Positions 1 through 64,000 of a stretch of 64,000 nucleotides of DNA are shown here, piece after piece. Position numbers and translations under genes: made by a program. Numbering within the stretch: the stretch's first letter is position 1; each line of letters opens with the position of its first letter. The stretch is from Lentibacter algarum. Its GTDB lineage: Bacteria; Pseudomonadota; Alphaproteobacteria; Rhodobacterales; Rhodobacteraceae. The notes beneath the pieces were generated by a model that had not been told where the DNA came from, did not search any database, and worked only from the letters and a program-made list of their open reading frames with translations. The stretch spans positions 1 to 64,000 of the forward strand of contig NZ_JAHKQI010000005.1 of NCBI RefSeq assembly GCF_018860975.1. The letters run 5' to 3'.

Positions 1-179
1 TCTGGCCCAAACTTGATCACCCATCGATACACGGTCGACCGATCAACGGTGATCCCGCGTTCTGCGAGCAGATCCACCACGTCCTGATAGGATAGCGGAA
101 ACCGCAAATACCAACGGACGGCGCACAAAATGATCACTGCTGGAAACCGATGACGCTTGAATGGCTGTTTACTTGGCAT
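1..179 (-). CDS. IS6-family transposase, N-terminal part (truncated by window edge)
   Basis: Translation from the ATG at 179-177 gives 59 residues beginning MPSKQPFKRHRFP and continuing with AVRWYLRFPLSYQDV and ERGITVDRSTVYRWV. This is the characteristic N-terminal helix-turn-helix region of IS6-family DDE transposases, which act by replicative transposition and cointegrate formation. The catalytic DDE core lies beyond the edge and cannot be checked. The assignment rests on recognition of this conserved N-terminus plus the terminal repeat about 45 bp upstream. Confidence 0.85.
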   Translation of the reverse strand, partial: MPSKQPFKRHRFPAVIILCAVRWYLRFPLSYQDVVDLLAERGITVDRSTVYRWVIKFGP

Positions 180-235
180 AATGGCCCCTTTCACAACTAT
201 AATCGCAAAATTTCGCCGGTTAATGCAACAGTCCC
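1..235 (-). mobile_element. End of an IS6-family insertion sequence, cut by the left window edge
   Basis: The strip holds the start of a transposase gene reading leftward off the window. Outside it, on the minus strand, is the terminal sequence GGGACTGTTGCA (positions 235 to 224), which resembles the known IS6/IS26-type end GGCACTGTTGCA. The likely outer boundary is therefore base 235. Only 2 bp separate it from the stop codon of the neighbouring AraC-type gene. The far end and the target duplication lie outside the window, so the element cannot be judged complete or active. Confidence 0.75.
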
Positions 236-237
236 GC

Positions 238-1191
238 TTAGGTTAAGGCGTTGCGGTAATCGCGCGGACTTTGGCCATTGTGCGTACGAAACAGCGTTGA
301 AAAGTTCTGCATGTTTGAAAACCCGTGACGGAATGCAATCTCGCTGATGGATTGATGGGCAAACCGACCGTCGCGCAGGTTATGGGCTACCGCCTCAAGC
401 CGCTTTTGGCGGATGTAGGTGCTTAGCGTTACGTCTTCTTTGGCAAAAATCTCACCCAGCCGGCGCACCGACATGCTGATTTCATCAGCAACCATCTTGC
501 GGTCAAGATCGGGATTTCCAAGGTTGTTTCGAATGAACGATTTGGCGCGCAGCAGCACGTGCTGTTCCGGCGATGAAAGTTCAACCTTGTCCCCACTCTC
601 AGAGGCAAGGCCTGTCGCGATCAAATCAATCAACGTGTCTTGCAGCAGGTTTTGCAGCATCGGATTGGGGGTATTCACATGCTCCGAAAACGCGAGGATA
701 TTCTCGCGCACTAGTTTGCCGATCCCCGATTGTCCGTCGATGGTGCGCGCTGTCAGGCTTTCGGCATTAGGCAAACGATCCATCAATTTACTGGCAGGAA
801 GTTGTACAACCGTCTGGCTAAAATCATCGGACAGTTTCAGGCTGTACGGGTCCGTGCTGGAATAGAGAGCCATGTCACCAGGACGCAAAAGCGCGGTTTT
901 CCCGAACTGAGTCACCTGGGACGATTCGGCTGTTTGCAGGCTCAACAGGAAATATGCATCCGACGCAGCCCCGATGTCTCGTTTGCGCCGATCCACCGTA
1001 TGGGACAGCCCCGCAACCCGCGAAATTGACAACACAGAATGACGCGCGATGTCTATCAAACCCCTGAAATGGGTTCGGTTTTCAGCATCGCACCCTAATT
1101 TCACATAGCTGTCACAGACCGATTCTTTCCAATAGGCAATGCGGTCAGCCGGGGCGACGTCGTTCGTGTCGTAGCGTGTTTGAATATCCAT
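238..1191 (-). CDS. AraC-family transcriptional regulator, NitR/FeaR-like
   Basis: A 317-residue regulator. Roughly residues 1-190 match the AraC_binding_2 type of sensor domain, and the last 100 form a two-helix-turn-helix AraC DNA-binding domain (ISEIAFRHGFSNMQNFSTLF, SPRDYR). The start is taken at ATG 1191, preceded by GGGA about 9 bases away; an in-frame TTG at 1206 is less likely. The gene is divergent from a nitrilase, and this family includes the known nitrilase activator NitR of Rhodococcus. It is therefore inferred to sense a nitrile or product and control the flanking operon. Its stop codon lies 2 bp from an IS6-type end, so the last residues could in principle have been altered by the insertion, although the C-terminus looks normal. 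Confidence 0.88.
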   Translation of the reverse strand: MDIQTRYDTNDVAPADRIAYWKESVCDSYVKLGCDAENRTHFRGLIDIARHSVLSISRVAGLSHTVDRRKRDIGAASDAYFLLSLQTAESSQVTQFGKTALLRPGDMALYSSTDPYSLKLSDDFSQTVVQLPASKLMDRLPNAESLTARTIDGQSGIGKLVRENILAFSEHVNTPNPMLQNLLQDTLIDLIATGLASESGDKVELSSPEQHVLLRAKSFIRNNLGNPDLDRKMVADEISMSVRRLGEIFAKEDVTLSTYIRQKRLEAVAHNLRDGRFAHQSISEIAFRHGFSNMQNFSTLFRTHNGQSPRDYRNALT

Positions 1192-1227
1192 AAAAACTAG
1201 TCCCAAAGTTAACTAATCATCCCCAGT

Positions 1228-1327
1228 TTGCACCAAAACACAAGTTTTTCCGCCCTTTTTCAAAAGCACGACACCATGAAGCTGTGCAGGGTTATTGGCA
1301 GCAAGCGGAGCACAACTTGCACCAAAA
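1228..1327. promoter_or_regulatory. Exact 11-bp direct repeats between araC-type gene and nitrilase; candidate operators
   Basis: TTGCACCAAAA occurs at 1228-1238 and again at 1317-1327, 89 bp apart in the same orientation. The first copy sits just upstream of the AraC-type gene start. The second runs into the AGGAGG ribosome-binding site of the nitrilase. AraC regulators typically bind direct repeats, sometimes at a distance through looping, so these are plausible sites for the adjacent regulator. The assignment is inferred from position and sequence identity only. Confidence 0.5.
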
Positions 1328-1338
1328 GGAGGAAACCC

Positions 1339-2355
1339 ATGTCTACGCAATTCAAAGTCGCCGCGGTTCAGGCCGCACCCTGTTTTCTGGATCTGGACGC
1401 TGGCATCGACAAAGCCATCGGCCTGATCCAAGAAGCCGCCAAGAACGGCGCGCACCTGATCGCGTTCAGCGAAACATGGCTGCCCGGTTACCCAAATCAC
1501 ATCTGGTTGGGCCCTGTCGCGTGGCAGATGCAGTTCGTTGGCCGCTACTTCGATAACTCCATTGAGGCGGGCAGCGAACAAGAGGCACGCCTTGCCAAAG
1601 CCTGCCGCGACAACAACATCCAGCTTTCCATGGGCTGTTCGGAACGTGCGGGCGGGTCTTTGTACATCGCCCAGTGGCACTTTGATGAAACAGGGGAGGT
1701 CGTGAACCGCCGTCGCAAGCTAAAACCAACCCATGTTGAACGCACCGTTTACGGCGAAGGCGACGGGTCTGATCTGAACGTCGTGCAGACCAAGATCGGT
1801 CGTGTCGGCCAACTGGCGTGCTGGGAACACCTTCAGCCGCTGTCCAAATACGCCATGTATGCGCAGGATGAACAGATTCACATCGCGGCTTGGCCGAACC
1901 TGCATCTTTACAAAGATATGGCCTATGCCCTTGGCCCCGTCGTCAACAATGGCGCGTCGATGCTTTATGCTGTTGAAGGATCGTGTTTCGTAGTTGCCCC
2001 CTGTTCGCTTGTCACCAAAGAAATGCAGGACATGCTGTGTGACGGCAACAAAGACATGGAAGCGATGATGCCGGTTGGCGGTGGCCACACGCGCATCTTT
2101 GCGCCCGACGGGTCAGAACTGGCGGAACATATCCCCCATGATCAAGAAGGCATCATGTACGCAGACATCGATCTGCACATGATCGGCTATGCCAAAAACG
2201 CCGCTGATCCGGCGGGACACTATGCCAAACGTGACAGCACACGCCTGCTGATCAACCGCAACAAACAGTCCGCTGTCGTCAATTTTGATGATGCGTCCGG
2301 CTGGGAAGAAGTGGTCGAACAGCGCAGCGCGGCCATCGATACAGCCGCAGAATAA
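1339..2355 (+). CDS. Nitrilase (aliphatic-nitrilase type)
   Basis: A 338-residue carbon-nitrogen hydrolase that would convert a nitrile to its carboxylic acid and ammonia. The catalytic triad is visible: Glu45 in AFSETWLPGYP, Lys129 in RRKLKPTH, and nucleophile Cys161 in GQLACWEHLQPL. The Cys-Trp-Glu context and EGDGSDL are typical of true nitrilases rather than amidases. The start at 1339 follows a strong AGGAGG; the reading frame stays open upstream to 1228 but without a family-like N-terminus. It leads a co-directional operon with a PNPOx-type gene and a LIV-type transporter. The substrate cannot be told from sequence; cyanide-specific relatives are less likely given the motif context. Confidence 0.93.
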   Translation: MSTQFKVAAVQAAPCFLDLDAGIDKAIGLIQEAAKNGAHLIAFSETWLPGYPNHIWLGPVAWQMQFVGRYFDNSIEAGSEQEARLAKACRDNNIQLSMGCSERAGGSLYIAQWHFDETGEVVNRRRKLKPTHVERTVYGEGDGSDLNVVQTKIGRVGQLACWEHLQPLSKYAMYAQDEQIHIAAWPNLHLYKDMAYALGPVVNNGASMLYAVEGSCFVVAPCSLVTKEMQDMLCDGNKDMEAMMPVGGGHTRIFAPDGSELAEHIPHDQEGIMYADIDLHMIGYAKNAADPAGHYAKRDSTRLLINRNKQSAVVNFDDASGWEEVVEQRSAAIDTAAE

Positions 2356-2412
2356 CCGAACCTCTGGCCTCGCAGTGTTTGCGGGGCCAGTGATGCGATC
2401 AGGGAGACGCGC

Positions 2413-3102
2413 ATGTCAGACCAAGAACCAGCAATTTCAAATCCGGATGATTTTTACACGGATGCGCAGCGCAAACTGCAAGCCGAAAACGGCCACGACA
2501 AACTGGCACTGGCCGTTGTCGGCGCCATCGTGCGCGATGAGCTTGAAGACTATCACATCGACTACATTCAAAGCCGCGATTACTTTTTCCTGTCCACCGT
2601 AACGGCGGACGGCGAACCAACGGTCAGCTACAAAGGCGGGCCCGTGGGCTTCGTGAAACACCTAGGCGACAACACGTTGTTGTTCCCCAACTACGACGGC
2701 AACGGTATGTGGTTGTCGATGGGCAATATCGATGCGGCCAGCAAGGTCGGCATGTTGTTCATGGACTTTGAGACACCGTGGCGCATCCGTGTCCAAGGGG
2801 ATGCCAAAATCTCCACAAACCCCGATCTGATGGCGCATTTCCCGGGCTGCAATATGGTCGCCCAGGTCAAAGTGACCCGCGTGTTCCAGAACTGCGCCCG
2901 CATGATCCACAAACACAAACGGGTTGAGGAAAAATCAATCTACGTGCCAGACGCGGACGGCAAACAGCCCTACCCCGCATGGAAACGGATCGAACCCCTT
3001 CAGCCTTTCTTGCACCCCGACGATCAGGGCAAGGCCGAAAAGGCCGGCGGTTTGATCAGCGAAGAAGAATACATGGGCAAAGTCATGGACGGCTCGTCGT
3101 AA
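2413..3102 (+). CDS. Pyridoxamine 5'-phosphate oxidase family protein
   Basis: A 229-residue protein with a split-barrel flavin-binding fold, recognised from FLSTVTADGEPTVSYKGGP, the stretch LLFPNYDGNGMWLSMGNI, and PWRIRVQGDAKI further on. Members bind FMN, F420 or haem and are often general oxidoreductases, so the reaction is not predictable. It lies 57 bp downstream of the nitrilase and 44 bp upstream of the transporter binding-protein gene, so it is probably co-transcribed. No signal peptide is present, suggesting cytosolic action. It is too divergent from PdxH to be called the vitamin B6 enzyme. Confidence 0.82.
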   Translation: MSDQEPAISNPDDFYTDAQRKLQAENGHDKLALAVVGAIVRDELEDYHIDYIQSRDYFFLSTVTADGEPTVSYKGGPVGFVKHLGDNTLLFPNYDGNGMWLSMGNIDAASKVGMLFMDFETPWRIRVQGDAKISTNPDLMAHFPGCNMVAQVKVTRVFQNCARMIHKHKRVEEKSIYVPDADGKQPYPAWKRIEPLQPFLHPDDQGKAEKAGGLISEEEYMGKVMDGSS

Positions 3103-3146
3103 CGGCGCGCAGGCCCTGCCCCTAGAAATCCAACAGGAGAAAACCA

Positions 3147-4412
3147 ATGAAACTGACAACAACCCTTTTAGCAGGGGCGGCGGCGCTATGCCTTGCCTCA
3201 TTTGCAAACAGTGCTGCGGCAGACGGCCATGGCCCCAGCTGCGGACTAAACACAGGCGAGGCCGCAACAGGTGAGCCGATCAAGGTTGGCGGCATCAACG
3301 GTAACGCCCCTCCCGGTGACTTTTCAGGCGGCACAGACGCAGCTGCGGCTTATTTCGATTGCGTAAACGCCAATGGCGGCATCAACGGTCGCCCCATCGA
3401 ATACATCGTTGAAAACGATCAGTGGAACCCTGAACTGGCAGGCCAAGTTGCCGCCAAACTGGTGAACGACGATGGCGTTGTCGCGCTAGTCGGGAATGGG
3501 TCCGTCGTGTCCATGGCCGTGAACGCGAACCTTTATGAAGAAGAAGACGTGATGGTCATGGCCTCGGGCTGTGCGATTTCCGAGTGCTACGAATCTTCTA
3601 ACATCGTGTCCACCAACCAAGGCCCCCTGCCATCCGGCATCGGCGCGCTGACCTACGCGGTTGAAGAGCTGGGTACAAAAAACGCCGCCTGCATCGGCTT
3701 TAACATCCCCAACAACGGCGGTTGGGCTTGCGATTGGATGGAAGATTACATGTCCAGCCAAGGCCTGACAGGCACGTCCATTCTGATGGATCCAACAGCG
3801 GTCGATCTGAACTCAGTCTACCTTCAGGCTCTGTCCGAAGGCGCTGATACAATCCTGTTGATGCTTCCTGCCGGTCCAGCGATTGGCCTGCTGAAGGTCG
3901 CCGAAGAACAAGGCGGTCGCGATTTGTTCAAATGGGTCTCCCCCACACCGCTGTATGAACCCGGCGTGGCTGACGTGCTGGGCGACTACTGGAACGACAA
4001 CCTCTATATCCACATCGAACTCGCGCCTTTTGACAGCGATGGAGCTGACAACCAGAACTGGGCCGCCGTTGTCGAGGCGTTCGGCCAAGACGGGGATCGC
4101 CGCGATACGTTTTCCCAGTCAGGTTATATTTCTGCCAAGTTCTTCGTAGAGGCCTTGTTGGAACTGGACACTGACAGCATTGATCGCGCCACCGTCAGCG
4201 ATGCGATTCGTGCCATCAACGGTGCGGAATCCGATCTGCTCTGTGCGCCATATTATGTCGGCGATGCAGACCGTCACATGCCCAACAGCACAGGCCGCAT
4301 GGTGGCTTATACAGGCAGCGCGTTCGAAGTGGTCCGCGACTGTTTCGCCATCGAGAGCAGCTACTTTGAGCCGATTCGCGCCCAAGAAGCCGCCCTCGGC
4401 ATTACACAATAA
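3147..4412 (+). CDS. Periplasmic substrate-binding protein of a LIV-type ABC transporter
   Basis: A 421-residue type-I periplasmic binding protein (Peripla_BP_6 / LivK class). The first 25 residues form a Sec signal peptide with cleavage likely after SAAA. The mature part opens with GEPIKVGGINGNAPPG and contains the family-typical AAYFDCVNANGGINGRPIEY and VALVGNGSVVSM. Several cysteines (GCAISECYES, GGWACDWM) suggest disulfides. It is followed by two permease and two ATPase genes. Because the operon begins with a nitrilase, the cargo may be a nitrile, amide or related small molecule rather than a branched-chain amino acid; this is inference from context. Confidence 0.9.
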   Translation: MKLTTTLLAGAAALCLASFANSAAADGHGPSCGLNTGEAATGEPIKVGGINGNAPPGDFSGGTDAAAAYFDCVNANGGINGRPIEYIVENDQWNPELAGQVAAKLVNDDGVVALVGNGSVVSMAVNANLYEEEDVMVMASGCAISECYESSNIVSTNQGPLPSGIGALTYAVEELGTKNAACIGFNIPNNGGWACDWMEDYMSSQGLTGTSILMDPTAVDLNSVYLQALSEGADTILLMLPAGPAIGLLKVAEEQGGRDLFKWVSPTPLYEPGVADVLGDYWNDNLYIHIELAPFDSDGADNQNWAAVVEAFGQDGDRRDTFSQSGYISAKFFVEALLELDTDSIDRATVSDAIRAINGAESDLLCAPYYVGDADRHMPNSTGRMVAYTGSAFEVVRDCFAIESSYFEPIRAQEAALGITQ

Positions 4413-4424
4413 CCTCCCTGAACT

Positions 4425-4451
4425 GGTCGGCGGACGCTCTGTCCGTCGGCC
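4425..4451 (+). other. Intergenic stem-loop between binding-protein and permease genes
   Basis: GGTCGGCGGAC (4425-4435) pairs fully with GTCCGTCGGCC (4441-4451), counting two G-U pairs, around a five-base loop. No T-run follows. Such stem-loops commonly protect or partly terminate the message after a binding-protein gene, giving more binding protein than permease. The function here is inferred. Confidence 0.55.
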
Positions 4452-4478
4452 ACTTTTCACCGAATTTTTCATCCAAGG

Positions 4479-5357
4479 ATGTCCGCCATGGTTTACGGCC
4501 TTTTCCTCGTCTCCGGACTCGCTGTTGGTTCGCTTTACGCCTTGGGCGGTATCGGGCTGGTAATCCTGCGCAACTCTACCGGCGTGCTCAACTTTGCCTA
4601 CGGTGCGATTGCCGCGTTTAGCGCGATGTTTGCATGGCAGGTCACGGATTGGGGATTGCCGGGTGTGATCTCTTGGATATCGGCCGTCTGCATCGGCATT
4701 CTTTTGTCGGTGGCTTACGGCCGCCTGATCGCCCCGTCGCTCGCGTGGCGCGAACCTGCTGTCAAAGCCATCGCAACGCTTGGCTATATGCTAATTCTTT
4801 TGGGCTTGATCGGATTTATCTGGGAAGACGCCCTGCGCAGGATCGACCTGCCGTCTGACAAAATCGGCCTGTCTTTGCTGGGTGTGCGCGTCACCCTGAC
4901 CCGCATCATCGCCTTTGTTGTCAGTATCGCAGTTGTCATCGGCATGGTGCAATACTTGCGCCGCTCCAATATGGGGCTGAACATGCGCGCCTTGGCCGAC
5001 AACCGCGACCACGCCGCGTTGCTGGGCATCCCGATTGTGCGGACCGAAACCATCGCTTGGGGGATTTCCGGCGCTTTGGCAGGGTTCACGGGCCTGATCT
5101 TTGGCAGCCTTGTGCGTCTTGAACCCACTGTAATCACCTTCATGGTTATTCCCGCTGTCGCTGCGGCGATTTGCGGGCGGCTAACGTCCCTGCCGTTGAC
5201 GCTGGCGGGGGGGCTTTTCATAGGTGTCGCGGAATCCATGCTGACCCTCTACAAGCCTGCCGCGCCCTTGCGCACTATGGCCCCCTTCCTGATCGCCGCC
5301 CTTGTTATCATTTGGATGCAGCGCGGCCAGAAACTCACCTTCGCGAAAGAGGTCTAG
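4479..5357 (+). CDS. LIV-type ABC transporter permease (LivH-like)
   Basis: A 292-residue inner-membrane permease of the BPD_transp_2 family with about eight hydrophobic helices. The N-terminus (GLAVGSLYALGGIGLVIL) and GVLNFAYGAIAAFSAMFAW are diagnostic of LivH subunits. The cytoplasmic coupling segment NMGLNMRALADNRDHAALLGI contacts the ATPases in this family. It is preceded by a stem-loop and followed after 1 bp by the LivM-like gene, so translation is probably coupled. It forms a heteromeric channel with LivM. Confidence 0.9.
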   Translation: MSAMVYGLFLVSGLAVGSLYALGGIGLVILRNSTGVLNFAYGAIAAFSAMFAWQVTDWGLPGVISWISAVCIGILLSVAYGRLIAPSLAWREPAVKAIATLGYMLILLGLIGFIWEDALRRIDLPSDKIGLSLLGVRVTLTRIIAFVVSIAVVIGMVQYLRRSNMGLNMRALADNRDHAALLGIPIVRTETIAWGISGALAGFTGLIFGSLVRLEPTVITFMVIPAVAAAICGRLTSLPLTLAGGLFIGVAESMLTLYKPAAPLRTMAPFLIAALVIIWMQRGQKLTFAKEV

Positions 5358-5358
5358 G

Positions 5359-6312
5359 ATGCCCCGTTCTCAAATCACGCCCCTTGCCATACTGCTGATC
5401 GGGGTTCTGATCTTACCGCTGATCCTGTCGTCCCTTTGGGTCAAGGTTGTCACCTCTGCTGCGATCTTTGCCCTTGGTGCGGCGGGAATTTCGGTGCTGT
5501 TCGCACAACTTGGCCTGATCAATCTGGCGCAGATCGCGCTGATCGGGGTCGGCGGTTGGGTCGCCTTGCGGCTGAACTACGCCACGCCGCTGCCGTTCAC
5601 GGTGATTGTTGTTATCGCGGGCGTGGCCACGGCCTTTGTCGGGGCAATCCTCGCATTGCCTGCATTGCGGATGCGGGGGCTGTACCTCGCACTGGTGACG
5701 CTGATGGCAGCGGGCGCGTTTCAAATCCTGTTCAACGCGTTTCAATTCCCCAACGGCGGCGAAGGGTTCTGGGGCGTCGCGCGCCAATCGGCGGCTGACA
5801 TTCGCCGCCCCAGTGTGGCGCAAAGCGATGTTGGCTACCTGCGCTATACCCTTGTCATCATGGCTGCCGGATTTGGACTCGTGGCGCTGCATCGCATCAC
5901 CGGACCCGGCCGTGCGTGGGCGATGATCCGTCAATCAGAGGCCAACGCCATGGCCGCTGGCATCAACGTGACGTTCTATAAAATCTGGGCCTTTGCCCTG
6001 TCGGGCCTATTGGCCGGGATTGCGGGTGCATTGCTGTCGGGCGCGCTTGGCCAGCTTGATGCGCGCAGTTTCCTCGCGTCCGAAGGGATCTTGCTATTTG
6101 CCCTAGCGGTTGTTGGCGGGGCCTATTCTTGGGTCGGCGCGATCATTGCAGGCGTTCTATATAAACTGCTGCCCGCGTTGTTGAACGACTGGGGCCTGTC
6201 CGCAGACCTCGCGCTGATCTTGTTCGGCGCTGCTCTATTGCACGCGATCATGACCGCCCCGCGCGGCATCGCGGGTCAGTTGCTGGGTGCATTGCAAAGG
6301 AAACCGTCATGA
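5359..6312 (+). CDS. LIV-type ABC transporter permease (LivM-like)
   Basis: A 317-residue membrane permease with LivM signatures: FAQLGLINLAQIALIGVGGW near the N-terminus, LPALRMRGLYLALVTLM in the middle, and the coupling motif IRQSEANAMAAGINVTFYK. The start ATG at 5359 is one base after the LivH stop; an in-frame start at 5302 would overlap LivH and is rejected. The 3' end overlaps the ATPase gene start by 4 bp (ATGA). Being 317 residues long, it has no fused ATPase domain, unlike some LivM proteins. Confidence 0.9.
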   Translation: MPRSQITPLAILLIGVLILPLILSSLWVKVVTSAAIFALGAAGISVLFAQLGLINLAQIALIGVGGWVALRLNYATPLPFTVIVVIAGVATAFVGAILALPALRMRGLYLALVTLMAAGAFQILFNAFQFPNGGEGFWGVARQSAADIRRPSVAQSDVGYLRYTLVIMAAGFGLVALHRITGPGRAWAMIRQSEANAMAAGINVTFYKIWAFALSGLLAGIAGALLSGALGQLDARSFLASEGILLFALAVVGGAYSWVGAIIAGVLYKLLPALLNDWGLSADLALILFGAALLHAIMTAPRGIAGQLLGALQRKPS

Positions 6313-7013
6313 TCACCATCGAAAACCTGACCGTGAAATACGGCGGCGTTGTCGCGCTGGACAGCTTAACCCTGAATATCAGCGATGACGTGGTCGGGCT
6401 GATTGGTCCCAACGGCGCAGGCAAAACTACGCTGACAAACGCCTTTTCGGGTTTTGCGCCAGTAACGGACGGAAAGGTCGTGATTGACGGGGTAAACCTG
6501 TTGCACATGGCACCGCACAAACGCGCCTGCTGGGGCCTCGCGCGGTCATTTCAGAAGGTGCAGGTCGTCGATGACATCACTGTCGCCGATCACCTGCGCA
6601 CAGTGCTGACAGCCAACGGCGTGCCGCGCAGCGCACGCAATGCCCGAATGTCCGAGGTACTTGATTTCACCAACATAACCGACGAGCGCGACACCCTCGG
6701 AGCCGATCTGAACCCGTTTCAAAAGCGCATGACAGAGATCGCCAAATGCCTCATCGACCGCCCGCGGATCATCCTGCTCGATGAACCGGGTGGTGGTCTA
6801 TCTGAAGGGGAAATGCAGCACTTGCGGTTCATCATCCGCGAGACAAAGTCGCGTTTTGGCGCGCAGATCATCATGGTCGACCACGACGTTGATCTGATCC
6901 GCGATGTCTGCGCGTCAACGGCAGTGCTAGATTTTGGAAAACTGATCGCCTTTGGTCCCACCGAAGACGTGCTGCGCGATGAAGCCGTCAAAGCCGCCTA
7001 TCTGGGTCGCTAA
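6309..7013 (+). CDS. LIV-type ABC transporter ATP-binding protein (LivG-like), degenerate signature motif
   Basis: A 234-residue ATPase. Walker A GPNGAGKT is at 33-40 and Walker B IILLDEP with the catalytic Glu159 at 154-160, followed by a switch His in MVDHDVDLI. The ABC signature, normally LS-GGQ-like (LSYGQ in LivG), reads LNPFQKR at 134-140. That is a weak match, since the Ser and Gly that contact ATP are missing. One ATP site of the LivG/LivF heterodimer may therefore be poorly hydrolytic, as known for asymmetric ABC transporters. It overlaps livM by 4 bp. Confidence 0.88.
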   Translation: MITIENLTVKYGGVVALDSLTLNISDDVVGLIGPNGAGKTTLTNAFSGFAPVTDGKVVIDGVNLLHMAPHKRACWGLARSFQKVQVVDDITVADHLRTVLTANGVPRSARNARMSEVLDFTNITDERDTLGADLNPFQKRMTEIAKCLIDRPRIILLDEPGGGLSEGEMQHLRFIIRETKSRFGAQIIMVDHDVDLIRDVCASTAVLDFGKLIAFGPTEDVLRDEAVKAAYLGR

Positions 7014-7028
7014 GAAAGGAACATTACC

Positions 7029-7733
7029 ATGTTAAAAGCGAGCAATCTCACCATCAAATCCAACACCCGTACTGTGATTGACGATGTGTCGCTTGAGGTC
7101 GCCGAGGGCCAGATTGTTGCCCTTCTTGGTCCCAACGGGGCCGGAAAATCCGAACTGGTGCTGTGCCTTGCCGGGGTCATGCCACTGGCGTCGGGTGCAT
7201 TCGCGGTGGATGAAACCTTCCTGAACGGTAAAGGCATTCAGACCATTCGCGCAGCGGGCGTCGCAACGGTGCCCGAAGGTCATCAGGTCTTGGGTGGCCT
7301 GAGTGTGCTTGATAACCTGAAAGCCGCCGGCCACACCCTTGATCCCCGCACCCGCGCCACAGCAGTTGAAAATGCTTTTGTGATCTTCCCTGAGCTTGTC
7401 AAAATCAAAAATCAGGCGGCGGGGTCCCTGTCCGGAGGGCAACAGCAAATGGTCGCCATTGCTCAGGCTCTGGTTTCCAAGCCACGATTTTTATTGATTG
7501 ACGAAATGTCGCTGGGCCTTGCGCCCGTTATTATCGACCGGTTGATTGACGTGATCCGTGACCTGCGCACCAAGGGTATTGGCATCCTGCTGATCGAACA
7601 ATTCACTCAGCTTGCATTGGATGTGGCTGACTATTGTTATGTTTTGTCCCAGGGAAAACTGCGGTTTGAAGGCCACCCTGAGCAGCTCAAGAATGATCGA
7701 ACCATCCTTGAGCAGGCGTATTTGGGCGTCTGA
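7029..7733 (+). CDS. LIV-type ABC transporter ATP-binding protein (LivF-like)
   Basis: A 234-residue ATPase with intact motifs: Walker A GPNGAGKS (34-41), canonical signature LSGGQ (134-138) and Walker B FLLIDEMSLGLAP. LivF hallmarks include VPEGHQVLGGLSVLDNL in the helical subdomain and LLIEQFTQLALDVADYCYVL. It is the last gene of the nitrilase operon, 15 bp after livG, and an AAAGGAAC ribosome-binding site precedes the ATG. It pairs with LivG to power uptake of the operon's unknown substrate. Confidence 0.9.
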   Translation: MLKASNLTIKSNTRTVIDDVSLEVAEGQIVALLGPNGAGKSELVLCLAGVMPLASGAFAVDETFLNGKGIQTIRAAGVATVPEGHQVLGGLSVLDNLKAAGHTLDPRTRATAVENAFVIFPELVKIKNQAAGSLSGGQQQMVAIAQALVSKPRFLLIDEMSLGLAPVIIDRLIDVIRDLRTKGIGILLIEQFTQLALDVADYCYVLSQGKLRFEGHPEQLKNDRTILEQAYLGV

Positions 7734-7734
7734 A

Positions 7735-7920
7735 TTACGGTGACTTGAAACAAGCAGCTGTGATGGATTGCCTTAACGCCGCCAATCCGCCAATCCGCGC
7801 CCGTACATCAAACTGGGGTGAAAAAATTACGCAGCGCGCTCCAGACTGGTGTCGCAATGGCGTCAAGCCAAACAAGGTTCAACACGATTGGCGGCGCTGA
7901 AGTGGCTGGGATCATCAACA
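7735..7920 (-). pseudogene. Decayed IS110-like transposase fragment
   Basis: The 287 bases between livF and the TetR gene hold no intact gene. On the minus strand a broken reading frame gives LTFNSAVDDPSHF, then degenerate sequence and CDTSLERAA with internal stops. This resembles the C-terminal domain of IS110-family transposases, with patterns like LTFxSAIDDPxRF, VGxxLGLTP and GDxSLRxAL. The match is by eye, is short and contains stop codons and gaps. It is offered as a probable remnant, with plain non-coding DNA the alternative. Confidence 0.35.
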
Positions 7921-8020
7921 GCGGAATTGAATGTCAGAACGGCGACATCGTGCCATAGAGAATGCAAAATAGCGGTCAATGCGCGACGCAGGCTCCATCA
8001 CGGCATCGCATTTTCCTAGC

Positions 8021-8632
8021 CTAGGCCCAAGAAAGCACCATTTGAACGCGGTCTTCCAAATCCTCGAGCAACGCTTCTGCCGACCAACCTGCACGGCTGC
8101 GGTGGACGTATCCTTGCCGTAGATCATTCAGAAGTCTGCCACGGTGAAGCGCAGGAAAATCTTGCGGCAGGTTTCCCAACTTAACTTCACGTTCGAATTT
8201 CAGTGCAAGGCGCTGATCGGTTGCTTTAATCGCGCTCTCCATGCGCTCGGCGACACCCTCGACTTCGCCAACGGTTGTTGCAACGCAGGAGGCTAAGAAG
8301 CATCCTTTTGGCCCACCCTCTTGCTGAGTTGAATATGTGACAACAGTTGTCAGAAAGTCGCGCACAGCTTTGGTGATATCGGGCTCAGCCTCATATGCGA
8401 CAACAGGTGCGCATCCGTCTACATCCGCATATAGATCAATTGTTTTGAGATAGAGACCGCGTTTATCGCCAAACGTTGAATAAAGGCTCGGGCCGCTTAT
8501 TCCCATGGCCGCGGTCAAATCCTTCATAGACGTGCCGTCATATCCCTTCGCCCAGAACACATTCATCGCAGCTTCAAGCGCCTCGGCTTCGACAAAGCTA
8601 CGCGGACGACCAATTTTTTTTGTATCGTTCAT
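8021..8632 (-). CDS. TetR/AcrR-family transcriptional repressor
   Basis: A 203-residue regulator. The N-terminal helix-turn-helix occupies about residues 12-58 (RPRSFVEAEALEAAMNVF, DLTAAMGISGPSLYSTFGDK), and the rest is the variable ligand and dimer domain with TetR_C-type features (EGGPKGCFLA). It is divergent from a peroxiredoxin-like/OYE operon starting 70 bp away. It is probably a repressor released by an electrophile or quinone, as NemR controls nemA in E. coli; that role is inference. No RutR, AcrR or NemR orthology can be claimed. Two cysteines lie in the ligand domain region (GCFLASC). Confidence 0.9.
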   Translation of the reverse strand: MNDTKKIGRPRSFVEAEALEAAMNVFWAKGYDGTSMKDLTAAMGISGPSLYSTFGDKRGLYLKTIDLYADVDGCAPVVAYEAEPDITKAVRDFLTTVVTYSTQQEGGPKGCFLASCVATTVGEVEGVAERMESAIKATDQRLALKFEREVKLGNLPQDFPALHRGRLLNDLRQGYVHRSRAGWSAEALLEDLEDRVQMVLSWA

Positions 8633-8640
8633 AATAAAAG

Positions 8641-8694
8641 TCCTTGACGGCTACACATTGTTGTTTATGTATCGATCACTATAAAAGTCAAGGA
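8641..8694. promoter_or_regulatory. Divergent promoter region with an 8-bp inverted repeat flanking it
   Basis: TCCTTGAC (8641-8648) and GTCAAGGA (8687-8694) are perfect inverted repeats. Each arm contains the TTGAC of a possible -35 element, one for each direction: TTGACG on plus at 8644, TTGACT on minus at 8691. The AT-rich middle (TTTATGTATCGAT) could supply -10 elements. The layout suggests overlapping divergent promoters of the TetR gene and its target operon, with TetR binding inside the 70-bp gap. The exact operator is not resolved. Confidence 0.45.
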
Positions 8695-8702
8695 ACGATC
8701 AA

Positions 8703-9236
8703 ATGATGCCCAAGAAACCTGAACCGGGAACGGCCTTCCCTTCTGTAATTGTCCCTCAACTGGCGGGCGACACAATGGATTTAGGTAAACCACGCGACGG
8801 TTATGATTGGAAGCTTATCGTTGTTTATCGGGGCAAGCACTGCCCGGTCTGCACGCGCTATCTCAACGAACTGGAAGAAATTGTTCCGCAGCTGAAGGAA
8901 TTGCGCATCGATGTCGCAGCAGTCTCGGCGGACACCGAACAGCGCGCAGCTGATCAAATTTCTCAGGTTAACCCAAGTTTCCCCGTCGGTTACGGCCTTA
9001 GCATAAAACAGATGCAGGACCTTGGCCTCTACATCTCAAGCCCACGCCACGGAATTGATGTCGAAGCGCCCTTCGCTGAACCGGGTCTTTTTCTGGTCAA
9101 CGAAGATGGCGAACTGCGCATGGTTGAAATCGCAAACGTCCCCTTCATCCGCCCTCAACTAACATCTCTGGTCGGGGGGCTCAGGTTCATGCGCGGTATG
9201 ACCGAAGTGTTTCCAGCCAATGGCACATACGCCTGA
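8703..9236 (+). CDS. Peroxiredoxin-like (AhpC/TSA, thioredoxin-fold) protein with CPVC motif
   Basis: A 177-residue thioredoxin-fold protein with the active-site pair Cys47-Pro-Val-Cys50 (YRGKHCPVCTRYLNEL), as in the peroxiredoxin-like AhpC/TSA subgroup. There is no signal peptide, so it is cytosolic. It probably reduces peroxides or disulfides. It opens an operon under a divergent TetR gene; an AAGGAA ribosome-binding site lies about 7 bases before the ATG at 8703, and a second ATG follows at 8706. The downstream genes encode two NTF2-like proteins and an old yellow enzyme, suggesting a redox or electrophile stress role. Confidence 0.85.
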   Translation: MMPKKPEPGTAFPSVIVPQLAGDTMDLGKPRDGYDWKLIVVYRGKHCPVCTRYLNELEEIVPQLKELRIDVAAVSADTEQRAADQISQVNPSFPVGYGLSIKQMQDLGLYISSPRHGIDVEAPFAEPGLFLVNEDGELRMVEIANVPFIRPQLTSLVGGLRFMRGMTEVFPANGTYA

Positions 9237-9264
9237 TCACACCGCGAATTCAAAGGAAAAACAA

Positions 9265-9666
9265 ATGGATATGACGACAGATCACCCGCAAGCCGTGGCC
9301 GTAAAGGCGACGCTTGATGCTTTGATCAACGGTGTTTCAGGGCATGGACTTGAGGTGCTTGATAAGACCTATCACCGCGACATGCAGATCTACATGATGC
9401 AAGGCAGTGAAACGCTCGTGCGCAACGACAAACCGGGTTTCATGGCCTATATCGCCACCGTTATGGGCGACGCCGCCGGCGAACATAACGTCTGGGCGCG
9501 CTATCACCTTGTCGAGGCGAATGACGAAGAAGCCCACATTTTGATCAGCCGCAAGAATACACTAACCGGCAAAGAAGAGATCATCACACTCAGCATCGAC
9601 TTTGTCTTTGAGGACGGCCGCTGGCAGATCATCCGCGAAGTCATCCTGACACCCTCACAAGAATAA
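9265..9666 (+). CDS. NTF2-like / SnoaL-type small cytosolic protein
   Basis: A 133-residue protein with an NTF2-like alpha+beta cone: an N-terminal helix (VAVKATLDALINGV), the central YHRDMQIYMM, and a C-terminal strand pair FVFEDGRWQIIREVIL. Members act as small-molecule enzymes (isomerases, cyclases) or as unclassified binding proteins. The start is set at ATG 9265 with AAAGGAAAA just upstream; an earlier in-frame ATG at 9220 lies within the preceding gene. No catalytic residues can be assigned. It is in the TetR-linked operon. Confidence 0.75.
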   Translation: MDMTTDHPQAVAVKATLDALINGVSGHGLEVLDKTYHRDMQIYMMQGSETLVRNDKPGFMAYIATVMGDAAGEHNVWARYHLVEANDEEAHILISRKNTLTGKEEIITLSIDFVFEDGRWQIIREVILTPSQE

Positions 9667-9706
9667 ACGCAGGTTTCGGCTTGAACCCCCTTTCAAGACC
9701 CAAAGA

Positions 9707-10168
9707 ATGGAACTCAAAATGAAACTCATGACAACACTCGCGACCGCATTTCTGCTGTCGCCGCTCGCCTCTTTTGCAGATGGGCATCAAGCCGAACTCG
9801 AAGCAGAATTGCTGGCCTTCAACGACCGCTTTAACGCCTATGCAGAAGCCCATGACGTCGACGGAATTGTCTCTTTGTATGGCGAAGAGTCGCTTTGGAT
9901 CGCGCCCAAAACACCCCCGGCCCCTGCTCCGGTGCTAGCGCGTCAGACTTTCTCGTTCTTGGTTGCAAACGAAGGTAGTATTTCTCACACCGTTGACCAT
10001 CTCACGATATCTGATGATGGCACTCAGGCCGTGATGATCGGCGATGCCATCGTTCTGGTTGAAAAGGCAGGTTTGGACTTTACCGGCACCTATCTGTTTG
10101 TGCTCGAAAAAGAAGGCGACACCTGGGAAATCGTAGCGGACATGTTCAACCAGCACGTCGAAGAATAA
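9707..10168 (+). CDS. Exported NTF2-like (DUF4440-type) protein
   Basis: About 149-153 residues with a signal peptide (MKLMTTLATAFLLSPLASFA, cleavage near ADG) followed by an NTF2-like domain: LLAFNDRFNAYAEAHDVDGI, LYGEESLWIAP and GDTWEIVADMFN. The ATG at 9707 or 9719 could be used; 9719 has GGAA close upstream and gives a more typical signal sequence. It is a periplasmic partner of the cytosolic NTF2-like protein encoded just before it. It sits in the operon between the peroxiredoxin-like protein and the ene-reductase. The substrate is unknown. Confidence 0.75.
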   Translation: MELKMKLMTTLATAFLLSPLASFADGHQAELEAELLAFNDRFNAYAEAHDVDGIVSLYGEESLWIAPKTPPAPAPVLARQTFSFLVANEGSISHTVDHLTISDDGTQAVMIGDAIVLVEKAGLDFTGTYLFVLEKEGDTWEIVADMFNQHVEE

Positions 10169-10270
10169 TTGTTCAAATCGGTGAGCGCTGGACCTGTGTT
10201 TTGTCATCAACGCATCGGTTGAGCGCGCGCCGAAAATCACAAATTCAAAAGTTTCAAATCGGGAAATCCC

Positions 10271-11356
10271 ATGTCTATTCTTTTTGAGCCCACAAACCTT
10301 GGTCGCTACACGGTCCCAAACCGGATCATCATGGCCCCAATGAGCCGCAATCGCGCGCGCAAAGACGGCGTCGTGACAGATGTTGTCGCAGACTACTACG
10401 GTCAACGCGCCACCGCAGGTTTGATCATTTCGGAATCGATCATGGTGAATGATTGGGCCAACGGAATGTGTGCCCCTGGCCTGTACAACGCCGAACAAAT
10501 AGCCGCGTGGAAAACCGTCACGGACAGGGTTCACGAAAAAGGTGGTCTGATTTTCGCGCAGCTTTGGCATGCGGGTCGCGCGGCACATGACTCTCTAATG
10601 CCAGAGGGGCGCGATTGCGCTGGACCTTCTGCGATTGGCATCAGCCGCGAGATCATGACATTTCAGGGACCGATTGCCGCAACACCGCCGCGCGCGCTGA
10701 CATTGGACGAAATTTCCGAGCTGCGCACCGACTTTGCACAGGCGGCCAAGAACGCCCTAGAGGCCGGGTTTGATGGTGTCGAAATTCATGCCGCCGCCGG
10801 CTATTTGATTGACCAGTTTTTGCAAGATGGCGCCAACCAACGAGACGACATCTACGGTGGCTCGGCCGCAAACCGTTATCGGTTCCTGAATGAAATCACC
10901 GACGACGCAATTGCCATATGGGGTTCTGATCGCGTTGGCGTGCGGCTGTCGCCAAAATCCGATTTCAATGACATGCATGACAGTGACCCTGTCGCGACAT
11001 TTACCCATGTGATCAGTGCCTTAAATACCCTGAACCTGGCGTATCTGCACCTCAGCGAACGCCTGCCATTTGTGCCGCCCAATCCCGAAGATGCCGTTGT
11101 CATGGACGCATTGCGCAAACATTGGGATGGCCCGTTAATTTCAAACGGTGACTTTGACGCGCAAGAAGGGGCAGCCCACATTGACGCTGGCAAGGCGACG
11201 ATGATTTCCTATGGGCGGCCATTCATTTCCAATCCAGATCTCCCTGCGCGTTTCAAGGCCTCAGCGGAACTGACTGCGATGGACCCCGCGACAATCTACG
11301 GCGGCGATGCGCGCGGATACACGGATTACCCGCCTCTTGCTGAAGGTTCATTGTAA
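10271..11356 (+). CDS. Old yellow enzyme family ene-reductase (NemA-like), atypical active site
   Basis: A 361-residue FMN-dependent TIM-barrel reductase that reduces activated C=C bonds with NAD(P)H. OYE marks include the N-terminus LFEPTNLGRYTVPNRIIMAP, QLWHAGRAAH near residue 100, and NQRDDIYGGSAANR. The active-site motif, usually H-x-A-H/N-G-Y-L, reads IHAAAGYL, so His173 is kept but the partner His/Asn at 176 is Ala. This may change substrate binding (the pair clamps carbonyl or nitro groups in OYE enzymes). It ends the TetR-linked operon, after a 102-bp gap. Confidence 0.88.
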   Translation: MSILFEPTNLGRYTVPNRIIMAPMSRNRARKDGVVTDVVADYYGQRATAGLIISESIMVNDWANGMCAPGLYNAEQIAAWKTVTDRVHEKGGLIFAQLWHAGRAAHDSLMPEGRDCAGPSAIGISREIMTFQGPIAATPPRALTLDEISELRTDFAQAAKNALEAGFDGVEIHAAAGYLIDQFLQDGANQRDDIYGGSAANRYRFLNEITDDAIAIWGSDRVGVRLSPKSDFNDMHDSDPVATFTHVISALNTLNLAYLHLSERLPFVPPNPEDAVVMDALRKHWDGPLISNGDFDAQEGAAHIDAGKATMISYGRPFISNPDLPARFKASAELTAMDPATIYGGDARGYTDYPPLAEGSL

Positions 11357-11526
11357 CATCGCAAAACGGTGTCCAATCTCTTCGTTCACCACATCGAAGA
11401 GTAACACAAACTAACGATGGAAGGTGGCAGGTCATGATGCGGGCGGTACAAACTGACCGAACCGCGCAGGACCTGCTCCCAGATCGTCAACCTCTCCTAT
11501 GCAATACCTAACGTTTTAGGTTTCTC
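11357..11526. other. Non-coding strip with an inverted GACCTGC motif
   Basis: No gene is seen here. GGTGGCAGGTC at 11423-11433 and GACCTGCTCCC at 11470-11480 form a 9-of-11 inverted repeat. The sequence GACCTGCYMCC is like some IS3-family ends, but it could equally be a loose hairpin after the OYE gene. The palindrome-like CCTAACGTTTTAGG (11497-11510) is nearby. The origin of the strip is unresolved. Confidence 0.3.
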
Positions 11527-11757
11527 CTATCGGAACTCAGAGACCCCCGGTTGGATAAGCTCTTTTGCAACCCCGTGACCGGAATGGATTGCGGCCTGTA
11601 TCATCCCTGGAACCAAACAATCCCCGATAACTTTGACGTTTGTTTGCGACCCTGTGGCCTGAAATTCTGATGCCAAATTGTTGTTTGGCAAACGGGCCCC
11701 AACAAAGACCAATGTTCCAGCATCCCGTGATTTTTCAACCTCAACGGCATAGGAATT
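11527..11757 (-). pseudogene. C-terminal fragment of a large NADH:flavin oxidoreductase (OYE-pyridine nucleotide reductase fusion type)
   Basis: On the minus strand the frame reads DAGTLVFVGARLPNNNLASE, then VKVIGDCLVPGMIQAAIHSG and HGVAKEL before a stop. This matches the C-terminal dinucleotide-binding end (xVIGDxxAPGxIxxAVxxGH) of 2,4-dienoyl-CoA-reductase / trimethylamine-dehydrogenase-type flavoproteins. The upstream 500-600 residues of such an enzyme are missing. The frame runs straight into antisense sequence of a transposase fragment near 11757-11763, which marks a deletion or insertion junction. It is a gene relic. Confidence 0.65.
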
Positions 11758-11763
11758 CAGGAA

Positions 11764-11931
11764 GCTCACCGTTCTGATCAGCAAGAGTTCTATCAACTTC
11801 TTAGCTACAAAGGCGACGTCGATCTGGAGGCTAAACTTGGCGAATGGGAGCGGTTCTACAACTTCGCCAGACCCCACGGCGCGCATAACGGTCAGACCCC
11901 TTACGAAGCGCTCAGAGACAAGCTACAACAA
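11764..11931 (+). pseudogene. C-terminal fragment of an IS481-type transposase
   Basis: In frame with 11761 the translation reads HRSDQQEFYQLLSYKGDVDL, EAKLGEWERFYNFARPHGAH and NGQTPYEALRDKL. This is the conserved end of the rve integrase core of IS481/IS3-like transposases (SHRSDQxEFY, ExFYNxxRPHGAxxGxTPYEAL). The catalytic domain upstream is gone. The fragment abuts a truncated flavin-oxidoreductase relic on its left and the start of the phosphoribosyltransferase gene on its right, so it records a transposon-associated rearrangement. Confidence 0.8.
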
Positions 11932-11968
11932 CGAGGAAAGTGCCCTGAGGGTCTGTCCATTTTACAAA

Positions 11969-13369
11969 ATGATGAGCGACAAGAGAATGTTCCGAGATCT
12001 CTGGGAAAGAACCAAGACCGTTGCCGCAACCTATACCGGCACCTTCATTGTCGTCATGTTTCTCAATCAGCTGTTGTTCTTCGGGCTTTGCCTCAACCCG
12101 ATTTGCCTTGTCGCCGCCATGCCGCATGTTTTGCTTATCACTGTGGCAGTTGGCAGTTGGCTCAATAAGATAGGGAACTGGGGCAAGGGCGACGCTGACA
12201 CAGCAACGCAAGGGCAGCAGGCCGATCAACCAAGCATTCCGCAAAAGATCGAAGGCGCTTTAGACGCAGTCAATGACAGCCTTGAGACGGCAAACAAACG
12301 CCTGACCTTGTTTAACATCAAGCTCGAAGCCAAAGGCGTCTACTTCGCTGAAAAATGCCTTGTTCAGTCGCGCCTTGAGGTCGCAGAAAGTAGGATGAAG
12401 CTCGGCAAACGCTTTAAGCAAGATCCTGAATTCAAGCAAATCAATGCGCGTGTAGAACGTCAGTTCCAAGATGCAGGAGAGAACAAACCTCAAGCTGAGC
12501 CAGAGCTCAAAACTGTTGCGAGATACATAGTTCCGCAAGGGTTGGAACAGCTGGGTGACAAGGCGCAAATCCTTGGCGAGCTCAATGACATCGCTTTGGC
12601 GCATTACGGATTTCTAACCGATGTTAAGCGCAAACTTGATAAGAACGCCGAGCTGACCGAAGCGTTTGAAATGCTCATGAATGAGGAACGCGCCGAGCAG
12701 ATCTTTGCCTATATCATGGCAATTTCTCCGCCAGATGCGCAGCGGCATGACACCCGCAAGGAAGGCAACCAGACAGTCGCCGGTCTCTATGGGTCTCTGT
12801 CAAACGAGCTGTTCGGCAATTGGAAAGGTGGCTTTGCGTGTGACGTTCACACAGTGCACAGCCGGCATACGGGCGTTGACGCTTTCGGGCATGACACATG
12901 GGACAACACCCGAAGCAAAATCGGAGAGTTGGTTTACCAGCTGAAGTATCTAAATGAGTTCTCAATTGTTCCCGAGATCACCAAACTCATTCGCAATCAC
13001 ATAACTATTGAAGGGTTTGATTATATCATCCCCGTTCCCGCTTCTAAGCCCCGTGAGAGACAGCCGGTTGATGCCGTCGCGCTGGCTTTGGGTGAACAAC
13101 TCGATACTCGTGTGCTCACCGGGTTTTTAGGCAACTCCGGTGAGATTGAACTCAAAACAATCACTGATCCGGCTGCACGAGAAACTGCGCTAAATGCAAA
13201 CATCAAGGCGATCGGAGGCGAAGACATTTCAGGGAAGAAGGTCCTGCTACTGGACGATGTCTATAGATCCGGTGCAACATTACGCGCATGCTGTTCTGTG
13301 CTAAAAGGGGCAGAGAATGCGGGTGAAGTTTGGGTTCTGACAATGACACGAACGCGGAAAAACATATGA
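11969..13369 (+). CDS. Membrane-anchored protein with C-terminal ComF-like phosphoribosyltransferase domain
   Basis: About 466 residues. Two N-terminal transmembrane helices (about 18-42 and 45-65) are followed by a soluble, helix-rich, lysine/glutamate-rich middle (about 90-290), probably partly coiled coil. A C-terminal type-I phosphoribosyltransferase domain follows: RSKIGELVYQLKY, GFDYIIPVPAS and the PRPP loop VLLLDDVYRSGATL. The PRTase part resembles ComF but lacks its zinc-finger N-terminus. The start is uncertain: ATGs at 11969, 11972 and 11987 are possible with weak ribosome-binding sites, and the 11837 ATG lies within IS481 sequence. It overlaps the SLOG gene by 4 bp (ATGA). The function is unknown; a nucleotide-type signalling or defence role is inferred. 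Confidence 0.78.
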   Translation: MMSDKRMFRDLWERTKTVAATYTGTFIVVMFLNQLLFFGLCLNPICLVAAMPHVLLITVAVGSWLNKIGNWGKGDADTATQGQQADQPSIPQKIEGALDAVNDSLETANKRLTLFNIKLEAKGVYFAEKCLVQSRLEVAESRMKLGKRFKQDPEFKQINARVERQFQDAGENKPQAEPELKTVARYIVPQGLEQLGDKAQILGELNDIALAHYGFLTDVKRKLDKNAELTEAFEMLMNEERAEQIFAYIMAISPPDAQRHDTRKEGNQTVAGLYGSLSNELFGNWKGGFACDVHTVHSRHTGVDAFGHDTWDNTRSKIGELVYQLKYLNEFSIVPEITKLIRNHITIEGFDYIIPVPASKPRERQPVDAVALALGEQLDTRVLTGFLGNSGEIELKTITDPAARETALNANIKAIGGEDISGKKVLLLDDVYRSGATLRACCSVLKGAENAGEVWVLTMTRTRKNI

Positions 13370-13926
13370 ACACAGTCTTTCTGTCGGGGTCGCGCAAACT
13401 CTCTCGACTTAACGGAGCAATCAAAGAGCGCCTTCAAGCGATCATCGACCAGCAGCTTACTGTGATCATTGGTGATGCAAACGGAGCCGACAAGGCGATG
13501 CAGTCCTATCTGGCCCAAGTCGGCTATCCGAACGTTACCGTCTTTTTTGCGGGCGATACCTGTCGAAATGTGATCGGGCCTTGGTCAGCGGTGAGAATCT
13601 CTGTTGATTCCAAACTCAAAGGCCGCGCCATCCACACTGAAAAAGACAGGGCGATGGCCGCGAAAGCAGATTTTGCTTTGGTTCTCTGGGATAGAGAAAG
13701 CATTGGCTCTTTAACCAACGTTTGCGAGATGGTGCTTCTAAACAAAAAGGCTAAAGTCTATGTGTCTCCGGCCCAGAGCTTTGTCAGTGTAAGCAGAGCT
13801 GAAGATATCTCAGCTCTGCTAGAAGGCTGCACTCCAGAGGAGGTCAGCGGTTTTGAGGCTGCGCCGATCCTGGGTCGACACCTTCGAGCGCTGGGAATCT
13901 CAGCACAGTCAGGCTTTGATTTCTAA
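13366..13926 (+). CDS. SLOG-superfamily (YspA/YpsA-like) nucleotide-binding protein
   Basis: A 186-residue Rossmann-like protein. GSRK at 8-11, IGDANGADKAMQSYL at about 35-49 and DFALVLWDRESIGSLTN at about 100-115 match the pattern of YspA-like SLOG proteins (GxR, vxGxAxGxD, WDGxSxGT). SLOG domains bind or process nucleotide-related ligands, such as cytokinin-activating LOG enzymes and sensors in bacterial conflict systems. The start overlaps the upstream PRTase stop (ATGA), so the two proteins are probably made together. The C-terminal 50 residues match nothing I recognise. An in-frame ATG at 13330 is rejected because it lies inside the upstream gene. Confidence 0.75.
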   Translation: MNTVFLSGSRKLSRLNGAIKERLQAIIDQQLTVIIGDANGADKAMQSYLAQVGYPNVTVFFAGDTCRNVIGPWSAVRISVDSKLKGRAIHTEKDRAMAAKADFALVLWDRESIGSLTNVCEMVLLNKKAKVYVSPAQSFVSVSRAEDISALLEGCTPEEVSGFEAAPILGRHLRALGISAQSGFDF

Positions 13927-13936
13927 CAGACGAAAC

Positions 13937-15046
13937 TTACTTCAACTCCTTCAGCATTTCCTTCTCATACGCAGCCAGCTTCTCGAAGTTGCCGTCAGCA
14001 ACTTGGTTTGCCCATTCGGGGTTTGCGATCAGAGCGCGGCCTACAGCAACCAAGTCAAATTCGTCTTGCTCCAACCGTGTTATCAGGTTGTCGATGCTTG
14101 CGGGCTCGGCTGCATTGAAGTTTGCGCTGCCGTCTTCAGGCAAAAAGTCGGCGTTCAAGCCAACCGACCCAACTGTAATCGCTGGCTTGCCTGTCAGTTT
14201 GCGTGTCCAGCCGGCGAGGTTTAGGTCGCTGCCTTCAAACTCCGGCTCCCAAAAGCGCCGTGTAGAGCAGTGAAAAATGTCAACACCAGCGTCACAGAGC
14301 GGGCCGAGAAAATCGCTCAGGGCTTCAGGTGTTTCACACAGTCGGGCCGTGTAATCCTGCTGTTTCCACTGCGAAAACCGAAAAATGATAGGGAAGTCTT
14401 CGCCAACTGCGGCACGACAGGCCGCGACAACTTCCAAAGCAAACTTCGAGCGTGCAGCCAGATCACCGCCATAAGAATCGTCGCGCTGGTTTGTTCCGTC
14501 CCAAAAAAACTGATCAATCAAATACCCATGCGCACCGTGCAACTCGATTGCATCAAAGCCAACGTCTTTGGCGTCTGCCGCCGCCTGAGCAAATGCTGCG
14601 ACAACGTCATCAATGTCGTCTTGGGTCATCGCATGGCCAGTAACTTTACCGGGGGCAACCATGCCACTTGGGCTGTGGCCAGGTGTGTCGCCACCCGGCA
14701 TAACGCCCGGGCGTCGAATTGCCCCGACGTGCCACAACTGCGGAGCAATCTTGCCGCCTTCAGCATGCACGGCATCCACAACCCGTTTCCAACCTGCCAA
14801 TGCATCGTTACCAGCAAAGGCTGGCACATTGGGGTAGCCACTTGCTGCTTTATGCCCGACAAAGGTGCCTTCTGTTATGATCAGCCCAACACCACCCGCG
14901 GCACGCCGGCGATAGTAATCAACGACCAGATCATTGGGAACGTTTCCGGGAGAATACGTCCGTGTCATCGGCGCCATAACAATACGGTTTTTTAGGTTCA
15001 ACTTGCCAAGCTCGGCGGGGCGAAAAAGAGTATCAACATTGCTCAT
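13937..15046 (-). CDS. Old yellow enzyme family NADH:flavin oxidoreductase
   Basis: A 369-residue FMN-dependent ene-reductase with the canonical active-site motif IELHGAHGYLIDQFF, retaining both histidines, plus NQRDDSYGGDLAARSKFA and QLWHVGAIRRP. The ATG at 15046 is chosen because AAGGA lies 8 bases before it; the frame extends to a TTG at 15061. It is convergent with the SLOG gene (10-bp gap) and divergent from RNase D. It shares only the fold with the OYE 3 kb to the left, so it is a separate lineage rather than a fresh duplicate. Confidence 0.92.
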   Translation of the reverse strand: MSNVDTLFRPAELGKLNLKNRIVMAPMTRTYSPGNVPNDLVVDYYRRRAAGGVGLIITEGTFVGHKAASGYPNVPAFAGNDALAGWKRVVDAVHAEGGKIAPQLWHVGAIRRPGVMPGGDTPGHSPSGMVAPGKVTGHAMTQDDIDDVVAAFAQAAADAKDVGFDAIELHGAHGYLIDQFFWDGTNQRDDSYGGDLAARSKFALEVVAACRAAVGEDFPIIFRFSQWKQQDYTARLCETPEALSDFLGPLCDAGVDIFHCSTRRFWEPEFEGSDLNLAGWTRKLTGKPAITVGSVGLNADFLPEDGSANFNAAEPASIDNLITRLEQDEFDLVAVGRALIANPEWANQVADGNFEKLAAYEKEMLKELK

Positions 15047-15143
15047 GGCATAGTCCTTCAAGATGCGTTGTTTTGTGGTGAGCCTAACAAGCCCACAAAG
15101 CAGCGCAATTGTTCCGCTGGGTTACAACACAGGCAACGCTTGC

Positions 15144-15171
15144 TTGATCTTGAGACGCAAGGCGGTATTAC
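15144..15171 (+). promoter_or_regulatory. Candidate sigma-70 promoter for RNase D gene
   Basis: TTGATC at 15144-15149 and TATTAC at 15166-15171 are separated by 16 bp and lie 35 bp before the ATG at 15206. Each hexamer matches consensus at four of six bases. This is sequence inference only. Confidence 0.35.
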
Positions 15172-15205
15172 AGTCGTAACAACACATCCGCACAAGGGCG
15201 CTCGA

Positions 15206-15820
15206 ATGACAAACCATCTCTACAAAAACGATCTGCCCGACGGGCTAGACCTAGGGCCAATCGTGGCGATCGACTGTGAAACAATGGGCCTGCATCCGCA
15301 CCGCGACAGGCTTTGTGTTGTGCAGCTGTCGTCGGGTGACGGCAACGCACACCTTGTGCAAGTCGAGAAAGGCCAGACATCAGCGCCAAACCTTTGCGCC
15401 ATGCTGACAAATCCGGATGTGCTCAAACTGTTTCACTTCGGGCGCTTTGACATCGCGGTTTTGCAGCACACATTCGGTGCGCTCACCGCTCCTGTCTACT
15501 GCACCAAAATTGCCAGCCGCCTTATCCGCACATACACCGACAGGCACGGGCTGAAAAACCTGCTGCAAGAGCTGTTGTCAAAGGACATTTCCAAGCAACA
15601 GCAAAGCTCCGACTGGGGCGCTGACACCCTCAGCAAAGCACAGATCGAATATGCCGCCTCCGACGTGCTCTATCTGCACGAGCTTCGCGAAAAGCTGGAA
15701 GTGATGCTTGCCAGAGAAGGCCGTGACGAGTTGGCGCAAGCGTGTTTCCGCTTCTTGCCAACCCGCGCTGTCCTTGATCTGGAAGGTTGGCCAGAAACCG
15801 ATATCTTCGCGCATTCGTAA
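15206..15820 (+). CDS. rnd: Ribonuclease D family 3'-5' exonuclease
   Basis: A 204-residue DEDDy exonuclease. Exo I is AIDCETMGLHPHRDR (Asp and Glu), Exo II is LFHFGRFDIAVL, and Exo III has Tyr and Asp in YAASDVLYLHEL. It corresponds to the catalytic domain only; the HRDC domains of E. coli RNase D (375 residues) are absent, as in the short RNase D form common in alphaproteobacteria. It trims RNA 3' ends, chiefly tRNA precursors in characterised relatives. The start is ATG 15206; the frame is open back to 15068 but does not look like protein. It precedes the lptCAB genes. Confidence 0.9.
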   Translation: MTNHLYKNDLPDGLDLGPIVAIDCETMGLHPHRDRLCVVQLSSGDGNAHLVQVEKGQTSAPNLCAMLTNPDVLKLFHFGRFDIAVLQHTFGALTAPVYCTKIASRLIRTYTDRHGLKNLLQELLSKDISKQQQSSDWGADTLSKAQIEYAASDVLYLHELREKLEVMLAREGRDELAQACFRFLPTRAVLDLEGWPETDIFAHS

Positions 15821-15841
15821 CGCCGCAAATCAAGGGCAACC

Positions 15842-16456
15842 ATGCAAAGCACTATCGACAGGCATACGCGCATCGTCGCTTGGGCGAAAATCATCCTGCC
15901 GATCATTGCGCTGGGCCTGTTGTCTACTCTGTTTTTGCTGTCCAAAAGCACTGATCCGATCTCGTCGATCCCGTTTTCGGAAGCCGACATTGAAGAGCGC
16001 ACACGCAATCAGCAAATCTCGTCTCCCGAAGTGTTCGGTGTTACTTCGCGCGGTGACTTGGTCTCGCTCAACGCGGCATTTGCCAAGCAAAGCGATGAAA
16101 ACAGCGATATCACCATCGCCGAGCAAGTTAAGACAAGTATCAAACTGGTGTCTGGCGCTGACGTGAATATGCAAGCAGGCGTCGCTCAGTATGACGCGAA
16201 AGGCGGCCGCATTCGTTTGTCTTCGGCAGTTTTCGCGACAACAACTAGCGGCTTTTCTTTCGAGGCGTCCGGCCTTGATATCAATATGCTCAACCTGTCG
16301 GTCATTTCTGATGGGCCAGTCACGGGCCGGGGGCCAGCATCATCCCTTACAGCCGGACAAATGACTATCGAAGTGCCCGAAGGTGAAAAAGATGCTCATC
16401 TTCTTTTCTCAAATGGTGTTAAGCTGATATACACACCTCACAAACCCGAGGATTAA
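15842..16456 (+). CDS. lptC: LPS export protein LptC
   Basis: A 204-residue bitopic inner-membrane protein. One N-terminal helix (IVAWAKIILPIIALGLLSTL) is followed by a periplasmic beta-jellyroll typical of LptC/YrbK, with repeats such as LVSGADVNMQAGVAQYDAKG. It passes lipopolysaccharide from the LptBFG transporter to LptA. It lies 21 bp after rnd and 3 bp before lptA, whose product and LptB are encoded next, confirming the assignment despite low sequence conservation in this family. Confidence 0.85.
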   Translation: MQSTIDRHTRIVAWAKIILPIIALGLLSTLFLLSKSTDPISSIPFSEADIEERTRNQQISSPEVFGVTSRGDLVSLNAAFAKQSDENSDITIAEQVKTSIKLVSGADVNMQAGVAQYDAKGGRIRLSSAVFATTTSGFSFEASGLDINMLNLSVISDGPVTGRGPASSLTAGQMTIEVPEGEKDAHLLFSNGVKLIYTPHKPED

Positions 16457-16459
16457 CAT

Positions 16460-16945
16460 TTGAACCGCCTTAAAGCCCTTTTGATCATAGCCTTTTTCAC
16501 TCTGCCCCTTTCGGCTTCCGCACAGGGTGCAAGCATTGCCTTTGGCAACGTCAAGCAAGACACCTCCGGCCCGGTTGAGGTTGCGGCTGACAATATGTCG
16601 ATCAATCAAAACACTGGCTCCGCAACACTTACCGGCAATGTGCTTGTCGGGCAGGGGGCTATGCGCCTTTCTGCAAATGTTGTGAACGTGGTCTATAACG
16701 CCGACCGCTCGCAAATCAGCGAGCTAAAAGCTTCCGGTAAAGTCACGCTTGTCAGCGGGCAAGACGCCGCTGAAGCCGCGAGTGCGACTTACAACATTAA
16801 CACCGGCATCATCACGCTATCAGGCAATGTATTGCTCGTGCAGGGTGCAACCGCCATAACTGCCGACAAGATGCGTGTAGATACAAAATCAGGCACGGCC
16901 CGTATGGAAGGCCGCGTAAAGACGGTGCTCAATGTCAAACAGTAA
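16460..16945 (+). CDS. lptA: LPS transport periplasmic protein LptA
   Basis: A 161-residue periplasmic protein with signal peptide ([17 protein letters not shown]) and an OstA-like N domain. The repeats [19 protein letters not shown] and [20 protein letters not shown] give the stacked beta-jellyroll that bridges inner and outer membranes for LPS. Translation appears to start at TTG 16460, with GAGGA 7 bases upstream; no ATG or GTG fits. The 3' end overlaps lptB by 14 bp. Confidence 0.9.
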
Positions 16946-17705
16946 AGATCAGTCGCCCAACTTGTCAGTCGCTGACGGCCATCAAGGCCTTGAAGTGAAG
17001 AACCTGCGCAAAAGTTACAAGCGCCGTCCGGTTATCCGTGATGTGTCCCTGTCGCTTAAGCGCGGTGAGGTTGTTGCACTTTTAGGGCCAAACGGCTCTG
17101 GCAAAACAACGACCTTCTATTCTGTCGCTGGCCTTGTTCAGGCCGAAAGCGGTTCTGTGCTCATTGACGGTCGCGACGCCACTGACTTGCCGATGTATCG
17201 CAGGGCGCAACTTGGTATCGGTTACCTCCCGCAGGAGATGTCGATCTTTCGAGGCATGTCGGTAGAAGACAACATTGCCGCTGTGCTTGAAATTTCTGAA
17301 CGCGACAGACGCAAGCGGCGTAAAAAGCTTGAATCACTGCTGTCGGAGTTTTCAATCGAACATCTGCGCCGGGCGCCCGCTATGGCCTTGTCCGGCGGCG
17401 AGCGGCGGCGCGTCGAGATAGCCCGTTGTCTGGCGGCCGACCCGGCATATTTGCTGCTTGATGAGCCTTTCGCCGGTGTTGATCCGATCTCGGTTGGCGA
17501 CATTCGTTCGCTGGTTGCTGATCTTAAAAAGCGTGGGCTCGGTGTGCTGATCACCGATCACAATGTGCGCGAAACGCTCGAAATTGTTGATCGTGCCTAC
17601 ATCTTGCATGATGGCACAGTGCTTATGTCAGGCGCGCCCGAAGAGGTCGTGCAAAACGAGAACGTGCGCCGTGTTTACCTTGGCGACAGTTTCCGCATCT
17701 CCTAG
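16932..17705 (+). CDS. lptB: LPS export ABC transporter ATP-binding protein LptB
   Basis: A 257-residue ATPase with Walker [11 protein letters not shown], signature [15 protein letters not shown], Walker [15 protein letters not shown] and switch His in [10 protein letters not shown]. The LptB-specific [20 protein letters not shown] is present. It carries about 18 extra N-terminal residues ([17 protein letters not shown]) compared with E. coli LptB. It drives LPS extraction with LptFG, which are not encoded here. rpoN, which follows lptB in many proteobacteria, is absent; hpf comes next after a 227-bp gap. Confidence 0.93.
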
Positions 17706-17709
17706 CGCC

Positions 17710-17765
17710 TTAACCTGTCTTTAACTTTGTTTATGTTGACAAACCCCTGCTGTCTGGCCTCAAAT
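17710..17765 (+). promoter_or_regulatory. Perfect CtrA-type box (TTAA-N7-TTAA) and sigma-70-like promoter before hpf
   Basis: TTAA at 17710-17713 and TTAA at 17721-17724 are spaced by exactly seven bases, the known consensus of the cell-cycle regulator CtrA. A consensus TTGACA (-35) follows at 17736-17741, with TCAAAT (17760-17765) as a weak -10 at 18-bp spacing. The arrangement lies in the lptB-hpf gap, about 170 bp before the hpf ATG. Chance occurrence of the box is possible. Confidence 0.4.
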
Positions 17766-17932
17766 GAGGTATGACAACTCGACACTTCGTCAGGGCGAAC
17801 AGAACTGCCAGCCTTTTGGGCCACGGCCTAAGACAAGCTAGAGAAATGTCATTTCCCAGCACGAAACAGGCTTAAAATATGGGGTTCACCATGTTTACGC
17901 AGGATTCGTGACATCAAAAAACAGGAGAAAAG

Positions 17933-18502
17933 ATGCGCTACCAAATCAGTGGAAAGCAAATCGACATTGGGTCGGCCCTTCAACAGCATGTTCAAGATGA
18001 TCTCGGAGCAGCAGTGGCAAAATATGCCGAGCGACCGACTGATGCGAATGTGGTTTTTTCAAAGAGCGGTCACGAGTTTATCTGCGAAGCCACTGTGCAT
18101 CTGTCAACTGGCCTTACTGCGTCTGCCAAGGCACATGCCAACGAAATTTATGCGGCTTTCGACAATTGCAGTGAGAAAATGGAGAAGCAACTTCGCCGCT
18201 ACAAGCGCCGCCTGAAAGACCACCACAAAGAGCGCGCCGAACCGGTTGAACTTTCTGGCGGGGCCTCGTATATCCTCGCTTCAGAACACCAAGATGAGGA
18301 TTCGGAACCCGAGACCCTGCAACCAATGATCATCGCTGAGATGGAAGCCAAAATTCCTTCCTTGTCTGTCGGTGAAGCGGTCATGCAGATGGAACTCGCA
18401 GGTTCGTCGGTTCTTGTCTTCCGTAATGAGGGAAAGAACGGGCTCAATGTTGTATATCGCCGCGATGACGGCAATATCGGCTGGATAGACCCGACAAGTT
18501 AA
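17933..18502 (+). CDS. hpf: Ribosome hibernation promoting factor, long form
   Basis: A 189-residue protein. The N-terminal 100 residues have the HPF/RaiA/YfiA fold (MRYQISGKQIDIGSALQQHV, FDNCSEKMEKQLRRYKRRLK). A linker and a C-terminal dimerisation domain follow (VVYRRDDGNIGWIDP), as in long HPFs that join 70S ribosomes into inactive 100S dimers in stationary phase. An AGGAGAAA ribosome-binding site precedes the ATG. The gene is followed by ptsN with a 47-bp gap; this hpf-ptsN order is conserved in proteobacteria. Confidence 0.93.
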   Translation: MRYQISGKQIDIGSALQQHVQDDLGAAVAKYAERPTDANVVFSKSGHEFICEATVHLSTGLTASAKAHANEIYAAFDNCSEKMEKQLRRYKRRLKDHHKERAEPVELSGGASYILASEHQDEDSEPETLQPMIIAEMEAKIPSLSVGEAVMQMELAGSSVLVFRNEGKNGLNVVYRRDDGNIGWIDPTS

Positions 18503-18549
18503 CAGGCACGTCCTTTCATAGGACAAACGCCTTGGAGCAGTTTGCAACC

Positions 18550-19014
18550 ATGGAAATGTCCGCAATTCTCAAGCCTGAAGCGGTGCGAGTAATCTCTTCC
18601 GCTTCAAGCAAAAAGCGCCTTCTTCAGGAGCTCGCCGACACGGCGGCGTCTGTTTACGGTATTGATGCCGGATCAGCCGTGATTGCCTTGCAAGAGCGCG
18701 AAAACCTTGGCCCGACAGGTGTTGGCAAGGGCGTTGCTCTTCCACATGCGCGTGTTGCCGGTCTCAACGAGGTCGTGGGTGTGTTTGTGTCGCTCGAAAA
18801 ACCGATCGACTTCAGTTCTGTTGACAAACAGCCGGTCGATTTGGCCTTTGCGCTCTTTGCTCCGAGTGATGCAGGGGTTGAACACCTCAAGGCGTTGGCG
18901 CGGGTGTCACGCGCGCTGCGTGACGCTGATCGCTGCACCAAACTGCGCTCCAACAAACTGCCGTCAACGCTTTACACAATCATCACGGAAGAGGCCACGC
19001 TGAACGCAGCCTAG
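18550..19014 (+). CDS. ptsN: PTS IIA-like nitrogen regulatory protein (EIIA-Ntr)
   Basis: A 154-residue PTS_EIIA_2 domain protein. The phosphorylatable His is in GVALPHARVAGL, and the N-terminus (MEMSAILKPEAVRVISSASS, KKRLLQEL) is family-typical. It is part of the nitrogen PTS relay (EI-Ntr, NPr), regulating potassium, nitrogen and envelope functions by protein contacts. The ATG at 18550 is preferred over an in-frame TTG at 18532. Its stop codon overlaps the convergent sulfotransferase stop within CTAG. Confidence 0.92.
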   Translation: MEMSAILKPEAVRVISSASSKKRLLQELADTAASVYGIDAGSAVIALQERENLGPTGVGKGVALPHARVAGLNEVVGVFVSLEKPIDFSSVDKQPVDLAFALFAPSDAGVEHLKALARVSRALRDADRCTKLRSNKLPSTLYTIITEEATLNAA

Positions 19015-20441
19015 GCCTGTTTCCAGCGGCTAAACCCGAATACGAGATAGTCGCGCTGGTAAGCCGTCGCGACACGCGCCTCAACTTCATCGTCATAGAT
19101 ATCTTCTAACGTAAACGGTGTGTCTGCTTCTGGAGTGGGCAGACTCACCTCTGTTTGCGCACCGGCTTGCAGCGCGAGTGCAGGCAAATAGGCCTCTAGT
19201 TCATCTTCGCGCAGAACAAAGTCGGGCAAAGCGAAGTTTCCCATACCTTGCAAAATGCCAGCTTGAGTGCCCCACGATGCGTCAGATCGCACCGCAGTTT
19301 GGCCCGCGACATTGGCTTTGACAAAGTCCAGAAACGCCAAAAAGGCCTCGCGGTGTTGCTCGACTGTCCAACTGTCGTCCGGGGTGTCCTGCGGAATGGG
19401 CAGTTTGTGAACTCGCTTCAGCGTGCGTCTGATTTCAGAAAAACACGCAGGGCCTTTGTTCAGGATCCGCTCACAAAAGGCGTGGTGCGCACGTGGGGCG
19501 GGGTGCCTGAGCACACTAAAACTACGGTGCCCCGGGTGTTTGCGCATCCATTGTCGCAAGCTTTTTTGAGTGAACTCACCGATCAGCTCGTCGGTGCTCA
19601 CCCCGTCAAGGCCAGCCATCCATTGTCGCACTTCCTGCTCAGGGGCTGAGCGCACCGGCAAGAACAACAGCGGCGTCTTTGCACAGGCAGTATAACTCGG
19701 CACGGCAGCGCCGCGCCGTGGCTCGAAGTTGGGCGTGCGCGTCAGATCAAAGCGATCGATCTTGGCCAGAGCGTTCTGCATATCTTCGAAGTTTTCAACT
19801 TTTTCTGACAGCGGTTCGGGGTTCTGACGTTTGAGGTTTTTGTCGAGTCTTTCAAGCCGGGCGTCTTGCTGCAAAAACATTGCCAGCCCGTTGGTCACGT
19901 CAACATCCTGAAGGTCTTCATAGGCCACATAAAACGCAGTCTGGCCTGTGGTTTGCAACGCTTTCATCAGCCGTAGCTGAAATGACTGCAACTGCTCCAA
20001 ATGGGCGTCAAATTCACGTGCATCAAAAACCGCGCGCGCGTCTTTGCGTTTCTTGACGTTGGTCAGCTTCCACTGGCCGGTTTCCTTTGCGATCTTCCAG
20101 CTAACGTAGCTTTCAGCAGGGTTGCGCGTCAGAATAATCTTTGCGCAACGCTCGTCGCCGAGTATCTCGTTCAAAATCCGCGGCTCATGATCATGAAAAA
20201 ACCGAAAGCCGGCCATGCCCTCGGTATTCTTGATCGCTGTGATCAGAACACGAGGGTCTGCATTGCGCGCATCTTCACTGACTCCGAGGCAGTCGTCTCG
20301 GTTCGGATAGCCGATAAAATGCGGATTGAACGCCTCGCCCAAACAGCTCACCCCATCTAGAGCATTCAGGTTGGCTTCAAGAAAGTTGGAGCCTGTGCGC
20401 ATTTCTGCAAAGACAACGAAATAGTCAAACCGATCACTCAT
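19011..20441 (-). CDS. Sulfotransferase, apparent tandem of two sulfotransferase-like domains
   Basis: A 476-residue cytosolic protein. The first 200 residues are a sulfotransferase with the 5'-phosphosulfate loop EMRTGSNFLEANLNAL and the 3'-phosphate motif CAKIILTRNPAESYVSW. The second half (about 250-476) has FSVLRHPAPRAHHAFCERIL, ASWGTQAGIL and YQRDYLVFGF, a pattern like sulfotransferase family 2 (RHPxxRxxSxF, Y..DF..FG), but its 5' binding loop is not obvious. It uses PAPS as donor; the acceptor is probably a glycan given the neighbouring glycosyltransferases. It is 3 bp downstream of the GT14-like gene, hence in the same operon. Confidence 0.82.
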   Translation of the reverse strand: MSDRFDYFVVFAEMRTGSNFLEANLNALDGVSCLGEAFNPHFIGYPNRDDCLGVSEDARNADPRVLITAIKNTEGMAGFRFFHDHEPRILNEILGDERCAKIILTRNPAESYVSWKIAKETGQWKLTNVKKRKDARAVFDAREFDAHLEQLQSFQLRLMKALQTTGQTAFYVAYEDLQDVDVTNGLAMFLQQDARLERLDKNLKRQNPEPLSEKVENFEDMQNALAKIDRFDLTRTPNFEPRRGAAVPSYTACAKTPLLFLPVRSAPEQEVRQWMAGLDGVSTDELIGEFTQKSLRQWMRKHPGHRSFSVLRHPAPRAHHAFCERILNKGPACFSEIRRTLKRVHKLPIPQDTPDDSWTVEQHREAFLAFLDFVKANVAGQTAVRSDASWGTQAGILQGMGNFALPDFVLREDELEAYLPALALQAGAQTEVSLPTPEADTPFTLEDIYDDEVEARVATAYQRDYLVFGFSRWKQA

Positions 20442-20444
20442 AGC

Positions 20445-22145
20445 TTACCTTACCAAATAGGGCTTGGAGGAGGGTTTCTGCAAACCAACAGGGTTCCCGA
20501 CAACAGGGAAGTCACCCATCAGGTACGGGTGCATCCCTTGGTTTTTCAGGTTCTGCAAGAACTGCCCAAACCCCGTCAAGTCGTTCATCTTAGGTGCCTC
20601 CGTCAAGCGACGCAGGCTCTTGAAGCCGATCTCATCAATGATGGTTTGCATATGTTCCATCGGGTTTTCGATAAAGTCTGCCATTGTCCAAATGCGAATA
20701 CGAGCTTTTGAGTAGGGCGAGCGCAGAACATCCAAAAACTCGCTTTCAAGCTTTTGCATTTCGGCAGCCTGTGCGCGCAACTCGCTGAAGTTCTTGTTTG
20801 ACCGAAAAAGCGGCACCGCCCATGCGCCACTGATAACAGAAATTTGCGCATTGGGATCACGACTGAAAAACCAGTTCATTTTGTCACTGTCCGCGGGCCC
20901 GTGCTGAAAGCACTGCCGTTCGCCTCGGGTGTTCCAGATCAGGCTGGTTAGAAATGCCGTCGGATTGTAGTCACGAATCTCGGCGCTGTTGCTTAGTGCA
21001 CCATTGATAACAGTCTGCTCACCCGAATAGTGCACGCGGTCTGGAGCAAACAAGTGCCCGTGAACACGCGTGCCTGTGGCCTTGGCGAACCAAGGCTCAA
21101 AGTCTTCGAACAAATCCGAGAAGCCTTGCAAGACAGAATACTGCCCCGAGGTTGTGCCGTTTTCCCAGCCATCATTGGGAAAGCGCGAGTGCATGTAGAG
21201 CCCCGGTCTCCCACGCGTCCGCCGGTCAACCGCCTTGGCAAATATCCGGTCGATCTTGCCTGGATTCGGCTCGGTTCGGCTGTTCTGAGTTTCACTTTTT
21301 GACAGGAACACCTCATACAACCGGCTTGCGTGCGGCCAGATTTTGCGTGCAACAAAACAATCGGAGCGGCGCAAAAGCTGCAAGTGATCATCATAGAAAA
21401 TATGCGGCTTTCCCTGAAAGTCGAACTTTGACAGCGTCAGGGAACGGCTTTCGATCTGTTGGCTGCGTTGCCGTGCGAGCGTTTGGAAATAGCTCTCGTC
21501 AGGGATCCAGACCTGCTTGAAAAACGTGTCATACTGATTGCGGTCAGGGTCTTCCAAAATGGCCGACAGGGTTTGCCGCGTCAAACACCACCACTGGCTG
21601 CCCATATGCGGGATGATGCCATTGGGCATTTTGCGTTTGAGGCGCAACAGCCGCTGGAGAGCAACATACTTGTCGAACATCTTGCGGTTTCTCTTCCAAC
21701 TAAAAGGGAAACGCAGGGTAAAGCGTTCGGCATCAAGGCCGCCAACCGTCCAGGGAACATCGGCAGTTGTGGCGCTTTCAATAAAGTCGGTGTTGGGCCT
21801 GTCAGCGAGGTAATCCACCAGCTCTTCAACAGGTCGCAGCGGCAAACATGAGCCGCTCGAAAGGTAGACGTGTCGCACATCGGAGTATTCCGACAGCATC
21901 ATCTCACTGGCCTCTTGTGTGGCTGCGACAATGCCCCAAGTGCCCCACTCACAGCGGTGCCGTTTGGTGAAGGAGACATTGTTCAAATCAGCAAGTGCTG
22001 TTCGAAAACTGTTGTAGGTGCTCTTCTCCACGACTTTGTCGATGTGGATAACAACCGGACAGCCAGCGGCGTTCCAATGGCGAACAATTTGCTCGGCGCG
22101 GCCAAAAGCCGTATGCACCAGCATGATGACGCCAACACCACTCAC
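20445..22145 (-). CDS. Core-2/I-branching-type beta-1,6-N-acetylglucosaminyltransferase family protein with DUF5928-like C-terminus
   Basis: 567 residues from a GTG at 22145 that overlaps the upstream stop (GTGA), with AAGGGGA about 8 bases before. Residues 1-290 match GT14/Core-2 branching enzymes: VIMLVHTAFGRAEQIVRHW, VIHIDKV, YLSSGSCLPLRPVEELVDYL and HMGSQWWCLTR. The C-terminal half (TSGQYSVLQGFSDLFEDFEP, NPTAFLTSLIWNTRGERQCF) matches the DUF5928 type seen attached to such enzymes in Rhodobacteraceae. It probably adds a sugar to a surface polysaccharide; substrate unknown. Confidence 0.85.
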   Translation of the reverse strand: MSGVGVIMLVHTAFGRAEQIVRHWNAAGCPVVIHIDKVVEKSTYNSFRTALADLNNVSFTKRHRCEWGTWGIVAATQEASEMMLSEYSDVRHVYLSSGSCLPLRPVEELVDYLADRPNTDFIESATTADVPWTVGGLDAERFTLRFPFSWKRNRKMFDKYVALQRLLRLKRKMPNGIIPHMGSQWWCLTRQTLSAILEDPDRNQYDTFFKQVWIPDESYFQTLARQRSQQIESRSLTLSKFDFQGKPHIFYDDHLQLLRRSDCFVARKIWPHASRLYEVFLSKSETQNSRTEPNPGKIDRIFAKAVDRRTRGRPGLYMHSRFPNDGWENGTTSGQYSVLQGFSDLFEDFEPWFAKATGTRVHGHLFAPDRVHYSGEQTVINGALSNSAEIRDYNPTAFLTSLIWNTRGERQCFQHGPADSDKMNWFFSRDPNAQISVISGAWAVPLFRSNKNFSELRAQAAEMQKLESEFLDVLRSPYSKARIRIWTMADFIENPMEHMQTIIDEIGFKSLRRLTEAPKMNDLTGFGQFLQNLKNQGMHPYLMGDFPVVGNPVGLQKPSSKPYLVR

Positions 22146-23152
22146 GCCCAGTTCCCCTTCGACATCAGACCAAGAATTTCCAACTGCCGCCAGTTGATAT
22201 ATTTCTCGCTCCATTTGCACCAGAGATCAGGGTTGTCTTTCAGGTTCTCGGCATAGGCCTTGTATTCGACACTGGCTGCATAGTGCTGTTTGCGGTTCAG
22301 CTCTTCAGCGGCTTTAACCGTGAAGGTGTCAAGAAACTTGGTATGCAACAAAACGCCGCTGGCCTTCTCGCCGCCCCACTCGTCGTAGACAAGGTTAAGC
22401 CCGCGCGGAAGCAGCATATGTGTAGAGCTGACGTAAGTGTATTTCCGGTCCCACTTCACCAGCGGGATCTTGTTAAGCGCCGGCGCTTTCTCGGGAGTGT
22501 CCTTAAAAAACATGCGCGCACGCGGGCCGCCCTGTATCCACAAGTTGCCGAACTTTTTGTTCTTGTTGATCATGTAATTGCCGGCATCAAACCACGAGGT
22601 GATCTCAAGCGGGTTTTGCCCCTCGCGGTAGGGCTGCTCGTCAATCCGGCCTTTAGGATACATATCCAACAGCATGGCGCTGAAGCTCTTGATCGAGCTC
22701 GCATCGAGCCAGTCAGTCAGCGCGCGAATAGGGCGCGTGTCGCAGAACGGGTAAACAAGGAACTCGTCCGGATCAACCACCAATGCCCAGTGCCCATGCG
22801 CGTGCTTCATCTGTAGCCAGTTCAGCCAGTCAACACCAAACCGCGAGCGTTTATAGCTGCTGCGCGTGTGCCAAACCGACACATCGGATTGCTCCATCAG
22901 GTATTCAAGCGAGCCATCGTCGCTGTCATTGTCGACAATGAAGAAGTGATCAACGCCCAGGTCGCGATAATATTTGAGGAAGTAGGGCAGCCGCACCCGC
23001 TCGTTGCGCAGGGTTGAAAACACCAGAATGTCGTCATGCCTGATGTTGGCTGTGTTGTTTGTCATAGGGTTCAGTTCACGGCGCTTGCGAAACGCCCTGA
23101 TGCGCCAGCGCCGACGCTGCACTCTTAACCGATATGATTGCACAAAGCCCAA
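22142..23152 (-). CDS. Glycosyltransferase family 2 protein (Glyco_tranf_2_4 type)
   Basis: Up to 336 residues. DILVFSTLRNERVRLPYFL, VDHFFIVDNDSDDGSLEYL and ALVVDPDEFLVYP give the nucleotide-sugar binding and metal-binding DxD-like motifs of the Glyco_tranf_2_4 group. The start is uncertain: a TTG at 23152 gives a strongly basic N-terminus (RLRVQRRRWRIRAFRKRRE) resembling relatives as I recall them, whereas ATG 23065 gives a 307-residue form without a clear ribosome-binding site. It is coupled to the GT14-like gene through the GTGA overlap. Confidence 0.85.
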   Translation of the reverse strand: MGFVQSYRLRVQRRRWRIRAFRKRRELNPMTNNTANIRHDDILVFSTLRNERVRLPYFLKYYRDLGVDHFFIVDNDSDDGSLEYLMEQSDVSVWHTRSSYKRSRFGVDWLNWLQMKHAHGHWALVVDPDEFLVYPFCDTRPIRALTDWLDASSIKSFSAMLLDMYPKGRIDEQPYREGQNPLEITSWFDAGNYMINKNKKFGNLWIQGGPRARMFFKDTPEKAPALNKIPLVKWDRKYTYVSSTHMLLPRGLNLVYDEWGGEKASGVLLHTKFLDTFTVKAAEELNRKQHYAASVEYKAYAENLKDNPDLWCKWSEKYINWRQLEILGLMSKGNWA

Positions 23153-23202
23153 TCAACAAACCCCAATTCAACGCCCAAAAACAGCTTACCCGGACATCAT
23201 AC

Positions 23203-24438
23203 TCATATCTCGCTTAATACGAGGTTGAAATGCGCAGCCCAAGTTGGCGCTTTGAAAGGCTTGCTGCTCGCCTCGCGCCCTGTTTGTTTGCTTTCGGACA
23301 AAGCCATTATTCTTCTAATCCAAAGATAACTGTCATTTACGCTTGCGTAAACGGGAATATCCTTAAGTACTTCCCTGTAAACGGGAAGTTCGGGGCAGAT
23401 CACAGGCACACCCTTTGCCGCGGCCTCCATAACCGGCAGACCATACCCCTCAACAAGGCTAGGAAACAGCACACCAGCAGCGCCTTCAAGCAACGCCGCA
23501 ATCGCCTCGTCGCTCAAGCCTCCAAGCTCATGCACAGACACGCCTTTGAGCCGCGAATTGTCGAACTTGAAGAAAAACTCTTCGTTCATCCAGCCGCGGC
23601 GCCCGCAGAATAGCAGTTCCGGCATGTCTTGCGGCGGTGTTTGCTTTTCCAGGCGCTCCCAGATTTTGAGTAACATTGAGTGGTTCTTGCGCGGTTCAAG
23701 CGTGCCGACGCAAACAAAATAGGGTTGCATAGGTGGCATACCCTTAGGCAGTTGGCTTGCATCAGGCACCGGCAGATCAACACCGAGGTGCGCCACTACG
23801 CTCTTGGGTGTTCGGGCGTATTCCGCAAAATAGCTCTCTGTTGTGGCGCGTGTTGCTGCCGAATTATAGATCACCAGATCAGCAGTCGCACTCACCCGCT
23901 TCAGAAAATCACGAAAGCGCTCAACTGCCTCGGGGGTTTGATATGACGCATGATCAAGCGGGATCGTGTCATGCACAAAAACAGCGATCCGCGCGCCGTC
24001 AATGGCCCGAACGCCGTGCACAACGGCATCACTATAGTTGCTATGTCCGGTGTTCAGGTAGGTTGTTCGTGTGGGCAAATGCGCCTTTAGCATGGTCGCA
24101 AGCCTGCGCCTTGTGCAGCGCGCTTTCGCAAGCTTGCGAGCATCTGCCAAAGCGCCGAGGTGCCGCGCATCTAGCCTTGAAGCAAGGCGCATCACCTTTG
24201 CCGCGCGGCCCCAAGAGATTTTGCCATCAAACCTCTCGCTCAACTGGCGCAAGCCAGCCTCATCTAACAGCAAAAACCCCAGAGGAGTTTTGATCAAACC
24301 CCAAAGCGGCACATCGTCTTGCATTAGTGCGTCAAGGTAGGCCCGTTCAACGCGGTCAACACCGGTCACTGTGCGCCCGGCTCGGCTGATCAATCGAGTC
24401 AGATCAAGCAGGCGGGCAGGGTGCGCATCACTTGTCAT
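23203..24438 (-). CDS. Glycosyltransferase family 4 / group 1 protein
   Basis: A 411-residue GT-B glycosyltransferase. The C-terminal donor domain has YFVCVGTLEPRKNHSMLLKI and the E-x7-E motif region LFPSLVEGYGLPVMEAAAKG. The N-terminal part (RLLDLTRLISRAGRTVTGVD) resembles capsule/EPS transferases. The ATG at 24438 overlaps the galE stop by 11 bp; the frame continues to 24585 but inside galE. It transfers a hexose from an activated donor to a growing glycan in the cytosol. Confidence 0.88.
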   Translation of the reverse strand: MTSDAHPARLLDLTRLISRAGRTVTGVDRVERAYLDALMQDDVPLWGLIKTPLGFLLLDEAGLRQLSERFDGKISWGRAAKVMRLASRLDARHLGALADARKLAKARCTRRRLATMLKAHLPTRTTYLNTGHSNYSDAVVHGVRAIDGARIAVFVHDTIPLDHASYQTPEAVERFRDFLKRVSATADLVIYNSAATRATTESYFAEYARTPKSVVAHLGVDLPVPDASQLPKGMPPMQPYFVCVGTLEPRKNHSMLLKIWERLEKQTPPQDMPELLFCGRRGWMNEEFFFKFDNSRLKGVSVHELGGLSDEAIAALLEGAAGVLFPSLVEGYGLPVMEAAAKGVPVICPELPVYREVLKDIPVYASVNDSYLWIRRIMALSESKQTGREASSKPFKAPTWAAHFNLVLSEI

Positions 24439-25411
24439 AATGCCCCGTTTGGTGCCATTTCCAAGCATCAGCAACCATGTTCTCAAGGTTCGAGCGTTGC
24501 GGGTTCCAACCGAGTTCGGCTTCGGCACGGGTCGAACCGGAGACCAGCTTGGTGCAGTCACCCGCACGGCGCGGCCCTTCTTCACAAGGCACTGGCTTGC
24601 CTGTCACCGAGGCGGCTTTGCTCATCACTTCACGCACCGAAAAGCCCTCGCCTGTTCCAAGGTTAAACACGCGGCTGCCCTTCTCGTCTTTAAGCCACTT
24701 CACACCCAGAATATGCGCATCCACCAGATCGCAAACATGCACATAATCTCTGATGCAAGTGCCGTCTGGCGTATCGTAGTCTGTTCCAAAAACCGTCAGC
24801 GCTGCGCGTTTGCCCGCAACTGCGTCAAGGATCAATGGGATAAGATGAGTCTCGGGCTGGTGGAATTCACCAACTTCAGCTTCAGGATCACAGCCCGCTA
24901 CATTGAAGTAACGAAAGATCACAGACTGCATACCATCACTGGCTTCAAAATCGCGCAGCATGTCTTCAATCGCGCGCTTGCTGGCGCCGTAAGCGTTGAT
25001 CGGCAGCTGCACGGAGTTTTCGTCAAGCACGACATTGTCTTGGTCGCCATAAGTTGCGCAGGTTGAGCTAAAAACAAACCTCTTGCAGCCGGCACTTGCT
25101 GCCGCTTCGATAAGGTTCAGTGAGCCTTCAACATTGTTGCGCCAGTATTTTCCGGGCTTCTGCATGCTTTCGCCAACCTGGCTCAACGCGGCAAAATGCA
25201 TCACGGCGACAGGCCTGTGCTTTGCAAACACCTCATCAAGACGCCCGCGATCAAGCAGGTCACCTTCCTCAAAAGGGCCAAACTTAACCGCGTCTTTCCA
25301 GCCGGTTACCAGGTTGTCAAAAGTGATAGGGTTAAAGCCCGCAGTCTTTAGCGCCTTACAAGCATGCGAGCCGATGTAGCCCGCTCCGCCAGTGACCAAT
25401 ATGTTTTCCAA
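24428..25411 (-). CDS. galE: UDP-glucose 4-epimerase
   Basis: A 327-residue SDR-fold enzyme interconverting UDP-glucose and UDP-galactose with bound NAD. The Gly-rich loop TGGAGYIGSHACKAL is at the N-terminus, the catalytic region holds FSSTCATYGDQDNV and the Tyr-x3-Lys in INAYGASKRAIEDML, and DYVHVCDLVDAHILGV is GalE-typical. Translation begins at TTG 25411 with AGAGGTG just upstream. It is 28 bp after galU, forming a UDP-sugar supply pair for the surrounding glycosyltransferases. Confidence 0.95.
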   Translation of the reverse strand: MENILVTGGAGYIGSHACKALKTAGFNPITFDNLVTGWKDAVKFGPFEEGDLLDRGRLDEVFAKHRPVAVMHFAALSQVGESMQKPGKYWRNNVEGSLNLIEAAASAGCKRFVFSSTCATYGDQDNVVLDENSVQLPINAYGASKRAIEDMLRDFEASDGMQSVIFRYFNVAGCDPEAEVGEFHQPETHLIPLILDAVAGKRAALTVFGTDYDTPDGTCIRDYVHVCDLVDAHILGVKWLKDEKGSRVFNLGTGEGFSVREVMSKAASVTGKPVPCEEGPRRAGDCTKLVSGSTRAEAELGWNPQRSNLENMVADAWKWHQTGHYDK

Positions 25412-25439
25412 GCTGCACCTCTGATGGGTTCTTGTCCGC

Positions 25440-26333
25440 TTACTCAGCGGCTTTTTGTTGGCTTACGACGTTTTGGATGTATCCCATCAAGTCGTCACGC
25501 AGTTCAGGCCGCTCTAACCCAAATGAAACCGTGGCCTGCAAAAAGCCTGACTTAGAGCCGCAATCAAACCGGCGCCCCTTAAAGCGGAAACCATGCACAG
25601 GCCGCTCTTCCGCGATCTCGGCAGCGATAGCATCGGTCAGCTGAATCTCTCCGCCGGTTCCAACATGCTTTTTGTTGAGGTTGCGCAATACATCCGGTGT
25701 CAAAATATAGCGGCCGATCACAGCAAGGTTTGACGGCGCTTCGCCAGCTTTTGGTTTTTCAACCATACCATTCAACGACACCAGCGCACCCTTGTCTTCC
25801 TTCACGTCAAGCACGCCGTAAGAGCTGGCTTGCTCTTTGGGAACTTCCATCGCAGCGACCATACAGCCGGGCGCCTCTTCATAGGCTTCAACCATCTGCT
25901 GCAGACACGGCTTGTCAGCGGCGATAACGTCATCGGGCAAGATCACAGCAAAAGGCTCGTTAGAGATAAGCCGGCGTGCGCACCAGACAGCATGCCCAAG
26001 CCCCAGCGCTTTGTGCTGGCGGATATATGCAATCGCGCCGCTTTCCATGTTGGTGGCTTGCAAAGTCTCGAGCAGATCATCCTTGCCCGTCTTGCGCAGT
26101 GACTGCTCAAGCTGAGGCGCTTCATCAAAATAGTCCTCAAGCGCACCCTTGCCGCGTGAGGTCACAAAGATGAATTCCTTGATGCCGGCGGCCCGCGCTT
26201 CATCAATCGCATATTGAATGAGCGGCTTGTCAACCAAAGTCATAATCTCTTTGGGAACCGACTTCGTTGCCGGCAAAAAGCGCGTTCCGAGGCCAGCGAC
26301 CGGAAAAATGGCTTTTGTAACTTTTCTCTTCAT
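25440..26333 (-). CDS. galU: UTP-glucose-1-phosphate uridylyltransferase
   Basis: A 297-residue nucleotidyltransferase making UDP-glucose from UTP and glucose-1-phosphate. The N-terminal AIFPVAGLGTRFLPATKSVP, the KEIMTLVDKPLIQYAIDEA segment and AVILPDDVIAADKPCLQQM are classic GalU motifs. A GAGGA ribosome-binding site sits before the ATG. It heads the galU-galE-glycosyltransferase-sulfotransferase operon. The 146-bp AT-rich gap upstream (26334-26479) probably carries the operon promoter; TATATT at 26410-26415 on the minus strand is a possible -10. Confidence 0.95.
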   Translation of the reverse strand: MKRKVTKAIFPVAGLGTRFLPATKSVPKEIMTLVDKPLIQYAIDEARAAGIKEFIFVTSRGKGALEDYFDEAPQLEQSLRKTGKDDLLETLQATNMESGAIAYIRQHKALGLGHAVWCARRLISNEPFAVILPDDVIAADKPCLQQMVEAYEEAPGCMVAAMEVPKEQASSYGVLDVKEDKGALVSLNGMVEKPKAGEAPSNLAVIGRYILTPDVLRNLNKKHVGTGGEIQLTDAIAAEIAEERPVHGFRFKGRRFDCGSKSGFLQATVSFGLERPELRDDLMGYIQNVVSQQKAAE

Positions 26334-26479
26334 AACATTGTCCTCAATAAATCCATCACGTCATGTTCGCGCGTCGGTTGGCGCAATAATGGCACGAATA
26401 GGGTTAACGTAATATACTCTAAGGGAGCAAAATTTGGAATTAGTGGGGAATTTTTGAGACTGTGGCGCATTTGCGCGCG

Positions 26480-27709
26480 TCAGTCAGGCAAGCCACGCGC
26501 CAAGGCAACCCGCGCCTGCTCTCTTTGCAGGCGGGTTTTCAAACGCAACAGTTGAAACAGAGGCTGATTTCGCTCGCTACGTCCAAACTGCCCGCCCGTT
26601 TGCTCCCAATAGCCCGCGTCGACAAACCGCAGGTGGTGAAAGCGTGTATCGAACGAGAACAGAAAGAGGGATACATTCGCGCCTTCAGCTGCGAGGTCTG
26701 CCGCTTTCTTGCGCAGCCTTGTCCGATTGCGCCAGCGGCCCGAAAGAACCCGAGAAGTCGCTCGGTGCTTGGAAAATGGCAGGAATTCCGTCTTGAGCAT
26801 GTGTTTTTCAGGCAAATATTGCTCGATCGGGCGCTCTTTGCCCGCTTCAAAGCCTGATTCCAATGTCTTGAGCAGCCGCGCGGCTTCTTTTGCGTTCATC
26901 AGCCCGCGCTGCTGTTGGTCTCTTAGTCGCTCAACCTGTTCCTCAGCCATCTCGGAGCACCGTGGCTCCAACGGTTGACCATGTTTGCGCAGCAACGCAA
27001 CTATGCTCGCCCCGACATCAAACAGATCAGTTACAGCGCGGTCGTCACGCCGCCTCGGGCTGGCCTTGTAAGCATGATGCACCTCAGCCAGCGGAACAAG
27101 CACAGTCTTGCCGCCGGTTTTACCCAAGCGCAGGTTCAGGTCTGTTTCATCGAGGTAAAAGTGAAAAGCTTCATCAAACCCGCCAAGCTCTCGTAGCGCT
27201 TTGCGCTGCACAGCCATGTTGCAACCTTCAGTCTTCACAACAAAACCCTCGCGGGTTTTCGGGGTAAACGGCTCAAGCCCAGCGGCCTCAAGCGGCAAAG
27301 CCACGCCTTGGAAATTCACTTCACGCGCAGCCCATTGTAGCGAGATACCGTTGCGCCCACGCACATAACCGCCCGTGCAAGTCACGCTTTCGTCTTCAAA
27401 CGGGGCAATCAAATGCGCAAGCCACATCGGCTCGGCTGCCGCGTCATCGTCGATAAAGGCAATTACTTCACCAGCTGCCTGCGCCACGCCCTTGTTGCGC
27501 GCCGCCGAAATGTTGGCCTCATCAAAGCGCACCAACTTCACGTCGCTGTCAAAAACCGAGCCTGTTACAGCCAAACAGCCAGCTTCATCAGCGACAACCA
27601 CAATCTCGAAAGGCTCATAAAGCACCCCGGCCAGCGCTGTTAAGCACCACAACAAACTTTCAGGCCTGCCGCGGCTGACAACAACAACGCTGACGGTTGG
27701 GTTGCTCAT
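26480..27709 (-). CDS. Glycosyltransferase family 2 protein
   Basis: A 409-residue GT-A glycosyltransferase: VSVVVVSRGRPESLLWCLTA at the N-terminus, AARNKGVAQAAGEVIAFIDD with the metal-binding DDD, and AVQRKALRELGGFDEAFHFY with the acceptor-side motif. The last 100 residues are basic and not assigned. Its start codon shares one base with the cysQ stop (TAATG), so it is translated in tandem with cysQ. It is a likely polysaccharide-assembly enzyme; the donor sugar is unknown. Confidence 0.87.
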   Translation of the reverse strand: MSNPTVSVVVVSRGRPESLLWCLTALAGVLYEPFEIVVVADEAGCLAVTGSVFDSDVKLVRFDEANISAARNKGVAQAAGEVIAFIDDDAAAEPMWLAHLIAPFEDESVTCTGGYVRGRNGISLQWAAREVNFQGVALPLEAAGLEPFTPKTREGFVVKTEGCNMAVQRKALRELGGFDEAFHFYLDETDLNLRLGKTGGKTVLVPLAEVHHAYKASPRRRDDRAVTDLFDVGASIVALLRKHGQPLEPRCSEMAEEQVERLRDQQQRGLMNAKEAARLLKTLESGFEAGKERPIEQYLPEKHMLKTEFLPFSKHRATSRVLSGRWRNRTRLRKKAADLAAEGANVSLFLFSFDTRFHHLRFVDAGYWEQTGGQFGRSERNQPLFQLLRLKTRLQREQARVALARGLPD

Positions 27710-28506
27710 TACGCAGGCTTAAGCTCAACGCTCGGCGCGTAAGCAATGAAAAACGGGTTGGCGTAATCGGCTTTGCCATAAGTTAGCGGCTCGTGGTTAT
27801 CAAAGCGCACAACTTTTCCGCCCGCGCCGTGCAAGACGGCGTGGCCCGCGGCGGTATCCCATTCCATCGTGCGACCAACACGAGGGTAAATGTCGGCTTC
27901 GCCTGTCGCCACAAGGCAGAACTTCAGCGAAGATCCGGCTGATTTAGAGTCTGAAACAGCGTATTTATTAATGTAGTCATCTGTTGCCTGATCACGGTGC
28001 GACTTTGACGCCACCACAAGCAGCGCAGCATTATCACTGTCAGCCACAGAAATAGCCCGCGTCACGCCAGCCGACTTTTTGTCAAACGGCCCGTCTTCCT
28101 CAACGGTGCTGCCGTCAGCAAGGGTGTAAAACATCCGCTCTTTGGCAGGTGCATACACAACACCGCGCGTCGGAACTCCGTTCTCAACATAAGCAATGTT
28201 CACCGTAAAGTCGCCACGACGGTGGATGAACTCTTTGGTGCCATCAAGCGGATCAACGATCAGAAAGGTATCTGCCTTCTGCTTGTGGGAATCAGCCTGC
28301 TCTTCCGTCACCAGCAGCACGTCGGGAAAAGCCGCTCGCAAACCCTCTGAAATCAGCGCATCGGCGGCTTCGTCAGCTTCTGTCACGGGGCTGTCATCTG
28401 ACTTTGACTTAACCTCAAAATCGTCGCGGTCATAAATTTCCATGATCTTGTCGCCTGCGATAAGAGACAACTCGCGCATAACCTGCGTCAGCTTTTCGTA
28501 ATCCAT
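27709..28506 (-). CDS. cysQ: 3'(2'),5'-bisphosphate nucleotidase CysQ
   Basis: A 265-residue inositol-monophosphatase-fold enzyme removing the 3'-phosphate of PAP (and PAPS). The metal-binding motifs are VTEEQ, VDPLDGTKEFIHRRGDFTVN and WDTAAGHAVL. PAP is the inhibitory by-product of every sulfotransfer reaction, so its presence beside sulfotransferase and glycosyltransferase genes fits a sulfated-glycan pathway. It is in tandem with a GT2 gene (TAATG junction) and divergent from an ABC-2 permease gene. Confidence 0.92.
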   Translation of the reverse strand: MDYEKLTQVMRELSLIAGDKIMEIYDRDDFEVKSKSDDSPVTEADEAADALISEGLRAAFPDVLLVTEEQADSHKQKADTFLIVDPLDGTKEFIHRRGDFTVNIAYVENGVPTRGVVYAPAKERMFYTLADGSTVEEDGPFDKKSAGVTRAISVADSDNAALLVVASKSHRDQATDDYINKYAVSDSKSAGSSLKFCLVATGEADIYPRVGRTMEWDTAAGHAVLHGAGGKVVRFDNHEPLTYGKADYANPFFIAYAPSVELKPA

Positions 28507-28644
28507 AGTGCCTGTCCTTGCCTAACTTTGCGCACGCCTTCGTGCTTTGTTGCCACGTGCTTTCTTCCCCCTTATGATAGCTGCGTAACTGTTCGGCAAG
28601 AATTGCCTTATAGAACAAACCGCAGAAGGCGGAGCAGGCATAAG

Positions 28645-29466
28645 ATGTTTCAGGTTAGACAACGCAGGTCAGCATTCACATCAGCGCTCATTATCTTTGA
28701 GCTAATCTACCACTCGGTGGTGCATTCTGTGCGGTCGTCGCACGGCAACGCAATCATGTCATTGCTCACCAACCTCATGCAAATGGGGATCATGGTGTTG
28801 GCTTTTTATATCATGTTTACACTGCTTGGCTTGCGCAGTGCCGCTCTGCGCGGTGACTTTCTGGTTTATATCATGACAGGCATCTTCCTTTACATGACAC
28901 ATGTGAAGGCGGTTGGTGCCGTGTCAGGCGCTGCGGGGCCGTCTTCCCCGATGATGCTGCACGCTCCGATGAACACCATCGTCGCAATCGCGTCGTCGGC
29001 GCTGGCTTCGCTTTACCTTCAAGTGCTGTCGATGATCGTGATCTTGTTTGGCTATTACATGATCGGCAACAGGTTCACGATAGAAGACCCGATCAGCGCC
29101 ATCGCCATGCTTTTGCTGGCGTGGTTTACCGGCTGTGCTATCGGGTTGGTGCTGCTGGCGATCAAGCCGTGGTTCCCCGGGTTTGTTTCTGCCTTCACAC
29201 TCATCTACCAGCGCGCCAACATGATCGCGTCCGGCAAGATGTTCGTGGCCAACACCTTGCCCGGTTACATGCTGGCGATGTTTGACTGGAACCCGCTGTT
29301 CCACGTTATTGATCAGTCGCGCGGCTTTGCGTTCATCAACTACAACCCGCGCTACAGCAACTGGGAGTATCCGCTGCTGGTCGGTGTTTCGCTGATCATG
29401 ATCGGCCTGATGGGCGAGTTCGTGACTCGCCGCAGCGCTTCGACGTCTTGGAACGCCCGCCGATGA
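28645..29466 (+). CDS. ABC-2 type polysaccharide export permease (KpsM-like), without adjacent ATPase
   Basis: A 273-residue membrane protein with six likely helices, matching ABC-2 permeases of capsule/O-antigen export (KpsM/Wzm): MGIMVLAFYIMFTLLGLRS, GIFLYMTHVKAVGAVSGA, and the C-terminal FDWNPLFHVIDQSRGFAFIN. The start at ATG 28645 has GGAG 10 bases upstream; longer frame starts at 28528 are not credible. No KpsT-like ATPase gene is adjacent, so the partner must be elsewhere. It lies divergent from cysQ, at the edge of the glycan cluster. Confidence 0.85.
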   Translation: MFQVRQRRSAFTSALIIFELIYHSVVHSVRSSHGNAIMSLLTNLMQMGIMVLAFYIMFTLLGLRSAALRGDFLVYIMTGIFLYMTHVKAVGAVSGAAGPSSPMMLHAPMNTIVAIASSALASLYLQVLSMIVILFGYYMIGNRFTIEDPISAIAMLLLAWFTGCAIGLVLLAIKPWFPGFVSAFTLIYQRANMIASGKMFVANTLPGYMLAMFDWNPLFHVIDQSRGFAFINYNPRYSNWEYPLLVGVSLIMIGLMGEFVTRRSASTSWNARR

Positions 29467-29543
29467 TCCGGCTCCCGGCCTTTCTATCGACCTAATTCTG
29501 AAGTTGGAGTCCGGCCAAAAGCTTGTCTCGGGGTGCTGCTCGC

Positions 29544-30155
29544 TTAGGTAACCACACGCATCGTAATGTTTATTCGCCCGCCGTCAGGCAGCAGCGTGCT
29601 GGTGCCGTGTTTGACACGGTCAACGCCGTGATAGGCCAGCCGTGCCTCACCGCCCAGAACCAGAACTTCACCAGAGCGAAGCCAATGCGAGACAGTCTTG
29701 CCGCCGCGCTCGGTGCCGCCAATCCGGAACAAGCCATCGTCGCCCAAGCTTACTGAAACAACAGGCTGGCTATAGTCGGCCTCGTCGTTGTCTTGGTGCA
29801 GGCCCATACGCGCGCCCTCGCCGTAGAAGTTGATCAAGGCACAGTCCGGCTGACGCGCATCGGGGGCAATGGCGTTCCAGATATCAAGCAAGCTCTGTGG
29901 TATTGGTGGCCAGTCTGTTCCGCGCGGGTGCTTGGGCTCATAGCGGTAACCTCGCCTGTCTGACATCCAGCCGCAATTGCCCGCCGAGGTCAGCCGCACA
30001 CTCATTTTCTTCCCAAAGCGGGTTTCGGGTGAATAGAGCGGCGCGGCGCGGGCGATCTCGCGGATGTCTCCGACCAGCTCAAGCTGAGATTCAACGCCAA
30101 GTGCCTCAAGGTAGATATCCGCCCCACCGAGGTTAACTTTTTGCTCAAGATTCAT
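29544..30155 (-). CDS. alkB: AlkB-type 2-oxoglutarate/Fe(II) dioxygenase
   Basis: A 203-residue DNA/RNA dealkylation repair enzyme. The iron triad is visible as His and Asp in MGLHQDNDEADYS and the distal His in RLAYHGVDRV, followed by RINITMR, whose arginines bind 2-oxoglutarate. NFYGEGARMGLHQD and PVVSVSLGDDGLF are typical of bacterial AlkB. It repairs 1-methyladenine and 3-methylcytosine by oxidative demethylation. It appears monocistronic and is divergent from dnaK. No Ada or methyltransferase gene is nearby. Confidence 0.93.
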   Translation of the reverse strand: MNLEQKVNLGGADIYLEALGVESQLELVGDIREIARAAPLYSPETRFGKKMSVRLTSAGNCGWMSDRRGYRYEPKHPRGTDWPPIPQSLLDIWNAIAPDARQPDCALINFYGEGARMGLHQDNDEADYSQPVVSVSLGDDGLFRIGGTERGGKTVSHWLRSGEVLVLGGEARLAYHGVDRVKHGTSTLLPDGGRINITMRVVT

Positions 30156-30215
30156 CGCTAACTCTCAATTCGTCACAAAAACACGACTTTTTGCCAATTC
30201 AGCATGCTTAGGGTG

Positions 30216-30244
30216 CTTGCAGGGGCAATTCCGGCTCCTTATAT
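30216..30244 (+). promoter_or_regulatory. RpoH (sigma-32) heat-shock promoter of dnaK
   Basis: CTTG at 30216-30219 and CTTATAT at 30238-30244 are spaced by 18 bp. This agrees closely with the known alphaproteobacterial RpoH consensus (CTTG-N17/18-CYTATNT). It lies 113 bp upstream of the dnaK ATG and implies heat induction of dnaK-dnaJ. Confidence 0.75.
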
Positions 30245-30356
30245 ACCCATCGAAGCGCTTAGCACGGGTTCGCCGCGTTAGGCTAACAGTACGGCGGCAG
30301 ATGCCATAACGGGTCTGACCCTCGTAACATCGCCTTACCGCAAGAAGGGATTATAT

Positions 30357-32270
30357 ATGTCTAAAGTTATCGGTATCGACCTCGGTACAACAAACTCTTG
30401 TATCGCAATCATGGACGGCTCCGCCGCCCGCGTCATTGAAAACAGCGAAGGTGCTCGCACCACGCCCTCAATCGTCGCTTTCACGGAAGACGAGCGCCTT
30501 GTTGGCCAGTCAGCCAAGCGCCAAGCCGTGACCAACCCTGAAAACACAATCTTCGGTGTGAAGCGCCTTATCGGCCGTCGCAACGACGATGCGAACCTTG
30601 CCAAAGACAAAAAGAACATGCCGTTCAATGTCATCGACGGCGGCAACGGTGACGCATGGGTTGAAGCGCGCGGCGAGAAGTATTCACCTTCTCAGCTGTC
30701 AGCCTTCATCCTTGGCAAAATGAAAGAAACAGCCGAGAGCTACCTCGGTGAGGAAGTGACGCAAGCGGTTATTACCGTTCCTGCGTACTTCAACGACGCC
30801 CAACGCCAAGCCACAAAAGACGCCGGCAAAATCGCTGGCCTCGAAGTGCTGCGGATCATCAACGAACCGACGGCTGCTGCGCTTGCCTATGGCCTCGACA
30901 AAAAAGAAACCCAAACCATCGCGGTCTATGACCTCGGCGGCGGCACGTTTGACGTGACCATTCTTGAAATCGACGATGGCCTGTTTGAAGTTAAATCAAC
31001 CAACGGCGACACGTTCCTCGGCGGTGAAGACTTTGACATGCGCATCGTTGACTACCTCGCAGGCGAGTTCAAAAAAGAGCACGGCGTAGACCTGACACAA
31101 GACAAAATGGCCCTCCAGCGTCTCAAGGAAGCTGCCGAGAAAGCCAAAATCGAGCTGTCATCATCTGCGCAAACCGAGATCAACCAACCGTTTATCTCTA
31201 TGGGCAAAGACGGCCAGCCGCTGCACATGGTTCTCAAACTGACCCGTGCCAAGCTTGAAAGCCTCGTCAGCGACCTGATCAAAAACTCGCTCAAGCCTTG
31301 TGCCGCGGCGCTCAAAGACGCTGGCCTCACAACCGGCGACATCGACGAGATCGTTCTTGTTGGTGGTATGACGCGTATGCCCAAGGTGATCGAAGAAGTT
31401 TCAAAGTTCTTCGGCAAAGAGCCAAACAAAGGCGTGAACCCTGATGAAGTTGTTGCCATGGGCGCGGCCATTCAGGCTGGTGTTCTGCAAGGCGACGTTA
31501 AAGATGTTGTCCTGCTCGATGTGACGCCTCTCTCGCTCGGTATCGAAACGCTCGGCGGCGTGTTCACACGTCTGATCGACCGCAACACAACGATCCCGAC
31601 GAAGAAGTCACAGATCTTCTCAACAGCCGAGGACAACCAGAACGCCGTGACGATCCGGGTGTTCCAGGGCGAACGCGAAATGGCCGCCGACAACAAGATC
31701 CTTGGTCAGTTCAACCTTGAAAACATCCCGCCCGCCCCGCGCGGTCTGCCGCAGATCGAAGTCACATTTGACATCGACGCCAACGGCATCGTCTCTGTTG
31801 GCGCGATGGACAAAGGCACCGGCAAAGAGCAGAAAATCACCATCCAGGCTTCAGGTGGTCTGTCAGATTCAGACATCGAGCAAATGGTGAAAGACGCTGA
31901 AGACAACGCCGAGGCCGACAAGGACCGCAAGGAACAAGTCGAGTCGCGCAACCAAGCCGAGAGCCTCATCCACTCGACTGAAAAGTCGCTGGAAGAGCAC
32001 TCTGACAAGGTTGACCCGACAACAGTTGAAGCGATCGAACTCGCGATCGCCGCCCTGCGTGACGACCTCGACAAAGAAGACGTTGCAGCCGACAAGCTGA
32101 AAAGCGGAATTCAGAACGTAACTGAAGCCGCAATGAAGCTTGGTGAAGCGATCTACAAAGCCCAGGCCGAAGAAGGCGAAGATGCCCCGATGGCGGCTGA
32201 TGAAGGCGGCGAAGATGACATCGTTGATGCCGACTTCGAAGATCTCGGCGACGACGAAAAGCGCAGCTAA
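30357..32270 (+). CDS. dnaK: Molecular chaperone DnaK (Hsp70)
   Basis: 637 residues, full length. The ATPase domain opens with [18 protein letters not shown] and contains the Hsp70 signatures [18 protein letters not shown] and [16 protein letters not shown]. The substrate domain has [19 protein letters not shown]. The lid ends with [15 protein letters not shown], matching the EEVD-like acidic tail of DnaK. It folds and protects proteins with DnaJ and GrpE. It lies under an RpoH-type promoter, with a stem-loop separating it from dnaJ. Confidence 0.98.
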
Positions 32271-32290
32271 GCTGTAGCCGAAACCAAAGC

Positions 32291-32323
32291 ATGAGGCCGG
32301 TCCGTTTACCGGACTGGCCTCAT
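32291..32323 (+). other. Long stem-loop between dnaK and dnaJ
   Basis: ATGAGGCCGGTCCG (32291-32304) pairs with CGGACTGGCCTCAT (32310-32323), 14 bp with one G-T mismatch, around a five-base loop. It is not followed by a T-run (TATGGTTTC). It probably attenuates or stabilises the message so that DnaK is made in excess over DnaJ; function inferred from position. Confidence 0.6.
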
Positions 32324-32348
32324 ATGGTTTCAGAAAGGGGTCTTCCCA

Positions 32349-33491
32349 ATGGCAAAACGCGACTATTACGAAACGCTTGGTATCTCCAAGGGCGCCTCGG
32401 CTGATGAGATCAAAAAAGCCTATCGCAAAAAAGCGAAAGAGCTGCACCCTGATCGCAACACCGACAACCCCGAAGCCGAAGCGCAGTTTAAAGAAGCGGG
32501 CGAGGCTTACGAAGTCCTTAAGGACGACGACAAAAAGGCCGCCTACGACCGCTACGGCCACGCCGCTTTTGAAGGCGGCATGGGCGGCGGCGGTGGCCGG
32601 CCCGGCGGCGGACAGGGTGACTTTTCCTCTGCCTTCTCCGATGTCTTCGACGACCTGTTCGGTGACTTCATGGGAGGCCAGCGCGGAGGCGGACGCCAAC
32701 GCGCGTCCCGCGGTGCTGACCTGCGATACAACCTCGGCATCACGCTTGAAGAAGCCTACACCGGCCTGCAAAAAACCATCGCCGTTCCCACGTCTGTGGC
32801 CTGTGAAGGCTGTAACGGCACCGGCTCTGACGATGGCTCCGAGCCGACAACATGCCCGACTTGTGCAGGCATGGGTAAAGTTCGTGCGCAACAAGGCTTC
32901 TTCACCGTCGAGCGCACCTGCCCGACATGTTCAGGCCTCGGCCAGATCATCAAAGATCCTTGCAAACTTTGCGGCGGACAAGGCCGTGTTCACAAAGACC
33001 GTTCGCTCGCGGTTAACATACCGGCTGGCGTTGAAACCGGAACTCGCATTCGCCTCGCTGGGGAAGGTGAAGCAGGCATGCGCGGCGGCCCAACCGGCGA
33101 TCTCTACATCTTCATCGAGGTCGCTGCGCACAAGATCTTTGAGCGAGAGGACGTTAACCTATACTGTCGCGTCCCTGTTAGCATGGCTTCGGCAGCGCTG
33201 GGTGGCGACATCGAAGTGCCAACAATTGACGGTGGCCGCTCGCGGGTGAAAATCCCATCCGGCTCACAGTCAGGCCGTCAAATGCGCCTGCGCTCAAAAG
33301 GCATGCCCGCCCTACGCGGCGGCGGCGCTGGCGACATGTTCATCGAACTCGCCGTCGAAACGCCGGTGAACCTGACCTCAAAACAAAAAGAACTGCTTAA
33401 AGAGTTCGAGGCGCTGTCAGAAGACAACAACCCCGAAAGCTCAAGCTTCTTTTCGTCGGTCAAAGGGTTCTGGGACAGTATGAAAGGTTAA
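32349..33491 (+). CDS. dnaJ: Chaperone DnaJ (Hsp40)
   Basis: 380 residues with all type-I domains: the J domain ([20 protein letters not shown], with HPD in LHPDRN), a Gly/Phe-rich linker around 75-105, and four zinc motifs [24 protein letters not shown] and CKLCGGQG. The C-terminal substrate-binding barrels follow. It stimulates DnaK ATPase and delivers substrates. It is co-directional with dnaK (78-bp gap with a stem-loop) and followed by a strong terminator. Confidence 0.98.
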
Positions 33492-33510
33492 GCTTTCAAG
33501 TCAGCTATTC

Positions 33511-33543
33511 AAAAGGGCGCGCTTAAGGGTGCGCCCTTTTTTG
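33511..33543 (+). terminator. Rho-independent terminator after dnaJ
   Basis: AAAAGGGCGC (33511-33520) pairs with GCGCCCTTTT (33531-33540) around a ten-base loop, and the T-run continues to 33542. It ends the dnaK-dnaJ transcript before the sulfotransferase gene. Confidence 0.85.
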
Positions 33544-33605
33544 TTGCGTTCAAGCTTTGTTCAGCGTTCCCTTGCCAAAGCGGCACCACGCAAGGAACGA
33601 CTGAT

Positions 33606-34487
33606 ATGACCAACCGGAAGCTGTATCTCGGCCCACTAACCGACAACAGACGCTGGGATATGGTCAACATTCGCCCCGACGACGTGCTGGTTGTTACGCC
33701 GCCCAAATGCGGCACCACGTGGATGCAAACCATTGTGGCTTTGCTTCTCTCCGGCGATCCCGAAGTCGAAACAGAGCTGATGGTAAAGATGCCCTGGGTT
33801 GATATTCGTTTCCGCGAAATGCCAGAAATCGCCGCGCAGCTTGAAGCAATGACGCATCGCCGCAGCATGAAAAGCCACACCCCGATGGACGGCTTGCCGC
33901 TTGATGATCATGCGCACTATCTCTGTGTGTTTCGCCATCCGCTTGACGCACATTTCTCCTACCGTGTGCATCTTCGCAATCTCCCGATACGGTTTTTTGA
34001 TGGCTGGTATCCTGAAGATGACCCAGACGGCATCACCATGCGCCGCTTTCTTGACGGCGGAGCCGAGGGCTTTGACGGTGACGCCATGCCGCTCGCGCAT
34101 ATCATCCGGCATTACAAAGCCGCCAGCGCCCTCGCAAAGCGGCCCAATGTAACGATGTTTCACTACGCCGATATGACTCGCGATCTGGCAGCCACTTTTT
34201 CTAAAGTGGCCGGTCTGCTCGGTATCGTGCATGCGCCTGACGTTATGGAGCAACTGATTGCAGCCGCGCGCTTTGACAATATGCGCGCAAATGCCTCGCG
34301 TTTTGCGCCTTCGGGGGGCAAGGGCATGATGAAGTCTGACACTGATTTCTTTCACAGCGGCACGAGCGGCAAATGGATTGGCAATCTGACAGATCAGGAA
34401 ATGGCGGCTTACAATGCCCAGATGGACGCCCAGCTAGCGCCAAAAGAGCGAGCTTGGCTGGAGTTCGGCACTGTTGATAAAGCCTGA
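33606..34487 (+). CDS. Sulfotransferase domain protein (Sulfotransfer_1 type)
   Basis: A 293-residue PAPS-dependent sulfotransferase. The 5'-phosphosulfate loop is TPPKCGTTWMQTIVALLL, the 3'-phosphate motif is YLCVFRHPLDAHFSYRVHLR, and the C-terminal region carries GTSGKWIGNLT (GxxGxWK-like). It resembles eukaryotic-type cytosolic small-molecule sulfotransferases more than the glycan-type enzyme at 19.0-20.4 kb. AAGGAA lies 10 bases before the ATG. It stands alone between the dnaJ terminator and radC; the acceptor is unknown. Confidence 0.9.
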   Translation: MTNRKLYLGPLTDNRRWDMVNIRPDDVLVVTPPKCGTTWMQTIVALLLSGDPEVETELMVKMPWVDIRFREMPEIAAQLEAMTHRRSMKSHTPMDGLPLDDHAHYLCVFRHPLDAHFSYRVHLRNLPIRFFDGWYPEDDPDGITMRRFLDGGAEGFDGDAMPLAHIIRHYKAASALAKRPNVTMFHYADMTRDLAATFSKVAGLLGIVHAPDVMEQLIAAARFDNMRANASRFAPSGGKGMMKSDTDFFHSGTSGKWIGNLTDQEMAAYNAQMDAQLAPKERAWLEFGTVDKA

Positions 34488-34551
34488 ACATACCGCACGT
34501 TAGCTTAACATTTGGCGGCTTCGTTGATAGCTCAAAACTGTCAGCACGCAT

Positions 34552-34582
34552 TATGCACTGGCGTATGCACTGCGGTATGCAC
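34552..34582. repeat. Three TATGCAC repeats at exact 12-bp spacing
   Basis: TATGCAC occurs at 34552-34558, 34564-34570 and 34576-34582, giving three 12-bp units with partly conserved tails (TGGCG, TGCGG, GCGAG). They lie 75-105 bp upstream of the radC ATG, in the gap after the sulfotransferase. Such phased repeats could be binding sites for a regulator. They are too short and too few to be a CRISPR or replication iteron array. Confidence 0.55.
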
Positions 34583-34657
34583 GCGAGTCACACAGGGTTT
34601 TTGAGGTGAGTCGCTTCGTTAACGCCTTCTTCATCAAGATTGCGCAAACTGTTGTTT

Positions 34658-35422
34658 ATGACCCAGCAAATGCAATTTTCCGAAGCCCCGATGCCGCTTT
34701 TCGAGAGTGATGAAGTCGAGAGCCTTCCAGCGCTTACAAAGGGCAAGCAACCCTCCTACATCGCAGATCATCGCGCCCGATTGCGTGAGCGTTTCCTCAA
34801 TGGCGGTGCCGACGCAATGCCGGACTATGAGTTGTTAGAGCTTGTCCTCTTTCGGGCAATTCCCCGACGTGATGTGAAGCCCTTGGCGCGCGAGCTTCTG
34901 GATAAATTCAATGATTTCAACGGTGTAATCAGCGCCTCTTCCGAGCGTTTGCTAGAGATCAAGGGGGTTGGAAAGGCGGTTGTATGTGAACTCAAAATCG
35001 TCGCTGCCTCTGCTCAACGCCTCGCCCGTTCCCGCGTCATTCAGCGTCCGATCGTGAGCAGTTGGGACGCCCTGATCGACTACTGTCACACCGCCATGGC
35101 TCACCGCGACACGGAGCAATTTCGCATCCTGTTTCTTGATCGTAAGAACACCCTTATCGCCGATGAAGCACAGGCTAAAGGCACCGTCGACCACGTGCCT
35201 GTTTATCCTCGTGAGGTCGTTAAGCGGGCGCTAGAGCTAAATGCTAGTGCATTGATTTTAGTACATAATCACCCGTCAGGTGATCCGACTCCATCAAGTG
35301 AAGACATTGCAATGACTGAGCAAATCAACCTCGCTGCGCAGGCTCTCGGACTGACAGTGCATGATCATCTGATCATCGGAAAATCGACCGAGCTAAGCTT
35401 CCGATCAGAGGGCTATCTCTAG
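34658..35422 (+). CDS. radC: RadC family JAB/MPN-domain protein
   Basis: A 254-residue protein. An N-terminal helix-hairpin-helix-like region (LLEIKGVGKAVVCELKIV) precedes a JAMM metalloprotease-like domain with the intact metal motif LVHNHPSGDPTPSSED (H-x-H...S-x2-D). RadC proteins were once linked to DNA repair, but their real activity is unsettled. The ATG at 34658 is used; a TTG at 34640 is possible. The 3' end overlaps the convergent PBP-OmpA gene by 4 bp. Confidence 0.92.
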   Translation: MTQQMQFSEAPMPLFESDEVESLPALTKGKQPSYIADHRARLRERFLNGGADAMPDYELLELVLFRAIPRRDVKPLARELLDKFNDFNGVISASSERLLEIKGVGKAVVCELKIVAASAQRLARSRVIQRPIVSSWDALIDYCHTAMAHRDTEQFRILFLDRKNTLIADEAQAKGTVDHVPVYPREVVKRALELNASALILVHNHPSGDPTPSSEDIAMTEQINLAAQALGLTVHDHLIIGKSTELSFRSEGYL

Positions 35423-36981
35423 CGAACCCAAACCTCGACGCGGCGGTTAACCTGCCGCCCCCATTCCGTGTCATCACAGGCCATTGGCATCGATTCCCCG
35501 TAGGCATTCACACCAATGTCCATCTGCGTGAAATCAGCCGATTCCGAGGCCTTCACAACAGCATTCTTGACAACTTCCGCCCGCCGTTTTGATATTTCTA
35601 GGTTGGCCGCCGCAGCGCCTTCACCGTCACTAAACCCTATAAAAACAAGGCTTCTCCCGTCATATCGGCCAGCTTCCAGAGCTCTCGCGAGTTGTGCAAC
35701 ATTCGAGCGCGACTGTGCATCTAGCCGGATGGATCCGGCTTCAAACCGAAACGACGTTGTCAGCCGCTTCATGCCGCGCAACTCACTGAGCATTGTCTGC
35801 AGGTTTTCTAACGGCAGCTCGTCTCCCGCGACAGATATGGCATTGGCCACGCGATCACCCTGATAATCCAAGGAAATTTCCTCAGGGGCCTGATCAACAA
35901 ACCCCGCCCTACGGATAACCAACTGCGCGGCAGGGCTGCGTGTATAAGACAAAAAATCGCGCGCAATTTTAGGCAATCGTCGTGCTGGCAAATAGAGAAA
36001 CATCGGGGCGGTCAGTGGGTAGTCTTCCGTCTTTATGTTCCGCCGCGTCGCACGCAAAGATCGCTCGCAACTGCCTGACAACGTTAGTATTTTAGCATCT
36101 ACTGTAGTTGCTCGGCTGGCCAGGCCTATACCAAAAGGGTCAACAGAGACGCGTGTTGCGAGCTCAATTCCTTGCGTCGCAAAATGAGTTTCCGGCGCGG
36201 GCTTGGCTAGGTCGCTGCGAAGCAGTCGCTGCAAAGCGGCTCGCCCCGGCCCCACTTCAACGTCACGCATGTAAGGTGTAATTTCTGCTTTCTGCGGTCC
36301 AAGCTCTTCCCAATCATCAAGGTCGCCAGAAAATATTTGAGCAAGCTGTGTGAGGCTAATTTGATTTACCGGATTCTGGTTTGAAACGATTGCAACAAGA
36401 GCATCCAGAGCCAACACCCGCGCCCGCCCCTGTGATGTCATGTCTCCCATCCCGGCTTCGCGTGCGAGCTTCCGTTCATGGCTAGTTATCTCGCGAAGAG
36501 ACATCACAATATCGGCTTGGTCGGTGAGTAAGTCGGCAAAGCCTTCATCGCTTGTTGAAAGATGAAGGTATATTATCGCCTGGGTTTTACCCGTGTCTCG
36601 CGATAGCAGCGTGTAAGTTGTTTCAGTCGGAGAAGGTTCTGTGCGTTGGGCTTTCATGTTGTTCTCAAACGCAAAAGCTTCAATCAATGCTGGCAAAAGG
36701 TCCCGACCCATTTCAGCAGCACCGGACAGATCGATTTCCGCAACAAACGCACCTAAGTTTGGACACCCCGGCCCTTCACAGTCAACTCCTGCGCCTTCGA
36801 TGGTGAGTTCACCGTAGTCGGTTTGAACGCGGTAAAGTTCGCCGTCAAAGCCTAACAGCGTTCCGGAAATTTCCACGGTTCCATCGCGTGATGTGAGTAA
36901 CACATCTTGTGCCCAAACTATTTGGACGCAACTGAAAAGAGCAAGTGCGGCGAAGAACGCCGCACACAGTATCCGTTTCAA
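35419..36981 (-). CDS. Exported PstS-like substrate-binding domain fused to OmpA C-terminal domain
   Basis: 520 residues. A signal peptide (1-24, ending VWAQ) is followed by a small beta domain (GTVEISGTLLGFDGELYRVQ), then a type-II periplasmic binding protein domain (about 85-345) like phosphate-binding PstS: IVMSLREITSHE, LALDALVAIVSNQNPVNQIS and FGIGLASR. The OmpA-like peptidoglycan-binding domain (about 395-520) ends the protein: SFRFEAGSIRLDAQSRSNVA and LEISKRRAEVVKNAVV. It is probably a periplasmic solute sensor tethered to the wall rather than a transporter part, since no ABC genes are near. Confidence 0.85.
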   Translation of the reverse strand: MKRILCAAFFAALALFSCVQIVWAQDVLLTSRDGTVEISGTLLGFDGELYRVQTDYGELTIEGAGVDCEGPGCPNLGAFVAEIDLSGAAEMGRDLLPALIEAFAFENNMKAQRTEPSPTETTYTLLSRDTGKTQAIIYLHLSTSDEGFADLLTDQADIVMSLREITSHERKLAREAGMGDMTSQGRARVLALDALVAIVSNQNPVNQISLTQLAQIFSGDLDDWEELGPQKAEITPYMRDVEVGPGRAALQRLLRSDLAKPAPETHFATQGIELATRVSVDPFGIGLASRATTVDAKILTLSGSCERSLRATRRNIKTEDYPLTAPMFLYLPARRLPKIARDFLSYTRSPAAQLVIRRAGFVDQAPEEISLDYQGDRVANAISVAGDELPLENLQTMLSELRGMKRLTTSFRFEAGSIRLDAQSRSNVAQLARALEAGRYDGRSLVFIGFSDGEGAAAANLEISKRRAEVVKNAVVKASESADFTQMDIGVNAYGESMPMACDDTEWGRQVNRRVEVWVR

Positions 36982-37001
36982 TGTGGCCTCGTAGATCTAA
37001 A

Positions 37002-37943
37002 TCAGTTCGAAGCTACTTTCAGGTTTTTAACCAGATTATTCAACACAAGAAAATCACCAACGGTATCGCAATCGGGCATCGTCATGTCGAGGTTTTGAAC
37101 CTTTATGCCTCCTGAACTGTCGGTTTGAAGTGTCTGCGCTTCGATATCCTGGCCGCAGTTTGTTGCAGTGATTTCGATGTCAACGCTTAGCAATACTTCA
37201 CCCTCAGTTTTCGCAATGCTGGTTGGAAAAGTGTAAACTTCAGCTGTGATAGGATTGTCGAGAGTGGCATCACCAAGTTGCAACACAAAGCCGCCTTGGC
37301 CCGTAGCTGCGTCAGCGATAGAGCCTGGTGTATCGCTCCAAACATGACCTTCGGTACCATATTCGGCGTCAAACTCGCGGGCATGTAAGCTGATACCCGA
37401 TGTGCCCTGCACTTGAACCGCTGCGCGATCAAAACTTGGCAATGTGTCAACATTTGTTGTCACAACAGCACCTTCACCGCTCGCAAATGACGCGATGAAA
37501 ACAGCGGTTTCAGCCAATGCAGGAACGGTTGTTTCTAGTGTGCCTATGCTGTCAGTAGCCTCGGCAAACATCATGCCGTTGTGGTGGATGACGACACGTT
37601 CGTTTGGTTGGCAAGGCGCTTGGATAGTGAGGCTCACAAGAGCCGCTGCCTTTGGAGCGGCAAGCATTGTGATCTCGCAACTGTCATTCTCAACAGGCAC
37701 CGAACGCACCGGTGACTGGCTCTCGGACTTTCCAACGTCAAGCGCAGCAAGGACAGAGGCTTCGGCGTCTGAGCCATCTGAAGCGGTTAACTTGATGTCA
37801 GAAATCTCAACAGGCAGTGGCATCGCTTGAATAGCGGCCACTTTAGCTGCTTTATCATTCGACGCCATTTGCATTACTTGACCAGTCAGCAAGATTGTTG
37901 CCAATGTCGCTCCGGCTATTCCGTATCGTTTCAAGTCTGGCAT
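37002..37943 (-). CDS. Hypothetical exported or membrane-anchored protein next to the PBP-OmpA gene
   Basis: I do not recognise a domain in this 313-residue protein. An N-terminal hydrophobic stretch (about 7-25, GIAGATLATILLTGQVM) acts as signal or anchor. The remainder is acidic, Ser/Thr/Ala-rich, predicted mainly beta, and has four cysteines (NDSCEIT, APCQPNE, TNCGQDI, PDCDTVG) suitable for two disulfides. The gene precedes the PstS-like/OmpA gene by 20 bp on the same strand, so the two are probably co-expressed and may work together in the periplasm. It lies downstream of secA. Confidence 0.7.
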   Translation of the reverse strand: MPDLKRYGIAGATLATILLTGQVMQMASNDKAAKVAAIQAMPLPVEISDIKLTASDGSDAEASVLAALDVGKSESQSPVRSVPVENDSCEITMLAAPKAAALVSLTIQAPCQPNERVVIHHNGMMFAEATDSIGTLETTVPALAETAVFIASFASGEGAVVTTNVDTLPSFDRAAVQVQGTSGISLHAREFDAEYGTEGHVWSDTPGSIADAATGQGGFVLQLGDATLDNPITAEVYTFPTSIAKTEGEVLLSVDIEITATNCGQDIEAQTLQTDSSGGIKVQNLDMTMPDCDTVGDFLVLNNLVKNLKVASN

Positions 37944-38043
37944 TTTCGCCTCCAGCCGTAATGGTTTGGCAAAAATATCGGTGTGAAATCGGGCGGCCTT
38001 AAGGCGGTGACGCGGTCAATATCGGGCGATTTTATGCAGCTAT

Positions 38044-40707
38044 TTAGGCAAACCGCCCGTGGCAATGCTTGAATTTCTTTCCGGATCCGCAAGGGCAGAG
38101 TTCGTTACGCCCGGGGTTGCCCCAAGTGGTCGGATCGTTTTCGTCAAAGCCCTCGACGGCAGGCTCGGCCGCAGGAATCGCACCTTGCTCCTCTAGTGAC
38201 GCCAAGGTCTCTGCCTGCTCTTCAGGAGAGAGCGGGCGCACGCGACCAAGTTGCCGAGTGACATCTTCCCGCAAGCTATTGAGCATCGTTTCAAAAAGTT
38301 GAAAGGCTTCGTTCTTGTATTCATTCAGCGGATCGCGTTGGGCATATCCACGAAAGGAAACAACCGAGCGCAAATGCTCAAGCGTCAGAAGGTGGTCACG
38401 CCATTTTGCATCAATCGTTTGCAAGAGAACCTGTTTTTCGATCAAGCGCATTGTCTCGGGGCCAAAGGCTTTGGTTTTAGCATCCAGAAACTCGTCAGAT
38501 GCCGCTTCAAGGCGCTCAGCAATGTCGTCGTCATCAACACCTTCTTCCGCAGCCCATTCGATAACAGGCACATCAATGCTCAGATTTTCGATCGCGGCGG
38601 CGTAAAGGCCTTCGACGTCCCACTGATCGGCGTAGGACTTTGGCGGCATGAAGCGTTCAACAAGGTCGTCAATGACTTCATTTCGCATGTCTCTAGCAAT
38701 CTCTGAAAGGTCTTTCGCTTCCATGATATCACGGCGTTGTTTGAAGATAACTTTCCGCTGCTCGTTCATCACATCATCGTATTTCAGAAGCTGTTTGCGA
38801 ATGTCAAAGTTGCGGCCTTCTACTTTCGCCTGTGCTCGCTCAAGCGACTTGTTAACCCAAGGATGCACGATCGCTTCGCCCTCTTTCATTCCGAGCGTTG
38901 AGAGCACTTTGTCGAGTCGTTCAGATCCAAAGATGCGCATAAGGTCATCATCAAGACTGAGGAAGAATGATGAGCGGCCCGGGTCGCCTTGGCGGCCGGA
39001 GCGGCCGCGAAGCTGGTTGTCGATGCGGCGGCTTTCGTGACGTTCAGTTGCCAAAACGAACAGCCCGCCTGCGTCCTTTACCTTTTGCTCCCAATCTTTG
39101 TGCTCAGCTTCAATCTTGGCGCGCACTTCTTCATTGTCATCATCGGGGGAGGCGGCGATTGCCTCCATTATCTTGAATTCGACATTGCCGCCAAGTTTGA
39201 TGTCAGTGCCGCGGCCGGCCATGTTTGTAGCGATCGTTACCGCTCCGAGTTTGCCCGCATCTGCAACGATCTGGGCTTCTTGCTCGTGTTGACGAGCATT
39301 CAAGACATTGTGCTTAACACCGGCTTTTGTAAGCAGCTCACTCAGGAACTCTGACTTTTCGATTGATGTCGTGCCGACCAAGGTAGGTTGCCCCTTGGCG
39401 TTGGCCTCTTTGATTGTTTCAACGACAGCTTTGAACTTTTCATCGGCAGTGCGGTAGACGGCATCGTCGTCGTCTATGCGCTCGACAGGGCGGTTTGTGG
39501 GAACCTCAACAACCCCGAGGCCATATATTTCCATGAACTCTTCGGCTTCGGTTACGGCCGTGCCTGTCATGCCGCCGAGTTTGTCATAGAGGCGGAAATA
39601 GTTTTGGAACGTAACCTGTGCCAACGTCACGTTTTCAGGCTGAATATCACAGCCTTCCTTAGCCTCAATCGCTTGGTGAAGCCCCTCGGAAAGGCGACGA
39701 CCTGCCATCATACGGCCTGTGAATTCGTCGATCAGGACAACTTCATTGCCTCGCACGATGTAGTCTTTGTCTTTGGTGAAAAGCTTATGCGCGCGCAGCC
39801 CTTGGTTCACGTGGTGAACGATGCTTGTGCTTTCGGGGTCGTAGAGGCTTTGATCTTTCGGGAGGATTCCTTCGAGCTGTAAAAGCCCTTCCAGAAAATC
39901 GTTGCCTTCATCTGTGAAAGTCACATTCCGGGTTTTTTCATCAAGCGTGTAGTGCTCGTCCGTAACGCGAGGAATAAGCTTGTCGATAGAGACATAGAGC
40001 TCTGATCTATCTTCGGCGGGGCCCGAAATAATCAGCGGTGTGCGCGCTTCGTCGATCAGGATCGAGTCAACCTCATCAACAATCGCGAAGTGGTGCACCT
40101 TTTGGTTAATCTGGCTGAGTTCCGACTTCATGTTGTCTCGCAAGTAGTCAAAACCGAGTTCGTTGTTTGTCGCGTAAGCGATATCGGCAGCGTAGGCTTC
40201 GGCCTTTTCAGCTTCGGGCTGCTGCGGGTAAATAACGCCTGTAGTCATACCGAGCGCCGTAAAGACATTGCTCATCCACTCGGCGTCGCGCTTGGCGAGG
40301 TAGTCGTTTACAGTGACGATATGCACGCCTTTACCCGTCAGCGCATTGAGGTAAGCGGGGAAAGTCGCAACAAGGGTTTTGCCCTCGCCGGTTTTCATCT
40401 CGGAGATATTGCCCTGATGCAGAAAAATACCGCCCATGAGTTGTACATCAAAAGCGCGCAAACCGAGCGCTCGTTTGGCGGCCTCTCGGCAGTTCGCAAA
40501 GGCTTCAGGCAAAACAGCGTCGAGGCTTTCTCCGCCTTGCACCCGCGCCGAAAGCGCTTTTGTCTTTTCGATGATCTCGGCATCAGAGAGTTTTTCAAAC
40601 TCGGGCTCAAGCGCGTTAATCTGGTTAACGAGCGGCAAAGTTGCCTTTACCTTGCGGTCGTTCGGGGTTCCGAAAACCTTTTTGGCGAGTGATCCAAGTC
40701 CAAGCAT
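38044..40707 (-). CDS. secA: Protein translocase subunit SecA
   Basis: 887 residues, full length. DEAD-motor motifs include [20 protein letters not shown] (Walker A), [20 protein letters not shown] (Walker B) and [14 protein letters not shown]. The C-terminal zinc finger [17 protein letters not shown] binds SecB and phospholipids. It drives post-translational export through SecYEG. It is divergent from a parvulin-type chaperone gene across 176 bp with a good promoter. The downstream neighbour is the hypothetical exported protein gene, 100 bp away. Confidence 0.98.
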
Positions 40708-40816
40708 GTGCAGTCCGATCCGGTCGTTTCTTTTTGTTCACAAGACATTTGCTTGCTCCGGAATAACGCGCGCCGTAAAACAGCGAGGAACAGTCAGTGT
40801 GTCTTGGCCTTAAAGC

Positions 40817-40845
40817 GATGTAAGCTTCGGGTCTGGTAGTGTCAA
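40817..40845 (-). promoter_or_regulatory. Candidate sigma-70 promoter of secA
   Basis: On the minus strand a perfect -35 TTGACA (40845-40840) is followed after 17 bp by TACATC (40822-40817), a weak -10. It lies about 110 bp upstream of the secA ATG in the secA/parvulin gap. Confidence 0.5.
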
Positions 40846-40883
40846 CGTCACGCGGCAATCAAGCAAGATACAAAGGATCAAAG

Positions 40884-41738
40884 ATGTCAAAACACCTCAG
40901 AAAATCAGCCATTTTGCTAGCGGCGCTTCTTGTTGCGGCGCCGGTGGCAGCTGATGAAAAGCCAGTGACAGGTGACAGTGTCGTTGCGACAGTTAATGGC
41001 ACCGAGATTACAGTTGGTCACATGGTTGTGGCACGTATGGGTTTGCCCGAGCAATATCGGCAGCTTCCTGACGAGATGCTGTATCAGGCACTGATTGACC
41101 AGTTGATTAACCAAGCCTTGCTAGAGCAAAGTTATAAGGGCGACACGCCCGCTCGTGTGCAAAAGTCACTTGAAAATCAGAAGCGCACTTTGGTAGCGAG
41201 TGAGGCGATTGAGCTATTGGTTGCCGAAAAAGTGACCGAGGAAGCGTTGAAAGCTGCCTATGAAGAGAAGTTTGCTGCGGCAGCCCCGAGCAAGGAATAC
41301 AACGCTGCTCACATTCTTGTTGAAACCGAGGATGAGGCAAAACTGCTGATTGAAAAGTTGGATGGCGGTGCCGACTTTGCCAAACTCGCAGAGACTGATT
41401 CAACAGGGCCATCCGGGCCCAATGGAGGTAGTTTGGGTTGGTTTGGTGCTGGGATGATGGTTGCTCCTTTTGAGGATGCAGTGAAAACCATGGAAGCAGG
41501 TGCGATCTCGGCGCCGGTTAAAACCCAGTTTGGGTGGCACGTGATCAAGCTGCTCGAAACACGTGTTGCGGAAGCTCCGGCATTTGAAGAAGTGCGCGAT
41601 AGTCTACAACAAGACCTCTACACAAAGACGGTCGAGGCTGAAATCGAGCGGCTCAAGAAGCTGGGAAAGATCGAGATTACAGACCCGACAAGCATTGATC
41701 CAGCGTTGCTAAAAGACCAAACTATGGTTGGAGAATAA
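40884..41738 (+). CDS. Periplasmic peptidyl-prolyl cis-trans isomerase (parvulin, PpiC/SurA-like)
   Basis: A 284-residue exported foldase. The signal peptide (LRKSAILLAALLVAAPVAAD) is followed by a SurA-N-like helical chaperone region (YQALIDQLINQALLEQSY) and one parvulin domain (EYNAAHILVETEDEAKLLIE, SLGWFGAGMMVAPFEDAV, FGWHVIKLLETR). It helps outer-membrane proteins fold. The ATG at 40884 has AAAGGA about 8 bases upstream; the frame's earlier ATG at 40839 lacks a signal. It starts the parvulin-argJ-mutT operon, divergent from secA. Confidence 0.9.
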   Translation: MSKHLRKSAILLAALLVAAPVAADEKPVTGDSVVATVNGTEITVGHMVVARMGLPEQYRQLPDEMLYQALIDQLINQALLEQSYKGDTPARVQKSLENQKRTLVASEAIELLVAEKVTEEALKAAYEEKFAAAAPSKEYNAAHILVETEDEAKLLIEKLDGGADFAKLAETDSTGPSGPNGGSLGWFGAGMMVAPFEDAVKTMEAGAISAPVKTQFGWHVIKLLETRVAEAPAFEEVRDSLQQDLYTKTVEAEIERLKKLGKIEITDPTSIDPALLKDQTMVGE

Positions 41739-41740
41739 GC

Positions 41741-42967
41741 TTGGCAAAAATTGAGAACGTTTCGCCACTGGCGCCATCGGCTTTCCCTGAGTTGCCTGAA
41801 ATCGACGGCGTTACATTCGCCACTGTCGAAGCGGGTGTGAAGTATCAAGCCCGAACGGATTTGATGCTTGCCCGACTAGCACCCGGAACCAGCATCGCTG
41901 GTGTGTTCACGCGCTCGGCGACACGCTCGGCTGCGGTGCTGGATTGTCAGGAGAAAATCGGTAAGTCGGCTGTAGATAGTGCGGCGATTGTGGTGAACTC
42001 CGGCAACGCGAATGCCTTTACCGGATCGGGCGGTGCGGAGTCTGTGCGACGTATCACAGAGGCTGTAGCGACCGAATTTGAGATACCTGAAAGCCGCGTT
42101 TTCACGGCTTCAACCGGTGTGATTGGCGAGTTGCTCCCACATGATAAAATTGTTGCGGCCCTACCTACGCTTTCGGCTGCGTTGAGTGCCAGCAAAATGC
42201 AAGACGCTGCTAAGGCTATCATGACGACTGACACCTTCGCGAAGGCGTCAACTGCGCAAGTAATGGTCGGGGGCAAGAACGTAAGCATCGCAGGTATAGC
42301 CAAAGGTTCGGGTATGATCGCGCCCGATATGGCGACGATGCTGGTTTACATTTTCACCGACGCAATGGTTGAACAGACTAAGCTGCAAGGTTTGCTGAGT
42401 GAATTGACAGGGCCAACTTTCAACTCGATCACGGTCGACAGCGATACCTCAACTTCCGATACACTGTTGCTTTGTGCCACGGGTGCTAGCGGCGTCGTCT
42501 GTGATGAGGATGCTGCGTTCAAGCAAGCGCTACACCAAGTGATGCTCGACTTGGCGCATCAGGTTGTAAGGGACGGCGAAGGCGCGACAAAATTTGTCGA
42601 AATCAATGTAACGGGAGCGGCTAGCGAAGCAGATGCCCGCAAACATGCGCTTTCGATCGCAAATTCACCTTTGGTCAAAACAGCAATTGCTGGAGAGGAT
42701 CCGAACTGGGGCCGTATCGTTATGGCTGTTGGAAAGTCAGGTGCCGCCGCTGACCGCGATAAACTGAGTATTTGGTTTGGTGATATTCTGGTTGCGAAAG
42801 AAGGCTGGGTTTATGAAAAATATCGCGAGGAAGATGCTGCCGAACATATGAAGGGAAGCTCGATCTCAATCCGTGCCGACATAGGAATCGGTAACTGCGA
42901 CAGCACAGTCTGGACTTGTGATCTGACGCATGGATACATCGAGATAAATGCGGATTACCGATCATGA
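41741..42967 (+). CDS. argJ: Bifunctional glutamate N-acetyltransferase / ornithine acetyltransferase
   Basis: A 408-residue Ntn-type enzyme of arginine biosynthesis that transfers acetyl from N-acetylornithine to glutamate. The self-cleavage site with nucleophilic Thr is in SGMIAPDMATMLVYIFTDA (cut before TML). NSGNANAFTGSGG and GEDPNWGRIVMAVG are conserved. Translation starts at TTG 41741, 2 bp after the parvulin stop, with GGAG upstream. The last 4 bp overlap mutT. argG, also for arginine, lies at 62.9 kb. Confidence 0.95.
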   Translation: MAKIENVSPLAPSAFPELPEIDGVTFATVEAGVKYQARTDLMLARLAPGTSIAGVFTRSATRSAAVLDCQEKIGKSAVDSAAIVVNSGNANAFTGSGGAESVRRITEAVATEFEIPESRVFTASTGVIGELLPHDKIVAALPTLSAALSASKMQDAAKAIMTTDTFAKASTAQVMVGGKNVSIAGIAKGSGMIAPDMATMLVYIFTDAMVEQTKLQGLLSELTGPTFNSITVDSDTSTSDTLLLCATGASGVVCDEDAAFKQALHQVMLDLAHQVVRDGEGATKFVEINVTGAASEADARKHALSIANSPLVKTAIAGEDPNWGRIVMAVGKSGAAADRDKLSIWFGDILVAKEGWVYEKYREEDAAEHMKGSSISIRADIGIGNCDSTVWTCDLTHGYIEINADYRS

Positions 42968-43362
42968 AGATGCTCTTGGTGTCGGCGGTTGCGCTCATCG
43001 ACAAAGACAACCGCGTGCTCTTAGCTAAGCGGCCCGAAGGCAAAGCTATGGCAGGCTTGTGGGAGTTTCCCGGTGGCAAAATCGAAACCGGTGAAACACC
43101 CGAAGAAGCACTTGTGCGCGAATTGCGTGAAGAGCTTGGTATTGAAACATGGAACAGTTGCCTTGCTCCGCTTACCTTTGCGTCGCACGGCTATGAAGAT
43201 TTCCATCTGATGATGCCGTTATTCGCCTGCCGCAAGTGGGAAGGCATCGTGACTGCCCAAGAAGGACAAGAACTCGCCTGGGCGCACGCAAATGAGCTGC
43301 GCAGCTATCCGATGCCCGCGGCAGATATTCCACTCATTCCGATATTGCGAGATTGGCTATGA
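42964..43362 (+). CDS. mutT: (d)NTP pyrophosphatase MutT, Nudix family
   Basis: A 132-residue Nudix hydrolase. The complete Nudix box is GKIETGETPEEALVRELREE followed by LGI, with the 8-oxo-dGTPase-typical start LVSAVALIDKDNRVLLAKRP and GLWEFPGG. It would cleanse 8-oxo-dGTP from the nucleotide pool. The ATG overlaps the argJ stop (ATGA). It is the final gene of the parvulin-argJ-mutT operon and convergent with infB. Confidence 0.92.
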   Translation: MKMLLVSAVALIDKDNRVLLAKRPEGKAMAGLWEFPGGKIETGETPEEALVRELREELGIETWNSCLAPLTFASHGYEDFHLMMPLFACRKWEGIVTAQEGQELAWAHANELRSYPMPAADIPLIPILRDWL

Positions 43363-43366
43363 GAGC

Positions 43367-43392
43367 GCTGGCAAGCCGCTAAGCCTGCCAGC
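43367..43392. terminator. Weak hairpin between convergent mutT and infB
   Basis: GCTGGCA (43367-43373) pairs with TGCCAGC (43386-43392), with inner partial pairing AGCC/GGCT-like. No proper T-run follows on either strand, so it is at best a weak bidirectional terminator for the two convergent operons. Confidence 0.35.
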
Positions 43393-43401
43393 CAAAATCT
43401 C

Positions 43402-45885
43402 TTAGTCGAGCGAGCGTTCAATTTCTTCACGCTCAAAGATCTCGATAACATCACCAGCGCGAATGTCGTCGTAGTTCTCAAATGCCATACCGCATTCTTG
43501 ACCTGACTGAACCTCGGCGACCTCGTCTTTGAAGCGCTTGAGAGTTTTCAAAGTGCCTTCGTGAATGACCACGTTGTCACGCAGCAAACGAACACCAGCT
43601 GAACGACGCGCGACGCCTTCAGTAACCAGACAACCCGCGACTTTGCCGACGCCGGTAACTTTGAAGACTTCTCTGATTTCGGCGTAACCAATGAATTTCT
43701 CACGAATTTCTGCCGATAGCAGGCCACTTGCTGCAGCCTTAACGTCATCAACCAGGTCGTAGATCACACTGTAGTAGCGGATCTCGACGCCTTTTTGGTT
43801 GGCGGCGTTGCGTGCAGGTGCGTTGGCACGCACGTTGAAGCCAAACACAGGCGCGCCTGAGGCCTCGGCGAGGCCAACGTCGCTTTCCGTGATGGCGCCA
43901 ACGCTTGAGTGCAAAACACGCACGCGGACTTCGTCGTTGCCAATTTTGTCCATCGCCTGAACGATGGCTTCGGCACTACCTTGCACATCTGACTTCACGA
44001 GTATTGGCATTTCGGTGACGTTTTCGTCCTCCTTCGCCTTCGCCATAAGCTGCTCAAGTGATGTTGCAGCACCGGCGGCGGCGCGTTTCTCTTTCGCGGC
44101 TTTCTCACGGTACTCTGCAATTTCACGGGCTTGTGCGTCGGTATCAACCACGTTGAGAACATCGCCAGCCTCAGGCGTACCGTTAAGGCCGAGAACTTCG
44201 ACAGGAACCGATGGCCCTGCTTCTTTGATACGCTCGCCCTTGTCGTTGATCAAAGCACGGACTTTACCGAATTGCTCGCCGACAACAAAAATGTCGCCTT
44301 GGCGTAGCGTGCCGTTTTGAATGAGAACCGTGGCAACAGGGCCGCGACCTACATCCAATTGAGCCTCGATAACAGCGCCTTGGGCTGCGCGATCAGGGTT
44401 TGCCTTCAACTCCAGAATTTCGGCTTGGAGGGCAATAGCTTCAAGCAGCTCGTCAAGGCCTTGCTTGGTAATTGCAGACACTTCAACATCCTGAACATCA
44501 CCAGACATTTTCTCAACGATCACTTCATGTTGAAGCAGATCGGTGCGCACTTTGTCCGGGTTTGCATCGGGTTTGTCGCATTTGTTGATGGCTACGATCA
44601 TCGGAACTTCAGCCGCTTTGGCGTGGTTAATCGCTTCGATCGTTTGTGGCATCACGGCGTCATCAGCCGCGACCACGAGCACCACGATATCTGTCACCTG
44701 AGCACCGCGTGAGCGCATCGAGGTGAAAGCCGCGTGACCAGGAGTATCGAGGAATGACAGCAGTGCACCGCTTTCTGTTTTGACCTGATAGGCACCAATA
44801 TGCTGTGTAATACCGCCAGCTTCGCCCGAAACAACTTTCGCTTCGCGGATCGCATCTAGAAGTGACGTTTTGCCGTGGTCGACGTGGCCCATGATAGTGA
44901 TCACAGGCGGCCGTGGTGACAAGTCACCTTCGTCGTCTTCTACCTGAGCAATCACGTCTTCAACATCGGCATCAGACACACGCACAACTTTGTGGCCAAA
45001 TTCCTCGATTACCAACTCGGCGGTGTCAGCGTCGATGGTTTGGTTTTGAGTTACCATCATATCGTTTTGCATCAGCACTTTGACAACGTCTGCAACGCGT
45101 TCAGCCATACGATTGGCAAGTTCGCTAACAACAATCGCTTCTGGCAACTGCACATCGCGAACGATTTTTTCGCGTTCGACATTCTGGCCCATTGCCTTTT
45201 GACGGGCTCGTTCTTGTTGGCGCTTTATCGCTGCCATTGAGCGTTGACGCCCACCTTCACGGCCTGACAATGCTTGGTTGAGGGTCAGTTTACCGCTGCG
45301 GCGTCCAGCGTCATCGCCACGGCCTTTGTTTTGCTTACTGCGATCTTCGCGTTCCTTCTCAGGTTTGCGGCGGTCGGCAGGCTGTGGTTTGGCTGCACGG
45401 GGGCCTTCCTCTTGCGGAGCAGGGGCCGCTGCGGCGCGCTTTGTCGCCTCTTCAGCTTCACGCGCTTCGCGTTCTTTCTCTTCCGCTTTGGCGCGGGTGC
45501 GCTCTTCACGCTCTTTCTCTTCGCGCTCTTTCGCTTCCGCTTCTTGGCGGCGACGCGCGCGGTCTTCATCGCGTTGCTTCTCGTCGGCTTTTCGCTTTTC
45601 TTCCTCTTCGGCTTCGCGTGCTTTCGCAATTTGAAGGGCTTTCAAGCGGCGCTCCATCTCAGCATCTGTAATGCCACCCGGGCGGTTCGAAGATTTTGCT
45701 GAAGGTGCGGGTTTTGACCCGGCAGTTGCGGGAGAAGCAGCCGTAGGTTTAGGAACGACAACGCGCTTGCGTTTCGTTTCCACCACAACGTTTTTCGTGC
45801 GGCCATGGCTAAAGCTCTGCTTAACATTGCCCGGGCGCGGTCCACCGCTAACACCGAGAGTTTTTTTGCCGTCGCTATCGCTCAT
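43402..45885 (-). CDS. infB: Translation initiation factor IF-2
   Basis: 827 residues. A long Lys/Glu/Arg/Ala-rich N-terminal region (about 60-230, [18 protein letters not shown]-like coiled coil) precedes the conserved GTPase core with [20 protein letters not shown] (G1), the [12 protein letters not shown] switch, DTPGHAAF (G3) and NKCD (G4). The C-terminal domains bind fMet-tRNA. It ends the rimP-nusA-ylxR-infB operon, 8 bp after ylxR. rbfA, often next, is not found downstream here, where mutT is convergent instead. Confidence 0.98.
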
Positions 45886-45893
45886 CTAGTTAC

Positions 45894-46514
45894 TCATCCT
45901 TTCATGTGCTTTTCAGCACTTGGGGCTCGCAAGCCCTCTAGTCTTGTTGCTTCCTCTATAACACGTGCGGCCAAACCGCCAGCATCTAAGGCTGCATGAA
46001 CAGCGAAATCTCTTCCGAAAGCGCGCCCGAGTTCCTCTTTTGTGAGGCATTCAAAGCTTTTTCCGTCGCCCCATAGGCGAATTCGCGATTTTTCTCTTGT
46101 TGAACCGTCACTTGCTTGCAGCAAAACCACTGCGCGCTCGGCGTTGGCCCATTCTTTTACTTTGGTTGATCCGGTGATTGCATTGCCGGACTTACGCGCC
46201 AAGGCGAGCAGGCTAACGACACGATCACAAACGGCCTTTTCCACATAACTTGCCAAGTTATCAGGCACCTTCACAGGAATCTTGGCTGAGCGGGCAAATA
46301 GGCCCTTCTTGGCGGCCAGTTCTATTGCGCCACGATCCGACTTTACCCATATGCCGCGCCCTGGAAGCTTGCCCATAGCGTCAAACACCAATGTTTCGTC
46401 AGGCCCAACAACAAACCGCGTCAATTGAGATTTAGGGCAAAGTTCCGCCGTTGCAATACACTTGCGCATTGCTCCAGCAGAATTTTGCTCTTTCTCGACG
46501 AAATTTGTTGTCAT
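45894..46514 (-). CDS. ylxR: YlxR-type RNA-binding protein (DUF448) with L7Ae-like C-terminal part
   Basis: A 206-residue protein. The N-terminal YlxR domain has RKCIATAELCPKSQLTRFVV and GRGIWVKSDRGAIELAAKKG (GRGxY/W motif). The C-terminal half resembles an L7Ae/L30e fold (DRVVSLLALARKSGNAITGS), as in the alphaproteobacterial RNA-binding protein of the nusA-infB operon. Its role is not established. It lies 12 bp after nusA and 8 bp before infB. Confidence 0.9.
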   Translation of the reverse strand: MTTNFVEKEQNSAGAMRKCIATAELCPKSQLTRFVVGPDETLVFDAMGKLPGRGIWVKSDRGAIELAAKKGLFARSAKIPVKVPDNLASYVEKAVCDRVVSLLALARKSGNAITGSTKVKEWANAERAVVLLQASDGSTREKSRIRLWGDGKSFECLTKEELGRAFGRDFAVHAALDAGGLAARVIEEATRLEGLRAPSAEKHMKG

Positions 46515-46526
46515 AGTGGCTCCTAC

Positions 46527-48134
46527 TTAGCCTTCCAGCTCTTCGGTTTCGCCATCGTCTTCAGAAACTTCAAGATCAGCAGGATCAACCCAACCAAGCT
46601 GAATGCGCGCTGTCATCACAAGCTCTTGGGCTTGTTCAAGCGTGATACCAAAGGGCTCAAGAACGCCGTCATCTTTGATGCGTTCGCCGTCGTTGACTGT
46701 CCAACCACCGGCCAGCTCCCAGTCAGCGCATGTAGCAAAATCTTCCAGTGTTTTCACATCATCTTTTGCAAGAGCCTCAATCATTTGCGGTGTCAGATCA
46801 CCAAACATTACAAGGCTGTCTTCCACACCCAGCGCGCGGGCATTTTCAAGTGCGGCCTTGGCTGCGGCTTCAAGCACATCACGCGCACGGGCCTGCAGCT
46901 CTTCAGCAGTGCCTTCATCAACACCATCAATCACCAGAAGTTCGTCTCTTTCAACGTAGGCAACTTCCTCAAGTGTGGTGAAACCTTCTGACACCAGAAG
47001 CTGGGCAAAGAATTCATCGAGATCAAGTTTGGCCATGAACAGACCAGTGCGCTCTTCGAACTCTTTTTGACGGCGTTCTGATTCTTCGGCTTCTGTCATG
47101 ATCTCGATTTCGAGAGCAGTTAGTTGCGAAGCGAGGCGCACGTTTTGGCCGCGACGGCCGATGGCAAGGCTCAACTGTTCGTCAGGAACAACAACTTCGA
47201 TACGCTCGGCTTCTTCGTCAAACACAACTTTGGCAACTTCAGCCGGCTGCAGCGCGTTTACAAGGAACGTCGGCACGTCTTCATTCCAGGGGATGATGTC
47301 GATTTTTTCACCTTGGAGCTCGTTGACAACAGCTTGAACTCGGCTGCCGCGCATACCGACGCAAGCGCCGACAGGGTCAATGCTGCCGTCATAAGAAATC
47401 ACGGCGATTTTGGCGCGTGAACCCGGGTCACGAGCAACAGCTTTGATCTCGATGATGCCTTCGTAGATTTCTGGCACTTCCATTTTGAACAGCTCGGCCA
47501 TGAACTCGGGCGAGGTGCGCGACAGGAAGATTTGCGGCCCGCGTTGCTCGCGGCGCACATCTTTGATGTAGCAGCGGATGCGGTCATTCGGGCGATAGCT
47601 CTCGCGGCCGATCTTTTCGTTGCGACGCAGGATGCCTTCACCGCTGCCCACATCCACGATAACGTTGCCGTATTCTTCGCGTTTGACAATGCCGTTGATG
47701 ATCGTGCCGGCGCGGTCTTTGAACTGCTCGAACTGGCGGTCACGTTCGGCTTCGCGAACCTTCTGCAAAATCACTTGCTTGGCTGACTGCGCGGCAATAC
47801 GGCCCATCTCAACCGGTGGCACTTCTTCGATGAACTGCTGGCCGACTTCGGGGTTTTCCATGTATTGCTTGGCTTGCTCAACGGTGAACTCGGCTTGGTA
47901 GTTTTCAAGCTCTTCATCCGTTACAACCGTGCGCACACGGGTAAATGTGGCGCGGCCTGTCTTGCGGTCAATCGCCACTCGAATATCCATCTCAGCGCCG
48001 TAACGGCTCTTGGCGGCGCGTGCGAGACTTTCTTCCATCGCTTCAATGACAAGCCCGGGCTCGATCATTTTCTCGCGAGCAACGGCCTCGGCTGTTTGCA
48101 AAAGTTCAAGCTGGTTGGCTGATGTAATTGCCAT
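46527..48134 (-). CDS. nusA: Transcription termination/antitermination factor NusA
   Basis: 535 residues: NusA N-terminal domain, S1 domain (GTIINGIVKREEYGNVIVDV), two KH domains (KIAVISYDGSIDPVGACVGM and LAIGRRGQNVRLASQL), and C-terminal helix-hairpin-helix repeats (LLVIDGVDEGTAEELQARAR). It binds RNA polymerase and nascent RNA and modulates pausing, termination and antitermination. It is 3 bp after rimP. It may regulate its own operon through the terminator hairpin located before rimP. Confidence 0.98.
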   Translation of the reverse strand: MAITSANQLELLQTAEAVAREKMIEPGLVIEAMEESLARAAKSRYGAEMDIRVAIDRKTGRATFTRVRTVVTDEELENYQAEFTVEQAKQYMENPEVGQQFIEEVPPVEMGRIAAQSAKQVILQKVREAERDRQFEQFKDRAGTIINGIVKREEYGNVIVDVGSGEGILRRNEKIGRESYRPNDRIRCYIKDVRREQRGPQIFLSRTSPEFMAELFKMEVPEIYEGIIEIKAVARDPGSRAKIAVISYDGSIDPVGACVGMRGSRVQAVVNELQGEKIDIIPWNEDVPTFLVNALQPAEVAKVVFDEEAERIEVVVPDEQLSLAIGRRGQNVRLASQLTALEIEIMTEAEESERRQKEFEERTGLFMAKLDLDEFFAQLLVSEGFTTLEEVAYVERDELLVIDGVDEGTAEELQARARDVLEAAAKAALENARALGVEDSLVMFGDLTPQMIEALAKDDVKTLEDFATCADWELAGGWTVNDGERIKDDGVLEPFGITLEQAQELVMTARIQLGWVDPADLEVSEDDGETEELEG

Positions 48135-48137
48135 GTC

Positions 48138-48710
48138 TTAGTCCTCCTCAGAACCAGATGATTGTTCGATATCTACTTGTCCGCCGTCGGCATAACTACC
48201 AGCGGCTTTTCTTTGACGGAGCATCTCTTTGATCAGCTCGTCGGTCAGGATCAGTTTGGCTTCAGCAAGCCAGTCAAATTTGAGACCAATGGTGCCTTGG
48301 TCGATGGTGAGCAGCACTTCGTCTCCGTCAACACCTGCAAGCGTTCCGCGAAAGCGTTTTTGGCCGTCGATCATCTCGCTGGTTTCGATCTTGGCTTCGA
48401 AAGTATCGAAAGTTTCAAAATCCTTCAGGCGCGTCAGGGGGCGGTCGATGCCGGGGCTGGACACTTCAAGGTGATAGGCTTCGATGATCGGGTCTTCCAC
48501 ATCAAGCACCGCGCTCACCGCATTTGAAATGGCGCCGCAATCATCGACCTCGATGCCGCCTTCAGGACGCTCGGCCATAATTTGAAGTGTAGGCGTTTCT
48601 CCGCTTTGCAAGCGCAAGCGAACGAGCTCGAAGCCGAGATCTTCAACAATCGGTGCAACAATATCTGCCATGCGGCGATCGAGTGCAGTTTTGGCGATCA
48701 AGTTTGTCAT
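48138..48710 (-). CDS. rimP: Ribosome maturation factor RimP
   Basis: 190 residues from ATG 48710 (195 if the GTG at 48725 is used). RimP marks are [40 protein letters not shown] and [20 protein letters not shown]. It assists 30S subunit assembly. ATG 48710 gives the N-terminus MTNLIAKT typical of relatives; the GTG at 48725 would start 3 bases after the T-run of a terminator. It is the first gene of the nusA-infB operon. Confidence 0.95.
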
Positions 48711-48727
48711 ATTCTCATTGCTCACAC

Positions 48728-48751
48728 AAAAAAGCGGGCCCGCGGCCCGCT
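48728..48751 (-). terminator. Rho-independent terminator (or attenuator) immediately before rimP
   Basis: On the minus strand AGCGGGCC-GCG-GGCCCGCT forms an 8-bp perfect GC-rich stem (48751-48733) followed by TTTTTT (48733-48728). It stops transcripts from the upstream pip gene. It also sits inside the leader of the rimP-nusA-ylxR-infB operon, since no promoter can fit between it and rimP. Confidence 0.8.
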
Positions 48752-48799
48752 ACAAGTTTCGGTGGTGAGTTAGTTGCCCAACCCGCCGCTGTTACAGGG

Positions 48800-48828
48800 T
48801 CTATACGCAGAGTCGTTTCCGAGTGCAA
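48800..48828 (-). promoter_or_regulatory. Candidate promoter of the rimP-nusA-ylxR-infB operon
   Basis: On the minus strand TTGCAC (48828-48823) and TATAGA (48805-48800) are separated by 17 bp, in the gap between the pip stop (48843) and the terminator hairpin. The -10 matches four and the -35 three of six consensus bases. Confidence 0.45.
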
Positions 48829-48842
48829 GCACCTATTCAGAG

Positions 48843-49811
48843 CTAAGCCATCAACTCATCCATGACTCGCACGAGCTCTGAGCTGATCTTCGGCTCGGAA
48901 AGCGCATGGCCTGACATCGGGATCATTCTCAATGCGCCAAGGCTCCAGCGGTTAGACAACTCATTAGCGGAGGTTGGAGGGCAAATCATGTCAAGCCGCC
49001 CCTGAACGATTGCGCCGGGGATGTCTTTGATCGCCGCCACTTCGTCCAGGATAAAGGAGTCATTGTCGAGAAAGAGTTTGTTTTGGAAATAGTGGTTTTC
49101 AAGCCGCGCAAAAGCATGACTGAACGGGCCATCGGGCGTATGTAGTCTGCCTGTCGAACTGGCAGAAGCGAGCGCGTTCTCCCACGCCGTCCAGATCTTG
49201 GCGCAATGTGAAGCAGTGGCCTTGTCGTTCCCGAAGAGCCGTTTGTGGTAGGCGGCAATCATATCGTCGCGTTCGTCAGGCGGAATCGGTTTCACAAACC
49301 CTGCCCACGCTTCAGGCCAAAAGGCGCCCGCGCCACCGCCATAGAACCAGTCAAGTTCGCTCTGACGCCCCAAAAAGACACCGCGCAGTGTAATAAACTC
49401 GGCACGACTCGGGTGTGTAATTGCGTAGACAAGCGAAAGCGTTGCGCCCCACGATCCGCCGAACACCATCCAACGGCTGATGCCAAGCTCTTTTCGTATG
49501 GTCTCGATGTCGCCAACGAGATGCCAAGTTGTGTTGTCATCAACCGAAGCAAAGGGCTTAGAACGTCCGCAACCGCGTTGGTCAAACAAAATAATCCGGT
49601 AATGCTCGGGGTTGAAGAACCGCCGCATCGTAGGGCTGGCACCACCCCCCGGGCCACCGTGCAAAACCACAACAGGCTGTCCATTCGGGTTGCCTGATTG
49701 CTCGACATAAAGCGAATGTCCTTCACCTGCGTCAATCATACGCTTATCAAAGGGCTCGATTGAGGGGTAAAGTCTCGGCGAGGCAGGGGTTTTATCTTGA
49801 GATTCGTGCAT
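48843..49811 (-). CDS. pip: Proline iminopeptidase
   Basis: A 322-residue alpha/beta-hydrolase (peptidase S33) that removes N-terminal proline. [20 protein letters not shown] (oxyanion HGGPG), [13 protein letters not shown], and the nucleophile elbow [15 protein letters not shown] are diagnostic. The acid is Asp in [11 protein letters not shown] and the base His in MSGHALSEP. The ATG at 49811 is chosen; the frame extends upstream to 49934 but with sequence antisense to the ubiG start region. The gene is divergent from ubiG across 44 bp. Confidence 0.93.
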
Positions 49812-49855
49812 ATCGTAACTTCCCCCAAGCTGGGCGTAATTCCAAGGGCAACATC

Positions 49856-50599
49856 GTGCAACAGAAGACAAACACAGTTGATCCGGCCGAACTTGCCAAA
49901 TTTGAAGCGATGGCTGCCGAGTGGTGGGATCCAAACGGAAAGTTCCGACCGCTGCACCTGATGAATGCCTGCAGGCTGGACTACATTACGAAACAAATCG
50001 CTGCTGAATTCAATCGTAATCTCGCGGATTCGCTGCCGCTAAAGGGCTTGCGCATTCTTGATATCGGGTGCGGTGGTGGCTTGCTCAGTGAGCCGCTCAC
50101 CCGGCTTGGCGCGACCATTGTTGGCGCTGATGCCACCGAAGTAAACATCCGTGTCGCCAAGTTGCACGCCGAAGGGCAGGACTTGAACATCGACTATCGT
50201 GCAACAACCGCGGAGGCGTTAGCCGAACAAGGTGAGCTGTTTGACGTTGTGGTAAACATGGAAGTTGTCGAACATGTTGCTGATCCGCAAGGCTACCTGA
50301 ACGAAGTTTCACGGCTTCTAAGCCGGGGTGGACTGCATATTTGCTCGACGATCAACCGTAACGCCAAGAGCTTTGCAATGGCGATCGTTGGCGCTGAATA
50401 TGTAATGCGTTGGCTGCCAAAGGGCACTCACGACTGGAACAAGTTCATCACGCCGGACGAGCTATGTGAGCAGCTGAAAAACGCTGGAACGACTCCGATT
50501 GATCGGAAAGGCTTTGTTTTCAATCCGATCAGCTGGGCATGGCGAATTTCCGACCACGACCTCAGCGTTAACTACGTGACCGCCAGTAAAAAATCCTAG
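49856..50599 (+). CDS. ubiG: Ubiquinone biosynthesis O-methyltransferase UbiG
   Basis: A 247-residue class-I SAM methyltransferase carrying out both O-methylations of ubiquinone synthesis. The family hallmark [20 protein letters not shown] is near the N-terminus, motif I is [20 protein letters not shown], and [19 protein letters not shown] is near the C-terminus. The start is a GTG at 49856 with AAGGG about 10 bases upstream; no closer ATG exists. The stop overlaps the convergent marR gene by 4 bp. Confidence 0.95.
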
Positions 50600-51036
50600 T
50601 TTCTTTCCAGCGCCGCGCGCAGTTCCCGTAAAACAGGCAGCGCCGCACGAACGCTCTCTGATCCAAGTTCTTGCACCAATCCTGCAATCACCGGACTGAT
50701 CGCCGAAAGGGCCGTATTGCGCGCACGAATTCCTGCGGGGCTGATCGCGACAAACTTGCGGCGAGCATCATCCCAGTCAGGGCGCACATGCACATAACCC
50801 GCCCATTCCAACTTCGAAATCGTGTTGGTCATGGCGCCGCGTGTAACATGAAAAGTGCTGGCGAGCTGCGCTGGAGATTTTTCACTGTTGGCGTGCTCCA
50901 AGTGTGTGAGAACCGAAAAATGCGAGATCTCCATCCCGTTGGGCAATACTTTAGAAAGACGGTTGCGAAGTAGCTGATCGGCCGACAAAATTTCACTAAC
51001 CAGCGCAATCGCCAAGGCGTTTTGTTTGTCACTCAT
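50596..51036 (-). CDS. MarR-family transcriptional regulator
   Basis: A 146-residue winged-helix regulator: LNRxx-like helix [20 protein letters not shown], recognition part [20 protein letters not shown] and wing [20 protein letters not shown]. It overlaps the upstream nit gene by 4 bp and ends the comF-grxC-nit-marR operon. Its ligand and targets are unknown; control of redox or aromatic-compound genes is common in the family. Confidence 0.92.
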
Positions 51037-51866
51037 AACTTAATCTCAAAGGCACGGTCTTGAACGAGAGAGCCAACGCGGCGGCGTGCTTTTTCGACTT
51101 GGCTGATATCCAGTTCAAAGTAGCTGACGCCGACGTCAGTGCCCCCATCTACAAGCACTTCTCCCCAAGGGGAAACGGCGAGCGAATGACCATAGGTGCG
51201 CCGTTCACGTCCGTTTTTTACGTAGTGAACACCTGTTTGAGCAGGTGCAATCACGTAAGCTCCATTTTCGATGGCTCGAGCGCGCAGCAAAGCCTCCCAA
51301 TGTGCTTTGCCTGTCGTTTCGGCGAAGGCTGCTGGCACAGTGAGTATCTGGGCACCGCTTTGCGCAAGTGTTCTGTAAAGATGTGGATATCGCACGTCAT
51401 AACAAACCGTCATGCCGATTTTGCCAAAGGTGGTATCGGCCAATACAGCTTTGTTTCCAGCGCGATAGGTGTCTGACTCGCGGTAGCTTTCAGTTTTGGA
51501 AATATCTACATCGAACATGTGAATTTTGTCATACTTCGCCACGATCAAGCCGTCAGGAGAGATTAGAAACGAACGGTTGGCAAGGCGTTCGGTGTTGTCC
51601 TCACTGTGCAACCCAAGAGAACCGATCAGCAGCCAAATTTCCCTTTGTTTCGCCACCTGTCGCATTTGAGCGAGGAAAGGATCATTTGCTTCAGTGGTCA
51701 GAACTTCGAACTGCATAGAGCGCGAAGGAGCGATGCAATTTGAAACTTCGGGGGTCAAGATAAACTCGGCACCTGCATCTGCGGCTTGGGCAACGAGCCG
51801 CAGCGCTTCAGAAAGATTTTTCTGAGGGTCTTCACCAGAGCAAAGCTGAACAAGTGCGGTCTTCAC
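51033..51866 (-). CDS. Carbon-nitrogen hydrolase, Nit1/Nit2-like amidase
   Basis: A 277-residue nitrilase-superfamily amidase. The triad is Glu in FILTPEVSNCIAPSR, Lys in AKYDKIHMFDVDI and Cys in IGMTVCYDVRYPHLYRTLAQ. The sequence resembles Nit1/Nit2 (deaminated glutathione amidase, omega-amidase), which fits its position 2 bp after the glutaredoxin gene. It is clearly different from the true nitrilase at 1.3 kb (Cys-Tyr-Asp versus Cys-Trp-Glu). The start is GTG 51866. Confidence 0.9.
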   Translation of the reverse strand: MKTALVQLCSGEDPQKNLSEALRLVAQAADAGAEFILTPEVSNCIAPSRSMQFEVLTTEANDPFLAQMRQVAKQREIWLLIGSLGLHSEDNTERLANRSFLISPDGLIVAKYDKIHMFDVDISKTESYRESDTYRAGNKAVLADTTFGKIGMTVCYDVRYPHLYRTLAQSGAQILTVPAAFAETTGKAHWEALLRARAIENGAYVIAPAQTGVHYVKNGRERRTYGHSLAVSPWGEVLVDGGTDVGVSYFELDISQVEKARRRVGSLVQDRAFEIKL

Positions 51867-51868
51867 GA

Positions 51869-52126
51869 TTAAAGCCCTAAGATAGCATCGAGTTTGCCGG
51901 CACTTTCAAGTGCGTAAAGATCGTCACAACCACCAATGAGGATATTGTCGACAAAAATCTGGGGCACAGTGCGCGCCCCATCGGCACGTTTGATCATTTC
52001 GGGCTTAATTTTTGGGTCAGTCAAAACATCGTATTCGACGAAGTTGACCGACTTGCTATTCAGCAATCGTTTGGCCGAATGGCAAAAGCCGCAAAGTGGT
52101 GAGGTGTAAATTTCAACTTGTTTCAT
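51869..52126 (-). CDS. grxC: Glutaredoxin 3
   Basis: An 85-residue glutaredoxin with the active site SPLCGFCHSAKRLL (CGFC rather than the textbook CPYC), TVPQIFVDNILIGGCDDL (the cis-Pro and GG-C-D glutathione-binding motif) and full family length. It reduces disulfides with glutathione. It lies between comF (31 bp upstream) and nit (2 bp downstream), a conserved Rhodobacteraceae order. Confidence 0.95.
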   Translation of the reverse strand: MKQVEIYTSPLCGFCHSAKRLLNSKSVNFVEYDVLTDPKIKPEMIKRADGARTVPQIFVDNILIGGCDDLYALESAGKLDAILGL

Positions 52127-52157
52127 GGCGTCCTCGTTTCATACCGTTACATATGAA

Positions 52158-52889
52158 CTAGCCACTCTTAACCGCGCGCGCCACAAAAACCGCAGAAATA
52201 CTGCCAACACTATGTTCTTTGAGTGCTTCGGCGGCGGCAGAAAGTGTTGCGCCAGTGGTCATAACGTCATCAATAAGCACAATGTTGCGGTGTTCAAGTA
52301 TTTGAGCTTTCGCCTGATTCACTTGTATGGCTCCTTTCAAGCAAGCTTGCCTTTCCTCGTAATCAAGTTTCGCAAGGCTTGGTGTGCGCCGAACGCGCTT
52401 CAACGCATCGGGCATGTTTTGGTATCTACCAGTGTCAGCAAGCGCTTTGGAAAGGAGCGCTGACTGGTTGTATTTGCGCCGTAATAGTCGTGTCCAATGA
52501 AGCGGAACAGGAACAAGCAAAGGGTTTTGCGGCAAGATAGGTTGCAAGGCGGCAAAAAGCCAACCACCGGCAGCAGTCGCGATCTCTGATCTATCGCCAT
52601 ACTTAAGATCCCAGATCAACTTTCTGGTGTTGTCTTGGTAGAGCAAGCAAGCTCGGGCTGCTGTCCATGGTCGAGGTGACGCAAGGCAATCATCACATGT
52701 TTCGGTATGCGCCGACTTTCCTGGAAGCGGCGCACCACAATAATTGCAAACGAGCCCGGCGATGAATGGCGAGTTTAGCCAACATTTGCTGCAGAGCCCT
52801 GACTGGCTTTCGATCGAAACACCGCAGTTCAAGCAACTCGACGGGTAGAGCGTTTGAACAATTGTTTGTAACCCTGATCGCCAACCCAT
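52158..52889 (-). CDS. comF: ComF-family phosphoribosyltransferase-like protein
   Basis: 243 residues. An N-terminal double zinc finger (CLNCGVSIESQSGLCSKCW, CNYCGAPLPG, CDDC) precedes a PRTase domain with LIWDLKYGDRSEIA, VPVPLHWTRLLRRKYNQSAL and the PRPP loop IVLIDDVMTTGATLSAAAEA. ComF is linked to DNA uptake in naturally competent bacteria. The ATG at 52889 is used (the frame also has TTG at 52895). Only 11 bp separate it from the divergent methyltransferase start at 52901. Confidence 0.93.
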   Translation of the reverse strand: MGWRSGLQTIVQTLYPSSCLNCGVSIESQSGLCSKCWLNSPFIAGLVCNYCGAPLPGKSAHTETCDDCLASPRPWTAARACLLYQDNTRKLIWDLKYGDRSEIATAAGGWLFAALQPILPQNPLLVPVPLHWTRLLRRKYNQSALLSKALADTGRYQNMPDALKRVRRTPSLAKLDYEERQACLKGAIQVNQAKAQILEHRNIVLIDDVMTTGATLSAAAEALKEHSVGSISAVFVARAVKSG

Positions 52890-52900
52890 ATTCAAAGCCC

Positions 52901-53719
52901 ATGCAAGTTAACCAACACACCGACCGCAAAGCGCTGATGCAAAAACGCAAGCGAGCCTCGATTGGCAAGGCTGATTTCGTCAGCTTAGCTGCTCTCGATG
53001 AGGTGCAGTATCGGTTAGACTTGGTTAACAGAACGTTTAAAAAGCCACTTTTGGCCGGTTGGCAGGGCGGGCTTTGGGCCGAGCAACTGGCAAGCTTTGA
53101 TCAGACCGAGGACGCTGAAACACTTGATGTCTCGAGCAAAACGCATGATCTGATCGTTCATGGAATGTCTTTGCATTGGTCAAACGATATTGTTGGCCAA
53201 CTCATACAGTGCCGGAATGCTATGTTGCCTGATGGGCTGTTCATTGGTGTCATGTTCGGCGGTGAATCACTGCAGGAACTGCGCAAGGTTCTTGCTGAAG
53301 CGGAGTTGCAGTTCTACGGTGGCCTGTCTCCAAGGGTGGCCATGATGGCAGAAGTCAGAGATGCGGGGCAGCTGTTGCAGCGGGCGGGGTTTGCACTGCC
53401 GGTTGTTGACAAGATCGAGCTGAAAGCAAGCTATGAAAACATTTTTCATCTGATCCGAGATCTGCGCCATATGGGTGAAACGAGCGCATTGCATTTGCGC
53501 AAGCGTAGCTTTGAAAGAAAAGGGTTTTTTGAGTTGGCTAACGAGCTGTACAAGCAGCATTTTTCGCAGGATGACGGGCGAATCATTGCAACTTTCGAGG
53601 TTATGTTCCTGACAGGCTGGACGCCACATGAAAGCCAACAAAAACCGCTTAGACCCGGCTCTGCGAAAGCCAGATTGGCTGAGGCGCTCTCGACGATTGA
53701 AGTTCCACTGAAAGATTGA
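52901..53719 (+). CDS. SAM-dependent methyltransferase, NDUFAF5/BioC-like
   Basis: A 272-residue protein. DRKALMQKRKRA at the N-terminus, DLIVHGMSLHWSNDIVGQLI and MLPDGLFIGVMFGGESLQEL (post-motif), and PRVAMMAEVRDAGQLLQRAG match the methyltransferase family of NDUFAF5-type complex-I assembly enzymes. The glycine-rich SAM motif I is not obvious (segment LAGWQGGLWAEQ), so cofactor binding may be atypical. The start is ATG 52901. It precedes hemH by 32 bp. Confidence 0.82.
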   Translation: MQVNQHTDRKALMQKRKRASIGKADFVSLAALDEVQYRLDLVNRTFKKPLLAGWQGGLWAEQLASFDQTEDAETLDVSSKTHDLIVHGMSLHWSNDIVGQLIQCRNAMLPDGLFIGVMFGGESLQELRKVLAEAELQFYGGLSPRVAMMAEVRDAGQLLQRAGFALPVVDKIELKASYENIFHLIRDLRHMGETSALHLRKRSFERKGFFELANELYKQHFSQDDGRIIATFEVMFLTGWTPHESQQKPLRPGSAKARLAEALSTIEVPLKD

Positions 53720-53751
53720 CCACAACCAAACGATACGGTTTAGAGATACTT

Positions 53752-54807
53752 ATGACACAAGCAGACAGATCTGTGGCGTTGCGCCAATTACCCAAGGCGC
53801 ACCCCGAATTGAAAAAGCCGAAAATCGGAGTGTTGCTGGCAAACCTAGGCACACCGGATGACTACAGCTACTGGCCTATGCGCCGATATCTAAGCGAATT
53901 TTTATCGGACAAGCGGGTGATCGACTACCCTGCCTGGAAGTGGCAACCGCTACTGCAACTCGTGATTTTGTCAAAGAGACCATTCAGCAGCGGCGCGGCG
54001 TATAAGTCGATCTGGAATAATGAAGCGAATGAAAGCCCGTTGATGACGATCACCAAAGAACAAACGGCTGCGGTGTCAAAGCTGTTGGAGCAGGAGTTCT
54101 CGGGGGAGGTCGTGGTTGACTTTTGCATGCGCTATGGCAACCCGTCTACCGAAAGCAAAACCGCTGAAATGATTGCGCGAGGCTGCGATAAAATCCTTTT
54201 TTTCCCGCTCTATCCGCAATACGCGGGCGCTACTTCGGGCACAGCAAATGACGAGTTTTTTCGCGCCCTAATGAAGCAAACGTGGCAACCGAGCGCACGC
54301 ACTATGCCAGCCTATTTTGGTGACGAGCGCTACATTGCGGCTCTTGCCGACTCGATCGAGACACATGTTGGCGCTATGAAAAACAAACCTGAAACGCTTG
54401 TTGTGTCCTACCACGGTATGCCTGAGCGGTATTTGCAGCAGGGTGATCCATATCACTGCCAATGCCAAAAAACGACGCGACTCTTGCGAGAGCGTCTGGG
54501 ATGGACAGACATAGACATCATCACGACATTTCAGTCGGTATTCGGGCCTGAAGAGTGGCTCAAACCTTATACTGTGAAGGAAGTCGCGCGACTGGCCGCT
54601 GAAGAAGGCAAGCAAAACATCGCTGTTGTCGCTCCGGCATTCTCAGCTGATTGCATCGAGACTCTGGAAGAAATTAATGAAGAAATCCGCGAGGCTTTTG
54701 AGGAAGCCGGTGGAAAAGAGTTCAGCTATATCCCTTGCCTGAACGCGAGCACAGCACATGTTCAATTGATCGCTGACTTGATCAAAGAGAATTTGCAAGG
54801 CTGGTAA
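53752..54807 (+). CDS. hemH: Ferrochelatase
   Basis: A 351-residue enzyme inserting Fe2+ into protoporphyrin IX in the last step of haem synthesis. Conserved features are KIGVLLANLGTPDDYSYWPM, FFPLYPQYAGATSGTANDEF, the catalytic His in LVVSYHGMPERYLQQGDPYH and the acidic patch CIETLEEINEEIREAFEEAG. The ATG at 53752 follows a weak AGAGAT; a TTG at 53716 is unlikely. A hairpin at 54827-54850 follows. Confidence 0.96.
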   Translation: MTQADRSVALRQLPKAHPELKKPKIGVLLANLGTPDDYSYWPMRRYLSEFLSDKRVIDYPAWKWQPLLQLVILSKRPFSSGAAYKSIWNNEANESPLMTITKEQTAAVSKLLEQEFSGEVVVDFCMRYGNPSTESKTAEMIARGCDKILFFPLYPQYAGATSGTANDEFFRALMKQTWQPSARTMPAYFGDERYIAALADSIETHVGAMKNKPETLVVSYHGMPERYLQQGDPYHCQCQKTTRLLRERLGWTDIDIITTFQSVFGPEEWLKPYTVKEVARLAAEEGKQNIAVVAPAFSADCIETLEEINEEIREAFEEAGGKEFSYIPCLNASTAHVQLIADLIKENLQGW

Positions 54808-54826
54808 AAGCGATAAGGCACAAAAA

Positions 54827-54850
54827 AACGACAGCTCGAGAGCTGTCGTT
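54827..54850. terminator. Bidirectional terminator between hemH and the small membrane-protein gene
   Basis: AACGACAGCT (54827-54836) and AGCTGTCGTT (54841-54850) form a perfect 10-bp stem with a CGAG loop. On the minus strand it is followed by TTTTTTT, a strong terminator for the 59-residue protein gene. On the plus strand only TTCTT follows, so termination after hemH is weaker. Confidence 0.8.
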
Positions 54851-54874
54851 CTTAAAGTCTTTGAAGCTCAGAGC

Positions 54875-55054
54875 TTAGCTTGCAGCAGCGGCCGCAACAG
54901 CTACAAGGATCAGAAGCGGGATAATCATGCCGCCTGAAGAGCTAGCAGCTTCTTCAACGATCACAGGTGCTTCGATCATAGGATCTGACATTGAACCGGC
55001 TTGAGCAGCCGAGGCAGCGGCAACGAGTGCGGCAGCAGCAACGATATTTTTCAT
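54875..55054 (-). CDS. Small exported membrane protein of 59 residues
   Basis: A short gene with an excellent ribosome-binding site (GGAGGAAG, 5 bases before the ATG at 55054) and its own terminator. The product has a signal peptide (MKNIVAAAALVAAASAAQAG), a short acidic linker (SDPMIEAPVIVEE) and one C-terminal hydrophobic helix (GGMIIPLLILVAVAAAAA). I recall similar tiny proteins beside hemH in Rhodobacteraceae. The function is unknown; haem-related or envelope roles are only guesses from position. Confidence 0.8.
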   Translation of the reverse strand: MKNIVAAAALVAAASAAQAGSMSDPMIEAPVIVEEAASSSGGMIIPLLILVAVAAAAAS

Positions 55055-55188
55055 TTTCTTCCTCCAGAACTGGGTGCAAAGATTACCAATGCCCCAAACA
55101 ATTTGTCATGTACTTATTCTTAATCAGCAAGCGCAGCAAAATGCAAACCTATTAGATGCATAAATTGCAAAACTTCACCTCAATATCG

Positions 55189-55794
55189 TCAAATAAGCAA
55201 CACTTGTGTGCCCACTTTAGTAAGTGAGAAAAGTTCGGCGATCTGCTCGTTGTATAGCCCGATACACCCGTTTGATGATCGACGGCCAATTTTGCGCGTG
55301 TCATGGGTGCCGTGAATCCGATAATATGTCCACGAAAGATAGAGCGCGTGTGTGCCCAAGGGGTTGTCTGGGCCGGGGCCAACAAATTTGGGCCATTCCG
55401 GGTTGCGCTTAAGCATAGAGGGTGTTGGGCGCCAACTCGGGCCTTCAACCTTACGCACAATTTTGGTGCGCCCGCGGCGGGTAAGATCTTCGGTGAGCGG
55501 AACACTTGTCGGATAAAGCTTGTAAATGCTTTCATCTTCCGACCAGTAGTGCAGCGCGCGCGAAGTTGTATCAACCAACACAGCGCCGCCTTTCAGGCTA
55601 TTGAAATAGGGCTGCCACTTCAGCGAACGGAAGCTTGAGATGTTGCGGCGCACAACTTCGTTGATGTCACGTTCGACCTCAACGGTTTCGTCGCCGTTAA
55701 CATCAGCTGTTTGGGCAATGGCAGGGGCAGCCAACAGCGAGGCACAACCTCCGACAAAACCACGTCGATTGAGAGAGAACTTAGAATCAGACAC
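55189..55794 (-). CDS. L,D-transpeptidase (YkuD) family protein with Tat-like signal
   Basis: About 201 residues. The N-terminus SLNRRGFVGGCASLLAAPAI resembles a twin-arginine export signal. The YkuD catalytic site is YRIHGTHDTRKIGRRSSNGC, followed by IGLYNEQI, with His and Cys in place. It would cross-link peptidoglycan 3-3 or attach lipoprotein. The GTG at 55794 is preferred because GGAG lies about 9 bases before; GTG 55803 abuts that site. It is one of two such genes flanking the CAP lipoprotein gene. Confidence 0.9.
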   Translation of the reverse strand: MSDSKFSLNRRGFVGGCASLLAAPAIAQTADVNGDETVEVERDINEVVRRNISSFRSLKWQPYFNSLKGGAVLVDTTSRALHYWSEDESIYKLYPTSVPLTEDLTRRGRTKIVRKVEGPSWRPTPSMLKRNPEWPKFVGPGPDNPLGTHALYLSWTYYRIHGTHDTRKIGRRSSNGCIGLYNEQIAELFSLTKVGTQVLLI

Positions 55795-55960
55795 GAGTGA
55801 CACTCCGAAAAGGGAACATTTATGTCTTATTATTGCGGTTTGGCCTCACTATCAAATCAATCTGCATAAATAAGCCGAGAGTTGCTTAACTGCGTTTGAT
55901 TGATCACAGTTTGCGAGTTAAACCCGACCTAACGTGAATTTTTTGTTCGAAAGGGGCGCA

Positions 55961-56470
55961 ATGCGTTTTCTTGGTAGTCTTTTAGCAGTTGCGATCTTGT
56001 TGTCGGCCTGCGCAACAACAACCACTCCTCAGTTGGGAGCGGATGGCAAGCCATTGCCTAAAATGTATCGGATTTCTAAGGGGGCAACCTCGAAAATCCA
56101 ATTCCGCATGCTTGATTCGGTTAATGCACTGCGTCAGGCAGCTGGCTTGAATGCCGTGCAGCTAAATGCGCAACTTCACGCCGCTGCTGCAACGCATTCG
56201 CGCGATATGTCGGTGCAAAACCGTCCTTGGCACTTCGGATCTGACGGCTCGTCGCCGATCGACCGTGTGCGTCGTGTCGGATATCCTGGCGTTTTGCTTG
56301 GCGAAAATATCTCGGAAACTTACGAAACCGAACTTGAAACGCTAGGGGCTTGGATGGAGCAACAGAGCACACGCGATGTTATCCTTGATAGCCGCGCCCA
56401 AAACCTCGGGTTTGCATGGTTTCAAGAAAGTTCAGGCAAAATCTGGTGGACGCTGATAATCGGCGGATAG
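55961..56470 (+). CDS. CAP/SCP-domain lipoprotein
   Basis: A 169-residue lipoprotein. The signal peptide ends in the lipobox LLSAC (FLGSLLAVAILLSACA). The CAP domain follows: RMLDSVNALRQAAGLNAVQL, AAATHSRDMSVQNRPWHFGS and GENISETYETELETLGAWME, with the His/Glu residues of CAP proteins visible. AAGGGG precedes the ATG at 55961. Its role is unknown; bacterial CAP proteins have been linked to the envelope or metal binding. Confidence 0.88.
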   Translation: MRFLGSLLAVAILLSACATTTTPQLGADGKPLPKMYRISKGATSKIQFRMLDSVNALRQAAGLNAVQLNAQLHAAAATHSRDMSVQNRPWHFGSDGSSPIDRVRRVGYPGVLLGENISETYETELETLGAWMEQQSTRDVILDSRAQNLGFAWFQESSGKIWWTLIIGG

Positions 56471-56482
56471 CGTCGGTAGATA

Positions 56483-56974
56483 TCACTTTCTGATTGTGAT
56501 TGGCGTGCCATTTTTGACCATAGCGTAGATTTCTTCCATTTCGCGGTCTTTGACGGCGATGCAGCCTGCTGTCCAGTCACGCTTTCCGTTACGGTATTTC
56601 TTGGGGCGCCCGTGAATAAAGATATCACCTCCCGGGCTTTTGCCGAGTGAGCGTGCCTTAGCGATGTCGTTTGCATTCGGATAGGAAATACCGATCGAAA
56701 GATGAAACTGGCTGTCTGGATTGCGACGGTCGATCGTATAACGCCCTTCGGGAGTTCTGCCGTCGCCCTCGACTTCCTTGTGGCCGTCGGGGGAAAAGCC
56801 CAAGCCGACACGATAGGCTTTAATCACTTCGGGGCCGCTTAACAGAAACATTCTACGTTTGGTTTTATCGACAACGACATGAGTGATCTCAGGCCCGTTA
56901 TACGTTTTAAACTTGCCGCAACTCGCGGTGAAACAAAGGGTTAGGGCGAGAAGTATGTATGAAATGACCCGCAT
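56483..56974 (-). CDS. L,D-transpeptidase (YkuD) family lipoprotein
   Basis: A 163-residue lipoprotein with lipobox TASC (YILLALTLCFTASCGKF). The YkuD domain reads THVVVDKTKRRMFLLSG, GDGRTPEGRYTIDRRNPDSQ, and the catalytic GDIFIHGRPKKYRNGKRDWT with AGCIAV (His...Cys). The ATG at 56974 is used; the frame's earlier start at 57004 would bury the signal. It is convergent with the CAP gene (12-bp gap). It is probably an envelope cross-linking enzyme, different in sequence from the Tat-type paralogue at 55.2 kb. Confidence 0.9.
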   Translation of the reverse strand: MRVISYILLALTLCFTASCGKFKTYNGPEITHVVVDKTKRRMFLLSGPEVIKAYRVGLGFSPDGHKEVEGDGRTPEGRYTIDRRNPDSQFHLSIGISYPNANDIAKARSLGKSPGGDIFIHGRPKKYRNGKRDWTAGCIAVKDREMEEIYAMVKNGTPITIRK

Positions 56975-57046
56975 CGTGCTGCTCTCTTTTTGCCTTTTTA
57001 GCAACTTTTAGCAGAAACAGGAACTATCGCTAGCCATTTTGTGCAG

Positions 57047-57364
57047 TCACGGCGCGTAACCCGTGAGAAATGCTTCTTTAGATAAAGCATAGCATTGCGC
57101 AACGGCCCGAACATCAATTGATTCGGGAGAACCACGTGCGGCGCTCTTCTCGCCGATTTGGCAAAGAGCGGAAAAGGCGGAAAATCCGAGATTGAGCGCG
57201 CAGCCTTTTAGAAAGTGCAAGCATCCCTCCAGTTCGCTGAGGTCCTTGCTCGGCAATTTGGCAAGTGCGTCTTCTACTTCAGCTAAAAAGACCTCAACGA
57301 TATCATCGAAGTCTTCAGCTCCGATGTCGTCTTTGAGCTCGGTCACTTTGTCCCAGTCAATCAT
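57047..57364 (-). CDS. Histidine phosphotransfer (Hpt) domain protein
   Basis: A 105-residue single Hpt domain: DFDDIVEVFLAEVEDALAKL, with the phosphorylatable His in LEGCLHFLKGCALNLGFSAF. It shuttles phosphate between histidine kinases and response regulators. It is divergent from an RbaY-like response-regulator phosphatase across 152 bp and is a plausible phosphodonor for its receiver domain. Confidence 0.88.
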   Translation of the reverse strand: MIDWDKVTELKDDIGAEDFDDIVEVFLAEVEDALAKLPSKDLSELEGCLHFLKGCALNLGFSAFSALCQIGEKSAARGSPESIDVRAVAQCYALSKEAFLTGYAP

Positions 57365-57516
57365 GGCGTGCCTCTTTGGATATGCTCAGTATGGACCGGT
57401 AAAGTTAAGGGAGCTTGAAGAGCAGTCTAAAACTGGAGAGATTTTCTACACTTCAAATTAAGTTGCGGCGGGTATTGGTGCTGCAAGACGGAGGGCGCTG
57501 TGCGTGGAGTTAAGAA

Positions 57517-58767
57517 GTGCAAAGTAATAGGCAAACAGAGGAAACCTCGCAGAAGGAGAAATACCTTGTTCTGGTTGTTGACGACAGCAAGCTGCAACGA
57601 ACTATCCTGCGTGTTAGCCTGAAAAAGTGGGGCTACCGTGTCGCCGAGGTTACTTCCGGGAGTGAAGCGGTCGAGTTTTGTGAGCATACATCGCCTGATT
57701 TGGTGATCAGTGACTGGATGATGCCTGAGATGGATGGAATCGAGTTTTGCAAGCGCTTCAAGGCACTGCAAAACGAGAGGTTCGGTTACTTCATTCTATT
57801 TACCTCCAAGAGCGAATCAACAGAAATTGCGCAGGGGCTGGAGAACGGAGCTGACGATTTCTTAACCAAACCTGTCAGTTCGACAGAGCTGCGTGCGCGG
57901 CTGGTTGCAGGCGAGCGCATTCTTGAAATGGAGCGGGAACTAAAGCGCAAAAACCACCTGATCAATGCAACTTTGGATGAACTGAAAGCGCTATATACCA
58001 CGATCGACAATGATCTGATTGAAGCCAAGCAACTGCAGCAGTCGCTGGTGCGCGAACGCTACAAAGACTTTGGCACCGCGCGCATTTCACTGCTGTTGCA
58101 ATCAAGCGGCCATGTTGGCGGTGATCTGGTCGGGTTTTTCCCGATAAATGATGAAGAAGTCGGCCTGTATGCGATAGATGTCTCTGGTCATGGAATCAGC
58201 TCTGCATTGATGACAGCGCGGCTGGCTGGCTATATGTCGTCTGCTTCCAAAGACCAGAACATCGCGATTGTGAAGCATGCGAGCGAGGGATACGTCCCGC
58301 TTGCACCTGCTAAGGTAGTCACCTCTCTCAATGACTTGGTTTTACGCGAAATGACGACCGAGCATTACTTCACGCTGATCTATGCGATCGCCAACCTGAA
58401 GACAGGCCGAGTACAGTTGTCACAGGCCGGGCATCCGCATCCACTGGTTCAGCGCAGAAACGGAACTATCGAAAGCCTTGGTGCCGGGGGGTTGCCAGTG
58501 GGGTTGCTGCCAGACGCAACCTATGAGGAGTTCGAAACCAGCCTTGAGTCAGGGGACAGATTGCTACTTTTCTCTGATGGTGTGTCAGAGTGCATGCGTG
58601 ATGACGGAACATTGTTTGACGATGAAGGTGTTGTCGAGTTTTTGCAGACCCGCTCGGATTCCAACAGCGCGGAATTGCTCGACAACCTAGTGTTTACGCT
58701 CGACAGGTTTGTTGGCGGTAATGATTTTTCTGACGATGTTTCGGCCATATTGTGGGAGCGGAGCTAG
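57517..58767 (+). CDS. Response regulator fused to PP2C/SpoIIE phosphatase (RbaY-like)
   Basis: 416 residues. The receiver domain has acidic Asp22-Asp23, phospho-acceptor Asp66 in LVISDWMMPEMDG and Lys in FLTKPVSS. A coiled linker (about 125-185) leads to a SpoIIE/PP2C phosphatase with HVGGDLVGF, AIDVSGHGISSALM, LLLFSDGVSE and DFSDDVSAI. The architecture matches RbaY, which in Rhodobacter capsulatus acts in a partner-switching pathway (RbaV/RbaW) affecting gene-transfer-agent production. The start is GTG 57517 with GGAG upstream. No RbaV/RbaW genes are visible here. Confidence 0.88.
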   Translation: MQSNRQTEETSQKEKYLVLVVDDSKLQRTILRVSLKKWGYRVAEVTSGSEAVEFCEHTSPDLVISDWMMPEMDGIEFCKRFKALQNERFGYFILFTSKSESTEIAQGLENGADDFLTKPVSSTELRARLVAGERILEMERELKRKNHLINATLDELKALYTTIDNDLIEAKQLQQSLVRERYKDFGTARISLLLQSSGHVGGDLVGFFPINDEEVGLYAIDVSGHGISSALMTARLAGYMSSASKDQNIAIVKHASEGYVPLAPAKVVTSLNDLVLREMTTEHYFTLIYAIANLKTGRVQLSQAGHPHPLVQRRNGTIESLGAGGLPVGLLPDATYEEFETSLESGDRLLLFSDGVSECMRDDGTLFDDEGVVEFLQTRSDSNSAELLDNLVFTLDRFVGGNDFSDDVSAILWERS

Positions 58768-58855
58768 CAGGAGACGGCGCAACGCACCCCCCAAGACTTG
58801 CACCTGTGCCTTGTGACGATTAGGTGCTGCATCTAGGCGCTGATAGGGTGATGAT

Positions 58856-59818
58856 ATGACGCAAGCAGAAAACGTAAAATGGGATGAACAGGTTTTGCCG
58901 TTCGAGCTCCGCAATTCTGACATTCGCGGGCGGGTTGTTCGGCTTGATAAGACAGTCAATGATATCCTTGCGCAACACAGCTATCCGGCAAAAGTTGAAT
59001 CACTGATTTCTGAAATGGTGATCATTACTGCGCTTTTGGGCAGTATGGTAGAACCACGCTGGAAGCTTTCGTTGCAAGTGCAAACTGATGGGCCAGTGCG
59101 CATGATCGCGACGGACTATTATGCCGCCGGGCAGGACGGTGGCGCAGCCAAAATTCGCGCCTATACAAGTTATGATGCTGATCGTCTTACCGAGGGTGCG
59201 CCGTTTGAACAACTTGGGCAAGGCTATTTTGCTGTGCTTGTTGATCAGGGAGAAGGCACAAAGCCATATCAAGCGCTTTCAGCGTTGACGGGGAGTTCTA
59301 TCGCCGAGGCGGCAGAGGGGTATTTTCAGAGCTCAGAGCAGATCGACACGAAACTACTTGTCGAGCACGGTGAGACTTACCTGCCAAACGAGCAGTCACA
59401 TTGGCGCGCGGCGGGCATTTTGCTGCAACATGTGCCGCGCTCGCGCAAAGAGATGGCGAAGGTTGAAGAGCTTGACGAACGTGAGCACGCACGCCGCAAA
59501 GATGAAGACTGGTCGCGGGTGAACATCTTGCTTGGCACGGTTGAAAACCTTGAGCTGTTGGGGCCATTTGTGTCACCGCCCGACCTTATCTGGCGCCTGT
59601 TCAACGAAGAAGCGCCAGCAGTTTATGAGCCCAGAAAAGTGCAGTTTGGTTGCACTTGCTCTGAAGAGCGGGTGCGCAACAGCCTGTCTATTTATGGCGT
59701 GAAGGACATTGAAAAAATGACAACGGAAGACGGCTTGGTGACCGCCGACTGCCAGTTTTGCAACCGGCACTTCGCACTTGATCCGGCAAGTGTCGGGAAA
59801 GACGGGAGCACGGCTTGA
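58856..59818 (+). CDS. hslO: Redox-regulated chaperone Hsp33
   Basis: A 320-residue cytosolic holdase switched on by oxidation. The zinc-binding cysteines are in FGCTCSEERVRNSL and ADCQFCNRHF (CxC...CxxC). Central features include ALLGSMVEPRWKLSLQVQTD and SGSS-like ALTGSSIAEAAEGYFQSSEQ. The stop overlaps the next gene by 4 bp (TTGA). The 88-bp gap upstream shows no clear RpoH promoter. Confidence 0.95.
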   Translation: MTQAENVKWDEQVLPFELRNSDIRGRVVRLDKTVNDILAQHSYPAKVESLISEMVIITALLGSMVEPRWKLSLQVQTDGPVRMIATDYYAAGQDGGAAKIRAYTSYDADRLTEGAPFEQLGQGYFAVLVDQGEGTKPYQALSALTGSSIAEAAEGYFQSSEQIDTKLLVEHGETYLPNEQSHWRAAGILLQHVPRSRKEMAKVEELDEREHARRKDEDWSRVNILLGTVENLELLGPFVSPPDLIWRLFNEEAPAVYEPRKVQFGCTCSEERVRNSLSIYGVKDIEKMTTEDGLVTADCQFCNRHFALDPASVGKDGSTA

Positions 59819-60408
59819 AACAGCAGCTTGATCAGTTGTTTAACGCTTTGGCGCGTAAGGCCGAGCCGTCTTCGGACTTTGATCTAAACTTCCAGACGCC
59901 GTCAAAGTTTGACGCTCTTCGGGCAGCAGCTGTTCTGGTTGCCTTCAAAGAAGATAACGGCAAACTAAGCCTCATCCTAACCAAACGTGCCAGTGGGTTG
60001 CGTCATCATCCCGGGCAAATTGCCTTTCCCGGTGGTAAGGTTGAGGATAGCGACACTTCAGACGAGGCTGCGAGTTTGCGGGAAGCCGAAGAGGAGATCG
60101 GACTTGCGCCCAGCTCTGTCGAAATCATTGGCAGTTTACCGACCCACACAACGGTTACAGGTTTTGCAGTGCGGCCTTTTGTCGGGTTGGTGCGCGCTCC
60201 TTTCACACCGTTGCTTGACGAGGGGGAAGTTGCCGAGGTGATCTATGCGCCTTTTGACCATGTTCTTGATCAGTCCAAATACCTCGTTCAAGGACGAAAC
60301 TATTTTGGGCAGTTCCGGAAGTATTACACGATCCCCTATGGGCCGCATTACATTTGGGGTGCGACGGCGCGGATGACTTATGGCTTGGCAAAACGGGTAT
60401 TGCTTTGA
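59815..60408 (+). CDS. CoA pyrophosphatase-like Nudix hydrolase (NudL type)
   Basis: A 197-residue Nudix protein with LTKRASGLRHHPGQIAFPGG and the Nudix box GGKVEDSDTSDEAASLREAE followed by EEIGL. The UPF0035/NudL pattern (LRxHxGQxxFPGG) points to CoA or acyl-CoA diphosphate hydrolysis. Translation starts at TTG 59815 overlapping the hslO stop (TTGA). The gene's own stop overlaps the cca start in the same way. Confidence 0.9.
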   Translation: MKQQLDQLFNALARKAEPSSDFDLNFQTPSKFDALRAAAVLVAFKEDNGKLSLILTKRASGLRHHPGQIAFPGGKVEDSDTSDEAASLREAEEEIGLAPSSVEIIGSLPTHTTVTGFAVRPFVGLVRAPFTPLLDEGEVAEVIYAPFDHVLDQSKYLVQGRNYFGQFRKYYTIPYGPHYIWGATARMTYGLAKRVLL

Positions 60409-61550
60409 AAAGCATAGGTGGAGAATGGGTTTCTAACGAAAGCGCTCAAGCTTTTTTGAGTGCAGCGGAGAAGGCGGGGTTCGAGGCGTATTTTGTCGGT
60501 GGATGTGTGCGCAACGCTCTGCTTGGCTTGCCAGTGAGTGACATCGACTTGGCAACCAATGCCCGCCCAGATGACGTTGTGGCCTTGGCTAAGGGGCTGG
60601 GCTTCAAGCCGGTTCCGACAGGGCTTGATCATGGGACGATCACGGTTGTCGGTCTGCAAGCGGTGTTGGAAGTGACGACGTTTCGTCACGATGTCGAGAC
60701 AGATGGGCGACATGCTGTGATCGCATTTTCCGACCAACTCGAAGTTGACGCCAAGCGCCGTGATTTCCGGATGAATGCGCTTTATGCTGACAAATCAGGC
60801 AAACTGTATGACCCGACAGGTGGGCTTGAAGACATTACTGCCAAGCGTTTGCAATTTGTCGGCAATGCGCAAGAGCGTATTCGCGAAGACTACTTGCGCA
60901 TTGTCAGGTTGTTTCGGTTCGCGGCGCAACTCGGTTTTGGGGCCAAGGGGCTTGATGCGGTAGCTTTGCAAGCATCTGGCAGGTTGTCTTACGGGCTTGG
61001 GCATGTGTCGCGCGAGCGAAAGACAGCCGAACTCATGAAACTCCTGAGCGCTGAGAACCCTTTTGAAGTGCTGCAAAGAATGCGCGATTGCGGTGTGCTG
61101 CACCGCGTGCTTCCGGGGGCAAGTTTGGCCGTGCTTGAGCGTTTTTTGCAATATGAAGATGATGTGCACCCTCTTGCCCGGCTGGCCAGTTTGACATTCT
61201 ACACAGACACCAACCAGTTGAGGCTTTCGAATGCTGAAAAGGCGGCCGTTGCAACGCTGAAAAGTTTTGCCCGGTCGGGCTGCTCACCAGAGGTGTTTGC
61301 TTACCGCCACGGAGCAGAGTTAGCCTTGCCTGCTGTCAGTGTTTCGTCGGCTGTTTACGGAGATGCTCCGAGCGAACCTGTGCAAGAAAAGATGCGCTGG
61401 GCTGCGAAGCAGAGCTTCCCGCTGGCGGCGCAAGATTTGATGCCTCGGTATAGTGGCAAAGCGCTGGGCGATGCTTTGAAGCGGGCTGAAAACGCCTGGA
61501 TATCTTCGGGCTTCACACTTGGAAAGCAGGCGCTCCTAGACGAGGAATGA
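60405..61550 (+). CDS. cca: CCA tRNA nucleotidyltransferase
   Basis: A 381-residue class-II nucleotidyltransferase adding or repairing the tRNA 3' CCA. AYFVGGCVRNALLGLPVSDI with DLATNARPDD gives the catalytic Gly-Gly and Asp-x-Asp, then HGTITVVGLQAVLEVTTFRH and RRDFRMNALYAD. The start is TTG 60405, overlapping the nudix stop (TTGA). It could be a poly(A)-polymerase-type enzyme, but the short C-terminus favours CCA addition. The stop overlaps convergent ilvA by 15 bp. Confidence 0.93.
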   Translation: MKSIGGEWVSNESAQAFLSAAEKAGFEAYFVGGCVRNALLGLPVSDIDLATNARPDDVVALAKGLGFKPVPTGLDHGTITVVGLQAVLEVTTFRHDVETDGRHAVIAFSDQLEVDAKRRDFRMNALYADKSGKLYDPTGGLEDITAKRLQFVGNAQERIREDYLRIVRLFRFAAQLGFGAKGLDAVALQASGRLSYGLGHVSRERKTAELMKLLSAENPFEVLQRMRDCGVLHRVLPGASLAVLERFLQYEDDVHPLARLASLTFYTDTNQLRLSNAEKAAVATLKSFARSGCSPEVFAYRHGAELALPAVSVSSAVYGDAPSEPVQEKMRWAAKQSFPLAAQDLMPRYSGKALGDALKRAENAWISSGFTLGKQALLDEE

Positions 61551-62774
61551 GGCGAGCACTTCGTCGTCTGTGATGTCGCGCATTTGAAAGCCGGCACCTT
61601 CTGCAAGTGCGCTGAGGTGGTCGAAATTTTTTGCGTTGTCTGTTTCGATTCCGATTAGAACTGTGCCGAAATTGCGGGCTGACTTTTTGAGGTATTCGAA
61701 GCGGGTGATGTCATCGTGTGAGCCGAGAAAACCGAGAAAATCACGCAGAGCACCAGGGCGTTGGGGCATTTTGAGAATGAAGTATTTCTTCAAGCCAGAA
61801 TAACGCTGGGCACGTTCTTTGACCTCAGGTAGGCGCTCGAAATCAAAGTTGCCACCAGAGGTTACGCAGACCACGGTTTTACCTTTGATATCAGGGGGCA
61901 AATCCTTCAGGGCATCAACAGCGAGAGCTCCGGCTGGTTCGAGCACGATGCCCTCGACATTGAGCATTTCGATGAGGGTTGTGCAGAGCCTGTCTTCATT
62001 AATGCTTAGGTGCTGTTGGTCTTTATAGTGCTGTAGAATCGCAAAGTTTTCGACACCGATCTGGGCGACAGCTGCGCCGTCAACGAAGGTGCTGATCTGC
62101 TCAAGTTTACGCGGCTTGCCGTCGGCAATAGCAGCAGCCAAACAGGCACCTCCGGCTGGCTCGACAAAGCAGTAAGAGGTGTCGCGCTCAAAGTAGGAAG
62201 TGACGCCAGCCGAGAGCCCGCCGCCACCCACCGGGAGCACGACCAAGTCAGGTAACTTGCCGAGTTGCTCGGAGATTTCTGCGGCGACGGTTGATTGGCC
62301 TGCGATCACATCGGGTGCATCAAACGGCGGTAGAAAAACGGCGTTTTGCGCGGTGCAAAAGGCCTGTGCAGCGTGCAGGGTTTCATCAAAATAGTCACCG
62401 ATCAGTTCGATCTCGATGAGCTCGCCGCCGAAGGCTTTTGTCTTCATGATCTTTTGCTGGGGTGTGGTAACGGGCATAAATATGCGCCCCTTAACACCGA
62501 AGTATTTGCACATGAAAGCAACGCCTTGGGCATGGTTTCCGGCACTCGCGCAGACAAACGATGGCGGAGTTTTGCGGCCTTCCATGGCGTTGTTCATGGC
62601 GTTGAAAGCACCACGAATCTTGTATGAGCGCACGGGGGACAGATCTTCACGCTTGAGGTAAATCTCGGCACCATAAAGGCCCGACAAGTAGGCATTGTGC
62701 TGTAGCGGGGTTGGCTCAAACACCGAGCGTAACTTGCTGGTGATGGCGTGTGACGTTTTTTGAAAATCTCTCAT
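61536..62774 (-). CDS. ilvA: Threonine ammonia-lyase (threonine dehydratase)
   Basis: A 412-residue PLP enzyme converting threonine to 2-oxobutanoate for isoleucine synthesis. The PLP Lys is in VRSYKIRGAFNAMNNAMEGR, the glycine-rich phosphate loop in VLPVGGGGLSAGVTSYF, and a single C-terminal ACT-like domain (FILKMPQRPGALRDFLGFLG) fits allosteric control. The length fits the one-ACT IlvA form rather than the 514-residue E. coli enzyme. It is divergent from argG across 102 bp. Confidence 0.94.
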   Translation of the reverse strand: MRDFQKTSHAITSKLRSVFEPTPLQHNAYLSGLYGAEIYLKREDLSPVRSYKIRGAFNAMNNAMEGRKTPPSFVCASAGNHAQGVAFMCKYFGVKGRIFMPVTTPQQKIMKTKAFGGELIEIELIGDYFDETLHAAQAFCTAQNAVFLPPFDAPDVIAGQSTVAAEISEQLGKLPDLVVLPVGGGGLSAGVTSYFERDTSYCFVEPAGGACLAAAIADGKPRKLEQISTFVDGAAVAQIGVENFAILQHYKDQQHLSINEDRLCTTLIEMLNVEGIVLEPAGALAVDALKDLPPDIKGKTVVCVTSGGNFDFERLPEVKERAQRYSGLKKYFILKMPQRPGALRDFLGFLGSHDDITRFEYLKKSARNFGTVLIGIETDNAKNFDHLSALAEGAGFQMRDITDDEVLASFLV

Positions 62775-62876
62775 CTTGTTTTATTCAACCACTAAAGCCT
62801 GACTGGCAAGGGGCTAACGCTTGCGGAGCGCCTGAAAAAGAGCTAACCCGCGAGCAACAAGCATGAGGAAAGAACG

Positions 62877-64000
62877 ATGTCAGCGCCAAAGAAAGTTGTC
62901 CTTGCGTATTCCGGTGGGTTGGACACCTCCATCATCCTGAAGTGGCTCGAGACGGAGTATGGCTGTGAAGTGGTGACGTTCACCGCCGATCTTGGCCAAG
63001 GCGAAGAGCTTGAGCCAGCCCGCAAAAAGGCCGAGCTGATGGGTGTCAAAGACATCTACATCGAGGATGTTCGCGAAGAGTTTGTGCGTGATTTTGTCTT
63101 CCCGATGTTTCGCGCCAATGCGCTTTATGAAGGGCTTTATTTGCTCGGAACCTCTATCGCTCGGCCGCTGATTTCAAAGCGTTTGGTTGAGATCGCGGAA
63201 GAGGTTGGCGCTGATGCTGTGGCTCACGGAGCAACAGGCAAGGGCAACGACCAAGTGCGCTTTGAACTGGCTTGCTATGCGCTCAACCCCGACATCAAAG
63301 TGATCGCGCCTTGGCGGGAATGGGACTTGACCAGCCGCACCAAACTGCTTGGTTTTGCGGAACAGCACCAGATCCAGATCGCTAAGGACAAACGCGGCGA
63401 AGCCCCTTTTTCTGTTGACGCAAACCTGCTTCACACCTCGTCAGAAGGCAAGGTTTTGGAAGACCCCGCAGAGCTTGCACCGGACTATGTTTATCAGCGC
63501 ACAGTTGCGCCAGAAGATGCTCCGAACGAGGCCGAATTCATAGAAGTCGGCTTTGAGCGTGGCGATGCTGTGAGCATCAATGGCGAGGCGATGAGCCCTG
63601 CCACGATCCTCACCAAGCTCAACGAGTTGGGCGGCAAACACGGTATCGGGCGGCTTGATTTTGTCGAGAACCGCTTTGTTGGCATGAAGTCACGCGGCAT
63701 CTACGAAACACCGGGCGGCACTGTGCTGCTTGAGGCGCATCGTGGCATTGAACAGATCACGCTTGATAGCGGTGCCGGGCATTTGAAAGACAGCCTTATG
63801 CCACGTTATGCGGAGCTGATTTACAACGGTTTCTGGTTTAGCCCCGAGCGCGAAATGTTGCAGGCGGCGATTGATAAGAGCCAGGAGCACGTAACCGGAA
63901 CCGTGAAGCTCAAGCTTTACAAAGGCGCGGCGACGACTGTTGCGCGCTGGTCGGATCACTCGCTTTATTCGGAAGCGCATGTGACGTTTGAAGACGATGC
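62877..64000 (+). CDS. argG: Argininosuccinate synthase, truncated by window edge
   Basis: The first 374 codons (of about 400-410 expected) are present. [20 protein letters not shown] is the PP-loop ATP-binding motif, and [20 protein letters not shown] and [20 protein letters not shown] are ArgG-typical. It joins citrulline and aspartate in arginine synthesis. The ATG at 62877 follows GAGGAAAG. The stop codon lies beyond the window. Confidence 0.96.

Follow-up and report, generated by a model that had tools for sequence, protein, structure and literature searches.

A putative toxin-antitoxin pair in Lentibacter algarum couples a ComF-like phosphoribosyltransferase to a predicted two-helix membrane anchor shared with other effector types

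A two-gene cassette found in 64,000 nucleotides of Lentibacter algarum DNA (the whole stretch analysed, hereafter the window) probably encodes a membrane-tethered toxin-antitoxin pair of the RqlHI/PsyrTA/ShosTA kind. The first gene codes for a phosphoribosyltransferase (PRTase) protein with a hydrophobic hairpin at its N-terminus and the second for a small protein of predicted SLOG fold (Table 1). The pair itself is a variant of a known toxin-antitoxin kind; what is new is the evidence that its anchor is shared by unrelated effectors.

Table 1. Features of the PRTase-SLOG cassette, in window coordinates.
Feature	Coordinates	Strand	Remarks
Membrane-anchored PRTase, putative toxin	11969..13369	+	466 aa from the first ATG; 460 aa if the start is 11987
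Two-helix anchor module, residues 7-78	11987..12202	+	Conserved motif N-Q, C-x4-C, A-x-P-H
Middle, residues 79-279	12203..12805	+	Helical by sequence reading
PRTase domain, residues 280-466	12806..13366	+	PRPP-loop DD intact
SLOG-fold protein, putative antitoxin, 186 aa	13366..13926	+	Predicted fold
IS remnant, transposase 3' end	11767..11974	+	IS481-type by reading; abuts the toxin start

The PRTase protein is tripartite, with a hydrophobic hairpin whose hydropathy peak covers residues 22-65, a middle judged helical from its sequence, and a PRTase domain that begins at about residue 280. Stand-alone PRTase relatives (~191-197 aa) start within a few residues of residue 280, so the window protein is an N-terminal fusion. 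The original prediction had proposed a two-helix N-terminal anchor, an ATGA overlap between the two genes, a PRTase domain in the first protein and a SLOG-like fold in the second; the hairpin and the overlap are confirmed, and both domain assignments are upheld by the profile and fold matches that follow.

On profile evidence the C-terminal domain is a ComF-like, toxin-type PRTase. It matches the PADLOC profiles PsyrT (2.5e-11, aligned at 537-686 of its 689 positions) and ShosT (1.3e-9), and the comF model at 1.6e-7, far under the curated cut-off of that model; with Pfam Pribosyltran it scores 23.3 bits, under the 26.3-bit cut-off. Within a family of 11 PRTases the PsyrT profile matches all members and the ShosT profile 10, and an R-x2-QPV stretch is conserved in all the aligned proteins, as is the DD of the PRPP loop; the PRPP-binding acidic pair is thus intact in the window protein. 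No RecQ-like helicase is present in it, as a Pfam search at E <= 10 gives Pribosyltran alone. Sequence searches of solved structures returned general PRTases only, with no close relative of either protein of the pair. An identity with ComF and DprA of natural competence was also considered and rejected, as the association with a short SLOG gene on mobile elements is more in line with a toxin-antitoxin pair.

The predicted fold of the partner is the Rossmann-like fold of the SLOG superfamily and lies close to YpsA (the top fold match), DprA and ShosA. Among the matched structures we take YpsA, MCP and LOG to be SLOG proteins; ligand-bound structures of ThsA and TRPM2 are matched as well. A Pfam YpsA score of 15.6 bits against the curated 27.7 places the protein outside the YpsA family proper. 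It has no PADLOC match at E <= 1, and in a SLOG family of 14 members three match PsyrA (best 0.0053) and two ShosA (best 0.0026). At alignment positions N69 and G104, which nearly all other members keep, the window protein deviates. Some SLOG partners elsewhere are extended at the C-terminus by what reads as a helix-turn-helix (HTH); their annotation is 'addiction module antidote protein' or HTH regulator.

The pair is not of a new kind. Recurrence, which the original prediction had named as a check on its idea of a system, is seen on plasmids, viral contigs and chromosomes, where a shorter PRTase accompanies the same SLOG protein. Six of 385 sampled genomes of the class carry the SLOG protein, the window genome included, and in all five others the PRTase gene precedes it. 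Viral contigs yielded 36 SLOG relatives, 20 close (E <= 1e-27) and 16 distant. A PRTase lies directly upstream of 19 of the 20 close relatives (17 of these calls were made also by a PRTase search and two judged from the C-terminal motif), and the twentieth is at a contig end; none of the 16 distant relatives is on a contig with a PRTase match. Taken from the PRTase side, all 22 viral-contig loci are accompanied by a SLOG gene: the contigs of 17 contain a SLOG match, and for the remaining five a SLOG-like frame was read directly downstream.

Plasmid records with a SLOG match number 95, and among the 60 listed a PRTase is immediately upstream in 51, many of them near-identical Klebsiella plasmids that do not amount to 51 independent cases. 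The other nine comprise six rhizobial-type or Methylobacterium plasmids without a listed PRTase and three Enterobacter plasmids, whose PRTase may be among four unlisted PRTase records. Three of the six were inspected and have no PRTase annotated adjacent to the SLOG gene, in records whose annotation is incomplete. Of the 64 plasmid PRTase records 60 are listed, and nine of them have no SLOG gene among the 60 listed SLOG records, yet three of the nine (L025, L027 and L029) do have one when read. The PRTases inspected beside SLOG genes stand alone, in frames of ~191-238 aa. The anchored PRTase was found only in the window, and a genome-contig scan, which reaches close relatives only, gave no relative of the whole protein; this suggests that the fusion of anchor and PRTase is rare.

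Two further observations concern the SLOG genes themselves. The 289-aa products of a viral-contig gene (L070:4001-4867) and a Paracoccus plasmid gene (L025:6764-7630), each of which sits behind its own PRTase, are identical at 275 of 289 positions, suggesting recent transfer. Three SLOG relatives on rhizobial-type plasmids (L030:3001-3534, L031:3001-3537 and L032:3001-3534) lie beside DUF2493/DUF736 genes without an annotated PRTase neighbour, and are possibly free-standing antidotes against PRTase toxins of a recipient, that is, an anti-defence function.

The anchor is a conserved, rare module, and together with its spread over effector types it forms the new part of the finding. Its consensus is NQLLFFG-C-NPIC-AAMPHV, identity between distant records reaches 83%, and an alignment of 14 sequences has nine invariant positions, among them N33-Q34, C41, C46, A50 and P52-H53. 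The window protein has the invariant N-Q, C, C and A-x-P-H positions and matches the anchor profile; a profile built without it scores it at 111.6 bits, against 13.7 for the best of 2000 shuffles. We found no description of this anchor in the open-licence literature, where it may go under other wording.

With the N-terminal 280 residues as query, 390 genomes of the order gave a single match besides the window, in G203, where a 948-aa protein, a UvrD-type helicase with Top1-type zinc ribbons, shows 73% identity over residues 7-79. A genome-contig scan with three anchors returned 13 loci, seven at E <= 1e-29 and 72-83% identity and six at 31-53%. The seven records are named Rhodobacteraceae, Neptunicoccus, gammaproteobacterium (MAG), Bacteroidia (MAG), PS1 clade (MAG), methanotrophic symbiont and Pseudoalteromonas, and the names on the MAG records may be wrong; one locus (L047) is apparently from the same genome as G203. 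The set of 15 anchored proteins considered below is made up of the 13 scan loci, a Pseudoalteromonas plasmid protein, which was the only match among the plasmids searched, and the window protein. The anchor was absent from the viral contigs and phage records searched. The anchor profile detected two of 398 genomes in a phylum sample, one of them the window genome, and two of 293 in another order, of which one was already known and the other matches weakly and has an internal stop. Genome surveys added two anchor-like frames, one of 74 aa with the anchor alone (G1095) and one weak and interrupted (G1410). Run over 10046 frames from 123 loci at E <= 0.01, the profile recovered only the 13 scan loci, the Pseudoalteromonas plasmid, G203, G1095 and copies of the window. 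At the same threshold 15 other PRTase loci showed no anchor; with lengths of ~3.4 kb or less, they may not include the distal part of long frames such as the one of 747 aa in G130. A 74-aa stand-alone relative of the anchor (L060:1447-1671) is divergent from a frame that reads as RadC-like.

Ten of the 15 anchored proteins, counting the PRTase, carry a part linked to nucleic acids. A UvrD helicase with Top1-type zinc ribbons is attached in three (L047 and L051 by Pfam, L046 by near-identity to L047), DarT in two (E about 1e-37), a Top1-type zinc ribbon alone in four (L034, L050, L054 and L055, with L050 slightly under the cut-off) and a PRTase in one, the window protein. Nothing was recognised in the other five: a domain scan found no effector domain in L048 (463 aa) or in L053, which runs off its contig, and reading found none in L056 (107 aa), L057 and L058 (~60 aa, anchor only). 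The proportion of 10 in 15 is suggestive rather than statistical.

In DarTG the DarT gene is followed by a macro-domain gene. A macro-domain gene lies directly downstream of the anchored DarT at both loci (L049:2646-4357 and L052:5983-8407; 4.6e-15 and 3.8e-12), which would make these membrane-anchored DarTG-like pairs; ordinary DarT is not known to carry this anchor. They share the anchor with the window pair and differ from it in toxin domain and in having a macro-domain partner. Genes of the type I methylase/specificity kind are found behind the DarT pair at L049 and ~2 kb upstream of it at L052, and an Eco57I-type methylase gene is ~2.4 kb from L050. The anchored 463-aa protein at L048:5917-7308 may be transposon cargo, given TnsA-, TniB- and TniQ-like genes within ~6 kb. 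The neighbours of L046 and L051 were read and include no evident partner gene. Together these loci suggest one membrane-targeting module common to DNA-acting conflict proteins, perhaps posted where foreign DNA enters.

These associations bear on a competing account, that the cassette is an ordinary PRTase-SLOG addiction module of a mobile element, whose anchor was joined on by accident, contributes nothing to sensing or defence and can do no more than lower the toxicity. In its favour, plasmids and viral contigs often carry stand-alone pairs, a single case of the anchored form was found, and the cassette lies in no evident defence island. Against this, the nine invariant positions among 14 sequences, the occurrence of the anchor on at least three other effector types and the macro-domain gene that twice stands behind it argue for selection on the anchor. 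We regard the accidental fusion as unlikely, while according it more weight than the other alternatives below.

The middle of the window protein shows one further resemblance. A Salipiger plasmid protein, which has a different two-helix N-terminus and, by Pfam, a DUF559/MTES_1575 restriction-like domain, aligns through its tail with residues 88-168 of the window protein (33% identity over 81 aa; E=2e-8 by phmmer against 9705 frames and 6e-8 by blastp against 10046 frames). The alignment gives a further connection to a DNA enzyme associated with the membrane, although its score could be raised by coiled-coil character. The Salipiger N-terminal hairpin itself is not taken to be homologous to the anchor: the motif is missing, the anchor profile gives no match and only the tail matches the middle.

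Several characterised systems can be compared with the pair, as far as the available excerpts of the papers cited describe them. The toxicity of RqlH resides in its PRTase domain and requires D663, and the DprA-like RqlI counters RqlH and physically interacts with it (PMC4670107). The window pair resembles PsyrTA and RqlHI in having a C-terminal ComF-like PRTase toxin domain within a larger protein and a DprA/SLOG-like antitoxin in the same operon, here in an overlapping gene. It is not PsyrTA proper, since PsyrT/RqlH has a fused RecQ-like helicase where the window protein has anchor and middle, and the antitoxin matches neither the PsyrA nor the ShosA profile; nor does a protein of 186 aa leave room for the HTH in which RqlI ends (PMC4670107). 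ShosT disturbs purine metabolism and ShosA binds DNA, according to a review citing Pu et al. 2025 (PMC12593503), and protection against T7 and lambda is reported for a DprA-PRTase pair encoded in a P2-like prophage hotspot (PMC9122126). The window pair differs from these: the 237 positions of the ShosT profile are too few for anchor plus middle, ShosA, at 308 residues in the PDB chain, is longer than the SLOG protein here, and the match between antitoxin sequences is very weak.

Two systems offer precedents for the membrane. SNIPE is likewise a membrane-held, DNA-acting effector, whose membrane domain keeps it off the chromosome, preventing self-harm, and places it at the site of DNA injection; it differs in having a single-pass helix, DUF4041 and a GIY-YIG nuclease, and no antitoxin is described in the available part of that paper, which also discusses Kiwa and superinfection exclusion (PMC13190303). 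ToxMR, of the membrane BECR-fold type, has been proposed as a toxin-antitoxin pair tethered to the membrane, where it may act on foreign DNA in passage; unlike the window pair, it has a RelE/ParE-superfamily toxin with a periplasmic C-terminal domain and an RHH/HTH antitoxin (PMC11980606, in excerpt).

In the mechanism we propose, the PRTase domain would act as a toxin that uses PRPP and damages DNA or the purine pool, and the SLOG protein from the overlapping gene would restrain it until a phage or other DNA intruder releases the toxin. The hairpin would fix the toxin in the inner membrane, probably with both ends cytoplasmic on a reading of the charges. The tether might then separate the toxin from the chromosome and station it at the entry point of foreign DNA, a further step taken by analogy with SNIPE and ToxMR and held at less than even confidence. 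On that reading the hairpin could be a transferable membrane-posting and possibly sensing module, swapped among unrelated DNA-acting effectors and holding toxins at the inner membrane to meet entering DNA, its conserved N-Q, cysteines and P-H reading a host or intruder factor at the entry site.

The role in phage defence or stress put forward in the original prediction gains a link through the PsyrTA and ShosTA relatives, but the cassette sits in no evident defence island. Two of 10 neighbouring proteins have PADLOC matches at E <= 1e-5 (BrxHI/DEDDh, best 2.8e-9; mad3/mad8, best 7.3e-28), in a profile set of 2023 that predates the latest systems, and we provisionally read them as housekeeping proteins, an RNase D-like exonuclease and an ABC transporter ATPase. 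Old-yellow-enzyme-like genes, 34% identical, flank the cassette at 10271-11356 and 13937-15061. The downstream one has no match at E <= 1e-60 in six other genomes of the genus, in keeping with the accessory setting that had been proposed.

The IS remnant raises the question of expression. It is 97% identical over 207 bases to a second copy in the genome, and the homology ends at 11974. Most anchored relatives start at about the equivalent of Met7 (11987), so the insertion lies a few bases before the likely start and left the anchor whole; since the IS end abuts the toxin start, expression of the pair is uncertain. The cassette could accordingly be decayed or silent, the IS having severed its promoter and left the fusion unexpressed, which is compatible with a toxin-antitoxin reading of the ancestral pair. 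Three promoter-like sites were found, a number in line with shuffles (mean 2.1, sd 1.4). Both frames are nevertheless open with the catalytic DD kept, and the promoter-like match at 11961-11988, or that in the IS remnant at 11575-11604, could serve, though such matches prove nothing. On balance we consider a silent cassette improbable.

The weakest alternative, and a highly improbable one, is that of the original prediction, in which the two proteins work at the membrane as maker (PRTase) and sensor (SLOG) of a nucleotide-like signal: SLOG domains do bind nucleotide-like ligands in ThsA and TRPM2, and the Aravind group has proposed, in the part of PMC5512222 available, that mobile-element PRTases produce or sense a nucleotide at DNA entry, but the nearest studied relatives (RqlHI, ShosTA) are toxin and antitoxin and several SLOG partners carry the HTH-like extension and antidote or regulator annotations noted above, and we prefer to read the pair as PRTase toxin and SLOG antitoxin.

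A membrane-held defence that meets DNA at its entry has been shown for SNIPE and only proposed for the RelE-type toxin pair, as far as the excerpts cited above report. A single conserved anchor joined to a PRTase toxin, to DarT and to a helicase would raise membrane posting to a principle of general reach that can be tested, and would connect the puzzling PRTase toxins with incoming DNA.
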